Assembly: GCA_018221135.1 (NCBI GenBank) | Contig: JAAOYB010000030.1 | Location: 1-44,733, forward strand | Direction of reading: 5' to 3' | DNA from: Candidatus Woesearchaeota archaeon | GTDB taxonomy: Archaea > Nanobdellota > Nanobdellia > Woesearchaeales > BM511 | DNA length: 44,733 bases | Part shown: piece by piece, positions 1-44,733 of the stretch | Numbering within the stretch: position 1 is the first letter of the stretch | How the letters are laid out: every line of letters starts with the position of its first letter | Notes under the pieces: generated by a model | The model's database searches: none | Told to the model about the DNA's origin: nothing | The model's input: the letters and a program-made list of their open reading frames with translations, nothing else | Program-made: the position numbers and the translations under genes

Positions 1-1497
1 AGAGCGTTTACGTACAGCAACGTAACACCTGCGAGTTGTTCTTGGACTTATCAAAGACTAACAGACTTAGCGATAAACGTAACTCACGCAGGAACAAAGT
101 CAAGCTTAGAAAACGACTACATAAACTTCACAATAACTTACACTCCTTATAACGATGCCACACCTCCAATTATAGGGTTGGTTAATCCGCCTAATAATAA
201 TTGGTCAACAATATCAAATAACACTTTTTATTTTAATGTCACAGATGATAATACTCTGCTGAACTGTAGCTTAATACTAAACTCTTCGATAAACGAGACG
301 AAATACATAATTGATAAAACAAGCACCAACAACATCTCTTCAGTCATAAGCGATGGCGTCTGGAGTTGGACTATTAATTGCACAGATAACTGGAATAACA
401 CAGGAACAAACACGACTAGTAGAACACTCAAAATAGACACTACACCACCAAGCATAAACTTAGAAAACCCACTTGATAACGACGTAGTAAGTACAGGAAC
501 AATAGTTGATTTCTATTTTAACGCAAGTGATGCGATGACGAACCTCTCAATTTGTGATTTAGTAATAGATGGAGTAAAAGTAAAAAACGTAACTGGTCCC
601 CTAGAAGACACTAGCACAAATATTAGTTACGCTCCGAGTTTAGGAAATCATAATTGGAGTATTAACTGCACAGATGGCAACGGATTCGAAAACAACTCAA
701 TAAAAAGAAACATCACAATCAATAATGTTCCAAATGTTGTAAGCATAGACTTAGATGATGACTTACCTGCGCCTCTAGGATTCATAGACTTAGCAGCAGG
801 AATTACCAAGAGCGTTCTTTGCAACTTAAGCGTAACAGACAACGATGGATACGCGCACGTATCAGGTATGAACGCAACTTTTTTTTATTATCTTAACAAA
901 ACAGATGACCCTGATGATAACAACACTCATTACACAAACACTAACTGTACAAACGTCGGAAACGATGGGTTAAACACGAAATATTTTAGTTGTGAATTCA
1001 ACATATCATACTATGCAAATAATGGTTCGTGGACGTGCAACGCCACCGCGTATGATAATCTTAGCTCAACATCATACCTAAATACTTCTTCAGTTATTAA
1101 TCCTTTATATGCGCTTAACTTCTCAGTAAACATAGACTTTGGAGATGTCAGCACAGCTAATATAAGCGAAGAAACAAACACATCCATAATTAATGTGGGC
1201 AACATAGAGATAGACATAGGACTAGATGCTTATGGAACAACAGATAATGATGGCATCGCCATGAACTGCACAAAAAACAACATCAGCTTTGATGATATGC
1301 GATACTCTCTTCTAACAGGGGAACCATTTAATAATATGAACAAGATAAACGACACAATGTATGAACTTAACAATTTTAATTTATCAAAACAAATAAATAA
1401 TAGTCTATCAACCAAGAATATTTATTGGAGGATAAGACCAACACCATTAAGTTTTGGGATTTGCACAGGGGTGGTGGTGTTAACAGCACTAGCATAA
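1..1497 (+). CDS. Secreted Ig-like repeat surface protein, 5' end missing
   Basis: The reading frame is open from the first base of the window, so at least 498 residues are present and the N-terminus lies outside. The protein is rich in Asn, Thr and Ser and carries dozens of N-x-S/T sequons. Two repeats start with a TPP-x-I-x-L-x-N-P pattern (near residues 53 and 149) followed by F-Y-F-N and paired Cys in N-C-S and I-N-C-T contexts, typical of bacterial/archaeal Ig-like beta-sandwich domains. No membrane anchor is visible at the C-terminus. It ends 7 bases before the next gene, which does have an anchor, so the pair probably forms one surface module. A cell-surface or adhesin role is inferred, and no exact family is recognised. 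Confidence 0.75.
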   Translation, partial: RAFTYSNVTPASCSWTYQRLTDLAINVTHAGTKSSLENDYINFTITYTPYNDATPPIIGLVNPPNNNWSTISNNTFYFNVTDDNTLLNCSLILNSSINETKYIIDKTSTNNISSVISDGVWSWTINCTDNWNNTGTNTTSRTLKIDTTPPSINLENPLDNDVVSTGTIVDFYFNASDAMTNLSICDLVIDGVKVKNVTGPLEDTSTNISYAPSLGNHNWSINCTDGNGFENNSIKRNITINNVPNVVSIDLDDDLPAPLGFIDLAAGITKSVLCNLSVTDNDGYAHVSGMNATFFYYLNKTDDPDDNNTHYTNTNCTNVGNDGLNTKYFSCEFNISYYANNGSWTCNATAYDNLSSTSYLNTSSVINPLYALNFSVNIDFGDVSTANISEETNTSIINVGNIEIDIGLDAYGTTDNDGIAMNCTKNNISFDDMRYSLLTGEPFNNMNKINDTMYELNNFNLSKQINNSLSTKNIYWRIRPTPLSFGICTGVVVLTALA

Positions 1498-1504
1498 TAA
1501 AAAA

Positions 1505-2716
1505 ATGGGGTTTAAAAAAATAATTATTTCGTTAATAATCTTAGTTCTTCTAAGTATCAGTGTTCTTGGTGTTAGTATAGGTGTTAGCCCAGCTAAGATA
1601 AACTATGAAAAAGTCCTGAAAGGAGGATACGCTTCGAGAACGATAAGCATAACAACAGATACCCTTAATAATCTTAGTATCTACGTCGAGAAAAGTGGGA
1701 GCATAGCTGAATGGGTGAGTTTTGGCCCTATAGATTTGAGTGTTGAGAACATAACAATCACTAGGAGTAATCCTTACCGCCTTGATATCATAATAATGCC
1801 TCCTGATGACGTTGCTAATGGCAACTACACTGGCAGTGTCAGAGTAGTAACAGATAAGATCCAAGACGTCGTAACTGGGAAAGGAAGCGCTGTAAAAGCA
1901 GCGTTCTTACTCGATTTAAGAGTGGAGATAACAGGTGAAGAAATTATTGGTTGCGTAGCTGGAGGCTTAGGTATAAACAATTTTGAAGTCGGAGAAGACA
2001 TCCCTGTTTTTTTCACTGTTGAGAACACTGGAAACGTAAAAATCAGCCCGGAGATAAACATAGAAGTCTTCGACTTATATGAGCGCTTAGTAGAAGAGTT
2101 CAGCTTTATCTCCGATGAGCTTCTTCCAACAACACAGCAAAGATTAATAGAGGAATTAATTAATGATTTGATAATAAGCCAGTACTTCGCAAAGATTACA
2201 ATTCCTCTTTGTAATCACAAAAAAGAAGTTACTTTCACAGTAGTAGAACCAGGAGGGATTAGTGATGAGGGAGAATTATTAATGATTAAGAACCCTGTTT
2301 GGGCTGTTACTGAGCAAACAGTTCAGATAGTCGCTGTCTTCAAAAACCTTGGTGAGAGAACGGTTAGAGCAAAGTTCACAGGGGTTATAAAAGATGCGCT
2401 TGGCGAAATAATAAAAGTCATCGACACTGATTCTATCAATGTAAAAGCTGGGGAGACTCAGGAGTTCCCAACGTTTTTCAAACCAGAAAACACAGGGCAA
2501 TACTTTATTAGTGGCAAAATCAATTACAATGATAAATTAACTTTTGAGAAAGCAAGTGTTTTAAACGTCAACTTAGGCACAGCAAGTAGTGAATCAGAAG
2601 GAAAGAATCGTTTATACTTATTATTCATAATAATCGTGTTGTTATTGCTGATAACTATTAGAAAGAAAAAAATTATTATCAGAAGAAAGAAAAGAAGAAA
2701 CATCCTAAAATTCTAA
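1505..2716 (+). CDS. Membrane-anchored exported protein with beta-sandwich domains
   Basis: 403 residues. The N-terminus is a signal peptide (K-K-I-I-I-S then about 15 hydrophobic residues). The body has two or three likely beta-sandwich domains, including stretches such as FFTVENTGNVKISPEI and VAVFKNLGERTVRAKF, which resemble the NEW3/CARDB-like domains of archaeal surface proteins. The C-terminus has one membrane helix (about residues 367-384, LYLLFIIIVLLLLI) followed by a strongly basic tail, giving an outside-facing protein with a cytoplasmic end. It lies 7 bases after the Asn-rich surface gene, so the two are probably co-transcribed. Function is unknown; attachment or processing of the neighbour is a reasonable inference. 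Confidence 0.75.
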   Translation: MGFKKIIISLIILVLLSISVLGVSIGVSPAKINYEKVLKGGYASRTISITTDTLNNLSIYVEKSGSIAEWVSFGPIDLSVENITITRSNPYRLDIIIMPPDDVANGNYTGSVRVVTDKIQDVVTGKGSAVKAAFLLDLRVEITGEEIIGCVAGGLGINNFEVGEDIPVFFTVENTGNVKISPEINIEVFDLYERLVEEFSFISDELLPTTQQRLIEELINDLIISQYFAKITIPLCNHKKEVTFTVVEPGGISDEGELLMIKNPVWAVTEQTVQIVAVFKNLGERTVRAKFTGVIKDALGEIIKVIDTDSINVKAGETQEFPTFFKPENTGQYFISGKINYNDKLTFEKASVLNVNLGTASSESEGKNRLYLLFIIIVLLLLITIRKKKIIIRRKKRRNILKF

Positions 2717-2735
2717 GTTAAGAAAAAAAACTTTT

Positions 2736-3161
2736 TTATGGTTTCTTTGTTATTTTGTGACTAATAGGAGGCTTTCTGAGTTCTTGAAGCCACAATAACC
2801 CTATCTTCATCATGTTCTTATTGAATTTTTCTGAGAGCTTATACGTTTTTTTGTATAAATCAAAATCAATTAAGCCCATTGATTTGAGGGGTGTTAGGAT
2901 TCTATCATAGAATTGCCGCTTATTATATGAGATCTTCACTTTTTTCTTTATAGGAATAGGGCCTCTAGTATCTGTGATGTCAACGGTTCTTCCATCATGA
3001 AGTGCCATGGCGAACATGCTCATCTCAGTCTTTCCGATTTCTCCTTGGTGAAGCTTCATCTCTTCGACTAAGAGCTTCGCTACTATCACCTGTTGCTCGG
3101 TTGCGAAAACAGTCTCGTATATGTCTTCGCTTAGGTTAAATTGGTCAAATAAGATCACCAT
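2736..3161 (-). CDS. Hypothetical protein, possible winged-helix domain
   Basis: 141 residues, family not recognised. The C-terminal half (about residues 80-130: YDRILTPLKSMGLIDFD, then YKLSEKFNKNMMKIG) reads like a winged-helix with a wing-like hairpin, so it could bind nucleic acid. A conserved-looking central segment (GEIGKTEMSMFAMALHDGRTVDITD) is of unknown meaning. ATG start at 3161 with an AT-rich TATA-like stretch about 25 bases upstream, consistent with a leaderless transcript. It is convergent with the surface genes to its left. Confidence 0.65.
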   Translation of the reverse strand: MVILFDQFNLSEDIYETVFATEQQVIVAKLLVEEMKLHQGEIGKTEMSMFAMALHDGRTVDITDTRGPIPIKKKVKISYNKRQFYDRILTPLKSMGLIDFDLYKKTYKLSEKFNKNMMKIGLLWLQELRKPPISHKITKKP

Positions 3162-3246
3162 CCCAAACTATAAAATATATAATTTAATATATAAAAGTAA
3201 CGATTTTGTATACAGGGGTATCAGTGAGGAAAATAATACTAAAAAG

Positions 3247-3267
3247 AAACTAGTCTAGTGCTAGTTT
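3247..3267 (-). terminator. Hairpin directly after the stop of the nucleotidyltransferase gene
   Basis: Perfect 7-bp inverted repeat AAACTAG / CTAGTTT with a 7-base loop. On the minus strand it begins immediately after the stop codon at 3268-3270 and is followed by CTTTTTAG. The placement and the short T tract suggest a transcription terminator. Confidence 0.5.
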
Positions 3268-4287
3268 TTAAACTTTTTTTTCTGAGTTTAAATAACTCTT
3301 TATAGCTGTATAGTTTTCTCTAAAAAAGTCCAAGCTTGGTTCATCATCAATGTCGAGCAATGTCGAGACATTACCATTTGGCAGGATTCTTACATCTACA
3401 CCCATAACTTTAGTTGTGTGTCTTTCTACTTTTTCTACGTTTATCTTTCCAAGAAGGTTTATTGGCCAATCAAGGCCTTTTTTTGTCGCCCAGATATGAC
3501 TTCCTGCTTGTACAACATCATACAAGAAGCCCCCTGCGTTCCAAAAACTCTTAGCTGATCTTCCAGCAAGCAAAAGAGTTCCCCATGCCATCCCAGCAAT
3601 CTCGCTTGCTCCTTTAGACATAACTCTATGATTATATGCTATTTGAAACGTTCCTGTAAGACCATGCTTTACGGCTTTAAATGGCTTAAACATTTTTCCA
3701 TTAGCAACTCTTAGATAACCTAAGTCAGTAATGCAATGATTAAGAATGGTTGAATCGATATCAAAAAGCCCCATTTTTAGTTCTTCTTCTAACTTATTTG
3801 CTTTTCTAACATCACTCATCATAACTAATATGTCAGATGGGTTACTCTCATAAGCGTTTCTTAGATTAAGAAAATCTTCTTTTGAAATAAAAGGGGTGTC
3901 TGCTCCAGCATAAAAAACAGGGAGATCTAATACTTCAGGGTTTTCTTTGATGTATTTTTTTATATCTCTGTTGTTATTCCAACCTTTTCTGAATTTAGGA
4001 AGCCCAACCAAATCAACTAATCCTTCCATTAAGCCATAAAGCGCGCTATCTACTAAGTCTTCTCTTGACTCTAAAATCCTAACGTCATCATTTTCTTTGT
4101 AAGTTTTTTTGAAATAATCAGAGTCTCTTACAGTTGTCACTACTTTGAAACCAGCGCTTAATGCTTCGTTAATAATGTTTTCAAGAATGGGTTTTCCATT
4201 AGAATCTAATATTGTGTGGGGAATGTATTCTCCACCTATCTTTTCTGGTTTTCCTGCTGGTAAAAAAAGCACTGGTTCATAACTCAT
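3268..4287 (-). CDS. Nucleotidyltransferase-fold (MobA-like / GT-A) protein
   Basis: 339 residues. The N-terminus LFLPAGKPEKIGGEYIPH followed by GKPILENIINEAL matches the nucleotide-binding start of MobA-like NTP-transferase domains, here with a Gly-Lys in place of the usual G-x-G-T-R loop. YAGADTPFISKEDFLNLR near residue 125 matches the metal-binding aspartate motif of the family. The C-terminal half (about 180-339) has hydrophobic segments (GMAWGTLLLAG, NLLGKI) and does not resemble a known acyltransferase or hexapeptide domain. It likely transfers a nucleotide to a sugar, cofactor or lipid precursor, but the substrate cannot be told. Single gene with its own terminator. Confidence 0.7.
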   Translation of the reverse strand: MSYEPVLFLPAGKPEKIGGEYIPHTILDSNGKPILENIINEALSAGFKVVTTVRDSDYFKKTYKENDDVRILESREDLVDSALYGLMEGLVDLVGLPKFRKGWNNNRDIKKYIKENPEVLDLPVFYAGADTPFISKEDFLNLRNAYESNPSDILVMMSDVRKANKLEEELKMGLFDIDSTILNHCITDLGYLRVANGKMFKPFKAVKHGLTGTFQIAYNHRVMSKGASEIAGMAWGTLLLAGRSAKSFWNAGGFLYDVVQAGSHIWATKKGLDWPINLLGKINVEKVERHTTKVMGVDVRILPNGNVSTLLDIDDEPSLDFFRENYTAIKSYLNSEKKV

Positions 4288-4322
4288 TTCTATAAGGAGA
4301 AAAAAACAATATATAAACTTTA

Positions 4323-6203
4323 CTACTTTTTGGTGAAGAATTCTTTTATTTTTTGTTCGTAAACACTTGTTATCAAAGTATTCTCGTCTCTAGGAAGATA
4401 TTTTCTGTAATTATTCCAAGCGTAACGCTTATCCAAGAAAACGACGACGCCTCTGTCTTTCTCGCTTCGAATACAACGACCCGCGTTTTGCAACACTTTA
4501 TTAAGCGCCGGGGCGATGTAGCCATACTCCCAGCCCTTACTGAATTTATCATCAAAATACTCAATCAAACTCTTAGTCTCAAGGTTCGGCGTGGATAATG
4601 GTAATCCAACAACGACTACGCCTTTCAAAAAATCACCTGGTAAGTCGATACCTTCGCCGAAACTCCCACTAACAACAGCGAGCAGTACGGCTCCTGTGTC
4701 TTTGTAACTCTTAAATTTTTCAAGAAGTTCAGCCTTATCACCTTTATGCTGAGCAGTTGACTCGCTAAAAACAGTTTTCTCATTGATTTTAACAAAATAC
4801 TTCTTAACACTCTCAAGGAGTTTGTAACTAGGAAAGAAAAGCATGCTGTTACCACTTATAGCATTAGTAATCGTTGCGCACTCATTTGCGATGCTCTCAT
4901 ATTCTTCTTCGCTCCTACTATCATACTTAGTAGTAGTCTTAGGAACAATTAAGTTCATACGATTATGTTTAGGAAAAGGACTATCATACTCTTTTTCAAC
5001 AGATTTACTAATACCAAGTAATTCAGAGTACATCGTAGTAGGCGTAAGAGTCCCGCTCATCAAAACCGTGCTGTGCGCCTTGCTAATAACAGGCTCAACA
5101 ATAATGCTTGGATCCAAACACTGATAACTAAGAGTAACTACGGGTTCTTTTGATAAGAAATTAACTGATACGCTCCTTAAAAATCCTTTGTCTTGGCCAA
5201 GCCAAGCCTCCAAGAAAACAGCCAAGCTCAACAGGCTGCTCTGCTTTTTATCTTCTAAAACTTTTCGTGATAAGAAATCAAGGGAAGCGATTACTTCTTC
5301 AACATCATAATCAAAGAGTGTTAATAAATCGTTTTTCTCTAGTTTTTTCTCGTAGTTCTGCGAGTTTAAGTCTTCGCTTAGTTTTTCCATAGCATCTTCT
5401 AAATCCCTTATTATTTGAGTAGTGTTCTCATCACCTAGTTTCTGGGCTTCTTTAACTGCTCTTTTAAATGTGTAAGTACTTATCTTCTTAGTTGCTAACT
5501 CCTTAATCCTTCCAGGAAGATTATGAGCCTCATCAACTATTATTATTGAGTCCTCTAAGAACTTCTCGCTTTTAGCAAAAAAGGATTCTTGGATGTTTTT
5601 GTTAAAGATGTAATTGTAATCAGCGATTATCGCTTTTGATTCTAAGCTCAGCATTATTGCTAATTCATAAGCGCACAAATCATGAAGCTTAGCACTCTTT
5701 ACTATTTGGTTAACGCTACACACACCAATATTTTTTAACTCAGATATAGCTTTTTTGGCTTTGATACTCGGTCTTGCTTTGTTTTTAGTGTTAAGATAAT
5801 AAGTGCATTTCTTGTCTTCTCTAAGAGCCTTACAGTACTCGCTGAACTCACTTGAGTAAAGCGCGTCTACTCCTGGCATTACGCACATATGCTTTTTTCC
5901 GATGATATCAGTTACTACGAAGTCCTCGCCTGATTTTGCTTTAATACTCTTTAATGTGTCAATCACTATTTTGTGTTGGGTATGTCTGGAAGTTAAAAAA
6001 AAGATTGTTTTATCATTATCAACTGCGTATTTTATCGCTGGGCTTAGGCTAGCCGCTGTTTTGCCAAGACCTGTGGGTGCGTGAGCTACTAAGTTAACAC
6101 CATTTCTTACTACTTTTTCTACTATTTCTAAGAAGTCTGATTGAATTGGTCTAAGTTCTTTGTGTGGGAAGAATGGGAGGATAGAATTTTGTTCTTTAGT
6201 CAT
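4323..6203 (-). CDS. Rad3/XPD-family iron-sulfur DNA helicase
   Basis: 626 residues. Superfamily 2 helicase: Walker A HAPTGLGKT at 41-49, DEAH box at 224-227, and a helicase C-terminal half with SGTLTPTTMYSELLG, SGSFGEGIDLPGD and QNAGRCIRSEKDRG (motifs IV-VI). Cysteines at 107, 124, 133, 162 and 177 lie between motifs I and II, where XPD and DinG carry the four ligands of a [4Fe-4S] cluster, so an iron-sulfur 5'-3' helicase is expected. The archaeal role is probably DNA repair. Both the XPD and DinG names are possible; length and motif layout favour archaeal XPD-like proteins. Confidence 0.9.
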   Translation of the reverse strand: MTKEQNSILPFFPHKELRPIQSDFLEIVEKVVRNGVNLVAHAPTGLGKTAASLSPAIKYAVDNDKTIFFLTSRHTQHKIVIDTLKSIKAKSGEDFVVTDIIGKKHMCVMPGVDALYSSEFSEYCKALREDKKCTYYLNTKNKARPSIKAKKAISELKNIGVCSVNQIVKSAKLHDLCAYELAIMLSLESKAIIADYNYIFNKNIQESFFAKSEKFLEDSIIIVDEAHNLPGRIKELATKKISTYTFKRAVKEAQKLGDENTTQIIRDLEDAMEKLSEDLNSQNYEKKLEKNDLLTLFDYDVEEVIASLDFLSRKVLEDKKQSSLLSLAVFLEAWLGQDKGFLRSVSVNFLSKEPVVTLSYQCLDPSIIVEPVISKAHSTVLMSGTLTPTTMYSELLGISKSVEKEYDSPFPKHNRMNLIVPKTTTKYDSRSEEEYESIANECATITNAISGNSMLFFPSYKLLESVKKYFVKINEKTVFSESTAQHKGDKAELLEKFKSYKDTGAVLLAVVSGSFGEGIDLPGDFLKGVVVVGLPLSTPNLETKSLIEYFDDKFSKGWEYGYIAPALNKVLQNAGRCIRSEKDRGVVVFLDKRYAWNNYRKYLPRDENTLITSVYEQKIKEFFTKK

Positions 6204-6261
6204 TTTGAATTCTTTTTCGAAAATGGGTTCTTCCTAGTTTTTTTAAAGCTTACTATAAAAA

Positions 6262-6293
6262 GAAACAATGTTCCAAATATGAAACATTGTTTC
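6262..6293. promoter_or_regulatory. Perfect 11-bp inverted repeat, likely operator
   Basis: GAAACAATGTT and AACATTGTTTC are exact reverse complements separated by 10 bases. The element lies between the divergent helicase and winged-helix regulator genes, directly upstream of a TATA-like box (about 6305-6312) that would drive the regulator. This position suits autoregulation by the adjacent regulator, possibly also controlling the helicase. Confidence 0.6.
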
Positions 6294-6331
6294 AAAAAAG
6301 AAATATTTATATATTTTCGAGGAAAAACAAT

Positions 6332-6877
6332 ATGGTAATAATGGATGAAAAAGAAACCATACTAAAAGCGTTATTCGACGAGAAAATATTACAAATACTA
6401 CAAGTATTCTTCGAAGACGATGAAAAACAATACTATCTGCGAGAATTAGCAAAGATAACAGGGGTTTCACCAGCAACAACGTATAGGATCCTAAAGCGAC
6501 TCTTAACTCTTAGAATACTCGAGAAAACAGAGATAAAAAACCTTAAGATATACAAATTAAAGAGTACGGAAACAACAGAATTCTTAAAAAAAGTACTGTA
6601 CACAAAACCAGATCCTCTAAGTATCTTCGTCGAGAAAATAAAAACTATACCTCAAGTTGAACTAGTCGTGATGCATGCAAAACCTCAAAAGAGTGGAGCG
6701 TTTGTAATGATAGTAGGAGAAGACATCCCTAAGAACATTATTGACGAGATAGACTTAGAAATAGCGAATATTTACGACTATAAAATAAAGATTTTGCCTT
6801 TAATACAGGATCTTTATGAAGGCTTAGATAAGTCTCATTCAGGCTATAAAAAGGTTCTTTTTAGACGACAAAACTAA
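6332..6877 (+). CDS. Winged-helix transcriptional regulator with C-terminal sensor-like domain
   Basis: About 181 residues. The chosen ATG at 6332 lies about 24 bases after a TATA-like box, giving a leaderless transcript; a second ATG follows at 6341. An in-frame ATG at 6287 lies inside the operator palindrome and is unlikely. The N-terminal half (QYYLRELAKITGVSPATTYRILKRLLTLRILEKTE) is a clear winged helix-turn-helix. The C-terminal half (VELVVMHAKPQKSGAFVMIVGEDIP) resembles a nucleotidyltransferase-like or small-ligand domain often found behind archaeal wHTH domains. It stands upstream of the RNA hairpin array and ftsZ on the same strand. The target is not known. Confidence 0.75.
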   Translation: MVIMDEKETILKALFDEKILQILQVFFEDDEKQYYLRELAKITGVSPATTYRILKRLLTLRILEKTEIKNLKIYKLKSTETTEFLKKVLYTKPDPLSIFVEKIKTIPQVELVVMHAKPQKSGAFVMIVGEDIPKNIIDEIDLEIANIYDYKIKILPLIQDLYEGLDKSHSGYKKVLFRRQN

Positions 6878-6925
6878 GATTTTTTTGTTTTAAATATGAA
6901 ATAATATAGTTTGGACTATAGAAAA

Positions 6926-6935
6926 CTTTATAAAT
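6926..6935 (+). promoter_or_regulatory. TATA box for a transcript starting near 6955
   Basis: CTTTATAAAT preceded by GAAAA (BRE-like) is one of the best TATA matches in the 6878-7249 gap. The expected start, about 25 bases downstream, falls just before the first hairpin of the array at 6967 and about 295 bases before the ftsZ start codon. It is predicted only from sequence. Confidence 0.5.
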
Positions 6936-6966
6936 TATCATATCAAGTAGATTAATTAAAAAATTA

Positions 6967-7092
6967 GGTTTTTTGGCTAAAACTGTGGGAGTTTTACACA
7001 ATAACTTTTGGCGAAGTTAAGTGTTAAAAAATGTTTATTTGGCGATAAATTAAACCCACAAAAAACGAATCTTGTGAAAATTTGGCGATTTC
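6967..7092 (+). ncRNA. Array of four hairpins sharing a UUGGCG/UUGGCU loop upstream of ftsZ
   Basis: This is the main content of the 372-base gene-free stretch 6878-7249. Hairpin A 6967-6984: stem GUUUU/AAAAC plus a G-U pair, loop UUGGCU. Hairpin B 7002-7019: UAACUU/AAGUUA, loop UUGGCG. Hairpin C 7033-7050: UUUAU/AUAAA plus a G-U pair, loop UUGGCG. Hairpin D 7076-7092: AAAU/AUUU plus a G-C pair beyond a bulged A, loop UUGGCG. All loops are closed by U-A. Stems differ but stay complementary, and the G-U pairs work only on the plus strand. UGUGGG (6984-6989) can also pair with CCCACA (7055-7060), enclosing B and C. It could be an independent RNA or the long leader of ftsZ. Confidence 0.55.
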
Positions 7093-7138
7093 TAATAGAA
7101 ATAAATAGGCATAATCATTTATAAAGATTATCCTGATT

Positions 7139-7160
7139 AATAATACATATTAGTATTATT
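7139..7160. promoter_or_regulatory. Inverted repeat upstream of the proximal ftsZ promoter
   Basis: AATAATAC and GTATTATT are perfect 8-bp arms around a 6-base spacer. The element sits about 10 bases upstream of the TATA-like CTATATAATA (7171-7180) that could drive ftsZ with a 50-base leader. A second short inverted repeat, ATAATC/GATTAT (7111-7116 and 7126-7131), lies just before it. It could be an operator for ftsZ or the 3' end of the upstream RNA; there is no T tract after it. Confidence 0.4.
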
Positions 7161-7249
7161 ATAATGCAAGCTATATAATAAACAAGTTATATGGAGAGGA
7201 GTATAAAAAAAATAAAAATAAAATAAAGCACTAGGGGGCGAAAAAGACA

Positions 7250-8296
7250 ATGGAACAAATACAACCAACCAACATGGATTTTGAAGTAGGACAAGCAAAC
7301 ATCAAAGTAATCGGATGCGGCGGAGCCGGTAACAACATGGTAAACTGGCTATACAAAAAAGGAATTCGCGGCGCTGAAATCATAGCGACAAACACAGATT
7401 TGCAACACCTAAAAATAACAGAAGCAGACAAGAAGTTCTTAATCGGCAAAGACATTACAAGAGGATTGGGCTGCGGAGGATTCCCAGAAAAAGGAAGCGA
7501 AGCAGCAAGAGAAAGCCTAACAGACATAAAAGAATCGCTTAGAGGATCAGATATGGTATTCGTTTGTGCAGGGATGGGAGGTGGCACCGGAACCGGCTCA
7601 GCACCAATAGTAGCCAACGTCGCAAAAGAAGGAGGAGCAATAGTTATAGGAACAGTAACAATGCCTTTCAAAATAGAAAGAGCAAGAGTAGACAAAGCAG
7701 AATTCGGCCTGCAACAACTCCGACAAGTCTCAGACACAGTAATAGTAATAGACAACAACAGACTAGTAGCAATCGCAGGAGACCTACCTATACAACAAGC
7801 ATTCGCTGTAGCAAACGAGTTAGTCGCGACAATGATTAAAGGAATAGTAGAAACAATCGCTGTGCCAAGCTTAGTCAACCTAGACTTCGCAGATGTAAGA
7901 GCAATAATGACAAACGGCGGAGTAGCAGCAATAGGCGTAGGAGCAAGCGATACTAACAACAGAGTCGACGAAGCAGTAAAAGGAGCTCTCTCAAACCCAT
8001 TACTCGACATTAGTTACGTCGGAGCAACAGGGGCTTTAATACACGTAGCGGGTGGACCAGACCTCACCTTAGAAGAAATCTCAAGAGTAGGAGAACTAGT
8101 AACAGAAAGCTTAGATGACGATGCCAACGTGATTTGGGGAGCTAGAGTCTCAGAAGAGATGAAAGGAAAACTAACAGTGATGACTATCATCACTGGGGTT
8201 CAAAGCCCATGGATACTAGGAAAAGAAGCTCCAAGACAAAGCCTTGGAGAAACAGTATCAATGGATGACGAACTAGGAATAGAAATAATGAGGTAA
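7250..8296 (+). CDS. ftsZ: Cell division GTPase FtsZ
   Basis: 348 residues, close to the usual archaeal length. GTP-binding tubulin signature GGGTGTG at 110-116, nucleotide contact IGCGGAGNNM at 21-30, and the catalytic T7 loop in NLDFADVRAIM near 210. The C-terminus ends DDELGIEIMR, resembling the conserved short tail that binds partners such as SepF. It polymerises into the mid-cell division ring. A Shine-Dalgarno-like AGGGGGCG lies about 12 bases before the ATG, unlike the leaderless neighbours, so translation here is leader-dependent. The gene sits alone between a structured leader region and a structured 3' region, which suggests RNA-level control of its dosage. Confidence 0.95.
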   Translation: MEQIQPTNMDFEVGQANIKVIGCGGAGNNMVNWLYKKGIRGAEIIATNTDLQHLKITEADKKFLIGKDITRGLGCGGFPEKGSEAARESLTDIKESLRGSDMVFVCAGMGGGTGTGSAPIVANVAKEGGAIVIGTVTMPFKIERARVDKAEFGLQQLRQVSDTVIVIDNNRLVAIAGDLPIQQAFAVANELVATMIKGIVETIAVPSLVNLDFADVRAIMTNGGVAAIGVGASDTNNRVDEAVKGALSNPLLDISYVGATGALIHVAGGPDLTLEEISRVGELVTESLDDDANVIWGARVSEEMKGKLTVMTIITGVQSPWILGKEAPRQSLGETVSMDDELGIEIMR

Positions 8297-8317
8297 AAAT
8301 ACGACTTACAAAAAGTT

Positions 8318-8412
8318 GTCTCTTAAGAAAAACGTTATTATTTTTTCTTAGGAAAAGATCACCCCCCCAACCCCCCAATATAATAGCGTTACACAATAAG
8401 AGACGATCTTTT
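8318..8412 (+). ncRNA. Structured 3' region of ftsZ with alternative folds
   Basis: Fold 1 (long range): GUCUCUUA 8318-8325 pairs with UAAGAGAC 8397-8404, and AACGUUAUUA 8331-8340 pairs with UAAUAGCGUU 8381-8390 through one G-U pair. Its loop contains AAAAGAUC 8353-8360, which pairs with GAUCUUUU 8405-8412 directly after the stem, forming an H-type pseudoknot. Fold 2 (local): 8321-8332 pairs with 8342-8353 over 12 pairs, and excludes fold 1. The C-rich loop (8361-8376) is unusual for this AT-rich genome. The wobble pairs favour plus-strand RNA. Confidence 0.4.
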
Positions 8413-8430
8413 ACCCCAAAAACAACAACT

Positions 8431-8474
8431 TCCCCCAAAGGACCATAATTCTTTTGGGGGACCCCCTTTTTTTC
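8431..8474 (+). terminator. Hairpin with T tract downstream of ftsZ
   Basis: TCCCCCAAA (8431-8439) pairs with TTTGGGGGA (8453-8461) over 9 bp, and the T-rich stretch CCTTTTTTTCT follows. This resembles an intrinsic terminator and would end the ftsZ transcript about 85 bases before the rubrerythrin start. Its G tract could alternatively pair with the upstream C tracts at 8362-8376. Confidence 0.5.
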
Positions 8475-8558
8475 TAACACTTTTTTTAAGGAAAACTTTA
8501 TTAATACTCAGCGAATAATTCTTTTATCAAAAAAAAATTATTTGGGTGAGTATAGAAG

Positions 8559-9074
8559 ATGTTTCAGTTATTTAAGTGTCAGATTTGCGGAGATCCTTAC
8601 CTTGGTGATGAGACTCTTAGTAAGTGCCCGTTTTGCGGCGCTCCAAAAAATTATATTGTAGAAGCAAGGGAGTACATTGATTACTTCGCGCAACAAATCG
8701 ATTTCTCAACAAAAGAACTTGATAATTTCAAAAAAGCACTTGATTTGGAGATTGGAAACGCCTCTTTTTATTCAAAAGCAGCGGTTACTAGCAGCGACGC
8801 TTATTTTAAGAGTTTGTTCAAAGCCCTCTTCAAGGTTGAGAACGAACACGCAGACGTCTTTACAAAGCATCTTAAGACTGTTAAGCCAGAAATCGATAAG
8901 AGCATAGAGGCAGACCAAGACGGTCACACAAACCTACTTGAGAGTCATAGGAGGGAACAAATAGCTATAGAGTCGTACCAGAACTTCTATAACGAGGCAA
9001 CGACTCCTAGAGCGAAACAAATCTTTGAAGCACTAGTAAAAATCGAGAAAGACCACTTAGGACTAGAAGACTAA
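8559..9074 (+). CDS. Reverse-domain rubrerythrin-like diiron protein
   Basis: 171 residues. An N-terminal rubredoxin-like iron site (C-Q-I-C-G-D-P near residue 8 and C-P-F-C-G-A-P near 23) is followed by a four-helix ferritin-like domain with E-I-G-N-A-S-F-Y, the ExxH motif ENEH near 93, and E-K-D-H near 165. Rubredoxin-first order is the 'reverse' rubrerythrin arrangement known from anaerobes, which reduces hydrogen peroxide. It points to an anaerobe with some oxygen exposure. It has its own AT-rich promoter after the ftsZ terminator, and ends just before the convergent purF. Confidence 0.85.
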   Translation: MFQLFKCQICGDPYLGDETLSKCPFCGAPKNYIVEAREYIDYFAQQIDFSTKELDNFKKALDLEIGNASFYSKAAVTSSDAYFKSLFKALFKVENEHADVFTKHLKTVKPEIDKSIEADQDGHTNLLESHRREQIAIESYQNFYNEATTPRAKQIFEALVKIEKDHLGLED

Positions 9075-9084
9075 CTCTTCTTTT

Positions 9085-10602
9085 TTATCCTCTTTTTTCT
9101 AATTCAAAATTTTTTTGACCCCACTCAGTAGGATATTCTCCGCTGAAACAAGCATCACAAAAACCTTCGTGGCCAACGGCTTTTAAGATACTTTCTAAAT
9201 CATTATATCGAAGAGAGTCAGCTCCGATATAATCGGCGATTTCTTCCATTTGCATCGTAGCAGCCACTAATTCTGCTTGGGTAGGCATATCAATTCCATA
9301 AGAACAAGGATAAATATTAGGTGGCGCGCCAATCCTTACATGAATTTCGCTAGCACCCCCTTCTTCTTTTACACTTTTTATTACGCTCCTCGTAGTAGTT
9401 CCTCTAACAATACTATCATCAAGTAAGACTACTACTTTTCCTTCCACAATTCCTGGGCTTATATCAAATTTATGATCTATTCTTTGTTGACGCCTATCAA
9501 TATCATCAGTTGTAAAAGTGCGGCTACTATCCGATTTTATTAAGATTTCAATAGCAGAAACATCTATTTTCCTCTCTCTCAGTCCTTTTACGTATCCATT
9601 AACCATGGGGCGTGGAGTTTCAGGGATAGGTGCTACTAATGCTCCATTAAAATCATAATCTTCTTTTAATGCAAGCATAGCACCCATTTGCTCTCTTGAT
9701 TTTTGAACATTAACTCCATCAAGAACAGATGGCGCGTTTGCAAAGTAAATAAGTTCAAAGACGCACAAACTTTTTTTTCTTGGTTTTGCAAATTCAAAAG
9801 GGCCATGGATGCCTTTCTCGTTTGCAATCATTAGTTCTCCAGGCATTAAATCCTTAACTTTTCCATCAGTTACTTTATGTAAAGCAACGCTTTCAGATGC
9901 AGCGTAAAAACCGCTAGGATCTATGCTGTAAGCTAAAGGTTTAAAACCATGAGGGTCTCTAGCTATTATTAAGTTACCATTACCATCAAGATATGATAAG
10001 CTATAAGCTCCATCGAACTTATTTGATATCTTAGAAAACATATTAACAAAATCTTCGATTGAAGGAATTCTATCTAAGTGAAATAATTCTCTTGTTAGTG
10101 ATATTTTTATTAATTCTGTATCTGTTTTTGTTTTTAGGTGATAATTTTCTTCCTCTCCTCCTACTTCTTCCATTAATTCTTCAAAGTTCGCAAGGTTTCC
10201 ATTCCACCCAAAAGCAAAATTCTTGAAACGTTTATCATGTTCTTGAACATAAGGTTGAGCTCGAATTCTGTTTCTTTCTTCATCTTCAACTCTTAGGTTA
10301 TCAGAAGTCGCGTACCTTACATGACCTATACTTATAGGTCCAGCAAGATAAGCCATTTTTTCGTTAAACTGATTTGTGCCAGGTTCTCCGAAGGCTTCTT
10401 TGACTTTTCCAAGTCTTTTCTCAATACGAATAATAGAACCTTCATCTTTTTCTCTGTAAGTCGCTATGCCACATGATAAATCTCCTCTGTTTTGAATAGA
10501 ATTTAGCATTTCATATACAAGTCTAGGGGGAAGTTCATCGTTTCCATGCAATATTTTTACTGCTGCTACTCCGCATTCATCACGAAGCTTATCTTCAATC
10601 AT
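9085..10602 (-). CDS. purF: Amidophosphoribosyltransferase (PurF-like)
   Basis: 505 residues. N-terminal glutamine amidotransferase domain: the nucleophile is probably Cys10 (E-C-G-V-A-A-V) after a 9-residue propeptide, with GHVRYATSD and WNGNLANFEEL motifs. The phosphoribosyltransferase domain has the PRPP loop VVLLDDSIVRGTTTRS. Cysteines in KKSLCVFELIYFANAPS and GFCDACFSGEYP match positions of the [4Fe-4S] ligands of Bacillus-type PurF. It catalyses the first step of purine synthesis, PRPP plus glutamine to phosphoribosylamine. No other purine genes are in the window. The usual NRGQDSAG appears as NRGDLSCG, a small deviation near the glutamine site, so a divergent paralogue is possible. Confidence 0.88.
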   Translation of the reverse strand: MIEDKLRDECGVAAVKILHGNDELPPRLVYEMLNSIQNRGDLSCGIATYREKDEGSIIRIEKRLGKVKEAFGEPGTNQFNEKMAYLAGPISIGHVRYATSDNLRVEDEERNRIRAQPYVQEHDKRFKNFAFGWNGNLANFEELMEEVGGEEENYHLKTKTDTELIKISLTRELFHLDRIPSIEDFVNMFSKISNKFDGAYSLSYLDGNGNLIIARDPHGFKPLAYSIDPSGFYAASESVALHKVTDGKVKDLMPGELMIANEKGIHGPFEFAKPRKKSLCVFELIYFANAPSVLDGVNVQKSREQMGAMLALKEDYDFNGALVAPIPETPRPMVNGYVKGLRERKIDVSAIEILIKSDSSRTFTTDDIDRRQQRIDHKFDISPGIVEGKVVVLLDDSIVRGTTTRSVIKSVKEEGGASEIHVRIGAPPNIYPCSYGIDMPTQAELVAATMQMEEIADYIGADSLRYNDLESILKAVGHEGFCDACFSGEYPTEWGQKNFELEKRG

Positions 10603-10641
10603 GTACTACTCGAGAATGCGAACAATTATATAAACGTTACT

Positions 10642-12405
10642 TTACCTTTTTTGCTTCTTAAAGAATTCTTCAACCATAAAGATGGTGCTTGCGTCGTCTA
10701 CTCCCCTATCCTCTCGAAGCCTAGCTACTCGAGGGAACCTAAGAGCAAAACCACTACTATAATTAGTGCTTTTCTGGATTTCTTCGTAATTTACTTCGAT
10801 TACTACTTCGGCTCGAACTATGACTTCTTTGCCGTGTTCTTCGATGATTAAAGGTTTTAGAAGTTCTGTCATCCGCTCAAAAGTCACGGCTCCTTCGCTT
10901 TCTAATTCTTTTATACCTGTGCCGACTTTTCCGATCTCTAATAATTCACCTGCTTCGTCAATGATACCTATCTTGAAGCTTGTAAGCCAACTGCTTCTTT
11001 TTCCTTCTCCCCACTCAGCGCCTGTGACCACGACGTCTAAGCTTTCCATTACGGGTTTTATCTTAACCCAACCACCAACACGGTTCCCAGGCTTGTAAGG
11101 ACCATCTAATCTCTTCATGATGACTCCTTCCTCGCCCGCGTTTAAGCTATCTTTATAGAATTTCTCAGCGGTTTTGTCATCTTCGGTGATTATTCCTTTG
11201 GCTAAAATAATTTTTTTAGGCGTCTCTTTCAAAATTTTTCTTAGTTTTTCCAAACGATTCTCTAAAGGTTCCTCTATCAAGCTTTTTCCTTGATAGTAAA
11301 GAATGTCAAAGACGTTAAGCTCCACAGGAAGTTTTTCAGATAACTTTTTTATATCATATTTTCTCCTAATTCGCTGACTTATTTTCTGAAAAGGCATGTA
11401 CTCCCCTGTCTTCTTATCAAAACCCACAGCTTCGCCATCAATGATGAATTCTTTACCACTAACGTTTTTCTTAACATAATCGATGATTTCAGGAAATTGT
11501 GTAGTTACGTTTTCAAGTCTCCTAGTAAAAAGAGTGACTTTGTCCCCAACTTTGTGGATTTGCATCCTAAACCCATCGTATTTGTATTCGATACGAGCAG
11601 GTCTGCCTACTTTTTTGAAACCTTCATCTATGCCTTCAACTTTCTGGGCTAACATAACTTTTAATGGCTTATTAATCTTAATACCAACTCTTCCTAAAGC
11701 TTTCTTGCCTTGCTTGCAAAGCTTAGCAACTTCTCGAAACTCATTAAGCATGTTATACGCTCTCTCAACTAAGGCGACGTATTCGTTGTAGACGTCTCTT
11801 TTATCCTCATCAAAAACTATGTTGTTAGCTTCTTTGTCGTATGTTAAGCCTATTTCTTTATCGAACCACGCCCAGACAAAAGCATCCCTGATTGAGCCGT
11901 CTCCTACGCCGACGCGCATCTCTTCAAGAACAGTTCTCACAATGTACTTGGCTTCTAAAGGCTTAGCACTCGTTAAGAGTTCTGCTATTAAGTTAAGTTT
12001 TTTCTCAACACTACCCAGCCCCTCAACCAAAGGCAAACGTCTTAGGTTATCAAAAACTTTTTTGACGCTAAGCTTGGTAGAGAAAAGAGTTACTTGCTTT
12101 TTTTTGCCTACGAGGTTCTCTGCGACTAATCCGAGATCCCCTGTTCTTCTCCACTCATCCTCGACTTCTCTAAGACTCATACCTGTGCTGATACTAATCG
12201 CTTTTACTATTAATTTAGAACTAACACCCAGTTTTTCTTTGTCTTGTTCTGAGAAAACTTTGCCTCTGATTAAGTTGATGAGGTTGTCTAAGTCTTCTAT
12301 CTCGACTTTTTTTAAGAATTCACTCAAGTAATAAGTCTTAAGTAGCCTCTTAGGCGTGCTTTGCATATCCTCATAGAGGCTTACTAGTTTAGAATACATC
12401 ATCAT
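10642..12405 (-). CDS. lig: ATP-dependent DNA ligase, archaeal type
   Basis: 587 residues, a normal length for archaeal LigI. The adenylated lysine is K275 in E-Y-K-Y-D-G-F-R. Motifs III-V follow: FIIDGEAVGF, NVFDILYYQG, GEEGVIMKR and GGWVKIKP. The N-terminal DNA-binding domain spans about 1-215 and the OB-fold the end. It joins Okazaki fragments and seals nicks using ATP. Three ATG codons in a row open the frame (M-M-M-Y-S); the outermost is used here. It is divergent from the nitroreductase gene with a 44-base shared promoter region. Confidence 0.95.
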   Translation of the reverse strand: MMMYSKLVSLYEDMQSTPKRLLKTYYLSEFLKKVEIEDLDNLINLIRGKVFSEQDKEKLGVSSKLIVKAISISTGMSLREVEDEWRRTGDLGLVAENLVGKKKQVTLFSTKLSVKKVFDNLRRLPLVEGLGSVEKKLNLIAELLTSAKPLEAKYIVRTVLEEMRVGVGDGSIRDAFVWAWFDKEIGLTYDKEANNIVFDEDKRDVYNEYVALVERAYNMLNEFREVAKLCKQGKKALGRVGIKINKPLKVMLAQKVEGIDEGFKKVGRPARIEYKYDGFRMQIHKVGDKVTLFTRRLENVTTQFPEIIDYVKKNVSGKEFIIDGEAVGFDKKTGEYMPFQKISQRIRRKYDIKKLSEKLPVELNVFDILYYQGKSLIEEPLENRLEKLRKILKETPKKIILAKGIITEDDKTAEKFYKDSLNAGEEGVIMKRLDGPYKPGNRVGGWVKIKPVMESLDVVVTGAEWGEGKRSSWLTSFKIGIIDEAGELLEIGKVGTGIKELESEGAVTFERMTELLKPLIIEEHGKEVIVRAEVVIEVNYEEIQKSTNYSSGFALRFPRVARLREDRGVDDASTIFMVEEFFKKQKR

Positions 12406-12449
12406 AATAAAAAAATATAAATACTATTATTTTTAAATATATTCATTAG

Positions 12450-13193
12450 ATGGAAACTTTAGAAGCCATAGGTAAGCGTCGAAGCATAAAAAAATTCTTA
12501 GACAACCCAGTAGACATGACCAAGATAGGAGTCATCCTAGACGCAGGAGCAAAGGCTCCAAACGCGGGGAACCTCCAAGATTACAGGTTCATAGTAATAA
12601 AAGACAAAGCAGTAATAGAAGGAGTCGCGAGGGCTTGTCTTCATCAGACTTGGATAGCAGGCGCACCGCTAATAATAGTTATTGGTAGCAAAGGAGAAAA
12701 AACAGCTTATTACTATAAAGAACAAAAAGACATGTTCGTAAATCATAACTGCGCAGCCGCGGCTATGAACATGATACTCGCAACCACGGATCTTGGATTA
12801 TCAACTACGTGGGTCGGAGCGTTTAGTGAAGTCGAACTAAGAAACGTTCTTGGAATGCCAGGAGACGTAACACCCCAAGTAGTGCTCCCTATAGGGTACG
12901 CGGATGAAGAAGTCCCAGAACCAGCGCATTACAAACTTGAAAACTTCATTTTCTTAGAGAAGTGGGGCAACAAGATAAAAGACAAAGAATGGCTCTTAAA
13001 AGACTATAACATACTTGGTAGGAGTATTCAGAAAGCAGAAGGGTTATTCAGTCATCTTCAAAGCGTGTTTAAAGATATTGGGGCTAAGTTCAAGCGAGAC
13101 TCAGAAAAAGCAAAGATTGAGAAGAAGATGGACGCCCAGGAGATCCCTGAAGAGCTGAGTAAAGCTAAGGAAGAAGTAGATAAAAAAGATTAA
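12450..13193 (+). CDS. Nitroreductase-family flavoprotein with charged C-terminal extension
   Basis: 247 residues. The N-terminal 170 residues are a nitroreductase fold: KRRSIKKFLDNPVD (FMN phosphate-binding Arg/Ser), DAGAKAPNAGNLQDYRF, AAAAMNMILATTDLGLSTTWVGAF and VVLPIGYADE. It probably reduces a nitro, quinone or flavin-type substrate with NAD(P)H. The last 70 residues are charged and helical (KAEGLFSHLQSVFKDIGAKF onwards), not part of the core fold, and may be a coiled-coil or interaction tail. The substrate is not known. Confidence 0.85.
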   Translation: METLEAIGKRRSIKKFLDNPVDMTKIGVILDAGAKAPNAGNLQDYRFIVIKDKAVIEGVARACLHQTWIAGAPLIIVIGSKGEKTAYYYKEQKDMFVNHNCAAAAMNMILATTDLGLSTTWVGAFSEVELRNVLGMPGDVTPQVVLPIGYADEEVPEPAHYKLENFIFLEKWGNKIKDKEWLLKDYNILGRSIQKAEGLFSHLQSVFKDIGAKFKRDSEKAKIEKKMDAQEIPEELSKAKEEVDKKD

Positions 13194-13236
13194 TTCTAAC
13201 TAGTAAACTAACTATTTTTGTTCTCAGCACCTAAAA

Positions 13237-13565
13237 CTATATGTTGATTAAAGCTTTTGATTCCCCGCAGAAAAAGAAGGTTCGCCTAACAGTTTTTATC
13301 TCTGTGTCTTGTAGTAATCTACGTATTCTTTTTAGTTGCTTTGCCGCTTTGTGTATTCTGTGACTGCATTTTACTTCGTAGATGTCGTATGCTCCTTCTT
13401 TTACTCCTATTAAATCTATTTCTCCTACTAGTCGTTTCTTGTTGCTAAAAAGGGGTATGTGGTGCAGAACAAAGTCGTAGTTGTCTTCTACTAGGTTTGA
13501 AAGCTCCTCGACGTATAAGTCGTGTTTGCTCAGTTTTTTTGGGGGTATTTTGAGACACCTTCCAT
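13237..13565 (-). pseudogene. Small PD-(D/E)XK nuclease with a one-base frameshift near the start
   Basis: This fills most of the 476-base gap 13194-13669. A reading frame of about 100 codons ends at TAG 13237-13239 and contains VGEIDLIGVK then YDIYEVKCS, the classic D...ExK nuclease core, with a basic helix after it. It has no ATG, GTG or TTG before its upstream stop. In another frame ATG 13563-13565 starts MEGVSKYPQKN and hits TGA right after a C5-A7 run. Adding one base in that run joins the two frames into a 109-residue protein. A true pseudogene, a sequencing error or slippage are all possible. Confidence 0.6.
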
Positions 13566-13590
13566 TGAGACACTTTAAAAAAAGAATCTC

Positions 13591-13612
13591 CAGTATACAT
13601 TAATGTATACTG
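13591..13612. promoter_or_regulatory. 22-bp perfect palindrome in the nuclease gene promoter
   Basis: The half-site CAGTATACATT is followed at once by its exact reverse complement. On the minus strand a TATA-like stretch (about 13616-13625) lies just upstream, so the palindrome would overlap the transcription start of the frameshifted nuclease gene, about 26 bases before its ATG. This is a typical repressor position; a 5' hairpin is the alternative. Confidence 0.55.
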
Positions 13613-13669
13613 ATGTATATAAATATTTCTGTGTTTGAAAACAACAAAAAAAAGAAAAAGAAACTACGC

Positions 13670-15871
13670 TTAGTAGTATCTTGGTCTGTTCTGCGTGTAA
13701 GGAAGTTCTACTTCTCCTAAGTCTTCTAAGTCATTACCTAAGTCGTTTACTTTGATAAGCTTTGAGCTTACAGTGTATAAGTTGTCGTCTAAGTATAGGC
13801 TTCTCCTAACAGTTGACTCACTCCACCAAGGATAATAATTACTCTTAGTTGAGTCATGCTTTATCCTGCCCAGTTCTTCGAATCCGTCTTCGTCGATTTT
13901 GTAAACGTACGCTCCGTACCAAATACTATTACTGTTTAGGTACTCGCTAATTGTTTCTCTATCCGTCACAACTGTTACTGGAAGCACTAATAGGTTTCTG
14001 TCTTTGCTGAACAAGAACGCTTTGTGGTCATCAAGAACAGCGCTGCTGCTTCCTCTGTCACCGATTTCGACGCTATCAACGAGTTTTGGATTCTCATAGT
14101 CACTTACGTCGAACAAAGCGATTTTGACTCCTTGCACATTTACGCCTCCCCATTTGTTCTCCTCGGTTTCTTTACCTATCCCAATTATGTGGTTCTCATC
14201 GTAAGGATGCAAGTAATCGCTGAAACCAGGAAGCTTTAATTCGCCTAAGACTTCTGGTTTTTCAGGGTTGGATAAGTCTATTACGAAGAACGGATCAGTC
14301 TGCCTGAAGGTTACCATGAATAACTTGTCTCCCATGAACCTCGTACTAAATATTCTTTCGTCTTCTGCGATTTTCTCTAATTCCCCGATTACTTCCATCT
14401 CCGAGTCTAGTACGTAGACGTTGTTGTACTGAGTCCTCTTATTAGTCCAAACACTAACAGTAGTAGCAACCCTAAGATTCCCATCGTACTCATCAAGGCT
14501 GAACTGATTAAGGAGCGAGCCGTAGACTTCGCCCTGAGCCGCGTGTTCTATAACGCCGTCACTAATACTTATTTTTTGAATAATCGTTTTTCTCTCTTCT
14601 AAGACTTTTTTAGTGTCGTATTCTTCGAGAGCTTCTTGGATGTCCTCAAACATGTCCTCGTACTCTTCTTGCACGTCATCGTTCTTCTCTGCTAGTCTAA
14701 AGAAAGTGTTTAAGACATCAGAGATCTCCGCCCATTCTTCGTCTTCATCTAATCCTTTACCTATAACGCTTTGAATATCACTTTTTAGATCTCCTTCTAA
14801 TAATGGAAGTATTACGTCGTAGAACCTCCCCTTGTCGTATCCTGTATCGTAACGCATCCAAGAACGCCACCTACTCTGCTTCTGATAAGAGATGTAGATG
14901 TTGTCTTGTGAGACCATCAAAGTATTGCTGTAACCAAGCATGAAACTCTTAGAGTCAACTACTTCTTCTGAATCAATGTCGATGCTCGTAACAGTGTTAT
15001 ACTGGTAACTACTCTCTGGGTTGTCAAAATAAAAGATTTTAGGCCTAACAACCAAGTCACCCTGATAAATTATTGGCTCAACAACGCCGTAACCATCATG
15101 AACTCCTTCTTGGCTCACAACGTAAACCACGCCGCTTATCATCCTACTTTGAAAATACCTGCCAGGAAGCTCGAACTCCTCTTCCAAAACCGGTTTCTCC
15201 CTATCACTTATGTCATAGAGGTAAGCGTTTGTTTTTGGCTTATACGTCTGTCTTGGCATAATATCATATTTTTGGAAAAAATAACTTTTCTCATTAGTCT
15301 CATAAAAAACTAATAGTTTATCTTGGTATAAGAATAATTGAACTGCTCCGCTGCCATAATAATCATCACCTTCTACATCGAACTCAGTCTCACTCAATAT
15401 CTCCTGAGCGAAAGCATCGATAATGACTAATTTGTTATCTGCTAAGATGTAAATGTACTTATCATCATTTTTTATGAAGTCTGCTTCGTCAACTCCTTTT
15501 ACTTGGACGTTAGTCTGAGAATAATCCTCAGCTCCGCCTGCAGATGGCGCGTTTTGTATGCTCTCAGCAACGGCGCCATCCATAGCCATGCTCTCTACTG
15601 CCATCATAGGGGCGGCTAAGCTTTTCATCATGATATCAGCGCTGCTCCTTGATCCGCTTTGGCCTAGGAGCATGCTTGCTTCTATGAAGTTTTTGGCTTC
15701 GTCGAAATCTTCGAATTCTACTATTTGTTGAGTTGCGATGCCTCCAAGTAATAACTTGGATTCTAATCCTTGAGCTATGTCTATTTCTTGAAGAGTGCTT
15801 ATCTGCTCGCAACCAACAAAGAACACAAGTACTAATAATAAACTTGCTAAGATAATGTTTTTCTTCTTCAT
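13670..15871 (-). CDS. Secreted beta-propeller lipoprotein
   Basis: 733 residues. The N-terminus MKKKNIILASLLLVLVFFVGC is a lipoprotein-type signal with the probable lipidated Cys at 21. The segment QVKGVDEADFIKNDDKYIYILADNKLVIID is the hallmark of the secreted beta-propeller family (Pfam Beta_propel type) common in archaea and some Firmicutes. Further propeller blades follow to the C-terminus, with an acidic helical insertion around 340-410. It is expected on the outer face of the membrane; the ligand is unknown. Its start overlaps the stop of the upstream membrane-HTH gene by ATGA, so the two are translationally coupled and probably work together. Confidence 0.85.
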   Translation of the reverse strand: MKKKNIILASLLLVLVFFVGCEQISTLQEIDIAQGLESKLLLGGIATQQIVEFEDFDEAKNFIEASMLLGQSGSRSSADIMMKSLAAPMMAVESMAMDGAVAESIQNAPSAGGAEDYSQTNVQVKGVDEADFIKNDDKYIYILADNKLVIIDAFAQEILSETEFDVEGDDYYGSGAVQLFLYQDKLLVFYETNEKSYFFQKYDIMPRQTYKPKTNAYLYDISDREKPVLEEEFELPGRYFQSRMISGVVYVVSQEGVHDGYGVVEPIIYQGDLVVRPKIFYFDNPESSYQYNTVTSIDIDSEEVVDSKSFMLGYSNTLMVSQDNIYISYQKQSRWRSWMRYDTGYDKGRFYDVILPLLEGDLKSDIQSVIGKGLDEDEEWAEISDVLNTFFRLAEKNDDVQEEYEDMFEDIQEALEEYDTKKVLEERKTIIQKISISDGVIEHAAQGEVYGSLLNQFSLDEYDGNLRVATTVSVWTNKRTQYNNVYVLDSEMEVIGELEKIAEDERIFSTRFMGDKLFMVTFRQTDPFFVIDLSNPEKPEVLGELKLPGFSDYLHPYDENHIIGIGKETEENKWGGVNVQGVKIALFDVSDYENPKLVDSVEIGDRGSSSAVLDDHKAFLFSKDRNLLVLPVTVVTDRETISEYLNSNSIWYGAYVYKIDEDGFEELGRIKHDSTKSNYYPWWSESTVRRSLYLDDNLYTVSSKLIKVNDLGNDLEDLGEVELPYTQNRPRYY

Positions 15872-16458
15872 TTCTTTTTTCCTCCAACTATAACGTTTTT
15901 TTTCTTCATTAAGTACCCAACACTAAATCCTATTACTAGAACTGATACTATTAATATTATGAAAGGCGCAGCTTTTACTAATACGCAAGGCTCATTAATT
16001 ATTGGTGCCGCTGCCGCCATTGCTTCTGGAGCCGCTCTAAGAAGCATTGCGTCAGCTCCTGCTTCTGCTGTTTCTTGAACAGCCAAGCTCTTAGCTGCCA
16101 TAAAGTTTTGAGATATGAACTTGTCTTTTAATAAGTAAAGACTCGCGCTTATCGCCGCAACGGTGCTTATTGCTAGGGCGAACACGACTTTTATTTCTCT
16201 TGGCTCGATGAAGTTCTTTCCTTTGAATGTGAGTTTGTAGTACTTCCATTTCCTGCCTTCATCAAGTTTCTTGATTAAACCAGCGTTTTCTAGTATTGTT
16301 AGGTGTTCTTTTACTGCGCTGTTACTCATGCTTAGAGTGTCTGCTACTTCTGTTAAGGTGTGGTTTCGTTCTAATAAGAGTTTTAGGATGTTTATCCTGC
16401 TCTCCACGCTTAGCGCTTTAAAGGTTGATTTGTCTATGACAATCTTTTTTTCGTCCAT
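15868..16458 (-). CDS. Membrane-anchored ArsR-type winged-helix regulator
   Basis: 196 residues. Residues 1-80 form an ArsR-like winged helix (FKALSVESRINILKLLLERNHTLTEVADTLSMSNSAVKEHLTILENAGLIKK). Two membrane helices follow (about 90-110 and 162-184) with an Ala-rich external loop of about 50 residues holding one Cys, then a basic cytoplasmic end. The layout is a one-component transmembrane regulator: external loop outside, DNA-binding domain inside. It is coupled by ATGA to the secreted beta-propeller gene, which is a plausible sensor partner. Direct repeats lie just upstream of its ATG, suggesting autoregulation. Confidence 0.82.
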   Translation of the reverse strand: MDEKKIVIDKSTFKALSVESRINILKLLLERNHTLTEVADTLSMSNSAVKEHLTILENAGLIKKLDEGRKWKYYKLTFKGKNFIEPREIKVVFALAISTVAAISASLYLLKDKFISQNFMAAKSLAVQETAEAGADAMLLRAAPEAMAAAAPIINEPCVLVKAAPFIILIVSVLVIGFSVGYLMKKKNVIVGGKKK

Positions 16459-16464
16459 AAAGAA

Positions 16465-16485
16465 AACGTATATGCAAACGTATAT
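16465..16485. promoter_or_regulatory. Direct repeat AACGTATAT x2 at 12-bp spacing
   Basis: AACGTATAT occurs at 16465-16473 and 16477-16485, inside the promoter of the membrane-HTH gene, between the TATA-like TATTTAAATATA and the ATG at 16458. The spacing is close to one helical turn and would block a leaderless transcript. Probable autoregulatory operator. Confidence 0.45.
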
Positions 16486-16577
16486 TTAAATAGTTTATTT
16501 ATCTACAGTCAAAACCGAAACATAAAGAAAAAAAAGAAAATAAAAAAATAAGAAGTGAGGTGATTAGTAATTAATTA

Positions 16578-17102
16578 TTATTTTCTGACGCCCCTTTCTC
16601 TTTCGCTAATATCTTTTCTGACATAATCAGTCATCTTTTTCATTAAATGTTCATATTTATTTTGGCGGTCTTCATTAGCAAAAAGAGTGTGTTGAGTATT
16701 TGTAGCTCGATTTCTTAAGGTGACTTCCTCAATAACGCGGTCAATACCTCTATCTGTAAATATTAAGTCTTCTCCATTTTTTTGGTGAAAAGTTAACCTA
16801 CCAATTCCACGGTTGTTTTCATAACTTAAATCATCTTTATCAATCACGCCAACTACGCCATCAAACATTATGACTCTACCATTTTTGTCAACATCATAAA
16901 TAGGTTTTGTTCCTTTACGGCTTTTTTGCCCAGAAACGCTTTTTTTTGGACTATTATCTTCTCCTGGCAAGAAACCTTTAACATAATCTACAACTGGGTC
17001 GAAAAAAGGTTCTTTTAAGGCGGCTCCTCCAACTAATGTGGCTAAGCCTGCTCCGCTTAATGTTAAGAATTTTCTTCTGCTCATTCCCTTTTTTTCACTC
17101 AT
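16578..17102 (-). CDS. Tat-exported hypothetical protein
   Basis: 174 residues. The N-terminus has a twin-arginine signal: M-S-R-R-K-F-L-T-L-S-G then a short hydrophobic stretch (AGLATLVGGAAL). This implies export of a folded, possibly cofactor-containing protein. The mature part is hydrophilic with a predicted beta-rich centre (GRVIMFDGVVGVIDKDD, IGRLTFHQKNGEDLIFTDRG) and a helical end. No known family is recognised and no cofactor motif is seen. The start overlaps the stop of the upstream unknown gene by 8 bases, so they form a pair. tatA and tatC are not in the window. Confidence 0.65.
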   Translation of the reverse strand: MSEKKGMSRRKFLTLSGAGLATLVGGAALKEPFFDPVVDYVKGFLPGEDNSPKKSVSGQKSRKGTKPIYDVDKNGRVIMFDGVVGVIDKDDLSYENNRGIGRLTFHQKNGEDLIFTDRGIDRVIEEVTLRNRATNTQHTLFANEDRQNKYEHLMKKMTDYVRKDISERERGVRK

Positions 17103-17703
17103 AAATATTCTTCCCTCTTGGTTTTTCTTCTTTGTAAGTCTGAAAGAAATCCATTAAGTCTTCTGTTCTGACTTTATCTCCTCGCATAATCTTAACAAAT
17201 TTGTTTTCAAAACGATTTCTCATCTGTATTGTCTTCATAGAATCAACAGATAAGTCACTTCCAAAATCATGATTAGATAAATAGTGTTCTACAGCTTTAT
17301 TATTATAAATGTTCATAATTTCTTTTTCTAAATGCTCTTTGATTATGTTATCAATGTCTTTAGCGTTTTGGATTTTGTCTATTAAGTCGCCTGTGTTCCA
17401 TCCTTTTACAGCTTGTGTTAAGGCGTTTATGTAATCAACAGCTAATTCTTTATCTTTAGGATCTACTGCGCTTCTAGCTTCCATTCCAGCAAGGTGTTCT
17501 TGTAAATCAAAATAAGGTCTGTCAAAATTGTTATGAGGTGGTTGTGTTAAGTAACCAAAATTAATAGTAACAGCATCACGTATCTCTCTCTGCTTAGATG
17601 TAGTATCGCTTCTAGGTATGAGATTAGTTACTTCATACTTAACCATTATCTCAAATGTTTTAGGGAATTCAGGAAATCCATGTATTGCAGTCTCATGAAC
17701 CAT
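17095..17703 (-). CDS. Hypothetical protein upstream of the Tat substrate
   Basis: About 202 residues, soluble, no recognised family. ATG at 17703 is chosen because the TATA-like TATATAAA at 17729-17736 lies about 30 bases upstream; the longer frame to 17775 would run through the promoter. The protein is mixed helical with charged segments (QEHLAGMEARSAVDPKDKEL, IQNAKDIDNIIKEHLEKEIM). It overlaps the Tat-exported gene downstream and is probably co-transcribed with it. Confidence 0.55.
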   Translation of the reverse strand: MVHETAIHGFPEFPKTFEIMVKYEVTNLIPRSDTTSKQREIRDAVTINFGYLTQPPHNNFDRPYFDLQEHLAGMEARSAVDPKDKELAVDYINALTQAVKGWNTGDLIDKIQNAKDIDNIIKEHLEKEIMNIYNNKAVEHYLSNHDFGSDLSVDSMKTIQMRNRFENKFVKIMRGDKVRTEDLMDFFQTYKEEKPRGKNIYE

Positions 17704-17811
17704 TTTGATGTATATGATGAGTGGGTAGTATATAAAGCTTTCGTTATTGTTACTACTTTTAAGTGATGTTATCATTAGTTTTATAAATAAAAAAAATCTA
17801 AGACATTAATT

Positions 17812-18618
17812 ATGACTTTGTACATGATAGGATTGGGCCTTGGAAGCGCAAAAGACATAACACTTCGAGGACTAGAAGCAATAAAAAAAAGTGATTACGT
17901 CTACTTAGAAAACTACACTAGCACCCTACCAGCAAGCAGAGAAACACTAGAAAAATTCTACGGAAAAGAAATCTTGTTAGCAACAAGGGACTTAGTAGAG
18001 AAAAACGCGGACGAAATCATAGAAGCAGCCAAGAAAAAAAACGTGTGCTTCTTAGTAGTAGGAGACGTATTTGGCGCCACGACGCACACAGACCTATACC
18101 TTTGTGCTAAAAAGAAAAAAGTAGAAGTAGAACTAATCCACAACGCAAGTATAATAAACGCTGTGAGCGCAACAGGCCTAGAACTATACAAATTCGGCAA
18201 GACGACAAGTATAGTATTCGAAGAAGAAGGATGGTTTCCAAACACGCCATACGAAGTATTAGAATCCAACCAAAAACACAACTTACACACCTTATTCTTA
18301 CTTGACATAAAAATCTCTGAGCCTTCAAAAGAAGACTTGCTAAAAGAAAATAATAAGCCTCAACTATCAAGGTATATGAGTATAAGACAAGCAATAGAAA
18401 TCTTGTTCAAATTAGAAAAAAAACACAAAAAAAAACTTATAAAAAAAGATACTATGATGGTCGGCGTTGCTAGGCTTACTCAACCAGAACAAAAAATTGT
18501 TTACGCAAAAGCCAAAACATTATTAGAAACAAGTCTTGGAGGCCCACTTCACTGCCTCATAATCCCTGGCAAGCTACACTTCGTCGAAGAAGAATTCTTA
18601 GAACAATTCCAAAAATAG
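17812..18618 (+). CDS. dphB: Diphthine synthase
   Basis: 268 residues, the usual archaeal length. A tetrapyrrole-methylase fold: MTLYMIGLGLGSAKDITLRGLEAIKKSDYVYLENYTS at the start, LVVGDVFGATTHTDL as the SAM-binding loop, and NASIINAVSATGLELYKFGKTTSIVF matching DphB closely. It methylates the modified histidine of elongation factor 2 in diphthamide synthesis. This is an archaeal/eukaryotic marker. TATA-like sequence about 25 bases upstream, so a leaderless start is likely. It is convergent with the hydrogenase operon. Confidence 0.95.
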   Translation: MTLYMIGLGLGSAKDITLRGLEAIKKSDYVYLENYTSTLPASRETLEKFYGKEILLATRDLVEKNADEIIEAAKKKNVCFLVVGDVFGATTHTDLYLCAKKKKVEVELIHNASIINAVSATGLELYKFGKTTSIVFEEEGWFPNTPYEVLESNQKHNLHTLFLLDIKISEPSKEDLLKENNKPQLSRYMSIRQAIEILFKLEKKHKKKLIKKDTMMVGVARLTQPEQKIVYAKAKTLLETSLGGPLHCLIIPGKLHFVEEEFLEQFQK

Positions 18619-18625
18619 TTTTTTT

Positions 18626-18967
18626 TTATTCTATGCTTACTATCTTTACTTGGTCGCCTTCTAAGACCTTAACATCTGCTGATTCACACTTAGGGCAAAG
18701 AATTAATGGCGAGGCTTCAACAACGCTTTTTTCACTGCATTCGCCGCACTTAATCTTGCCTTCTACCATCTCAACTATGAGACTAGCATCTCTTAATACA
18801 TCAACGCTTTTCTTAACAGCTTCAAAATAGAAGAGTATAGGGTCTTTTTTGTAACTGGTAAGCTCGCCGACGCGCACAACTATTCTTTTAGGACTAGCTA
18901 TTTTGTTGTCTTCGCATGCGTGCACTATTTGGTGCACGACTTCATTAGTGATACTGTGCTCATGCAT
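18626..18967 (-). CDS. hypA: Hydrogenase nickel-insertion protein HypA
   Basis: 113 residues. Starts M-H-E-H-S, with His2 the known nickel ligand. The zinc site is CGECSEKSV then LCPKCES near 73-94. It delivers nickel to the large-subunit precursor together with HypB, which is not in this window. Last gene of the minus-strand hydrogenase operon, 12 bases after hypE. Confidence 0.92.
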   Translation of the reverse strand: MHEHSITNEVVHQIVHACEDNKIASPKRIVVRVGELTSYKKDPILFYFEAVKKSVDVLRDASLIVEMVEGKIKCGECSEKSVVEASPLILCPKCESADVKVLEGDQVKIVSIE

Positions 18968-18979
18968 TATAATTATCTC

Positions 18980-19963
18980 TTAACAAATACGTGGAACGAT
19001 TCTTCCACTTGGAGTTGGTAGTAGTCTTTTTGAAATAATCGTTTGCAAAAAAACTTTACCTGCGTCTTGTTGTGTTACTTCTCCGATTACAGCGGCGTCT
19101 TTATTAAATTTTCTTAAAGCTTCAATGACTCGCTCTGCTTTGTCTTTATTGGCAACGCAGACGAGTCTTCCTTCACAAGCTAATGAGTATAAGTCTATTC
19201 CTAGTATCTCGGTTACTCTTTTTACTTCTTTTTTGGCTGGGATTAGTTCTTCACTAATTAATAACCCAACGCTTTGTTTTTGTGCTACGTCGTTTAGGAT
19301 GCTTGCTAAGCCTCCTCTTGTGATGTCTTTTGCTAACTTAATATCGCTTCGTATGGATTCTAATTCTTTTACTAAGGCTTTGGAGTCACTGACAATGCTC
19401 GTCTCGTAATCAAATCTTTTTGCTAGTAGTGCTACTGCGTGTTCGCCAAGTCCTCCACTGATAATGATTTTGTCTCCGACAACTAATTCTTGATTTAGGG
19501 TTTTTCCTAGTCCTACTCCGCTTGTATTGATTATTATTTTGTCAACTTTGTTTTTCTCCATGACTTTGGTGTCGCCTGTGACTATCGGAATCTTTGTCTC
19601 TTCACTGACTTTTCTTATTGAACTCATAATTTTGTCCAGTGTCTTTATGGGCAGTCCTTCTTCTAAAACTAGGCTTAGACTAATCCCTAAGGGGTTTGCG
19701 CCTTGAACCAACAGGTCGTTGATGGTTCCACACACAGCGATTTTGCCGATGTCTCCGCCACCAAAGAATAATGGGTCGACTACATAAGAATCAGTTGTGA
19801 AGAATAACTCTTCTCCATTTTCTAATTTGATGCTAGCACTGTCATCATCAAAACCTTTCCAGTCTCCTCGAAAGCTTAATCCGAGTTTTTTGATTAACTC
19901 ATTCATCTCAGTTCCGCCGCTTCCATGCGCCAAACTAACTCGTTCATCACTCAACGCTTTCAC
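18980..19963 (-). CDS. hypE: Hydrogenase maturation protein HypE
   Basis: 327 residues. Starts with the family segment VSLAHGSGGTEMNELI and contains the PurM-like ATP-binding pieces FTTDSYVVDPLFF and DITRGGLASILND. It ends P-R-I-C, the C-terminal Cys that receives the carbamoyl group and is dehydrated to thiocyanate for the Fe cyanide ligand. The start is GTG at 19963, overlapping the stop of the DUF1653 gene; a TTG nine bases further in is the alternative. HypF, which donates the carbamoyl group, is not in the window. Confidence 0.93.
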   Translation of the reverse strand: MKALSDERVSLAHGSGGTEMNELIKKLGLSFRGDWKGFDDDSASIKLENGEELFFTTDSYVVDPLFFGGGDIGKIAVCGTINDLLVQGANPLGISLSLVLEEGLPIKTLDKIMSSIRKVSEETKIPIVTGDTKVMEKNKVDKIIINTSGVGLGKTLNQELVVGDKIIISGGLGEHAVALLAKRFDYETSIVSDSKALVKELESIRSDIKLAKDITRGGLASILNDVAQKQSVGLLISEELIPAKKEVKRVTEILGIDLYSLACEGRLVCVANKDKAERVIEALRKFNKDAAVIGEVTQQDAGKVFLQTIISKRLLPTPSGRIVPRIC

Positions 19964-20153
19964 CTAGGTATTCGAATCTCCGAAACTTTTTGCCGTCTCG
20001 ACTTATTGTTTCTAAGAACATCTCTTTTGGTCTAGCCCAAGTCTCATCATTTTTTTTGTACACGACTAGTTCCTCTCTTGTCTCTGAGTGCTTAGCTACT
20101 CCGACTACCTCATAAACCGCTCCTTTAAAATGCTTATACTTTCCTAACCTCAT
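19947..20153 (-). CDS. DUF1653-type small protein
   Basis: 68 residues from ATG 20153, which overlaps the hydrolase stop as ATGA. It matches the DUF1653 pattern closely: LGKYKHFKGAVYEVVGVAKHSETREELVVY, then W-x-R-P-x-E-M-F and R-F-E-Y-L-G. The biochemical role of this widely spread beta-barrel-like domain is unknown. Its place inside a hydrogenase maturation operon is unusual. Confidence 0.8.
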   Translation of the reverse strand: MRLGKYKHFKGAVYEVVGVAKHSETREELVVYKKNDETWARPKEMFLETISRDGKKFRRFEYLGESVE

Positions 20154-20905
20154 TTTTTTTCGAACCAATCCCCAAACAACTTATTAGCATAACTTTTATC
20201 ACCATTAATCTCAAGAGCGTGATTTGCGCCTTCTAAAACCACTAGTTTAGCATCAGGAAAACCCTTAACAACTCTTTTGCTTTGTTCAACTCTCACAGCG
20301 GTGTCTGCGTCACCATGAATTATTAACACAGGACAAGTAATATCCTTGACTTTGTCGTACATGACATGTTTTTTGGTATCTTCAAAAAAAGAATAGTTTA
20401 CTTTAAACTCTTTACCCTCACCATTAACGTAAATGGTGTGGCCTTTCTCTTCCCAATCCTTAATTCCTTTTTCTCCTATGTGTTCTAATCTTTGAGTTGG
20501 GTAATCACTAACCGGTGCTTTAAGCGCAACTCTCTTAACATTAGGGTAAGCTAAAGCTACGTTCATAGCGACTAATCCTCCTGCGCTTGAACCAAACAAT
20601 TCAAATTCAGAATAACCTTTGCTCTCTAATAATTTAATAGCGCTTAGAACGTCATCAACCCAACCACTAATTGTTTGTTTTCCAAAATCTCCTTCGCTCT
20701 CCCCGCTACCACCAAGGTCTAATCTGAAACTATTAATTTTTCTAGAACTTAATTCTTCTGCTAATTGCTTTGTGCTGCGCCTATCTTTATTACTACTATA
20801 ACCATGAATTAGTATAACAACTCGTTTATCATCGCTTATTCTTTCGAGAACCCCTACAATCTTTAATCCGTTACTGTTTTTGAAACTGATTTTTTCTTCG
20901 CTCAT
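20150..20905 (-). CDS. Alpha/beta hydrolase
   Basis: 251 residues from ATG 20905, whose ATGA overlaps the hypD stop. Longer in-frame extensions run back into hypD and are rejected. Catalytic elements: VILIHGYSSNKDRRS (oxyanion region), nucleophile Ser in LFGSSAGGLVAM, acid Asp in LIIHGDADTAV and His in EGANHALE. It resembles acyl-peptide hydrolase or esterase-type serine hydrolases. The substrate is not known, and a link to hydrogenase maturation is only positional. Confidence 0.85.
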   Translation of the reverse strand: MSEEKISFKNSNGLKIVGVLERISDDKRVVILIHGYSSNKDRRSTKQLAEELSSRKINSFRLDLGGSGESEGDFGKQTISGWVDDVLSAIKLLESKGYSEFELFGSSAGGLVAMNVALAYPNVKRVALKAPVSDYPTQRLEHIGEKGIKDWEEKGHTIYVNGEGKEFKVNYSFFEDTKKHVMYDKVKDITCPVLIIHGDADTAVRVEQSKRVVKGFPDAKLVVLEGANHALEINGDKSYANKLFGDWFEKK

Positions 20906-21924
20906 TTTCCGTATTTGTAGTATATTTGGCAGCTGCCTTCTTCTGATACCATGCACGCGCCAACAGGGTTCTTTGGAGTGCAACTCTTCCTATAAAGAGG
21001 GCACTTAACTGATGTTATTATTCCCATTAAGACATCGCCGCAACGACACGCAGTCTTCTTAGGCGTAGATACTTTGTCAATGATTTCTTTGTATTTAACC
21101 TTAGCGTTAAGAGCGTCGCTTCTTACTTCTAATCCGCTTTCTGGAATTACTCCTAATCCTCTCCACTCACTATCAACGAGTACGAATTCTTCATCTAATA
21201 GTTTTTTGGCCTTAGGATTGCCAGATTCTTTTACGACTTCTTGATACGCGTTAACAACGATTTTTTTATCATCACGTATAAGTTCCAATAAGCTTTTTAT
21301 TCCTCTAAGGACTTGCTCCACTCCAAAACCAGTAATAGCTTGAGGGACAAGCAAATCCTTATAAGCATCACTTCCAATAATTGTGCTGACGTGTCCTGGG
21401 TCGATGAAGCCATCAATCTTACCACTCTCAGCCAATACTTTTAATGCGTTTGGGATTGTTTTGTGAACGCTGTAAACAACAACGCCTTTTTTTAGTAAGT
21501 ATGCTGTCATGGGAGCAGTGGTTTCAAAACCTACACCAAAGAAAACAATGTCTGGATGCTTTTTTCTTAACTCCATTACCTCAGTAGTTGAATATATTTC
21601 ATGTATCTTTGCGCCTTCCCCTCTCAAAGCTTCCAAATTAGTAGTGCTTCCTGGGACTCTCATCATATCACCATACGTCGCCACGACAACGCCGCTTCTA
21701 GCGATTCCTATCATGTTATCAATGTCTTTTTGGCTAGAGACACACACTGGGCAGCCAGGGCCGCTGATAAGCTTAAGATTACTAGGCAGTGCTTCTCGCA
21801 ACCCATACTTCATAACGGTGTTCGTGTGACCGCCGCAGACTTCCATGACAACTACTTCTCTTTTTATATCAACGCAGATTTCTTTGATACTTGCTAAGTG
21901 TTCATCAATTTTTTCTTTGTTCAT
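20902..21924 (-). CDS. hypD: Hydrogenase maturation protein HypD
   Basis: 340 residues. Carries the family motifs VMEVCGGHTNTVMKYG, GPGCPVCVSSQKDID and FFGVGFETTAPM, plus C-terminal cysteines including ACRCGDVLMGI that hold the [4Fe-4S] cluster. With HypC it builds the Fe(CN)2CO unit of the active site. It overlaps hypC by 20 bases. Confidence 0.95.
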   Translation of the reverse strand: MNKEKIDEHLASIKEICVDIKREVVVMEVCGGHTNTVMKYGLREALPSNLKLISGPGCPVCVSSQKDIDNMIGIARSGVVVATYGDMMRVPGSTTNLEALRGEGAKIHEIYSTTEVMELRKKHPDIVFFGVGFETTAPMTAYLLKKGVVVYSVHKTIPNALKVLAESGKIDGFIDPGHVSTIIGSDAYKDLLVPQAITGFGVEQVLRGIKSLLELIRDDKKIVVNAYQEVVKESGNPKAKKLLDEEFVLVDSEWRGLGVIPESGLEVRSDALNAKVKYKEIIDKVSTPKKTACRCGDVLMGIITSVKCPLYRKSCTPKNPVGACMVSEEGSCQIYYKYGK

Positions 21925-22144
21925 CTTGTTGTAGGTTTGCGAATTGTTGGAGTATTTCTAAGCTTTTCAGAGCTTCTTTTTTGTCTAGTTTTTCAATAGC
22001 GAACCCAGCGTGTATTAATACGTAATCATCAATTTCTAATTCGTCAACTAAGCTGACGTTGACTTTTTTGGTTACTCCGCCGTAATCAACACTAGCACTA
22101 TCACCATTTATACTTAGAATCTTTGCTGGTATCGCCAAACACAT
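21905..22144 (-). CDS. hypC: Hydrogenase assembly chaperone HypC
   Basis: 79 residues. Starts M-C-L-A-I-P-A-K-I, with the invariant Cys2 that binds the Fe(CN)2CO unit and the HypD partner. It then presents the precursor to the large subunit. Two bases separate it from the Nudix gene upstream. Confidence 0.94.
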   Translation of the reverse strand: MCLAIPAKILSINGDSASVDYGGVTKKVNVSLVDELEIDDYVLIHAGFAIEKLDKKEALKSLEILQQFANLQQDEQRKN

Positions 22145-22146
22145 AA

Positions 22147-22650
22147 CTAATCACTTACATATTTTTTTAGGTACTCATTAAATATATCTATTCCATCTGG
22201 ACAGAACTTTTCAGTTTTTAGCATTTTATTAAGAGTTTCTAAACTAACAAATTTTGCCCATTCAACTTCTTCTTCTTGAATACTTATATCCCCATCGTAA
22301 ACTTGTTTGTAAATCATCACGAAAGCTTTGTTATCATCTCTGAAGTATCTGTGCTTAAAAAGAGGCTTTGGCTTTGCATTTTTTACACCGATTTCTTCTT
22401 CTAATTCCCTTACTATGTTTTCATCATAACTCTCATCGTATCCAACAGCCCCTCCATTAAGCATATCTAAGTAACCCGGAAAAATATCTTTTGTCAAAGT
22501 CCTCTTATGAATCAAGATTTCTCCTTTGCTATTAAAAGTCAGAGCTGCGGTTCCTCTATGCATCAAAACCTTTTTTCTCATCTTGCCTCGAGGAGCTTTA
22601 CCAATAACATTATCTTCATCGTCAACTATAACTACTAATTCTTCACTCAT
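22147..22650 (-). CDS. Nudix hydrolase
   Basis: 167 residues. A complete Nudix box is present in GAVGYDESYDENIVRELEEE followed by IG (G-x5-E-x7-R-E-x2-E-E-x-G). The N-terminus (VVIVDDEDNVIGKAPRGKMR) and HRGTAALTFNSKGEILIHKR match the YfcD/isopentenyl-diphosphate-isomerase-like Nudix group. The substrate is not certain. It overlaps the endopeptidase stop by ATGA, so it is translated with the hydrogenase genes; the biological link is not clear. Confidence 0.88.
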   Translation of the reverse strand: MSEELVVIVDDEDNVIGKAPRGKMRKKVLMHRGTAALTFNSKGEILIHKRTLTKDIFPGYLDMLNGGAVGYDESYDENIVRELEEEIGVKNAKPKPLFKHRYFRDDNKAFVMIYKQVYDGDISIQEEEVEWAKFVSLETLNKMLKTEKFCPDGIDIFNEYLKKYVSD

Positions 22651-23108
22651 TTTTTTATTGCTTCTAGTATTTTTTTTACTACTTCTTCTTTTATAATATC
22701 GATTTTGTTTGTTATTTCTTTTGAGAGTTTGTCGTTGTAGCTCTTTACTTCTTTTACTTTTATGCCAACAAAGCTTATTTTGTCCAGGCTTGGCTTATAT
22801 ATCCTTAGAACTTTGCTGGTTTCTTCGATTCCGAAATCGTGTTGAGAAACTACTTTGAGATCACTTGTTAAGTCCTCCTCGGCTAATAATACGACTTCGC
22901 CTACGTTTTCTTCTGAGCGAACCGCGTCGATAATGATTAGTTTGTCATCGTCTTCGACGTAACTTACCATGTCCAAGCCGATAACTCCGAGTTCTAGCAA
23001 GTCATAATCTTTAAGCCGATCATCTTCTCTTAGCAAGCTATAAAGATGAGGCCCGACTCCGTCATCCCCTCCCAAAGGGTTTCCTACAAAAATTATTTTT
23101 ACACCCAT
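22647..23108 (-). CDS. Hydrogenase maturation endopeptidase
   Basis: 153 residues. HybD/HycI-type protease: FVGNPLGGDDGVGPHLY at the N-terminus supplies the nickel-sensing acidic residues, and LLELGVIGLDMVSYV and LIIIDAV follow. It is expected to clip the C-terminal peptide of the large subunit after His492. A late SQHDFGIEE segment corresponds to the family's other metal-contact region. Confidence 0.88.
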   Translation of the reverse strand: MGVKIIFVGNPLGGDDGVGPHLYSLLREDDRLKDYDLLELGVIGLDMVSYVEDDDKLIIIDAVRSEENVGEVVLLAEEDLTSDLKVVSQHDFGIEETSKVLRIYKPSLDKISFVGIKVKEVKSYNDKLSKEITNKIDIIKEEVVKKILEAIKK

Positions 23109-23152
23109 AAATAAGAAATGAATAAAAAATTAGTTCTTTATAAAACTATTTT

Positions 23153-24676
23153 TTATATGCTGTGCTCAATAAAGAGGGATTTCTTCTTTTTTCCCACTGC
23201 GTGAATAGCGCAACTAATACAAGGATCAAAGCTTCTAACGATGTGCCCTGCTTCTAACATGCTGTCCTTCTCAGCTAGTTTAACGCCGATAAGTGCTTGT
23301 TCGATAGCACCTTTTTGTCCTTTGCTATCAGTAGGGCTAGCGTTCCAAGTAGTAGGAGTGATGATTTGGTACCTGGTAACTAATGAGTCTTCTCCTGTGT
23401 TTATCCAATGACCAAGTGCTCCTCTAGGAGCCTCTACTAAGCCAGCTCCTTTAACACCTTTTAGTTTGGCCTCATCAAATGGTTTATAGAAAGGTTTGGC
23501 TAAATCTATCTCGTCAACCCACGCTATGAGTTGAGGTAGTATGAGTAAGCATTCGTGAAGCCTAGCAATAGTCCTAGTAAAAGTGTTAACTCCTAAATTC
23601 TTTACTAAATCAGTAATAAGAGGGTTGCCGTTTACTATTTGCCTTGCGAGAGGCCCGACTTCTACGACTTTGCCAAAGTACCTCGCTGCTTTAAGCCAAC
23701 TATACGCTCCTTCTTTTTTAGGGAAGGGTTTGGTGACGCCGTTCATAGGATTAGGCCACTCATCGCTAGTCTCGTAATAAGAAAGCGCGGTGTCTTCGCT
23801 TATATGAGTGCTGTCTAACTCGTGATAATGTCCGTGTTCAACGTATCCAGGTCTGAAAAGCCATTTTTCATTTTTTAGTTCGCCAAAGCCGTACGCCAAA
23901 AAATTATTAGGGGTGTTCTTATCGAGTTTGTCAAGGCCTAAGTCCAACGCGGCTTTTATGAAGAAGCCAAGGTCTGCTGCGGCGAATTCCTTGTTTTTCT
24001 TTAGTGTTTCTAACACGTCTTTTGTGCTTTTAAGACTAAGAGCGGCGTCTACTGGGACTCCTAATATTTTTTGTTCTACTAATTCTTTAACATCATTTAA
24101 TATAGTGTTTACTTTGTTGAGCTCTATTTGTTTAGGAAGACAAGTCACTCCGCCTGGCACGGCGTGCATGGGGTGTGGGAATTTTCCTCCAAAAGTTGCT
24201 ACTATGCTATGAAGAGGTATTCTTCCTTGGGTTAATATCGTTTTTAGATGAGGACTAGCTAATGGATTAAATCTTTTTAGTAGTTCATCATAATATTTGT
24301 AATCCTTGTACTTTTCGTCTACGATGTCTGGTCCCCACATAAAATAGAAATGTGTTAAGTGACTCACAATAGTATTAGTTCCAAGCACTATGTCTCTTAT
24401 TAGCTGTGCGTTTCTTGGCGGCTTAATACCTACGGCGTCTTCGATAGCCTTAGCCCCTGCGGTTCCGTGACTAACAGGGCACACCCCGCAAGCACGTTGA
24501 CTCATCCTCATAGCGTCGAAAGCTTTTCTGCCAATAAAGATGTTTTCTAATCCTCTATAAACGAAGCCTAAGCACTTAGCGTCTTTTACTACGTTGTCTG
24601 CTCCTACGCTTAGTTCTATTGCTAAGTCTCCTTCTATTCTGTTTAGAGGGTCTATTATGTTTTTGTAATCACTCAT
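23153..24676 (-). CDS. [NiFe]-hydrogenase large subunit
   Basis: 507 residues. N-terminal nickel-binding motif R-A-C63-G-V-C66-P-V-S-H70 and C-terminal motif D-P-C486-I-S-C489-A-I-H492, followed by a 15-residue tail (AVGKKKK onwards) for the endopeptidase to remove. DPLNRIEGDLAIE is the family N-terminus. Both cysteine pairs are intact, so an active enzyme is expected. The start overlaps the small subunit stop. The lack of a Tat signal on the small subunit places the enzyme inside the cell, or attached to the inner face of the membrane. Confidence 0.96.
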   Translation of the reverse strand: MSDYKNIIDPLNRIEGDLAIELSVGADNVVKDAKCLGFVYRGLENIFIGRKAFDAMRMSQRACGVCPVSHGTAGAKAIEDAVGIKPPRNAQLIRDIVLGTNTIVSHLTHFYFMWGPDIVDEKYKDYKYYDELLKRFNPLASPHLKTILTQGRIPLHSIVATFGGKFPHPMHAVPGGVTCLPKQIELNKVNTILNDVKELVEQKILGVPVDAALSLKSTKDVLETLKKNKEFAAADLGFFIKAALDLGLDKLDKNTPNNFLAYGFGELKNEKWLFRPGYVEHGHYHELDSTHISEDTALSYYETSDEWPNPMNGVTKPFPKKEGAYSWLKAARYFGKVVEVGPLARQIVNGNPLITDLVKNLGVNTFTRTIARLHECLLILPQLIAWVDEIDLAKPFYKPFDEAKLKGVKGAGLVEAPRGALGHWINTGEDSLVTRYQIITPTTWNASPTDSKGQKGAIEQALIGVKLAEKDSMLEAGHIVRSFDPCISCAIHAVGKKKKSLFIEHSI

Positions 24677-25566
24677 TTTGTGCTCCCTCCGTTCAGTACT
24701 TTGCTTCTTTGTATTTGCTCCGCTTTTATATCTTCAGGTAGGTTTAGTGTTTCTTCATCAAAAGGCATCATGCTCTCAGGGAAACCAGGGTCGCAGCAAC
24801 CAATGCACGGAGCCCCGCTCCTAGTACAAGTACTAACACCATTCCATAGTCTTATGTTACAATCAGCGTTTGTCGTTCTTCCTTTGCAACCAAGACTCGC
24901 TGCTAGGCAGCCAAGCTCAGTATAATTCTTGGCCCACAACCCGTTTTCTAGGTATTCGCAGTGCTTGCATCCTCTGTGCACTTTTTCTGAGAAGAAATCA
25001 AGTGGTCTGTTGAATTTGTCAAGAGGGATTGCTCTTCCAATCCTAAATGATTGAAGCGTTCCTAGCACCCAGTCTGGGTGGGTGGGGCATCCAGGAATAT
25101 TAATTACTGGTAGGCCTAGGGTGGAGATGAAGTCTTTTCCTAGAAGGCCTCCTACATCTTCTTTTGTCCATTGTAAGCCTACGCTTCCTGATTCGTTTGG
25201 CGCAGCGGCTGGTAAGCCTCCATATCCGGCGCATGTCCCGACGGCGACTGTGAGCATCGCTTTTGAGGCGAAGTTTTTGACCATGTTTCTTATGTCTTGT
25301 CCTTCGAAGTAGTCTCCGTAGCCTTCTTTTTGAGGTACGCTACCTTCGAAGACGAATATGTGAACAGGTATTTTGCCTTTTAAGCAGTCATTCCATAGTT
25401 TCTGTGCGTCTCTACCATAAATCGGGCTTAGGGTGGGGTGGTATAATAGGTTTATTTTGTTTCTTTTCAAAAAATCTAAGAAGTTGGGCTCCGTAGCGTT
25501 TATAACACTCATAGAGTCTCCATCGCATGTTTGTCCTTGCATCCATATAAGGTTGAACTCATCCAA
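24673..25566 (-). CDS. [NiFe]-hydrogenase small subunit, Asp-ligand (group 1h-like)
   Basis: 297 residues from a TTG start at 25566. The proximal cluster motif is C14-x-x-D17 with C112 and C160, so one of the four usual cysteines is aspartate. A 3Cys/1Asp proximal cluster is known from actinobacterial-type (group 1h, earlier group 5) high-affinity uptake hydrogenases. Further ligands: H197/C200/C220/C227 for the distal cluster and C236, C247, C254, C257 or C258 for the medial one. No Tat signal and no C-terminal membrane anchor are present. Group 2 is the alternative, but the Asp favours 1h. Confidence 0.93.
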   Translation of the reverse strand: MDEFNLIWMQGQTCDGDSMSVINATEPNFLDFLKRNKINLLYHPTLSPIYGRDAQKLWNDCLKGKIPVHIFVFEGSVPQKEGYGDYFEGQDIRNMVKNFASKAMLTVAVGTCAGYGGLPAAAPNESGSVGLQWTKEDVGGLLGKDFISTLGLPVINIPGCPTHPDWVLGTLQSFRIGRAIPLDKFNRPLDFFSEKVHRGCKHCEYLENGLWAKNYTELGCLAASLGCKGRTTNADCNIRLWNGVSTCTRSGAPCIGCCDPGFPESMMPFDEETLNLPEDIKAEQIQRSKVLNGGSTK

Positions 25567-25603
25567 TTAAAAAACACCTCTTGTAATAAAAACATCGTTA
25601 TTT

Positions 25604-25771
25604 TTATGTTACTGTGTCGAATTCTTTGGCTTTTTCTTCTCCTAAGAAAGATTTTACTTTATTTCTGCACTCCGAGACGCAGTTCTCTTCTGACATTTTA
25701 TCAACCATCGCGGCGGTTGACGGCCCGAAAAACTTAGACATTAATTGTTTGCACTGGTCTTTCCTACTCAA
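25604..25771 (-). CDS. Small Cys-containing protein leading the hydrogenase operon
   Basis: 55 residues from a TTG start, with GAGG about 9 bases upstream and a TATA-like ATTATATAAAG near 25820. Cysteines at 7, 31 and 35 and the pattern F-F-G-P-S-T-A-A-M-V-D-K-M-S-E-E then F-L-G-E-E-K-A-K-E-F-D suggest a compact helical protein. It lies 37 bases before the small subunit gene, which also uses TTG. Its role is unknown; a hydrogenase-linked or general archaeal small protein are both possible. Confidence 0.65.
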   Translation of the reverse strand: MSRKDQCKQLMSKFFGPSTAAMVDKMSEENCVSECRNKVKSFLGEEKAKEFDTVT

Positions 25772-25906
25772 AAAAGTAACCCTCTTTTTTTCTTTTACAT
25801 TAAATACATAATTTTGTACTTTATATAATTTTTTATTTTATTAATAGAATTTTGTAAAAATGATAAGTTTTAAAAACAAAACCCCACCTCCCAAACAATT
25901 ATTAGC

Positions 25907-25979
25907 AGCCCCGTGGTGTAGTGGCCAATCATCGCTCCCTTTGGAGGAGTGGACCACGGTTCGAATCCGTGCGGGGCTA
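25907..25979 (+). tRNA. tRNA-Gln (anticodon TTG)
   Basis: 73 bases. Acceptor AGCCCCG pairs with CGGGGCT (25972-25978) with discriminator A. T arm CACGG-TTCGAAT-CCGTG is perfect. Anticodon stem GCTCC/GGAGT has a G-T pair at its outer end, and the loop CTTTGGA gives anticodon TTG. The 3' CCA is not encoded. A short T run follows. Confidence 0.93.
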
Positions 25980-26030
25980 TTTTTCTAAAAACAATAGTTT
26001 TATAAGAAAAAAGTTAACTTTTCTTTTTTT

Positions 26031-26564
26031 ATGCAGGGATTAATTGAGTGGATGCTAGAGACTTTAACATTCTTATCACATATTTTCATAGTGTTATTCT
26101 TGGCTTCTTTTTTTGTTTTAAGAAATAATAAGAAGTTCAAAAAAACAAAGACTTACAGTTTCTTTAAGGAAAACTCATCAAAAATTGCTTTTATAGTCGC
26201 CTTAGCAGCTACTCTGGGCAGTCTTTTCTTATCAGAGATAATGGGTTTTGTTCCGTGCAAGCTTTGTTGGATTCAAAGAATATTCATGTACCCACTCCCA
26301 ATAATAATGGGAGTAGCGTTGTACAAGAAACAAAAAATAGAAGACTACATCATTCCCCTAGCAGTTTTTGGTGTGTTTTTCTCTGCGTACCAAGTAATTA
26401 TTCAAAGAGTTGTTTTTACAAACTCAATTTTTTGCACTTTTGGAAGTGAACCTTGCACTACTATTTACACCTTAGGATACGGGTACATCACTTATCCTGT
26501 GATGTCACTAACAGCTTTTGTGCTAATCATAATGTTTTCTTATATGAACAAAAAACTAAACTAA
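26031..26564 (+). CDS. DsbB-like disulfide-forming membrane protein
   Basis: 177 residues with a membrane helix near 15-30 and four more between 49 and 172. The redox motif C-K-L-C-W-I-Q-R sits at the start of a helix and a second Cys pair is in IFCTFGSEPC, both as in DsbB/BdbC quinone-linked oxidoreductases. It reoxidises an exported thiol oxidase. No DsbA partner is seen nearby. The Cys-rich surface protein at 1-1497 is the type of substrate that would need this. Confidence 0.85.
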   Translation: MQGLIEWMLETLTFLSHIFIVLFLASFFVLRNNKKFKKTKTYSFFKENSSKIAFIVALAATLGSLFLSEIMGFVPCKLCWIQRIFMYPLPIIMGVALYKKQKIEDYIIPLAVFGVFFSAYQVIIQRVVFTNSIFCTFGSEPCTTIYTLGYGYITYPVMSLTAFVLIIMFSYMNKKLN

Positions 26565-26568
26565 AAAA

Positions 26569-27201
26569 ATGGATGGGCGGGGCTTGTACAAGAAGATTAA
26601 AGAATACGCTCCTGAGAGCACTGCGCTTAGCGTATTAGCACTTCCACTCTACGCTTTTATCGAGACAGAACTCGTAGGCATGAGCAGCGTAGTGAGTTTT
26701 AAGTCGAGGCTTTTCACAACACTAGGAAACTACGTCTCAGTACCATTGTTTATGGGTGCGAGAGACTACACCAAAGACCAAGCAGGAATAAATAAAGAAA
26801 CAAGTGAGGAAAACCACACAAAGCACGATAGGGTCTTCGCAGCGGTTTCAGCCACGATTGTCAAACCTTTTGTGTACAGAGTACTTGCGGGGGAGACTGA
26901 CTGGGAGAAAATAATGTATGGCACCTTAGCAACGACAGCTGCTAGCGTCGTACTAGGACCAGCAGCGCTTAAATTCATGGATTACTACAAGTACTTAATA
27001 AGAGATGAACACCCAAAAAGAAATTTTGAGATCCTAAAAAACAAAGAATCTGTTTTTAGGAGACGAGTCGCTTTTGGCTTAGTAGCAGCGAGTTTGGCAT
27101 TAACTACTACTATTTACACAGCTTCTATAAATAATTTAGAAGGCTTACTAGGAGAAACTAATCAGTCTAGTGTTATAGAAATAAAAAAAGAAAAAGAATA
27201 G
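26569..27201 (+). CDS. AlaE-like membrane protein
   Basis: 210 residues, with four likely membrane segments. IETELVGMSSVVSFKSRLFTT then a P-L-F-M-G-x-R-D segment, and later P-F-V-Y-R-V-L-A-G-E-T-D-W-E-K-I-M and K-F-M-D-Y-Y-K-Y-L, line up with the two halves of E. coli AlaE, an L-alanine exporter. It has a longer C-terminal tail. The assignment rests on this motif comparison from memory, so transport function is likely but not certain. It follows the DsbB-like gene by 4 bases. Confidence 0.65.
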   Translation: MDGRGLYKKIKEYAPESTALSVLALPLYAFIETELVGMSSVVSFKSRLFTTLGNYVSVPLFMGARDYTKDQAGINKETSEENHTKHDRVFAAVSATIVKPFVYRVLAGETDWEKIMYGTLATTAASVVLGPAALKFMDYYKYLIRDEHPKRNFEILKNKESVFRRRVAFGLVAASLALTTTIYTASINNLEGLLGETNQSSVIEIKKEKE

Positions 27202-27208
27202 GGAACAA

Positions 27209-27361
27209 TTATTCTGTAGGCATTGTTCCTATTTTGAACATTTTTGTTCCGCACTTAACACAAGTACCCGTGATTGCTGGTCTCCCGTTTTTCATAGTTA
27301 CTTGAGTAGCGTCCTTAATTTCTCTTTGTTCTTGGCATTTCATACATCTTCCATCTACCAT
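27209..27361 (-). CDS. DUF5679-like small zinc-ribbon protein
   Basis: 50 residues. Two CxxC pairs (C6-x-x-C9 and C34-x-x-C37) surround a conserved centre with T-M-K-N-G-R-P-A-I-T-G-T, which matches DUF5679 (small archaeal/bacterial zinc-ribbon proteins, function unknown). A strong GGAGGA lies about 9 bases before the ATG, and a perfect inverted repeat lies directly before that. Confidence 0.8.
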   Translation of the reverse strand: MVDGRCMKCQEQREIKDATQVTMKNGRPAITGTCVKCGTKMFKIGTMPTE

Positions 27362-27376
27362 GATTATTCATCCTCC

Positions 27377-27396
27377 ATAACACAATTTTGTGTTAT
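27377..27396. promoter_or_regulatory. 9-bp inverted repeat next to the DUF5679 ribosome site
   Basis: ATAACACAA and TTGTGTTAT are perfect arms with a 2-base spacer, ending one base before the GGAGG of the minus-strand DUF5679 gene. It could be an operator for the divergent pair or a 5' mRNA hairpin. Confidence 0.4.
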
Positions 27397-27487
27397 AACA
27401 TATGTTTTTCTCGTTGTTTATTATTAAAGCTTTCTCTTTTTCTTTATAAAAAAGCTTAAATATACCCTGTTATAAGCGTTTTATCAT

Positions 27488-27676
27488 ATGGTAAAAATAC
27501 ACACAAGAGCAAAGCGAAAACTGAAAATGCAAGGAGTAACAGGCAGGAAAAGAGCTAGTCGACCTAAGACTTTCAAAACCAAGAAAAGCGCTGAGACCTA
27601 CGCAGAAGAAAAAGGCATAAAAAGTTACGAATTAGTATATTTACAAGAAAATAAGATAAGAATACAAAAAAAATAA
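27488..27676 (+). CDS. Small basic conserved protein
   Basis: 62 residues, very basic (K-I-H-T-R-A-K-R-K-L-K and G-R-K-R-A-S-R-P-K-T-F-K-T-K-K), ending in a short mixed region. The composition suggests an RNA- or ribosome-associated protein. No family is recognised with certainty. The ATG lies about 25 bases after a TATA-like AAATATA, so the transcript is probably leaderless. Confidence 0.6.
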   Translation: MVKIHTRAKRKLKMQGVTGRKRASRPKTFKTKKSAETYAEEKGIKSYELVYLQENKIRIQKK

Positions 27677-27683
27677 TTTGTTT

Positions 27684-28451
27684 TTATTCTATTAGTAATA
27701 ATGCGAGCATCACAAGTATTCCTAATACAAAAAATAATAGTTGCATCGCGCTCTTCTTAGCTTCTATTTCTTTGTGAAGCTCAGGTATTAAATCACTGCC
27801 AGCGATGTAGATAAAGCCTCCTGCGGCGAAAGGAATAATAAAAGTTGTTAGTGAACCTATTAAGCTTCCAAGAACCAAGGCGATAACAGCGCCGAGTAAT
27901 GATGTTAGGCTGATAAAGAAGTTGAAAAACAATGCTTTTCGCTTTGTGAAACCAGAGTGCAATAAGACTCCGAAATCCCCTATTTCTTGAGGTATCTCGT
28001 GAAACAATATGGCGATGGTAGTCGCGATTCCAAGAGGTATGCTTGCAAGATAGCTGCCAGCGATTATTATTCCGTCAACTACGTTGTGCACGGCGTCGCC
28101 TACTAAGTTCATAGTAGCTAAAGCTTTTGGGTGGTCGTGGATGTCGCATACGCCGTAGACGTGGCAGTGCCTCCAATGAATAAATTTTTCGAGTACGAAA
28201 AAGAATAATATTCCAAATAGTAAGTATAAACTTATAGCTATGCCAAACCCGCTCTTCTCGAAGACTGCAGGGAGTAAGTGAATGAAGGCGTCTCCAAAAA
28301 GCGCTCCTGCTGAGAAACTAACAAGGTAAATAAGTATTTTTGAGATTTCTTTTTCTTTTAAGCTAAGAGTGAAGATGCCTATAAGGCTAATCGCGCTTAC
28401 TATTAGTACGCTAAGAACTGTGTATATTATTGCCTCAACCACCATATTCAA
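27684..28451 (-). CDS. ZIP-family metal transporter
   Basis: 255 residues with eight likely membrane segments. The metal-binding helices carry MNLVGDAVHNVVDGIIIAG and ILFHEIPQEIGDFGVLLHSG, the H-N-x3-D-G and H-E-I-P-x-E motifs of ZIP proteins. An external/cytosolic His-rich loop (IHWRHCHVYGVCDIHDH) probably senses or funnels metal. It imports zinc or a similar ion. Two ATG starts (28451, 28445) are equally possible. Confidence 0.9.
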   Translation of the reverse strand: MNMVVEAIIYTVLSVLIVSAISLIGIFTLSLKEKEISKILIYLVSFSAGALFGDAFIHLLPAVFEKSGFGIAISLYLLFGILFFFVLEKFIHWRHCHVYGVCDIHDHPKALATMNLVGDAVHNVVDGIIIAGSYLASIPLGIATTIAILFHEIPQEIGDFGVLLHSGFTKRKALFFNFFISLTSLLGAVIALVLGSLIGSLTTFIIPFAAGGFIYIAGSDLIPELHKEIEAKKSAMQLLFFVLGILVMLALLLIE

Positions 28452-28481
28452 TTAAATCCTTTTTTTTGTTTATTTAAAACT

Positions 28482-28625
28482 TTATCCTAACCTGGTGTGG
28501 TGTCTTGGCTCTGATAACTCGTCATCCATGAACATGCTGCACTCTATTTTGTCATCCCAGAAATAGTGGCATTTCTTCTTAAAAGTCTTGTATCTCCAGC
28601 ACTCATCGCATAATTCATGACTCAT
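28482..28625 (-). CDS. Small Cys/His-rich protein
   Basis: 47 residues, family unknown. C-D-E-C-W-R-Y near the N-terminus, a further C-H at 19-20 and Cys at 29 make a possible zinc site. The tail ends E-P-R-H-H-T-R-L-G. It stands 30 bases upstream of the ZIP transporter on the same strand and may be linked to metal handling, which is only positional. Confidence 0.5.
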   Translation of the reverse strand: MSHELCDECWRYKTFKKKCHYFWDDKIECSMFMDDELSEPRHHTRLG

Positions 28626-28706
28626 ATTAACAGTATAGAATATGTCTTGATTTATAAATATTTTCAGAGTTAATTTTATAAGAAATAAGAAAATACCTTT
28701 TTTTTA

Positions 28707-29198
28707 ATGGAACCTAACACAAGCGCAGCTAATTACTTAACTGATCTTTTTAGCAAAACATACCATGCTCATCACATTGATGGCTTGACAGAAAACGCGG
28801 AAGGATACATTCATTTCTTATTAGACCACATAACAAAGATTAGAAGCGAAGCAGGTCTAGAAGTAGGTGAGAAACCTTCCTATGTCAGGATAGGGATAAA
28901 TTCTTCTTTTCTAAGTAACATGAACAATTACATGACTTCAAGAGAATTCTTTGGTGATTTATGCGCTTATCTACACGCAGACATAAACGATGAAGAACTT
29001 AAAGATACTTCTTTGTATGTTGAGTTCTTCTCAGAACTAAGAAACGGTGATAGCTTAGAGCTTCGCCTATTAAGAGATGGAAGTCCTAGCGTTGTAAAAA
29101 TAATTGAAGTCAACGGTATAAGAAGAGGTGTCAGAGAGGAATACGAAGACACCCGCCACGCCACCAAAGTTTTCTTAGGCGGACTAAGATACAACTAA
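28707..29198 (+). CDS. Hypothetical soluble protein
   Basis: 163 residues, acidic and predicted mixed alpha/beta, with no recognised family or cofactor motif. Its ATG follows a TATA-like TTTTATAAGAAA by about 26 bases, so it is probably leaderless. It lies 43 bases upstream of the fibrillarin gene on the same strand, but fibrillarin appears to have its own AT-rich promoter. Confidence 0.6.
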   Translation: MEPNTSAANYLTDLFSKTYHAHHIDGLTENAEGYIHFLLDHITKIRSEAGLEVGEKPSYVRIGINSSFLSNMNNYMTSREFFGDLCAYLHADINDEELKDTSLYVEFFSELRNGDSLELRLLRDGSPSVVKIIEVNGIRRGVREEYEDTRHATKVFLGGLRYN

Positions 29199-29241
29199 TT
29201 GGAAAGGTTTTTTAAATAAGGATTCTTCCTAGACTATTATT

Positions 29242-29916
29242 ATGAGGATAGAAGAAGCTAAAGGTTTAGCAGGAATATTTGTTGATAAGAATAAGAATTA
29301 TTACACAAAGAACCTAGTAAGAGGAGAAAGTGTTTATTCTGAGAGGTTAGTCTTAGATCGCGGCTCTGAGTACAGAGCGTGGGACCCTACAAGGAGTAAA
29401 CTAGCAGCCGCACTAAAGCGAGGGTTGCAACAAACAAACCTAAGAATAGGAGACAAAGTCTTATACTTAGGAGCGGCGACAGGCACTACCCCAAGCCATA
29501 TCAGCGACATCGTAGGAAGAGGAGGCTTCGTCTTCGCCTTGGACTTCGCGCCGCGAGTAGTTCGAGAACTCGTTTTCTTATCAGAGAAAAGGCCTAACAT
29601 GACGCCTGTCATGGCAGACGCAAACCAAGTAATGAGTTACGCGCATCTAGTAACCGGCGTGGACTTTGTTTACATGGACTTAGCTCAGAAGAACCAAGCT
29701 GAGATATTTATCAAAAACGTAGAGTTATATCTTAAAAAAGAGGGTTTTGGCATGCTCTTTGTAAAAAGCAGAAGTATAGATATCTCCAGAAAGCCCTTTG
29801 AGATTTACAAAGAAGTAAAAACAAAATTAGAAAACGCGGGGCTAGTAATAGTTGATAGTAGAAAACTTGACCCGTACGAGAAAGACCACTCTTTATTCTT
29901 AGTAAAAAAGAAATAA
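29242..29916 (+). CDS. flpA: Fibrillarin-like rRNA 2'-O-methyltransferase
   Basis: 224 residues. SAM-binding motif KVLYLGAATGTTPSHISDIVG, then FVFALDFAPRVVRELV, and the acidic motif GVDFVYMDLAQKNQAEIFIKN. Together with Nop5 and L7Ae it forms the archaeal C/D-box RNP that methylates rRNA and tRNA 2'-hydroxyls guided by small RNAs. Nop5, often next to it in archaea, is not adjacent here. Confidence 0.95.
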   Translation: MRIEEAKGLAGIFVDKNKNYYTKNLVRGESVYSERLVLDRGSEYRAWDPTRSKLAAALKRGLQQTNLRIGDKVLYLGAATGTTPSHISDIVGRGGFVFALDFAPRVVRELVFLSEKRPNMTPVMADANQVMSYAHLVTGVDFVYMDLAQKNQAEIFIKNVELYLKKEGFGMLFVKSRSIDISRKPFEIYKEVKTKLENAGLVIVDSRKLDPYEKDHSLFLVKKK

Positions 29917-29936
29917 AAAAAAGTTATCCTTTTTTT

Positions 29937-30242
29937 TTAGTCGTGTAATACTAGTAGTAAGGCTGTGTCTTCCTCGGCGTATAACGAGTGAGGAGCGTTT
30001 TTTGGCATGTATATGAAGCGTCCAGGCTCCATATCTATGTCTTCATCAAGGAGCTTAAATTTTCCTTTACCACTCAATACTTGCACGACTCCTTGTTTTG
30101 TGCTTGTGTGCGTGTCGATATCGGTATCTTTTGATAAGCACATCAAGGTATAATTATAACCGTCTCCTTTTTGGAGTACTGTGCTGTATATTCCTTGTTT
30201 TGGAAATTGTACTAGTTCTAACAAATTCTTTGTGTAATTCAT
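29937..30242 (-). CDS. Single-domain cupin
   Basis: 101 residues. A cupin fold: DTHTSTKQGVVQVLSGKGKFKL (first motif, with a His and Gly turn) and GRFIYMPKNAPHSLYAEEDTALLLV (second motif, with the metal His in P-H-S). Likely a metal-binding sensor or small enzyme of unknown substrate. AAGAGG lies about 5 bases before the ATG, and a small reading frame precedes it on the same transcript. Confidence 0.8.
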   Translation of the reverse strand: MNYTKNLLELVQFPKQGIYSTVLQKGDGYNYTLMCLSKDTDIDTHTSTKQGVVQVLSGKGKFKLLDEDIDMEPGRFIYMPKNAPHSLYAEEDTALLLVLHD

Positions 30243-30251
30243 CTAAACCTC

Positions 30252-30326
30252 TTATTTTTTCTTTTTTGTAATCCAACTGAGCAATAAGGTATCTTCTTCA
30301 CTCAAAAAATAATATTCACCCACCAT
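30252..30326 (-). CDS. Possible 24-residue small protein before the cupin
   Basis: MVGEYYFLSEEDTLLLSW followed by I-T and four lysines. A strong AGGAGG lies about 12 bases before the ATG, and the frame stops 9 bases before the cupin start. It occupies most of the 117-base gap 30243-30359. It may be a small protein or only a leader for the cupin gene. Confidence 0.4.
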   Translation of the reverse strand: MVGEYYFLSEEDTLLLSWITKKKK

Positions 30327-30359
30327 TTTTTTTAGTGCCTCCTAAAACTTTTTATTTTT

Positions 30360-30551
30360 TTATGTGACTACCACGCATCTTTGCAACTCTTCTTTTCTTC
30401 CTCCTAGTTTGTAACTTCCTTTTTGTCTGTCTCTTAGCTCTGCTTGTTTTGATGTGTTCCAGTTCTCGATTACGCTGTAGTAACCAACTATTCTACTAAC
30501 ACCATAGGTATTGTTGCTTCCGCAGTTGTTACACGTCGCTTTTTCTTTCAT
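30360..30551 (-). CDS. Stand-alone NrdD C-terminal-like glycyl-radical/zinc segment
   Basis: 63 residues. C-N-N-C-G-S-N-N-T-Y-G-V-S-R-I-V-G-Y-Y-S followed by E-N-W-N-T-S-K-Q-A-E-L-R-D-R resembles the C-terminal zinc/glycyl-radical tail of anaerobic ribonucleotide reductase (NrdD). Here it is a separate gene with its own GAGGTG ribosome site 8 bases before the ATG, and no NrdD body is nearby. It could be a spare-part protein like YfiD/GrcA, or a remnant. It follows the ferredoxin gene by 23 bases. Confidence 0.6.
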   Translation of the reverse strand: MKEKATCNNCGSNNTYGVSRIVGYYSVIENWNTSKQAELRDRQKGSYKLGGRKEELQRCVVVT

Positions 30552-30574
30552 TTCTTTTCACCTCAGATTAGTTT

Positions 30575-31399
30575 CTATTCTTTTTTTGTTTCTCCACCCA
30601 CAGTGACAATAATTTTGTTTAAAGGAATGTTTTTGTTTGAATTAGTAACTGCATCTTCGACTACGCTGTAGAGTCCTTGGCAGCAAGGAACTTCCATGAC
30701 AGCGACACTGACGCTTTTGATATCGTTCATGTTGATGATTGCAGCGATTTTGTTAGAGTAGTCATCGTCGAGTTTAGGGCACCCTATAGCGATGCTTTTG
30801 CCTCTCATTAATTCTTGGTGTAAGTTGGGATTGGCGAATCCAACGCAATCAGCCGCTATTAATAGGTCTGAGTCGTTGAAGAAGGGCGCGTTTGGGGGTA
30901 GCAAATTAAGTTGTATCGGCCACTGAGTTAATTCAGAAACCTTTTTGTGAGGAGACTCAGAATTGCTTTCTACTGTTTTTTTGGGTATGTTTTGAACTGC
31001 TGCTCCCGGGCAACCACTAGAGGAGTCAATACTATCTTGTTTTATCTTAGGCACTCTTAGATTGTTTTGTTTTAAGTACTCGATTGCTTGATTGTAATAC
31101 TCTGTTTCTCCATGCTCAGATAAGTGTTCTAAGTGCGCTTTTATCGTGTTGTCCCCTGCTTTTACGATGTTTTCCATGACTTTATTCTCATCGTACTCTT
31201 CTGCTTCTCGCTCAATGGTCGTTATAGCGTTTTGTGGGCACGAGCCGATGCACGCTCCTAAACCGTCACAGAACAAATCGCTTATGAGACGAGCTTTTCC
31301 GTCTATTATTTGGAGTGCTCCTTCAGGGCAGTCAGGGATGCAAATACCACAACCATCACATTTAGCCTCGTCGATTTCTATTATTTGTCTAACAACCAT
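30575..31399 (-). CDS. Two-cluster ferredoxin with C-terminal thiol-containing domain
   Basis: 274 residues from ATG 31399; the longer start at 31441 would run through the promoter and operator. Residues 1-60 carry two [4Fe-4S] motifs (C-D-G-C-G-I-C-I-P-D-C-P and C-D-G-L-G-A-C-I-G-S-C-P). The C-terminal part has AADCVGFANPNLHQ, IAIGCPKLDDD and VMEVPCCQGLY, a Cys-rich domain seen in ferredoxin-like proteins of anaerobes. It is divergent from an HxlR-type regulator, so redox-controlled electron transfer is likely. The partner enzyme is unknown; the NrdD-like tail gene directly downstream is one candidate. Confidence 0.85.
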   Translation of the reverse strand: MVVRQIIEIDEAKCDGCGICIPDCPEGALQIIDGKARLISDLFCDGLGACIGSCPQNAITTIEREAEEYDENKVMENIVKAGDNTIKAHLEHLSEHGETEYYNQAIEYLKQNNLRVPKIKQDSIDSSSGCPGAAVQNIPKKTVESNSESPHKKVSELTQWPIQLNLLPPNAPFFNDSDLLIAADCVGFANPNLHQELMRGKSIAIGCPKLDDDYSNKIAAIINMNDIKSVSVAVMEVPCCQGLYSVVEDAVTNSNKNIPLNKIIVTVGGETKKE

Positions 31400-31403
31400 T
31401 TTA

Positions 31404-31430
31404 TAAGTATCTTTTTTATACTTAGTATAA
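31404..31430. promoter_or_regulatory. Alternating half-sites between the ferredoxin and hxlR genes
   Basis: TAAGTAT (31404-31410) and ATACTTA (31418-31424) form a 7-bp inverted repeat. The second overlaps a 15-bp inverted repeat TTATACTTAGTATAA (31416-31430). A further AAGTATA lies just before the hxlR start. This clustered symmetry in a 75-base divergent spacer is what an autoregulating HxlR dimer would bind. Confidence 0.5.
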
Positions 31431-31474
31431 TAAATAAACAAGTTTATATAGTTATAAGTTTCTAAAAGTATACC

Positions 31475-31834
31475 ATGAACAAAAACTGCACGGTTTACAA
31501 AACCGTTGACTTCATCGGTAAACGCTGGACGCTACTAATACTATTAGAGATGTACAAAGGCGTAAACCACAAAAAAAGATACAACGTACTAAAAAATTCC
31601 TTGCCACACATCACGTCTAAGATGCTCTCAGCTAGGCTAAAAGAACTACAAAAAAGAGGTTTGCTAAAAAAAAAGGTTGATTCAACCACTGCGCCGATTA
31701 CTAGCGAGTACCAACTAACCAAGAAAGGAGTTGGTTTTATTAACATAATAAAAGACATCAAAGGATGGGCTTTAAATTGGGACTTAAAAAACAAGAAGTG
31801 CGAGTCTCAAGACTGCGACAAATGCGAATTCTAA
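31475..31834 (+). CDS. HxlR-family winged-helix regulator
   Basis: 119 residues. The core CTVYKTVDFIGKRWTLLILLEMYKGV followed by LPHITSKMLSARLKELQKRGLLKK is the HxlR fold. Cys5 near the N-terminus matches the redox-sensing Cys of this family, and four Cys crowd the C-terminus (K-K-C-E-S-Q-D-C-D-K-C-E-F), which could bind metal or an Fe-S cluster. It is divergent from the ferredoxin gene and convergent with the agmatinase-like gene. Confidence 0.88.
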   Translation: MNKNCTVYKTVDFIGKRWTLLILLEMYKGVNHKKRYNVLKNSLPHITSKMLSARLKELQKRGLLKKKVDSTTAPITSEYQLTKKGVGFINIIKDIKGWALNWDLKNKKCESQDCDKCEF

Positions 31835-32610
31835 AAATCGCATAGTTCCCCAACAATTTTTGCTCCAAGAATACTAGTCATCTCATTAACATCTTTTTCT
31901 GGGTTTATCTCAACTAAGTCACACATACCAATTTTATTTGTTTCTTTTATTTTTTGCAATGCGTAAATAAGCTCCCTTGAACTTAATCCTCCGTGCTCTA
32001 AGTAACCCGTACCGATAGCTTCTGTGGGGTCAACAACATCAACGTCAACTGAGAGATAAACGGGTTTCGTGATTTTTATGATTATTTCTTTTGTTATTTC
32101 TTTTATTCCCTTCTCAAAGATTTCTTTGCAAGTATAGAATCTGATTTGTTTTTTTTCTAAGTAACTTATTTCTTGTGCGTCCCAATTCCTAAGACCAACA
32201 AGAATCACGTTTTCTGGTTTGACAACTCCTTCTTCTACTAAGACTTTAAGGTAGTCTTCTTGGGTTGGGGGCTTAAAATCATCCATTAAGTCGGGGTGAG
32301 CATCAAAAATGATTAAGATGAAATCCTCGTTATTTTTAGAAAAACCTTTAACAGCAGGGTAAGTAATCGAGTGATCTCCCCCTATAATAATGGCTTTGTC
32401 TTCTTTACTTACGCTCTCTTCTATTAAAGCGTGGCTTTCTTCAATGTTTTTTTCATCTAAGACCAGTTCTTCTATTTCAAAAACACACCTTTTTTGGTCT
32501 TCGTTAGAATAAACACTCTCTAAATGCTTGACAACTAAGTCAGGCGCTAGGTTTGAACCGTCTCCTCTGCCTAGTCCGCCGCCGCTAAAGCCCGCTTTTA
32601 TTATTTTCAT
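31831..32610 (-). CDS. Agmatinase/arginase-family ureohydrolase
   Basis: 259 residues. Manganese-binding motifs: GGDHS 77-81, DAHPD 103-107 and LSVDVDVVDPTEA. The glycine-rich start FSGGGLGRGDGSN is typical. It probably releases urea from agmatine to give putrescine, though guanidino specificity cannot be read from motifs. It overlaps the PLP decarboxylase upstream by ATGA, forming one transcript with deoxyhypusine synthase. Confidence 0.88.
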   Translation of the reverse strand: MKIIKAGFSGGGLGRGDGSNLAPDLVVKHLESVYSNEDQKRCVFEIEELVLDEKNIEESHALIEESVSKEDKAIIIGGDHSITYPAVKGFSKNNEDFILIIFDAHPDLMDDFKPPTQEDYLKVLVEEGVVKPENVILVGLRNWDAQEISYLEKKQIRFYTCKEIFEKGIKEITKEIIIKITKPVYLSVDVDVVDPTEAIGTGYLEHGGLSSRELIYALQKIKETNKIGMCDLVEINPEKDVNEMTSILGAKIVGELCDF

Positions 32611-33635
32611 TCTACGACCTCAGTTGGTATTTTTTCTAAGTCGCAAAAATCCGATGAGAAATTATAAGCGCCAGCGTTTAAGAACACGAGTTTGTCACCG
32701 ACTCTTGGGTTTTTTAGGAGTGTTTTGTACCTGAACAAATCCATCGAGCACGGCGTAACACCCTTAATAACGTAAGGCTCACCTTCTCCTTCGCCCTCAA
32801 CTAATAATTTGACAGGGACCACTATGGCGTCCATGTCAGTATTGTAAACGGAAGCATCAACTATTATGTTATAGTCATAAACACCTATTATGCTTGTTTC
32901 TAACTTGCAACTAGGGGCAGCTATGAAGCGCCCAGGCTCAATTATTAGTTTTATGCTTTTTTTGTTCAGCCAAGTCTTCAAACCACTTATCTTCTTAAAT
33001 ATTGAATCAATCACTTTAGTGTTAGTATTAGCGTACTCAGATGGGAGGCCTCCGCCGATATTAACGTAATCTATTACTTCCAAACTCTTCTCACTTAATA
33101 AGTTGCTTAGTTCGTACTCGATGTTCCACTCACTCATATTCTGAGTCTTCCTATGAAAATGAACTCCAACAGAATTAATGTTCTCATTATTTCTTAGTTC
33201 TAGCAATCTCTTATTGATGGTTTCTGATTTCATTCCAAAAACAAAATATTTCTCTGTTCGAATACTAAGTTCTTTTAGTTTCATGCGAAGCAACAAACTA
33301 ATTTTTTTAGTCTTGTTTTCTTCTAAAAACCCTAGTAATGTGTCTAGGTCTGCTTGGTTATCAACGATGAACCACGAAACTCCTCTGTTAACTAGGCTTT
33401 TAATATAGTTTTTAGTCCAGCCTTGAGCCAAGAAAATCACTCTTCTAAAATCTTTTAGGTGTCTTAACTCGTTTTCTAAATGCACAGAGAACATACAATC
33501 CGTGTTTTTTTCTAAGATTAGTGTTACGTCTTGGTTCGTTTTAGAACTATAACTTAATACGTCACAATAACTCCTTACGTTATCGTGTTGTTCTAAGACT
33601 TTCTTCTTTGATAAAACAAACCTCGGAGTGTTCAT
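32607..33635 (-). CDS. PLP-dependent ornithine/arginine-type decarboxylase
   Basis: 342 residues, shorter than most of the family. Alanine-racemase-fold group: PLP lysine K32 in S-Y-S-S-K-T-N, GVHFHRKTQN, the phosphate-binding NIGGGLPSEY, EPGRFIAAP, and C-S-M-D-L-F at the active-site Cys/Asp region, then GAYNFSSDF. It likely decarboxylates ornithine, lysine, arginine or carboxynorspermidine. The small size resembles carboxynorspermidine decarboxylase, but the gene context with agmatinase favours arginine or a polyamine precursor. Coupled on both sides. Confidence 0.85.
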   Translation of the reverse strand: MNTPRFVLSKKKVLEQHDNVRSYCDVLSYSSKTNQDVTLILEKNTDCMFSVHLENELRHLKDFRRVIFLAQGWTKNYIKSLVNRGVSWFIVDNQADLDTLLGFLEENKTKKISLLLRMKLKELSIRTEKYFVFGMKSETINKRLLELRNNENINSVGVHFHRKTQNMSEWNIEYELSNLLSEKSLEVIDYVNIGGGLPSEYANTNTKVIDSIFKKISGLKTWLNKKSIKLIIEPGRFIAAPSCKLETSIIGVYDYNIIVDASVYNTDMDAIVVPVKLLVEGEGEGEPYVIKGVTPCSMDLFRYKTLLKNPRVGDKLVFLNAGAYNFSSDFCDLEKIPTEVVE

Positions 33636-34567
33636 AGTAATCCGTCCTCTTCAAGTTCTTCAAGTGCTCCAATCATTGCGAGCGGAAAAGTAATGGTGAC
33701 GTCTCCTATCACGGTTGCGACGTCGCTTTCATCTTTTACTTTCCCCCAACTCTTCGCCTCATTAGTAGTCGCGCCACTCATACTACCAGACGTTCTATGC
33801 GCTGTTGTCATGTAAACCGCGTAGTTCGCTCCTCCATTAAGCAGCGTTGCGAGGATTGCGTGGTGCTTTGAGATTGAGCCGCCAAGTGCGATAACTCCTT
33901 TTTTTTCGTCGTGACTCGTTGATAACAAAATGTTTCCAAAATCCTTTACGACGTCGACTACGAAGTCTTTGTGCTTTTGCTGAAACAAATATAGGTGGAA
34001 CCCGAATGAACCGTCTGTTATGGCAGGACAAAAAATTGGTACGTTGTTCTTTGCTGCTTGGTATAGTATTGAGTCTTCGTCTTTTAGCATCAACCCTATC
34101 TCTTTTAAGAGGTCTGAGACCGCCCAACGCTTTTGTTTTTTGTATAATTTGTCAAAGATTGGCATCATCATATCTTCGAATTTCATGTAGGATTCATTAT
34201 TGATTAATAGATTGCCTACTCTGTTAACTCCTTGTTCATGTAGTTCGACGTCGTCTTGTTTGAAGCTTCCTATAGCGAATTTTTCTCCTGTTGCTTTCAT
34301 TATGTCTTCTTCTATTCCACCAACTGTTGTTACTATGATATCTGCCATTCTTAATTTGATTAGCTGCGCGAAGAACCCTCTAAGACCTGAGGTTACCATG
34401 TTTGATGTGAATGTCAGAAATATTTTGGCATTGTTTTTTTTCATTTTAACAATGACGTCAGCAGCTCGTTTTAGCTCGATGCTTTGAAAACCGATGCTTC
34501 TATAATTATCGACGAGCTTTTTTACTGTTAGTCCTTTTTCCCATTTAAAATCAGATACATATTCCAT
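33632..34567 (-). CDS. dhs: Deoxyhypusine synthase
   Basis: 311 residues. The catalytic lysine K276 lies in E-A-K-S-W-G-K-V, matching the E-A-x-S-W-G-K of the family. NAD-binding pieces include FTSNMVTSGLRGFFAQL, VVTTVGGIEEDI and AIGSF. It transfers the aminobutyl group of spermidine to a lysine of aIF5A. First gene of the polyamine operon, so substrate synthesis and use are linked. The ATG has GGTGAT upstream and an 89-base leader with a small reading frame. Confidence 0.93.
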   Translation of the reverse strand: MEYVSDFKWEKGLTVKKLVDNYRSIGFQSIELKRAADVIVKMKKNNAKIFLTFTSNMVTSGLRGFFAQLIKLRMADIIVTTVGGIEEDIMKATGEKFAIGSFKQDDVELHEQGVNRVGNLLINNESYMKFEDMMMPIFDKLYKKQKRWAVSDLLKEIGLMLKDEDSILYQAAKNNVPIFCPAITDGSFGFHLYLFQQKHKDFVVDVVKDFGNILLSTSHDEKKGVIALGGSISKHHAILATLLNGGANYAVYMTTAHRTSGSMSGATTNEAKSWGKVKDESDVATVIGDVTITFPLAMIGALEELEEDGLL

Positions 34568-34626
34568 AAATAATCACCAAATCAAATATTTTAGAGAGTT
34601 ATGCCTATGCAAATCTAGAAGTTTTT

Positions 34627-34656
34627 TTATGAATATTCTCTCTTCTTAAAAAACAT
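34627..34656 (-). CDS. Possible 9-codon leader reading frame before deoxyhypusine synthase
   Basis: MFFKKREYS, starting about 25 bases after the TATA-like TTTAAATAAAAC (34676-34686), so a leaderless transcript would begin at this ATG. It stops 59 bases before the deoxyhypusine synthase start. AGAGAG (in the frame) can pair with CTCTCT nearer the main start. It contains K-K-R, related to the operon's substrates, but this may be chance. Confidence 0.3.
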   Translation of the reverse strand: MFFKKREYS

Positions 34657-34694
34657 AATAGTCTAGAAATATTGTTTTATTTAAAAAAGTTTGT

Positions 34695-35099
34695 TTAAAT
34701 TCTTATTTTTCCATAAACCTTTTTTTCTTCTGGACTTTCAGGTCTTATCTCGTTTTGGTTCAAACCGTCCATTTCGACATCAATCAAAGATTCATAATAG
34801 TCAAATCGGGCGTTTTTATTTTCATCAAAATAATATAAAAATGGGTGCTCTTCGACGATGACTTTTTCACCTTCATATCCAATAATTGGTCTAAGTTCTA
34901 AAACATCGGCTTTTCCATCTCCATCTAATTCATATTGGGTCTCTAGCCAATTAAGACCTAAAAAACTAACCATCCTTGATACAGAATAATTGGATTTTTC
35001 TCTATAGTTTTCAAAGTTCACAACGTCTTTTGCAAGCGCTGTTGCGCCGCTCAATAAAATCCCTGTTACTACCCCACATATCGCTTTGCGTAATTGCAT
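34695..35099 (-). CDS. Secreted protein with EF-hand-like loops
   Basis: 134 residues. Signal peptide MQLRKAICGVVTGILLSGATALA with likely cleavage after A-L-A. The mature part has D-G-D-G-K-A-D-V-L-E-L and D-E-N-K-N-A-R-F-D-Y-Y-E, both with the spaced acidic residues of EF-hand-like calcium loops. No other family is recognised. Single gene with an AT-rich promoter upstream. Confidence 0.65.
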   Translation of the reverse strand: MQLRKAICGVVTGILLSGATALAKDVVNFENYREKSNYSVSRMVSFLGLNWLETQYELDGDGKADVLELRPIIGYEGEKVIVEEHPFLYYFDENKNARFDYYESLIDVEMDGLNQNEIRPESPEEKKVYGKIRI

Positions 35100-35229
35100 T
35101 ACAATACCGATATGTTATCTTGGATTTATAAAAATAAGTCAGATGTACGTATATAGAATGTAATATATGTAAAATATAAGTGAATAGAAGGTAATTTTAT
35201 AAATAAATACCAAATAATCTTTTTTTATT

Positions 35230-36633
35230 ATGGCGCTCAGACTATACAACACTCTTAGTAGGAAGAAAGAAATCTTCAAACCCTTAAAGGATAAAAAAGT
35301 TGGGATGTACAGCTGCGGTCCTACGGTTTATCATTACACTCATATAGGTAATCTTCGAACTTTTGTGTTTAACGACATCTTGAGAAGAACCTTAAAATAC
35401 TTGGGATTTGAGTTAAAGCATGTGATGAACATCACAGACGTCGGACACTTAACAAGTGATGCTGATGAAGGCGAGGACAAAATGCTTCTTGGTGCTAAGC
35501 GTGAGAAGAAAACTGTGTGGGATATTGCTAAGTATTACACAGATGCTTTCATGAAAGACATAGAACTCCTAAACATTGAAACCCCTGAGATTATTCCTAA
35601 AGCCACTGATCACATCAAAGAAATGATTGATATCATAAAACTAATCGAGAAAAATGGTTACGCGTATGTTGCTGGTGGCAACGTTTATTTTGACTCCTCG
35701 AAGTTCAAAAGCTACATAGATTTAGCTAAACTAAATCTTGAAGAGTTAGAAAAACATTCAAGAGTTGAAAAGGATAAAAACAAGAAAAATCATTCAGACT
35801 TCGTGTTGTGGTTTACAAAATCCAAATTTGAAGACCAGGAGATGAAGTGGGACAGTCCTTGGGGAACCGGGTATCCTGGGTGGCACATCGAGTGCAGTGC
35901 GATGAGCAGTAAATATCTTGGAGAGCAGTTCGATATTCATACTGGTGGCATTGATCTTATCCCCGTTCATCACACTAATGAGATTGCGCAATCAGAAACA
36001 GCTTATGGTAAGAGTCCTTGGGTTAAGTACTGGCTTCACGGAGAATTCATAATTTTGGGCAAAGATAAGATGAGCAAGTCAAAGGGGGATTTCCTTCGTC
36101 TGCAATCTCTTATCGATAAAGGTTACAAACCAATTGTTTACAGATATTTTTGTTTGACTGCTAATTACAGGCAACAGCTTCACTTTAGTTATGAAGCGCT
36201 TGACGCGGCGAGAAACGCGTACGAAGGACTGAGGAGTCGCGTCTTAGAATTAAGAAAAGATGATAAGAAAAAAGATAGTGATGTTGAGGCTAAGACTAAG
36301 CACGAAACTGAGTTTATTGACGCGGTTCAAGATGATATTAATATGCCGCGTGCCTTAGCAGTTGTTTTCGCAGTATTAAAAGACGACGCTATCTCAAACA
36401 AAGACAAACTAGGCTTACTCTACGATTTTGATAAAGTACTAGGACTTGGTTTTGAGGATTTTAAAGAAGATAAAGTCGTTGTTTCAAAAGAAGTTAAGGT
36501 TTTAATTGAGAAAAGAGAAAAAGCTAGAAAACTAAAAGATTGGGCTAGTGCTGATAAAATCCGAGACGAAATAAAAAAATTAGGATACAATATAAAAGAC
36601 ACCCAACAAGGTGTTAAAGTCGAAAAAATTTAG
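35230..36633 (+). CDS. cysS: Cysteinyl-tRNA synthetase
   Basis: 467 residues, the normal length. Class I signatures: YSCGPTVYHYTHIGNLRTF (zinc Cys28 and the H-I-G-N form of HIGH) and K-M-S-K-S-K-G-D. The zinc site also uses WHIECSAMS and HHTNE. It charges tRNA-Cys. The TATA-like TTTATAAATA lies about 30 bases upstream, so no leader and no cysteine-codon leader peptide is seen, unlike valS. It overlaps the next gene's stop. Confidence 0.96.
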   Translation: MALRLYNTLSRKKEIFKPLKDKKVGMYSCGPTVYHYTHIGNLRTFVFNDILRRTLKYLGFELKHVMNITDVGHLTSDADEGEDKMLLGAKREKKTVWDIAKYYTDAFMKDIELLNIETPEIIPKATDHIKEMIDIIKLIEKNGYAYVAGGNVYFDSSKFKSYIDLAKLNLEELEKHSRVEKDKNKKNHSDFVLWFTKSKFEDQEMKWDSPWGTGYPGWHIECSAMSSKYLGEQFDIHTGGIDLIPVHHTNEIAQSETAYGKSPWVKYWLHGEFIILGKDKMSKSKGDFLRLQSLIDKGYKPIVYRYFCLTANYRQQLHFSYEALDAARNAYEGLRSRVLELRKDDKKKDSDVEAKTKHETEFIDAVQDDINMPRALAVVFAVLKDDAISNKDKLGLLYDFDKVLGLGFEDFKEDKVVVSKEVKVLIEKREKARKLKDWASADKIRDEIKKLGYNIKDTQQGVKVEKI

Positions 36634-36980
36634 AGTTTGTACTCGTCAACTTCTTTATAGACTTTTTCTAAAAATAAAGGATCCTTTATTTCTGCTTCAA
36701 TATCTCTTGGGCTGATATTAACTTCATCTAATCTAAGACTTTCTACAATAGCTAATGGTGTTGAGTCTTCAACAGAAAACGATGGAGTAGCATAATCTCT
36801 TCCTGATCCCCCAATAGCTCTTTCATGCGGGTTGCTTCTGTAAGTACCATTAATAATGTTTTCAGCAGTTGCTTCTGTTGCTTTTCTAGGGTTAGAAACC
36901 CCTGTTACTTTTTGTAATACTGCTATTTCTAAGCTTGTTGGCGTATTTACCCATGGTTTTGTCTTTTGTTCTTCACTCAT
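36630..36980 (-). CDS. Hypothetical protein convergent with cysS
   Basis: 116 residues from ATG 36980 (MSEEQKTKP); the longer start lies in a T-rich promoter-like stretch. No family is recognised. The middle (ISPRDIEAEIKDPLFLEKVYKEVDEYKL end) is acidic and helical. It converges with cysS with a 4-base overlap of stops. Confidence 0.5.
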   Translation of the reverse strand: MSEEQKTKPWVNTPTSLEIAVLQKVTGVSNPRKATEATAENIINGTYRSNPHERAIGGSGRDYATPSFSVEDSTPLAIVESLRLDEVNISPRDIEAEIKDPLFLEKVYKEVDEYKL

Positions 36981-37046
36981 TTTTTTTATAAACCCCCTTT
37001 TTATCAATGTTTTTTTATTTTTTTATCTTAATATAGTTTACTATAT

Positions 37047-37517
37047 TTAGTGTATTTGTAGTTCTAATCCTTGGTAATTTATGTCTGGTGTTTTTCTTTT
37101 TTGTCTTAGAATACTTAATTCTTTTTCTCTCTCATTAGCTTTATCCCCGCTAAAAAAAACGTAATCAGTTTTGTTAGTTTTGTTAATATCATAGACTTGT
37201 TCTCGAAACTTGTTAACTAAGCTGTTTTTATCAACTTCTAAATAAGTGGCTGCTTCTAAATTAAAAGATAAAGAGATAGCGATCTTACTAAAAAATTCGT
37301 CAAGTACGTTGTTAAGTGCTTCTTCTATATGAATTGCGCTCATATCAGTTAATTCAGGATGCGTTTGGTAAAAGAAATCAGCGACGTCTTTAGCACTGCT
37401 CATACTTGGCAGCATCACTCTTTTGTCTAAGCTATCACTTAATTGTTCATCGCTTGTTTTAGGACTTCTAAGAGTGTAAGGAATTATTCGCGTATTCGCT
37501 TTTTGGTTTCTTCTCAT
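37047..37517 (-). CDS. Hypothetical protein
   Basis: 156 residues, no recognised family. Basic N-terminus and a helical body (SMSSAKDVADFFYQTHPELT, ALNNVLDEFFSKIAISLSFN). An ATG at 37517 with no clear ribosome site. It is followed by the small unknown gene 36630-36980 on the same strand, and both may be transcribed together. Confidence 0.5.
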   Translation of the reverse strand: MRRNQKANTRIIPYTLRSPKTSDEQLSDSLDKRVMLPSMSSAKDVADFFYQTHPELTDMSAIHIEEALNNVLDEFFSKIAISLSFNLEAATYLEVDKNSLVNKFREQVYDINKTNKTDYVFFSGDKANEREKELSILRQKRKTPDINYQGLELQIH

Positions 37518-37609
37518 TTACTCGCGCCTTAATTACTATGTTTGATATACTGCTTTTGCTAATACGCACATATATATAAACCTAACTATTTTTAACTACT
37601 ATGCAATAG

Positions 37610-38734
37610 TTACTTTCTTATTTTTTCTATTTCTTCACGCATCTTCTGAATCTTAATATGAACTTTTAAGTTCACATTATCGATTTTGTTTAAAAGAACA
37701 TCCAACTCCTTATTAAAAAACGTCTGAAAATTCTGCATGACAACATCATTATTAGCTTTGAGGTACTTCTGATTAGACACGATATCATACTTAGTCTTAA
37801 CCATCTCACCCCGAATGTGCTGCAAGTCATCGCTTACATTAGCGAAATCCTTTTTGGTAGCGTAACCTTCATCCAACTTTTTTTGCAACTTCAAAATATC
37901 ACGGGTATCACTTTTTAACTCCCCTCTAAAACTCATAAAGAAATCCTCAAACTTGTTGAACTTCTTCTTAAAATTCTCAATCTCCCCAGCGACTTTACCA
38001 ATATCTTTTCTGGATTCCATAAAATCTTCTTCACTAACACCTTTTTGTTCTTTAATCTTAAAAAAATCAGCTTCGTAATTACTAACTTTAGACTCAACGT
38101 TTTTTATCATCTTCTTAAAATCCTTGAATTCATCAAACATAGTTGTAAAATCGCTGTACAACGCCTCGGTCTTATCAGCTCTTGACTCAACGACTCCTTG
38201 AATCTTCTCAAAACTAACCAAGTCCTTATTAATCTGACTCACCAACTTAGACGCTTGTTCAACGCCGCGAAAAACTCTTACGCTTTGACGAACCTCTTTG
38301 AGTTCTTCAAGCACGTTATGTAATAATTCCTGATTAGCCAAGATTTTCTGATTAAGTTTCTCGTATTTAACGCTACCTTTCTCAACTTCTTCCATGATTT
38401 TTTCTGGTTGAAGCTCGCTTACCATATCAGACGCTTTCTCCGCTTTTGCGCCAAGCATCTCAACGTCTTTTATAGTATCAGTTATCATTGCTCGAAGCTC
38501 GCCGAACTTCTCATCCATGTTAGAAAATCTCTCACTGTACACGTTTCTCATCTCAGAGTTGCTCTCAGCTTGAGCTTTGAGCTTCTCAACCTCAGTGACT
38601 AACTTATCACTGCCCTTACCACTCAGGTCTAAAGGTTTACTATCAACGTGACTACTCGAAGGAGGAGTACTACTAGTAAAAGGGTCGCTTTTAGACGAAT
38701 CCTCGTCTTTTTTATTAAAGAATGCCAATACCAC
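37610..38734 (-). CDS. Long coiled-coil protein
   Basis: 374 residues, almost entirely heptad-like and charged from about 45 to the end, with a short Ser/Pro-rich N-terminal segment. Start is GTG at 38734, with GGAGG about 5 bases upstream; a TTG two codons later is also possible. It has no membrane segment. Such archaeal coiled-coil proteins may be structural or linked to flagella/archaella (FlaC/D-like have similar coiled coils), but no archaellum gene is near. Function is unknown. Confidence 0.6.
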   Translation of the reverse strand: MVLAFFNKKDEDSSKSDPFTSSTPPSSSHVDSKPLDLSGKGSDKLVTEVEKLKAQAESNSEMRNVYSERFSNMDEKFGELRAMITDTIKDVEMLGAKAEKASDMVSELQPEKIMEEVEKGSVKYEKLNQKILANQELLHNVLEELKEVRQSVRVFRGVEQASKLVSQINKDLVSFEKIQGVVESRADKTEALYSDFTTMFDEFKDFKKMIKNVESKVSNYEADFFKIKEQKGVSEEDFMESRKDIGKVAGEIENFKKKFNKFEDFFMSFRGELKSDTRDILKLQKKLDEGYATKKDFANVSDDLQHIRGEMVKTKYDIVSNQKYLKANNDVVMQNFQTFFNKELDVLLNKIDNVNLKVHIKIQKMREEIEKIRK

Positions 38735-38798
38735 TCACCTCCTCTTAAGAATACACACTGCTAAGATGAATTTATATAATTTACTAAAAAAAACAGGT

Positions 38799-41231
38799 TT
38801 ATTTCTTGATAGAGACTTTCAAACCAAGTTTTTGAGAAACAAAACCCTTAGGAGCCTTTCCAAAAATCACGTTTTTAGTTTTTGTAACGCTTCTAAGATC
38901 ATCAAGAACAAGCCCGAGTTCTTTTTCGTTCTTGGTCTCAATAACTAACTCAGATAACTCTTCTTTTAAACTCATAGCGTTCTCAGACTTATACTTTCTA
39001 ACAATACTGCTAACCTCAACAAGTAAATCCCCTGCTAACTCAGCTTTCTCATCAATCATGCTAAGTGTAGGCCACGCACTGTTATGAACACTTTTCTCAC
39101 CTTCGCGCGTCGCAAAATATAAGTGGTAGACTTCTTCTGTTACAAACGGCATTATAGGCGCAAATAATTTAAGAACAGTCAAGAAAGCGGTGTAGAGCGT
39201 CATCTTACCACTACCTACTTTGTCCTCTCCCCAAACCTCTGGGTTGTACATCCTGTCTTTTATGATTTCTAAGTAATTATCGCATAGAACACTCCAAAAG
39301 AATTTTTCGGTCTCAGCTTTTCCATAACTATACTCGTACTTATCAAAACTAGTAGTGCTAAGCTTTACAACTCTTGATAACTTGCTAAGAAGCCATGCAT
39401 CTATTACTTCTAATTTTTTTGGTTTGCACAAATCATAATCTCCGAGTTGCATGATAGCAAACTTAGTAGCGTTCCATAACTTCGTGATAGTCTTATTCGC
39501 GGTTACTAAATCCTTTTCTTGGTAAGGCATGTCATCGCCAAGCTTAGTGCCCGCGGCCCAGAACCTAATAGCGTCGCTATTAAACTTTTTGTGAACCTCT
39601 ATAGGATCAACAACATTACCTTTAGACTTGCTCATCTTCTTGCCGTGAGGGTCTAATGCCCACCCACTAATCATGGCATCCTTCCAAGGATTAACCTTGT
39701 TGTGAAACTGACTCTTAACAACAGTGTTGAAAAGCCAGAACGTGATTATGTCATGAGCTTGAGGTCTAAGATTCATAGTAGGCTGCAACTTTTTGTAAAC
39801 TGGGTGATCAACAAATAAGTCCGCTGCGAGCCTCGGCGTCAAGCTACTCGTAGCCCACGTATCGAGCACGTCTTTCTCCCCAACTATTTTGGTATGAGAA
39901 CACTTTGGGCAAGTACTAATAGGGGGCTTATCACTTGTTGGGTCAACCGGCAAATCCTTTTCGTTTGGCAAAATTACTTCGTCACACTTCTCGCAATACC
40001 AAACAGGTATCGGAATCCCGAAGTGGCGTTGTCTTGAGATGCACCAGTCCCACTTTATTCCTTTAACCCAATTATCGAAACGGTTCTTCATGAATTTCGG
40101 GTACCAATTAAGCTGGTTCCCTGCTTTTAGTAATTCTTTTTTCTTATCCAAATATTTTATGAACCATTGTTTTGAGTGTAGGATTTCGATTTCGTGACCA
40201 CAGCGCTCATGAACGTTAACTACGTGGAGTATGTGCTCCTTTTTTTTGAGGAGGCCTTCTTTTTCTAGGTCGTCTAGGATTGCTTTTCTGGCTTGTTTTA
40301 TCTTCATACCTTCATATTCTTTTGCTAGTTTTGTCATGTGGCCGTGGCCGTCAATTGCTTCTCGAAGAGGTAAGTTGTATTGGAAGTACCATTCCATGTC
40401 TGTTTGGTCACCAAACGTGCAGCACATAACAATCCCGGTTCCTTTATCGATGGAGACGCGCTCATCAGGCATGATTATTACTTCGTGCCCAAATAATGGA
40501 ACCTTTGCTTTTTTACCTTTATACTTCTGGTAGCGCTTATCATCTGGGTGATAGAAAATACTAACACACGCGGGGAGTAGTTCTGGCCTTGTTGTCGCAA
40601 TGATTAATTCTTTTCCATCCGGGAAAGTAAAAGCGATGTCATTAAAAGTTGAGTCGTGCTCTTTATCTTCTAGCTCTGCTTGTGCGATTGCTACGTGGCA
40701 CTCAGGACACCAAAGAGTAGGAGCTTCTTTTCTGTACTCCCGACCCGCTTTGTACAAGTCAATAAAGCTCTTCTGGCTGATACGCTGAGAATAATCATTA
40801 ATAGTACTATAATAAACGTCAAAGTCGCAACTAATACCAAGTTGTCTCCAATCTTGTATGAATTCAGGCAATAATTTTTTTAGAGTTGATAAGCATAGCT
40901 TTACGTATTCTTTTCTCTCAAAATCCTTGCTTCGAATCTTATTAGTTTTTTCAACGAGCTTATCAAAAGGAAGACCGTTATCATCGGTTCCGAAAGGATA
41001 AAAAAGTTCATATCCTCTCATTCTTTTGTATCTAGCAATGAAATCCATTTGAGAAAAACTAAAAGCATGACCGATGTGCATCCTGCCACTAACAGTCGGG
41101 GGAGGGGTGTCAATACTATAAACTTCTTTTTTAGTATCTGGGTTGAACTTATAAGTCCTGTTTTCTTGCCAGTACTCCACCCATTTCTTCTCGCTTTCGT
41201 GTGCTTGGTATTTCTTTGGTAATTCTTTCAT
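38799..41231 (-). CDS. valS: Valyl-tRNA synthetase
   Basis: 810 residues, the archaeal/alphaproteobacterial size class. PPTVSGRMHIGHAFSFSQMD gives the HIGH motif and K-M-S-K-S-K-G-N the KMSKS motif. Editing (CP1) domain with IIATTRPELLPAC and zinc-type cysteines in WYCEKCDE and CPKCSHTK. It charges tRNA-Val and edits threonine. A GAGG lies 11 bases upstream. Its leader, unlike those of the other synthetases here, contains a short valine-rich reading frame, suggesting control by valine supply. Confidence 0.96.
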   Translation of the reverse strand: MKELPKKYQAHESEKKWVEYWQENRTYKFNPDTKKEVYSIDTPPPTVSGRMHIGHAFSFSQMDFIARYKRMRGYELFYPFGTDDNGLPFDKLVEKTNKIRSKDFERKEYVKLCLSTLKKLLPEFIQDWRQLGISCDFDVYYSTINDYSQRISQKSFIDLYKAGREYRKEAPTLWCPECHVAIAQAELEDKEHDSTFNDIAFTFPDGKELIIATTRPELLPACVSIFYHPDDKRYQKYKGKKAKVPLFGHEVIIMPDERVSIDKGTGIVMCCTFGDQTDMEWYFQYNLPLREAIDGHGHMTKLAKEYEGMKIKQARKAILDDLEKEGLLKKKEHILHVVNVHERCGHEIEILHSKQWFIKYLDKKKELLKAGNQLNWYPKFMKNRFDNWVKGIKWDWCISRQRHFGIPIPVWYCEKCDEVILPNEKDLPVDPTSDKPPISTCPKCSHTKIVGEKDVLDTWATSSLTPRLAADLFVDHPVYKKLQPTMNLRPQAHDIITFWLFNTVVKSQFHNKVNPWKDAMISGWALDPHGKKMSKSKGNVVDPIEVHKKFNSDAIRFWAAGTKLGDDMPYQEKDLVTANKTITKLWNATKFAIMQLGDYDLCKPKKLEVIDAWLLSKLSRVVKLSTTSFDKYEYSYGKAETEKFFWSVLCDNYLEIIKDRMYNPEVWGEDKVGSGKMTLYTAFLTVLKLFAPIMPFVTEEVYHLYFATREGEKSVHNSAWPTLSMIDEKAELAGDLLVEVSSIVRKYKSENAMSLKEELSELVIETKNEKELGLVLDDLRSVTKTKNVIFGKAPKGFVSQKLGLKVSIKK

Positions 41232-41285
41232 CTAAATCAAAACCTCTAGTTTAGAATAAATCTTTTTTAAGCCGATGAGGGGAGT

Positions 41286-41318
41286 CTATCCCACTACCAC
41301 CACTACGTACGCACTCAT
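41286..41318 (-). promoter_or_regulatory. Valine-rich leader peptide of valS
   Basis: MSAYVVVVVG: ATG AGT GCG TAC, five valine codons (GTA GTG GTG GTA GTG), GGA, TAG. The ATG lies about 36 bases after a TATA-like TATTTAAA (41351-41358), near the expected transcript start, and the stop is 54 bases before the valS ATG. At its stop, AG(T)GGGA can pair with TCCCCT. CCTC (41277-41280) can pair with the valS GAGG (41243-41246), so a ribosome stalled on valine codons could change access to the valS ribosome site. TCTAAA/TTTAGA near the valS ATG is a further stem. Confidence 0.6.
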
Positions 41319-41370
41319 TTTTTTATTAATATGCTGTGTCAATGATGTAATATTTAAAGTTTTCGACAAC

Positions 41371-41379
41371 TTTATAAAA
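41371..41379 (+). promoter_or_regulatory. TATA box of trpS in the divergent valS/trpS region
   Basis: TTTATAAAA about 28 bases before the trpS ATG. The valS TATA-like box lies about 20 bases away on the other strand, so the two aminoacyl-tRNA synthetase promoters overlap within about 170 bases. Confidence 0.5.
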
Positions 41380-41402
41380 AAAGTTATTTACTATCAATAC
41401 TT

Positions 41403-42506
41403 ATGGCTGGTAGTGTTACGCCTTGGGAAGTCAAAGGAGAAATAAACTATGAGAAACTCATAAAGGACTTTGGAGTAGAAACATTTAGTAAACTCCCAAA
41501 AATCTTTGAAGAAAACCTATTATTTAGGCGAAAGAAAATCTTTGCGCACAGAGACTTTAAAAGAATACTTGATTCTATAAAAGAAAAGAAGCCTTTTGTT
41601 ATGATGACTGGGCTCATGCCCACAGGCAAGTTCCACATAGGGCATATGATACTAGCCCAACAAATGATATTCTACCAAGAACTTGGCGCGAAGCTGTACA
41701 TAGCAGTAGCTGATATAGAAGCCTACAACGCAAGAGGGCAAAACCTAGAGGAGAGTCGCAGAATAGCAGTTGACCAATACATAACAAACTACATCGCACT
41801 CGGGTTAAAGCCAAAAAACTGCGAGATATACTTTCAAAGCGAGCGCTCAAAAGACGCTAAGCGAGCAAACGCGTTTTATCGCTTGCAAAACTTATTGGCT
41901 AATCACATAACTTTTAACGAGTTCCGCGCGGCGTACGGCGAGATAAGCCCTGCTAAGATGAACGCGAGCTTATTACAAGCAGCGGATATGTTGCACCCTC
42001 AACTAAAAGAATTCGAAGGAGCACCGCTCCCAGTAGTAGTCCCAGTAGGCATCGACCAAGACCCACACATAAGACTTGGTAGGGACATGGCGAAAAGACT
42101 GAAGATCACTCGGTTCGTTCCTCTCTCTAGTACGTATCACGTCTTCGTGCCAGGCCTTGACGGCGGAAAGATGAGCTCATCAGATGAGACTAGTTTCGTT
42201 GCTCTTACAGATGACGCAAAAACCATTAAGAAAAAAGTAAACAAGTACGCTTTTAGCGGGGGTAAAGCAACTGTTGAGGAACACAGAAAACTAGGCGGAG
42301 ACCCAGACGTCGATGTTAGTTACCAATGGCTAACTTTTTTTGAAGAAGATGACAAGAAAATAATGAAGATTCGTGATGATTACAAAAGTGGGAAGTTGTT
42401 GTCTGGAGAGCTAAAAGCAATGCTGATTGAGAAGTTAACAAATATTTTTGGTGACTTGCAAAAAAAACGGGTACTAGCAAAGAAGAATTTAGACAAATAT
42501 GTTTAG
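41403..42506 (+). CDS. trpS: Tryptophanyl-tRNA synthetase
   Basis: 367 residues. TGLMPTGKFHIGHMILAQQM carries the HIGH motif and GGKMSSSDETSF the KMSKS equivalent. VPVGIDQDPHIRLGRDMAKRL and the extended N-terminus match the archaeal/eukaryotic type. It charges tRNA-Trp. No tryptophan-codon leader is present; the transcript looks leaderless. Its end overlaps the next gene's stop. Confidence 0.95.
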   Translation: MAGSVTPWEVKGEINYEKLIKDFGVETFSKLPKIFEENLLFRRKKIFAHRDFKRILDSIKEKKPFVMMTGLMPTGKFHIGHMILAQQMIFYQELGAKLYIAVADIEAYNARGQNLEESRRIAVDQYITNYIALGLKPKNCEIYFQSERSKDAKRANAFYRLQNLLANHITFNEFRAAYGEISPAKMNASLLQAADMLHPQLKEFEGAPLPVVVPVGIDQDPHIRLGRDMAKRLKITRFVPLSSTYHVFVPGLDGGKMSSSDETSFVALTDDAKTIKKKVNKYAFSGGKATVEEHRKLGGDPDVDVSYQWLTFFEEDDKKIMKIRDDYKSGKLLSGELKAMLIEKLTNIFGDLQKKRVLAKKNLDKYV

Positions 42507-43132
42507 AGATATATAGCGTAAGCACCAAGATCTATTTCTTGTACCGGCACTCTTAAACCCTTACTTATAATATCGCTTACTACCCTTGCTAAACCAGGGT
42601 TTTTTGGAGCATGGATTATTAGGTCTTTTCTGTCTCCTCCGTTTTGAGCTAAGTAAGACTTAACCTTTCCCTCACTATCACTTCTGAAATTCATTGAATT
42701 TTGTGATTGTCTAGTTCTTCTAAGATTAGGTATTAGTGAGTGAAGAGTTCTATTAGCGTAATCAATTGCTAGTAAGTTCCAAGTATCTAAGTCCACGACG
42801 TCTCTTACTGCCTCATACGAGAACCACTTAGTATTTATTGGGTACCCATTTCCAGTTGTACAATTGTACAAAAACCAATTATTTCCCTCAACTCTTGTTA
42901 TACTTGTAGGCGCGCCAACGATTTCGCCAATGCCCATACCAATATCGCTTCTTACCGCATCACTTATATCACTAATGAACTTAGCAGAGTGCTTTTTTCT
43001 TGGGGTGTGAGAGAAATTTCCAGGAAGCCGGTACTTATCATCGCTTATTTGCTTTAGACGGACTTTGTCAATTCCATTCATCCGACTAAAAAAACCTGTG
43101 TATGCAATTGGTGTATCTGCGTCGCTTTCCAT
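42503..43132 (-). CDS. Hypothetical protein convergent with trpS
   Basis: 209 residues, no recognised family. Positively charged N-terminal region (KYRLPGNFSHTPRKKHSAKF), then a mixed alpha/beta part (ITRVEGNNWFLYNCTTGNGYPI) and a basic segment with RRTRQSQNSMNF. No signal peptide or membrane helix. ATG at 43132 follows an AT-rich stretch. It converges with trpS with overlapping stops. Confidence 0.55.
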   Translation of the reverse strand: MESDADTPIAYTGFFSRMNGIDKVRLKQISDDKYRLPGNFSHTPRKKHSAKFISDISDAVRSDIGMGIGEIVGAPTSITRVEGNNWFLYNCTTGNGYPINTKWFSYEAVRDVVDLDTWNLLAIDYANRTLHSLIPNLRRTRQSQNSMNFRSDSEGKVKSYLAQNGGDRKDLIIHAPKNPGLARVVSDIISKGLRVPVQEIDLGAYAIYL

Positions 43133-43200
43133 GTATATAACCCTTGATGTAAGGTTAAGTAAGATACTATTTTTTTGAGTACTTATTTATAAAATTTTCT

Positions 43201-44142
43201 TTAGATTAAGAGTTCTCCTTCATCCATGATTTTCTCATCATCAACTATGATTGTGGGCTTTGTGATTACGCCATCAAGGTGAATTGGTACGTCGTTTTTT
43301 CCTCCGTATGAGACGTCGTTTCCAAGAGCGAAGTGAACTGTTCCAAAAACTTTTTCGTCTTCTAATACGTTGCCGGTAATGATTGCTTTTTTGTTTGTTC
43401 CAATCCCAAGCTCTGCTATTTTGTAAGCGTTGCTTCCTACTTTTTCTAACATATCAATTAATTCGTTGGCTTTGTCTCCTTCGATGCTAGTTGCGATGTT
43501 GTCCTCTATCATCATCATCACTGGTTCGTCTCTTAGTAATCCGAGACCAGGAAAGCTTCCATCAACTACTAATACGCCATTAGCATTTCTTACGCCGCAA
43601 TCGACTTCTCCGCAAGGCAAGTTCCCAAAATCTCCGGGTTTATCTCTGTAACCACCCCTCTCGCCGTGAACTTCGGTGACGCTTAGAGTTATGTCTCCTC
43701 CTTTCTCAGTTATTATCCTAACCTTGTTTGAGTTTAGCAACTTATTTCGTATCTTGGTATTAACTTCGTATAATTCGTCGTAATTGATGTCTAAGCACCT
43801 ATTAATCATCTCGGTGGTTACGCCTGGCATGCTGTTAATCCTAGCGCCTTTACTAGTCGCGTCTCTTCTCGCTTTGGTGTGGCTGAGACTATACTTAGTA
43901 ATTAAGAATACTACGTCGTAGCCAAGCATTAATGAAGCGGTTTCTTGGCTTGGTTCCGCGCCGTTCATACCAGTTGGTTCTATGATGTGTAGTTTAGCAT
44001 TATCACTAATTTTTTTGGCGTATTGATAAAAAGGCGTCGCGACACTTTTTAGAAAAGAGTCAGTTACTACTAAGCAACTCTCTTCAGGTTTTAGTTTGGT
44101 GCTTTCCTCAAAAACTGTTCTTAAGGCTTCTTTACTAATCAT
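43201..44142 (-). CDS. M29-family (AmpS-like) aminopeptidase
   Basis: 313 residues, shorter than typical M29 proteins. GVRNANGVLVVDGSFPGLGLL, AELGIGTNKKAIITGNVLEDEKVFGTVHFALGNDV and HLDGVI resemble the metal-binding C-terminal half (E, H, D ligands) of M29 metallopeptidases, and PEESCLVVTD fits its start. Probably a cytosolic metal-dependent aminopeptidase; the related NicX dioxygenase is the alternative. ATG at 44142 after an AT-rich region. Confidence 0.8.
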   Translation of the reverse strand: MISKEALRTVFEESTKLKPEESCLVVTDSFLKSVATPFYQYAKKISDNAKLHIIEPTGMNGAEPSQETASLMLGYDVVFLITKYSLSHTKARRDATSKGARINSMPGVTTEMINRCLDINYDELYEVNTKIRNKLLNSNKVRIITEKGGDITLSVTEVHGERGGYRDKPGDFGNLPCGEVDCGVRNANGVLVVDGSFPGLGLLRDEPVMMMIEDNIATSIEGDKANELIDMLEKVGSNAYKIAELGIGTNKKAIITGNVLEDEKVFGTVHFALGNDVSYGGKNDVPIHLDGVITKPTIIVDDEKIMDEGELLI

Positions 44143-44310
44143 AAAACTTTTTTCTTTTTTTTCTTTATAAATTTTTATGAGGAATAAAATGCGAAGGGTT
44201 TATAAATTAAAACATATTTTTATACATCTTATAAAGACCTATTATTGTTTGGGTTTTTATAAAAAAAAAATTTTAAAAAAAGAGTAAAAAAATTTAGAAG
44301 TTTAATTAAA

Positions 44311-44733
44311 ATGGAAGGAAAAGTAAAGTTTTTTAACAAAAATAAAGGATTTGGTTTTATTACAGCAGACGACGGCAAAGACTACTTTGTTCACTTAACT
44401 GGGGTTGCACCTGGCACTTTTTTGCGTGACGAAGACCCAGTCACATTCGATGTAGAAGATGGTGAGCGAGGACCTAAAGCGGTTAACGTAGCACTATCTG
44501 AAGGCGGAGCAAGCGCACCAGCGCAAGAAGCTGATGATGTCGAAGAAGACTCAGTTGAAGAAAAAGCTGATGAAGATCCAGTTGAAGAAGATCCAGTTGA
44601 AGAAGATCCAGTTGAAGAAGAAGCTGATGAAGATCCAGTTGAAGAAGAAGCTGATGAAGATCCAGTTGAAGAAGAAGCTGAAGATCCAGTTGAAGAAGAA
44701 GCTGAAGATCCAGTTGAAGAAGAAGCTGATGAA
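44311..44733 (+). CDS. Cold-shock-domain protein with acidic repeat tail, 3' end missing
   Basis: 141 residues seen; the frame is still open at the window end. Residues 1-64 are a cold-shock OB-fold: GKVKFFNKNKGFGFITADDG (RNP1) and DYFVHLT (RNP2). After an Ala-rich linker, the tail holds seven D-P-V-E-E copies in E/D-rich repeats, built on 15-, 24- and 27-base DNA units. The domain binds single-stranded nucleic acid; the tail may set solubility or partner binding. Upstream TATA-like TTTTATAAAA and a leader of about 45 bases suit cold-shock control. Confidence 0.85.
   Translation, partial: MEGKVKFFNKNKGFGFITADDGKDYFVHLTGVAPGTFLRDEDPVTFDVEDGERGPKAVNVALSEGGASAPAQEADDVEEDSVEEKADEDPVEEDPVEEDPVEEEADEDPVEEEADEDPVEEEAEDPVEEEAEDPVEEEADE

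Follow-up and report, generated by a model that had tools for sequence, protein, structure and literature searches.

The ftsZ gene in the stretch of Woesearchaeota DNA analyzed here (44,733 nt, hereafter the window) is preceded by four tandem hairpins with nearly the same loop, and arrays of this type recur upstream of ftsZ in related archaea. Judging from the sequences, we consider it probable that the array encodes a sense/antisense RNA pair in cis, whose members would meet by several kissing loops and control ftsZ.

The hairpin array in the window

Inspection of the sequence placed all four hairpins where the original prediction had put them, with UUGGCU as the first loop and UUGGCG as the other three (Table 1). 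The array lies 160-280 nt upstream of ftsZ, and a covariance model of the hairpin (see below) scored hairpin 2 at 24.1 bits and hairpin 3 at 22.2 bits. The motif TTTGGCGA occurs five times in the window, with three of these copies in the array; five copies were reached in 2 of 100 shuffles of the window. The whole genome contains 29 such sites, 24 of them outside the window. Flanks were read at 22 non-array sites, namely the two inside the window and 20 of the 24 beyond it. The flanking stem comprises only 0-3 pairs at 20 of these 22 sites, whereas L043 has six pairs and positions 22132-22139 of the window have four. The same flank count gives 6, 6, 6, and 4 pairs for the array. Elsewhere in the same genome, TTTGGCGA sites are hardly ever flanked by a stem, and AT-richness therefore does not account for the array. 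Compared to shuffled sequences, the plus strand folds with a z-score of -0.41 (6960-7100) or -1.96 (whole leader) and the minus strand with -1.41. In this AT-rich window, folding energy alone is weak evidence and the comparative evidence is decisive. A search of Rfam gave no match to the array at or near the gathering score, none that was believable at relaxed thresholds, and no match here to the family named ftsZ-DE.

Table 1 Observed and predicted features of the ftsZ locus in the window.
Feature	Position	Strand	Description
Predicted plus promoter	6920..6934	+	BRE AGAAAAC and TATA TTTATAAA, centre ~6931; start predicted near 6958
Predicted ftsZ 5' leader	6958..7249	+	~292 nt, array inside; start placed by TATA spacing
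Predicted antisense RNA	6960..7094	-	~135 nt, four hairpins with CGCCAA/AGCCAA loops; ends at U6 opposite 6960-6965
Hairpin 1	6968-6972/6979-6983	.	plus strand GUUUU/AAAAC; loop UUGGCU 6973-6978; minus strand AGCCAA
Hairpin 1, outer pair	6967-6984		G-U
Hairpin 2	7002-7007/7014-7019	.	plus strand UAACUU/AAGUUA; loop UUGGCG 7008-7013; minus strand CGCCAA
Hairpin 3	7034-7038/7045-7049	.	plus strand UUUAU/AUAAA; loop UUGGCG 7039-7044; minus strand CGCCAA
Hairpin 4	7078-7081/7088-7091	.	plus strand AAAU/AUUU; loop UUGGCG 7082-7087; minus strand CGCCAA; weakest of the four
Predicted minus promoter (antisense RNA)	7116..7133	-	TATA centre ~7121; 10/12 positions; start near 7094
ftsZ	7250..8296	+	348 aa; Pfam Tubulin 1.2e-45, FtsZ_C 2e-32; presumed regulated gene

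Several other features of the locus were recorded. An HTH gene (6287-6877, plus strand) adjoins ftsZ, and its homologues flank 32 further ftsZ loci (89 searched, its own included); it is a conserved neighbor and a candidate regulator. On the 3' side of ftsZ, positions 8431-8468 (plus strand) form a strong terminator-like hairpin with 12 pairs and a T tail. The ribosome-binding stretches of array-type ftsZ genes (7222-7249 in the window and the ftsZ starts of the other loci) contain GGGGG in 50 of 81 cases compared to 17 of 55 others, and the GAGGTG ribosome site in 1 of 81 compared to 18 of 55. GGCG is present in only 3 of these 81 stretches, and the idea that the loops mimic the ribosome site of ftsZ was rejected.

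Conservation among relatives and confinement to ftsZ

Upstream regions of ftsZ were collected from 99 genomes of relatives (90 regions used) and from 80 contigs titled Candidatus Woesearchaeota, Nanoarchaeota, DPANN, or plain archaeon. Removal of 21 duplicates left 149 regions, of which the 141 with at least 400 nt upstream were counted and the other 8 left out. TTGGCG-loop hairpins are present in 85 of the 141 regions, which supports the proposed linkage to ftsZ; they amount to 175 hairpin-like sites under a criterion that scores G-U and A-C equally, and they concentrate about 150-350 nt upstream of the gene (cluster -325 to -150). At least one ftsZ carries the array in 57 of the 74 whole genomes with a usable region, and in all 13 two-ftsZ genomes examined exactly one copy does. 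The hairpins are absent from 56 of the 141 regions; some of these have other repeated loops, and in others nothing was found. In other orders of the class, 12 of 43 regions, counted by eye, contain TTGGCG or TTGGGC two or more times, and some of these copies are plainly in stems.

The stems vary among families yet stay complementary, with up to 11-12 pairs, and the closing pair itself varies (TA, GC, AT, or CG). When sites were selected by the loop only (TTTGGCG[AG]; 88 sites in the ftsZ regions of 53 relatives, window included), the stems had a mean of 5.4 pairs beyond the closing pair, compared to 1.5 when the 3' flanks were redealt (largest of 2000 permutations 2.1). Likewise, all 233 TTGGCG sites have a mean of 5.4 Watson-Crick pairs out of 8, compared to 2.7 after permutation (largest of 1000: 3.0). 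The covariation score, calculated from 64 rows pre-selected for pairing, was 0.96 compared to 0.21 for shuffled and at most 0.23 for slid alignments. The permutation tests and the covariation among relatives bear out the original prediction of selected RNA-type hairpins with a fixed loop and changing stems; related genomes keep the loop together with flanking complementarity, unlike a DNA motif. The shortness of the motif and the AT-rich stems might speak for DNA operator sites, or for chance in AT-rich DNA. This explanation retains next to no probability, as it is refuted by the covariation: 53 genomes, most of them from different families, keep the complementarity even though the stems have changed in sequence, and TTGGCG has a single orientation (233 copies on the ftsZ strand compared to 11 of CGCCAA in the 141 regions). 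The pattern expected of an operator, conserved flanks with no need for complementarity, was not found in the permutation tests.

A covariance model of the hairpin, built from ftsZ leaders, was run on the genomes of 60 relatives, as had been proposed together with the prediction, and matches were sorted by eye. Of the 72 matches at E <= 0.01, ftsZ leaders account for 64 (G037 checked). Four are at contig ends in three genomes, where the start of ftsZ may be cut off, and four are elsewhere. Matches in ftsZ leaders are expected by construction because the model was trained there, and the weight lies in how few others there are; strong matches are almost confined to ftsZ leaders. In the genome of the window, a lone TTGGCG hairpin (L249 2901-2926; G000:C30:5400-5425) lies about 310 nt before an S-layer-like gene, with a TATA box between hairpin and gene. 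This match was taken as chance and not as a regulon member, and the matches in G011 and G009, being single or inside an ORF, were likewise rejected. In G014, a 24-nt stretch with one hairpin of the ftsZ array recurs in a long closing stem (L253 1260-1400; G014:C2:20259-20399), with its own TATA box and ahead of a small RHH-like gene without Pfam match. This second copy, possibly a trans target or a decoy, is absent from the other searched genome of the genus (1 of 2 genomes), and homologues of the RHH gene have no consistent TTGGCG near their starts.

Predicted facing promoters and the strand that probably folds

Both strands of the 86 array loci, each of which has one or more hairpins with TTGGCG or TTGGTG, were scanned with a BRE-TATA consensus; a sigma-70 promoter scan of the whole stretch was set aside as uninformative for archaea. 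The plus-strand TATA box that had been proposed just before the array was recovered in the window, 42 nt before the first loop, and in 64 of the 86 loci a BRE-TATA with at least 11 of 12 positions lies 35-65 nt ahead of the first loop, compared to 5 of 1191 background bins. Plus promoters between array and ftsZ are nearly absent, with four sites at -150 to -100 in the 86 loci. The leader of the presumed target is predicted to be transcribed through the array, as expected for antisense control.

On the minus strand, 26 of the 86 loci have a BRE-TATA with at least 11 of 12 positions located 35-65 nt beyond the last loop, compared to 12 of 1064 background bins, which is 27 times background. With at least 10 of 12 positions and a distance of 25-110 nt, 60 of the 86 loci have such a site, with the mode at 53 nt and most at 48-57 nt. 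Columns outside those scanned are also biased (A at -16, A at -13, G at +7, purine at +27), and the profile includes a pyrimidine-rich tract and then the purine 27 nt beyond the TATA centre, as expected of a start site. The minus promoter of the window matches only 10 of 12 positions and lies 39 nt past the last loop, off the mode. A predicted promoter on the opposite strand within the target leader is what an antisense RNA would have. The predicted promoters point toward one another, which places the predicted start of each transcript at an edge of the array. In 31 of 47 loci, the gene upstream of the array is encoded on the plus strand, and the minus RNA therefore does not represent the leader of a divergently oriented, conserved gene. 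A terminator-like A-run is a weak signal (24 of 86 loci compared to 17 of 86 in a control stretch). The putative antisense RNA is proposed on the basis of promoter position, wobble asymmetry, and minus-strand folding.

An A-C mismatch on one strand is a G-U pair on the opposite strand. With all stem positions scored, the ftsZ strand has 53 A-C, 18 G-U, and 63 other mismatches; at stem positions 2-7, A-C outnumbers G-U by 45 to 4. A-C exceeds G-U at 29 loci and the reverse holds at 7 (sign test, p = 1.6e-4), and by subset the asymmetry is significant for whole-genome loci (23 to 4) but not for named-contig loci alone (6 to 3, p = 0.25). Among the 62 loci with at least two hairpins, the mean z-score of folding against shuffles is -2.67 for the minus and -1.04 for the plus strand, and it falls below -2 at 43 loci on the minus strand and at 10 on the plus strand. 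The original prediction had assigned the G-U wobbles to the plus strand only; instead, the wobbles of the relatives and the fixed distance of the minus promoter indicate the minus strand. There is counter-evidence: in 43 of the 62 loci the plus strand has the lower raw folding energy, and T-G outnumbers C-A at the closing pair by 15 to 1, opposite to the minus bias. Overall, wobbles and fold z-scores suggest that the hairpins are under structural selection in an antisense RNA, to which the closing pair is contrary. An inverted repeat around the minus TATA box, outside the proposed antisense RNA, has no strand bias (9 G-U compared to 8 A-C). As a control, it speaks against mutation in general as the source of the wobble bias. 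This stem scores at least 8 in 20 of 60 loci compared to 8 after shuffling and, being weak and without strand bias, was dropped as a further element.

It could be that the plus-strand leader alone matters and that the minus TATA boxes are by-products of AT-rich DNA. The stronger signal of the plus promoter, the mediocre minus promoter of the window, and the preference for T-G at the closing pair point this way. We regard this as very improbable given the excess of minus TATA boxes at a fixed distance and the wobbles and fold z-scores that favor the minus strand. The minus RNA, which has its own promoter and folds well, might also be an sRNA that acts in trans on other mRNAs and is merely located in the ftsZ leader. 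The recurrence in G014 upstream of a small gene would suit such an sRNA, yet only one of the two searched genomes of that genus has it, and the conserved plus promoter at the array edge would be left without a reason; we judge this explanation to be quite improbable.

Loop identity, proposed kissing loops, and known systems

UUGG, a YUNR sequence, is the mostly constant part of the loop; the remainder varies by lineage, whereas the loops of any one locus are mostly alike. Regions that lack TTGGCG often have a different repeated loop. In some lineages the loops are switched as a set per locus to UUGGUY/UUGGUAA, UUGGACA, or UUGGGC. YTGGACA loops are found in L168 and L169, TTGGTY or TTGGTAA loops, in as many as 10 copies, in the clade that includes L176, L182, L189, L193, L198, and L217, and further loops in L220 (TTGGTAAA), L057 (TTGGAA), and L104 (GGGGC), the last of which departs from the YUNR motif present in the main loop and most variants. 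The ftsZ leaders of L323, L317, and L193, all of one clade, contain 8-10 TTGGT repeats, some outside clear stems. In an FtsZ tree of 103 sequences, which leaves out L057 and L104 and has rough bootstrap support, the alternative-loop loci on the tree nest inside TTGGCG groups; low-count labels (L148, L219) may be due to chance because labels were assigned by motif count. Pairing with tRNA 3' ends (T-box-like UGGN) was dropped by reasoning, because no single tRNA matches the loop bases that follow.

Sameness of the loops within a locus is not required by pairwise kissing, and one protein partner would also explain it. The main rival explanation is a protein that reads the common loop, in either the leader or the minus RNA, and that acts as a repressor of ftsZ or is itself titrated by the RNA. 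A single reader would account for loops that are alike per locus and switch as a set between lineages, and several equal sites in an array suggest cooperative binding. However, the protein would have to follow a 3' loop half that varies freely, a regulon is unsupported by model matches that fall so largely in ftsZ leaders, and the minus promoter would be unexplained if the protein acted on the leader. We consider this explanation unlikely. For the protein-titrating platform of the original prediction we found nothing in favor, as the hairpins matched by the covariance model occur almost only at ftsZ and an identical kissing loop is known from antisense control.

A cis-encoded antisense RNA with kissing loops fits because the promoters face each other, the hairpins are complementary, the loop contains YUNR, and the array is nearly confined to one gene. 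The plus promoter would give rise to an ftsZ mRNA with a leader of about 300 nt, whose 5' part would form the hairpins with UUGGCG loops, and the minus promoter to the antisense RNA with complementary hairpins and CGCCAA loops. The sequences themselves show the hairpins and their covariation, the facing promoters, the minus wobble bias, the conservation, and the near-confinement to ftsZ; we infer that both RNAs are made, that their loops kiss, and in which direction and at which step control would act. Loop-loop kissing may take place at several hairpins simultaneously, aided by UUGG as a YUNR U-turn, and further pairing would follow. The expression of ftsZ would be lowered, with the mRNA blocked or destabilized, or through convergent transcription. 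Because an exact transcript and exact pairing are predicted, direct testing in vitro or with a heterologous reporter is possible. If true, most families of an order would have retained an RNA switch on ftsZ that is also present in other orders.

Multi-hairpin protein-titrating RNAs of the CsrB/RsmY type carry GGA in their loops. They likewise form a row of hairpins sharing one loop sequence, whereas the ftsZ array is found almost only near ftsZ, is read from inside the leader of its presumed target, and has UUGGCG loops, or CGCCAA on the opposite strand, in place of GGA. In E. coli, antisense RNAs have been described at ftsZ, and Haloferax volcanii has an antisense signal close to ftsZ2 (PMC8303175); both are likewise at the 5' end of ftsZ, and the covered part of that source describes no hairpin array or shared loop. 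A published archaeal ftsZ regulator is the RHH protein CdrS of haloarchaea. Beyond the plasmid systems discussed below, a literature search that covered few subscription papers found neither UUGGCG with an antisense RNA nor a Woesearchaeota ftsZ antisense RNA. Within reach of this partial search, and with no Rfam match, the family appears to be undescribed, as originally supposed. A YUNR loop speeds RNA pairing in the sense-antisense pairs hok/Sok, pIP501 RNAII/III, and bsrG/SR4 (PMC6562991). These systems are bacterial with no known sequence relation, and here the YUNR-containing loop is repeated; in pIP501 two loop pairs are engaged at once, similar to the multi-loop pairing proposed here.

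Control in IncI-complex plasmids relies on one hairpin, compared to 2-4 or more at the ftsZ arrays, and there the target loop additionally pairs with a CGCCAA site elsewhere in the leader to form a pseudoknot. No such second site was evident at ftsZ, given the 11 CGCCAA copies in the 141 regions. The setting differs as well, with an archaeal chromosome and ftsZ here compared to a replication gene in the plasmids. The resemblance lies in the arrangement and the loop: Inc RNA/repZ of ColIb-P9 and RNAI of IncB and IncK likewise place an antisense RNA opposite an mRNA leader, with kissing as the start of pairing. UUGGCG is the loop in the title of the ColIb-P9 antisense study (Asano 1998, cited in PMC10724649), and the reference list and primer table of PMC10724649 likewise give 5'-UUGGCG-3' as target loop and CGCCAA as antisense loop of IncI-complex plasmids. 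We tentatively propose, at close to even chances, that the FtsZ level across much of the class around Woesearchaeales is set by an antisense RNA that is encoded on the chromosome and has several like kissing loops, that UUGGCG either arose independently of the plasmid copy-control loop or descends from it, and that the loops diversify like plasmid incompatibility loops. If true, a division switch would use the same loop as plasmid copy control.

Follow-up and report, generated by a model that had tools for sequence, protein, structure and literature searches.

The window, that is, the whole stretch of 44,733 nucleotides from a Candidatus Woesearchaeota archaeon analyzed here, carries the valine–tRNA ligase gene valS on its minus strand and the divergent neighbour trpS on its plus strand, an arrangement of the two genes also found in a second genome, G002. 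Upstream of valS lies a short open reading frame (ORF) encoding MSAYVVVVVG (hereafter designated the window leader). The features of the locus are as follows:

38799-41231, minus strand: valS, valine–tRNA ligase (NCBIfam PRK13208, 1062.8 bits)
41246-41243, minus strand: GAGG, Shine-Dalgarno sequence of valS
41278-41273, minus strand: TCATCG, an instance of the YCANYG element after the leader stop
41280-41277, minus strand: CCTC in the leader region
41318-41286, minus strand: leader ORF, MSAYVVVVVG and stop, with cognate counterparts at 10 further valS loci
41306-41292, minus strand: five successive Val codons (GTA GTG GTG GTA GTG), proposed stall site
41324-41330, minus strand: predicted region of transcription initiation, some 6-12 nt upstream of the leader ATG, placed by the TATA spacing of leaderless genes
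41360-41350, minus strand: TATA box ACTTTAAATAT, predicted to be the promoter from which leader and valS are transcribed (PWM score 10.5, at -40 from the leader ATG)
41403-42506, plus strand: trpS, leaderless, with a TATA box at -32

The window leader comprises 33 nt (ATG AGT GCG TAC GTA GTG GTG GTA GTG GGA TAG), with the ATG at 41318-41316 and the TAG at 41288-41286, and 54 nt separate its stop from the valS start. A first-pass annotation of the DNA had placed the same peptide at these positions and had considered a five-valine frame very unlikely by chance. This held for valine: when the 171-nt intergenic region was shuffled 20,000 times, an ATG ORF with five or more Val in succession never arose, and no other short ATG ORF in the window has a run of four or more Val. 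It held less well for runs as such: runs of at least five of any residue occur in 6 of the 619 short ORFs in the window (~1%), and the single case is therefore weak proof, so that the homologues decide. Likewise, a short ORF at 13389-13448 (plus strand; MLLLLLLLNLFLLLVVSCC) contains a Leu run with no synthetase gene identified nearby, which shows that runs alone are weak evidence. As the annotation had also held, trpS and cysS (35230-36633) are devoid of such leaders; the window scan found no TATA-positioned short ORF with a run of at least three before cysS.

Promoter signals were evaluated with a TATA PWM trained on 199 non-leader valS and ileS genes of the window's order. In leaderless genes of the order, the first T of the TATA box lies 30–33 nt before the start codon. 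In the window, the leader ATG is preceded at a distance of 40 nt by a strong box, in which TTTAAA has its first T at 41358, supporting the earlier proposal that this ATG is close to the transcript start, and the PWM scan revealed no comparable box directly before valS itself. Similar relationships were obtained across the leaders: TATA scores of at least 7 at the leaderless-gene spacing were found for 27 of 35 leader ATGs versus 32 of 1061 other upstream ATGs, and two more leader ATGs fit the spacing once the true start is used. Conversely, a TATA box at that spacing before the main ATG occurs in 5 of 36 leader genes, compared with 148 of 199 non-leader genes. Moreover, the Shine-Dalgarno sequence is stronger before the main ORF of leader genes than before that of leaderless relatives (median -8.7 versus -2.35, p 1.8e-12). 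The TATA box before the leader ATG together with the Shine-Dalgarno sequence before the synthetase ORF points to the leader as the first cistron of the synthetase mRNA; the leader should occupy the place of the main ORF behind the promoter, with the synthetase as the second cistron. By the same signals, the window leader and valS stand behind one promoter, with a TATA box before the leader only and a Shine-Dalgarno sequence before valS. Some AT-rich ileS, leuS, and thrS loci contain a TATA-like site between leader and gene, which counts against a sensor function; at valS, such a site scores below 4 in 8 of 11 cases.

Among 152 distinct valS upstream regions collected from the window's order (353 genomes represented), a promoter-proximal leader ORF comparable to that of the window was found in 11 (~7%), window included. 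Most of the regions are leaderless: the TATA box lies some 30 nt upstream of the valS start codon, with nothing intervening. Besides the window leader, the valS leaders are MFKTVVVVVVG (G002, of the same family as the window genome), MRLAKDHVTAVGVVVVA (G047), MKIIIHVVVE (G026), MNRLLKVYMVLVV (G137), MYLVSGIFSVVVA (G140), MYSIWKTLSVVVAN (G132), MICVVVVVA (G250), and MSGVVVVVA (G350), together with two weaker ones classed as holding only two Val, MKPLTLVV (G096) and MPIAVVAMA (G351). In most of the 11, the Val run stands at the leader end, and its codons vary freely among synonyms (GTA 14, GTG 16, GTC 11, GTT 4). The comparison of valS leaders proposed in the first-pass annotation came out mostly in its favour: most homologues are leaderless, and of the 13 TATA-positioned upstream ORFs (uORFs) before valS, 10 contain two or more Val among their nine final residues. 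On the ValRS tree, the leader-bearing genes are scattered, with at least seven changes needed, a distribution that counts against a sensor function and led us to reject simple vertical inheritance from one origin for the valS leaders. The closest relative of the window genome (G001; 72% ValRS identity) has a contig that ends inside valS, and a phylum-level valS search with a strict E-value yielded only two genomes.

Two observations on the family of the window genome are added here. In both the window genome and G002, a Val leader precedes a valS gene that diverges from trpS, and the two ValRS proteins do not group in a quick tree in which the G002 branch is long, owing to either in-place replacement or a tree artefact. 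The valS of G002 (locus L037), which follows MFKTVVVVVVG, contains an in-frame TAA at codon 34, for which an assembly error, a real disruption, or readthrough is possible.

Leaders of the same kind precede other synthetase genes of the leader-bearing genomes, to which this part of the survey was directed. Ile-run leaders before ileS number 16 in related genomes, including the genome of the window itself (MVETRGEIIISIII); further examples, not an exhaustive list, are MNKLLIVQIIISIIIIA, MFSDNIVVSIIII, MNQNATGIISIIII, MLIARGTDAGSIIIIR, MEQKIEILISII, MSADLIQLQISVIII, MPFGVAYSIIIM, MSQDKYSTFSVIII, MHIKNKNIISIIIIA, and MFITCITSIISIIM. Two of the 16 (L396 and L408) are from other orders of the class, where about 55 ileS regions were scanned. 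Four clear Thr-run leaders precede thrS (MVVNNIFETQVLTTTTTTA, MKKTNATQTKNFLNTTTTTTTV, MAADWFDKLEELILLLLTTATTTTTC, and MISDFFENIVDFVILLTTVTTTTTTS), two Leu-run leaders precede leuS (MNLQPNLLLILLI and MKLNGLDLLLLLVL), one Phe-run leader precedes pheS in G137 (MDTYVVSFNHIFFFI), and one Asn/Asp-rich leader precedes aspS in G130 (MQNLNIFGYCNEFFLVDNSNNNDNY), where asnS sits after aspS. All of these ORFs end with a stop codon, and 30–111 nt lie between the leader stop and the synthetase ATG. No cognate leader was found before serS and proS in leader-bearing genomes or before metG of the window genome and G002, and most pheS and aspS/lysS/asnS regions examined have none, the exceptions being those of G137 and G130. 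Some gene starts were set by simple rules and may be off; the thrS leader of G140 surfaced only in the scan of 587 genes described below. The window leader thus belongs to a family of cognate leaders found at valS, ileS, leuS, thrS, pheS, and aspS-asnS, which bears out the original description of it as an amino-acid-specific leader peptide.

The match between the run residue and the synthetase was assessed against dinucleotide shuffles, counting ATG uORFs with at least four cognate residues among the last nine. The observed and expected numbers were 6 versus 0.07 for Val before valS, 8 versus 0.48 for Ile before ileS, 2 versus 0.18 for Leu before leuS, and 3 versus 0.02 for Thr before thrS; serS and proS gave no cognate-run uORFs. 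Since the sequences are related to each other, all p-values given here are guides only. At least two Ile are present in the last nine residues of 12 of 14 TATA-positioned uORFs before ileS. Furthermore, among 587 genes of the fetched loci, 20 TATA-positioned uORFs had at least four identical residues of nine; all 20 precede synthetase genes, and 17 are cognate, Asn before aspS-asnS counted. Because the loci were fetched around synthetase genes, this result speaks to specificity, not frequency. The window leader accordingly resembles bacterial attenuators in being a short ORF with several codons of the downstream gene's amino acid, a relationship that is cognate across six synthetase families.

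RNA structure differs among the families. The Ser-Ile codons (TTTCTATYAT) of the ileS leaders form a helix with downstream ATRATAGAAA and its variants (strands TTTCTATCAT/ATGATAGAAA; Fisher p 4e-7), located 26–49 nt after the stop or further on, and this helix surrounds a post-stop hairpin whose sequence varies (Stouffer z -6.2). Two pairs of the helix covary in 20-letter rows picked by hand from the computed helices, the first at the third position of an Ile codon, the second accompanied by a change from Ile to Val. In the aspS leader of G130, the last codons pair with GTAGTTGTCA (run hairpin z -3.2); part of this segment also lies in one strand of the alternative hairpin TGTCAAC/GTTGACA, in the same 1:2 against 2:3 layout as in a classical attenuator. 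The valS leaders as a group showed no consistent run-containing helix switch (Fisher 0.34); for the window leader, predicted folding did not surpass that of shuffled sequence (whole leader z +0.64).

The regions after the stops of the valS, leuS, and thrS leaders share a YCANYG element (often CTCATTG) 1–7 nt downstream, present in 12 of 19 versus 0.73 expected for a pattern chosen post hoc; in an unbiased hexamer scan of the same regions, CTCATT occurred 14 times against a null maximum of 11. A pairing partner for the element was looked for and not found. Behind it, these leaders as a group have a pyrimidine/T-rich tract (p 0.002). The window leader is followed by no obvious T-tract, in agreement with the earlier remark that it has no T-rich terminator, and inspection of 36 leader regions revealed no intrinsic terminator, that is, a GC hairpin plus a U-run (T-run in the DNA), before the gene.

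A translational switch, in which the post-stop CCTC sequesters the valS GAGG until GAGG is released by a ribosome that has stalled on the Val codons and occupies CCTC, had been put forward in the first-pass annotation. Both motifs are present exactly where it had located them, G002 has CTCA/TGAG at similar places, and the geometry is compatible with a stalled ribosome. However, the pairing consists of just four base pairs and is not above shuffles, either in the window (p 0.74) or in combined tests (Fisher 0.48 for 10 valS leaders, 0.97 for leuS/thrS, and 0.99 for ileS/pheS). Also, the competing hairpin that had been proposed for the leader stop is less stable than its shuffled counterparts (z +0.75; mean z -0.08 across the 11 valS leaders). 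The switch is therefore unlikely.

Slightly less likely again is an RNA element, such as an operator, a tRNA mimic, or a riboswitch-like structure bound by the synthetase or tRNA, as the conserved entity, with the ORF and its Val codons as by-products. The structured RNA of the ileS leaders and the YCANYG element common to the valS, leuS, and thrS leaders would suit it. Against it, the encoded residue matches the synthetase in several families with codons varying synonymously, the leader ATG sits at a promoter-defined position, and no fold is common to the valS leaders. Moreover, none of 20 leader loci reached the gathering threshold of a family in Rfam 15, and the window leader gave chance-level matches only.

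It is very unlikely that the leader merely feeds ribosomes to the synthetase ORF by termination-reinitiation or coupling, independently of charging. Although the distances of 30–111 nt are in keeping with this, and a boost to translation from reinitiation at leader peptides has been suggested for bacteria (PMC4833913), it leaves unexplained both the residue-synthetase match and the ileS and aspS helices that include the run codons. Chance occurrence of low-complexity short ORFs in AT-rich intergenic DNA, in favour of which the 6 of 619 run-containing ORFs of the window could be cited, is strongly disfavoured by the cognate specificity across synthetase families, the TATA spacing of the leader ATGs, and the Shine-Dalgarno shift.

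The reading that we prefer, with a probability of roughly three in four, is that the valS mRNA has the 33-nt ORF as its first cistron and that this ORF specifies a leader peptide sensing the charging of tRNA-Val. Judging from the sequence patterns, the family as a whole would very probably consist of cognate leader peptides acting in cis, and these probably raise synthetase expression when the cognate tRNA is undercharged. Presumably, RNA polymerase starts just upstream of the leader ATG, as the computed TATA spacing suggests, and the leader would be translated from, or nearly from, the 5' end of the mRNA. When Val-tRNA is ample, the ribosome would read the five Val codons, end at the TAG, and leave, so that the RNA behind the polymerase could fold or be bound and valS output would be low. 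When Val-tRNA is scarce, the ribosome would stall on the Val codons and cover the following nucleotides, thereby blocking the OFF event and raising valS output. In ileS and aspS, pairing of the run codons with a downstream strand beside the post-stop hairpin may, by computation, constitute the RNA switch. For the OFF step, of which the valS leaders show no visible sign, we slightly favor early transcription termination over control of valS translation. The lean toward termination at the T-rich tract behind the valS, leuS, and thrS leaders is due to archaeal termination being described (PMC8716108) as dependent on U-tracts and aCPSF1 (FttA) without a strict need for a hairpin. Termination is weakest as an explanation at the window leader, because this leader is not T-rich.

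Leader-peptide attenuation is a textbook bacterial mechanism, exemplified by the trp, his, thr, leu, ilv, and pheST attenuators of enterobacteria. Others are those of ilvBNC in Corynebacterium (PMC11857589) and of Actinobacteria (PMC1262725). The archaeal leaders have in common with these a short 5' ORF with a codon run for the amino acid of the downstream gene and, in ileS and aspS, a run located in one strand of alternative RNA helices. They differ in having their predicted start at the 5' end of the mRNA or close to it, downstream of a TATA box, in having synthetase genes as targets, in showing no evident bacterial-type terminator, in the valS leaders being without a clear helix switch, and in their patchy distribution within one order. 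In ermC-type translational attenuators, ribosome stalling frees the Shine-Dalgarno sequence (PMC10219788); both combine an upstream leader ORF with a gene that has a Shine-Dalgarno sequence to itself, and both have a stalled ribosome as the (here proposed) sensor, whereas Shine-Dalgarno sequestration was tested in the archaeal leaders and not found. With T-box riboswitches, the leaders would share the control of synthetase genes by tRNA charging, but the archaeal sensor would be an ORF, and neither the 20 leader loci nor the window leader matched an Rfam family.

In Archaea, leaderless mRNAs and small ORFs in 5'UTRs (PMC7531240), 10% of the unannotated small ORFs in Methanosarcina mazei Ribo-seq being in 5'UTRs and such ORFs being translated (PMC11456600), represent the same kind of 5' end, and U-tract/aCPSF1 termination (PMC8716108) is a possible OFF step; the relevant passages of these three papers do not describe a cognate-codon leader. 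According to a 2021 paper, no archaeal example of transcription attenuation was known at that time (PMC8448881), and a 2023 tool paper states in passing that uORFs act in archaea too (PMC10219788). We found no archaeal synthetase leader peptide in the open-licence literature, and earlier reports may exist elsewhere. By analogy, the leaders look like bacterial-style attenuation operating in Archaea minus the bacterial-type terminator. From the sequence comparisons, we consider it fairly likely that Archaea possess multi-gene ribosome-mediated attenuation, in which Val, Ile, Leu, Thr, Phe, and Asp/Asn synthetase leaders sense the charging of their own tRNAs; it would occur in lineages scattered over one order, apparently extend to further orders of the same class, and use alternative helices in ileS and aspS. 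If so, the presence of cognate leaders at six kinds of synthetase gene in DPANN archaea of small genome size would mean that leader translation controls archaeal genes too, and that attenuation operates on a eukaryote-like RNA polymerase with the leader at or near the mRNA 5' end. Archaeal attenuation becomes directly testable through the synthetase leaders.

Elsewhere in the window, the minus strand encodes HypD and a nickel-dependent hydrogenase large subunit (20902-21924 and 23153-24676, by Pfam), and a small plus-strand ORF at 44311-44733, which runs off the window, has a cold-shock-protein-like start followed by acidic repeats of the DPVEEEADE type.
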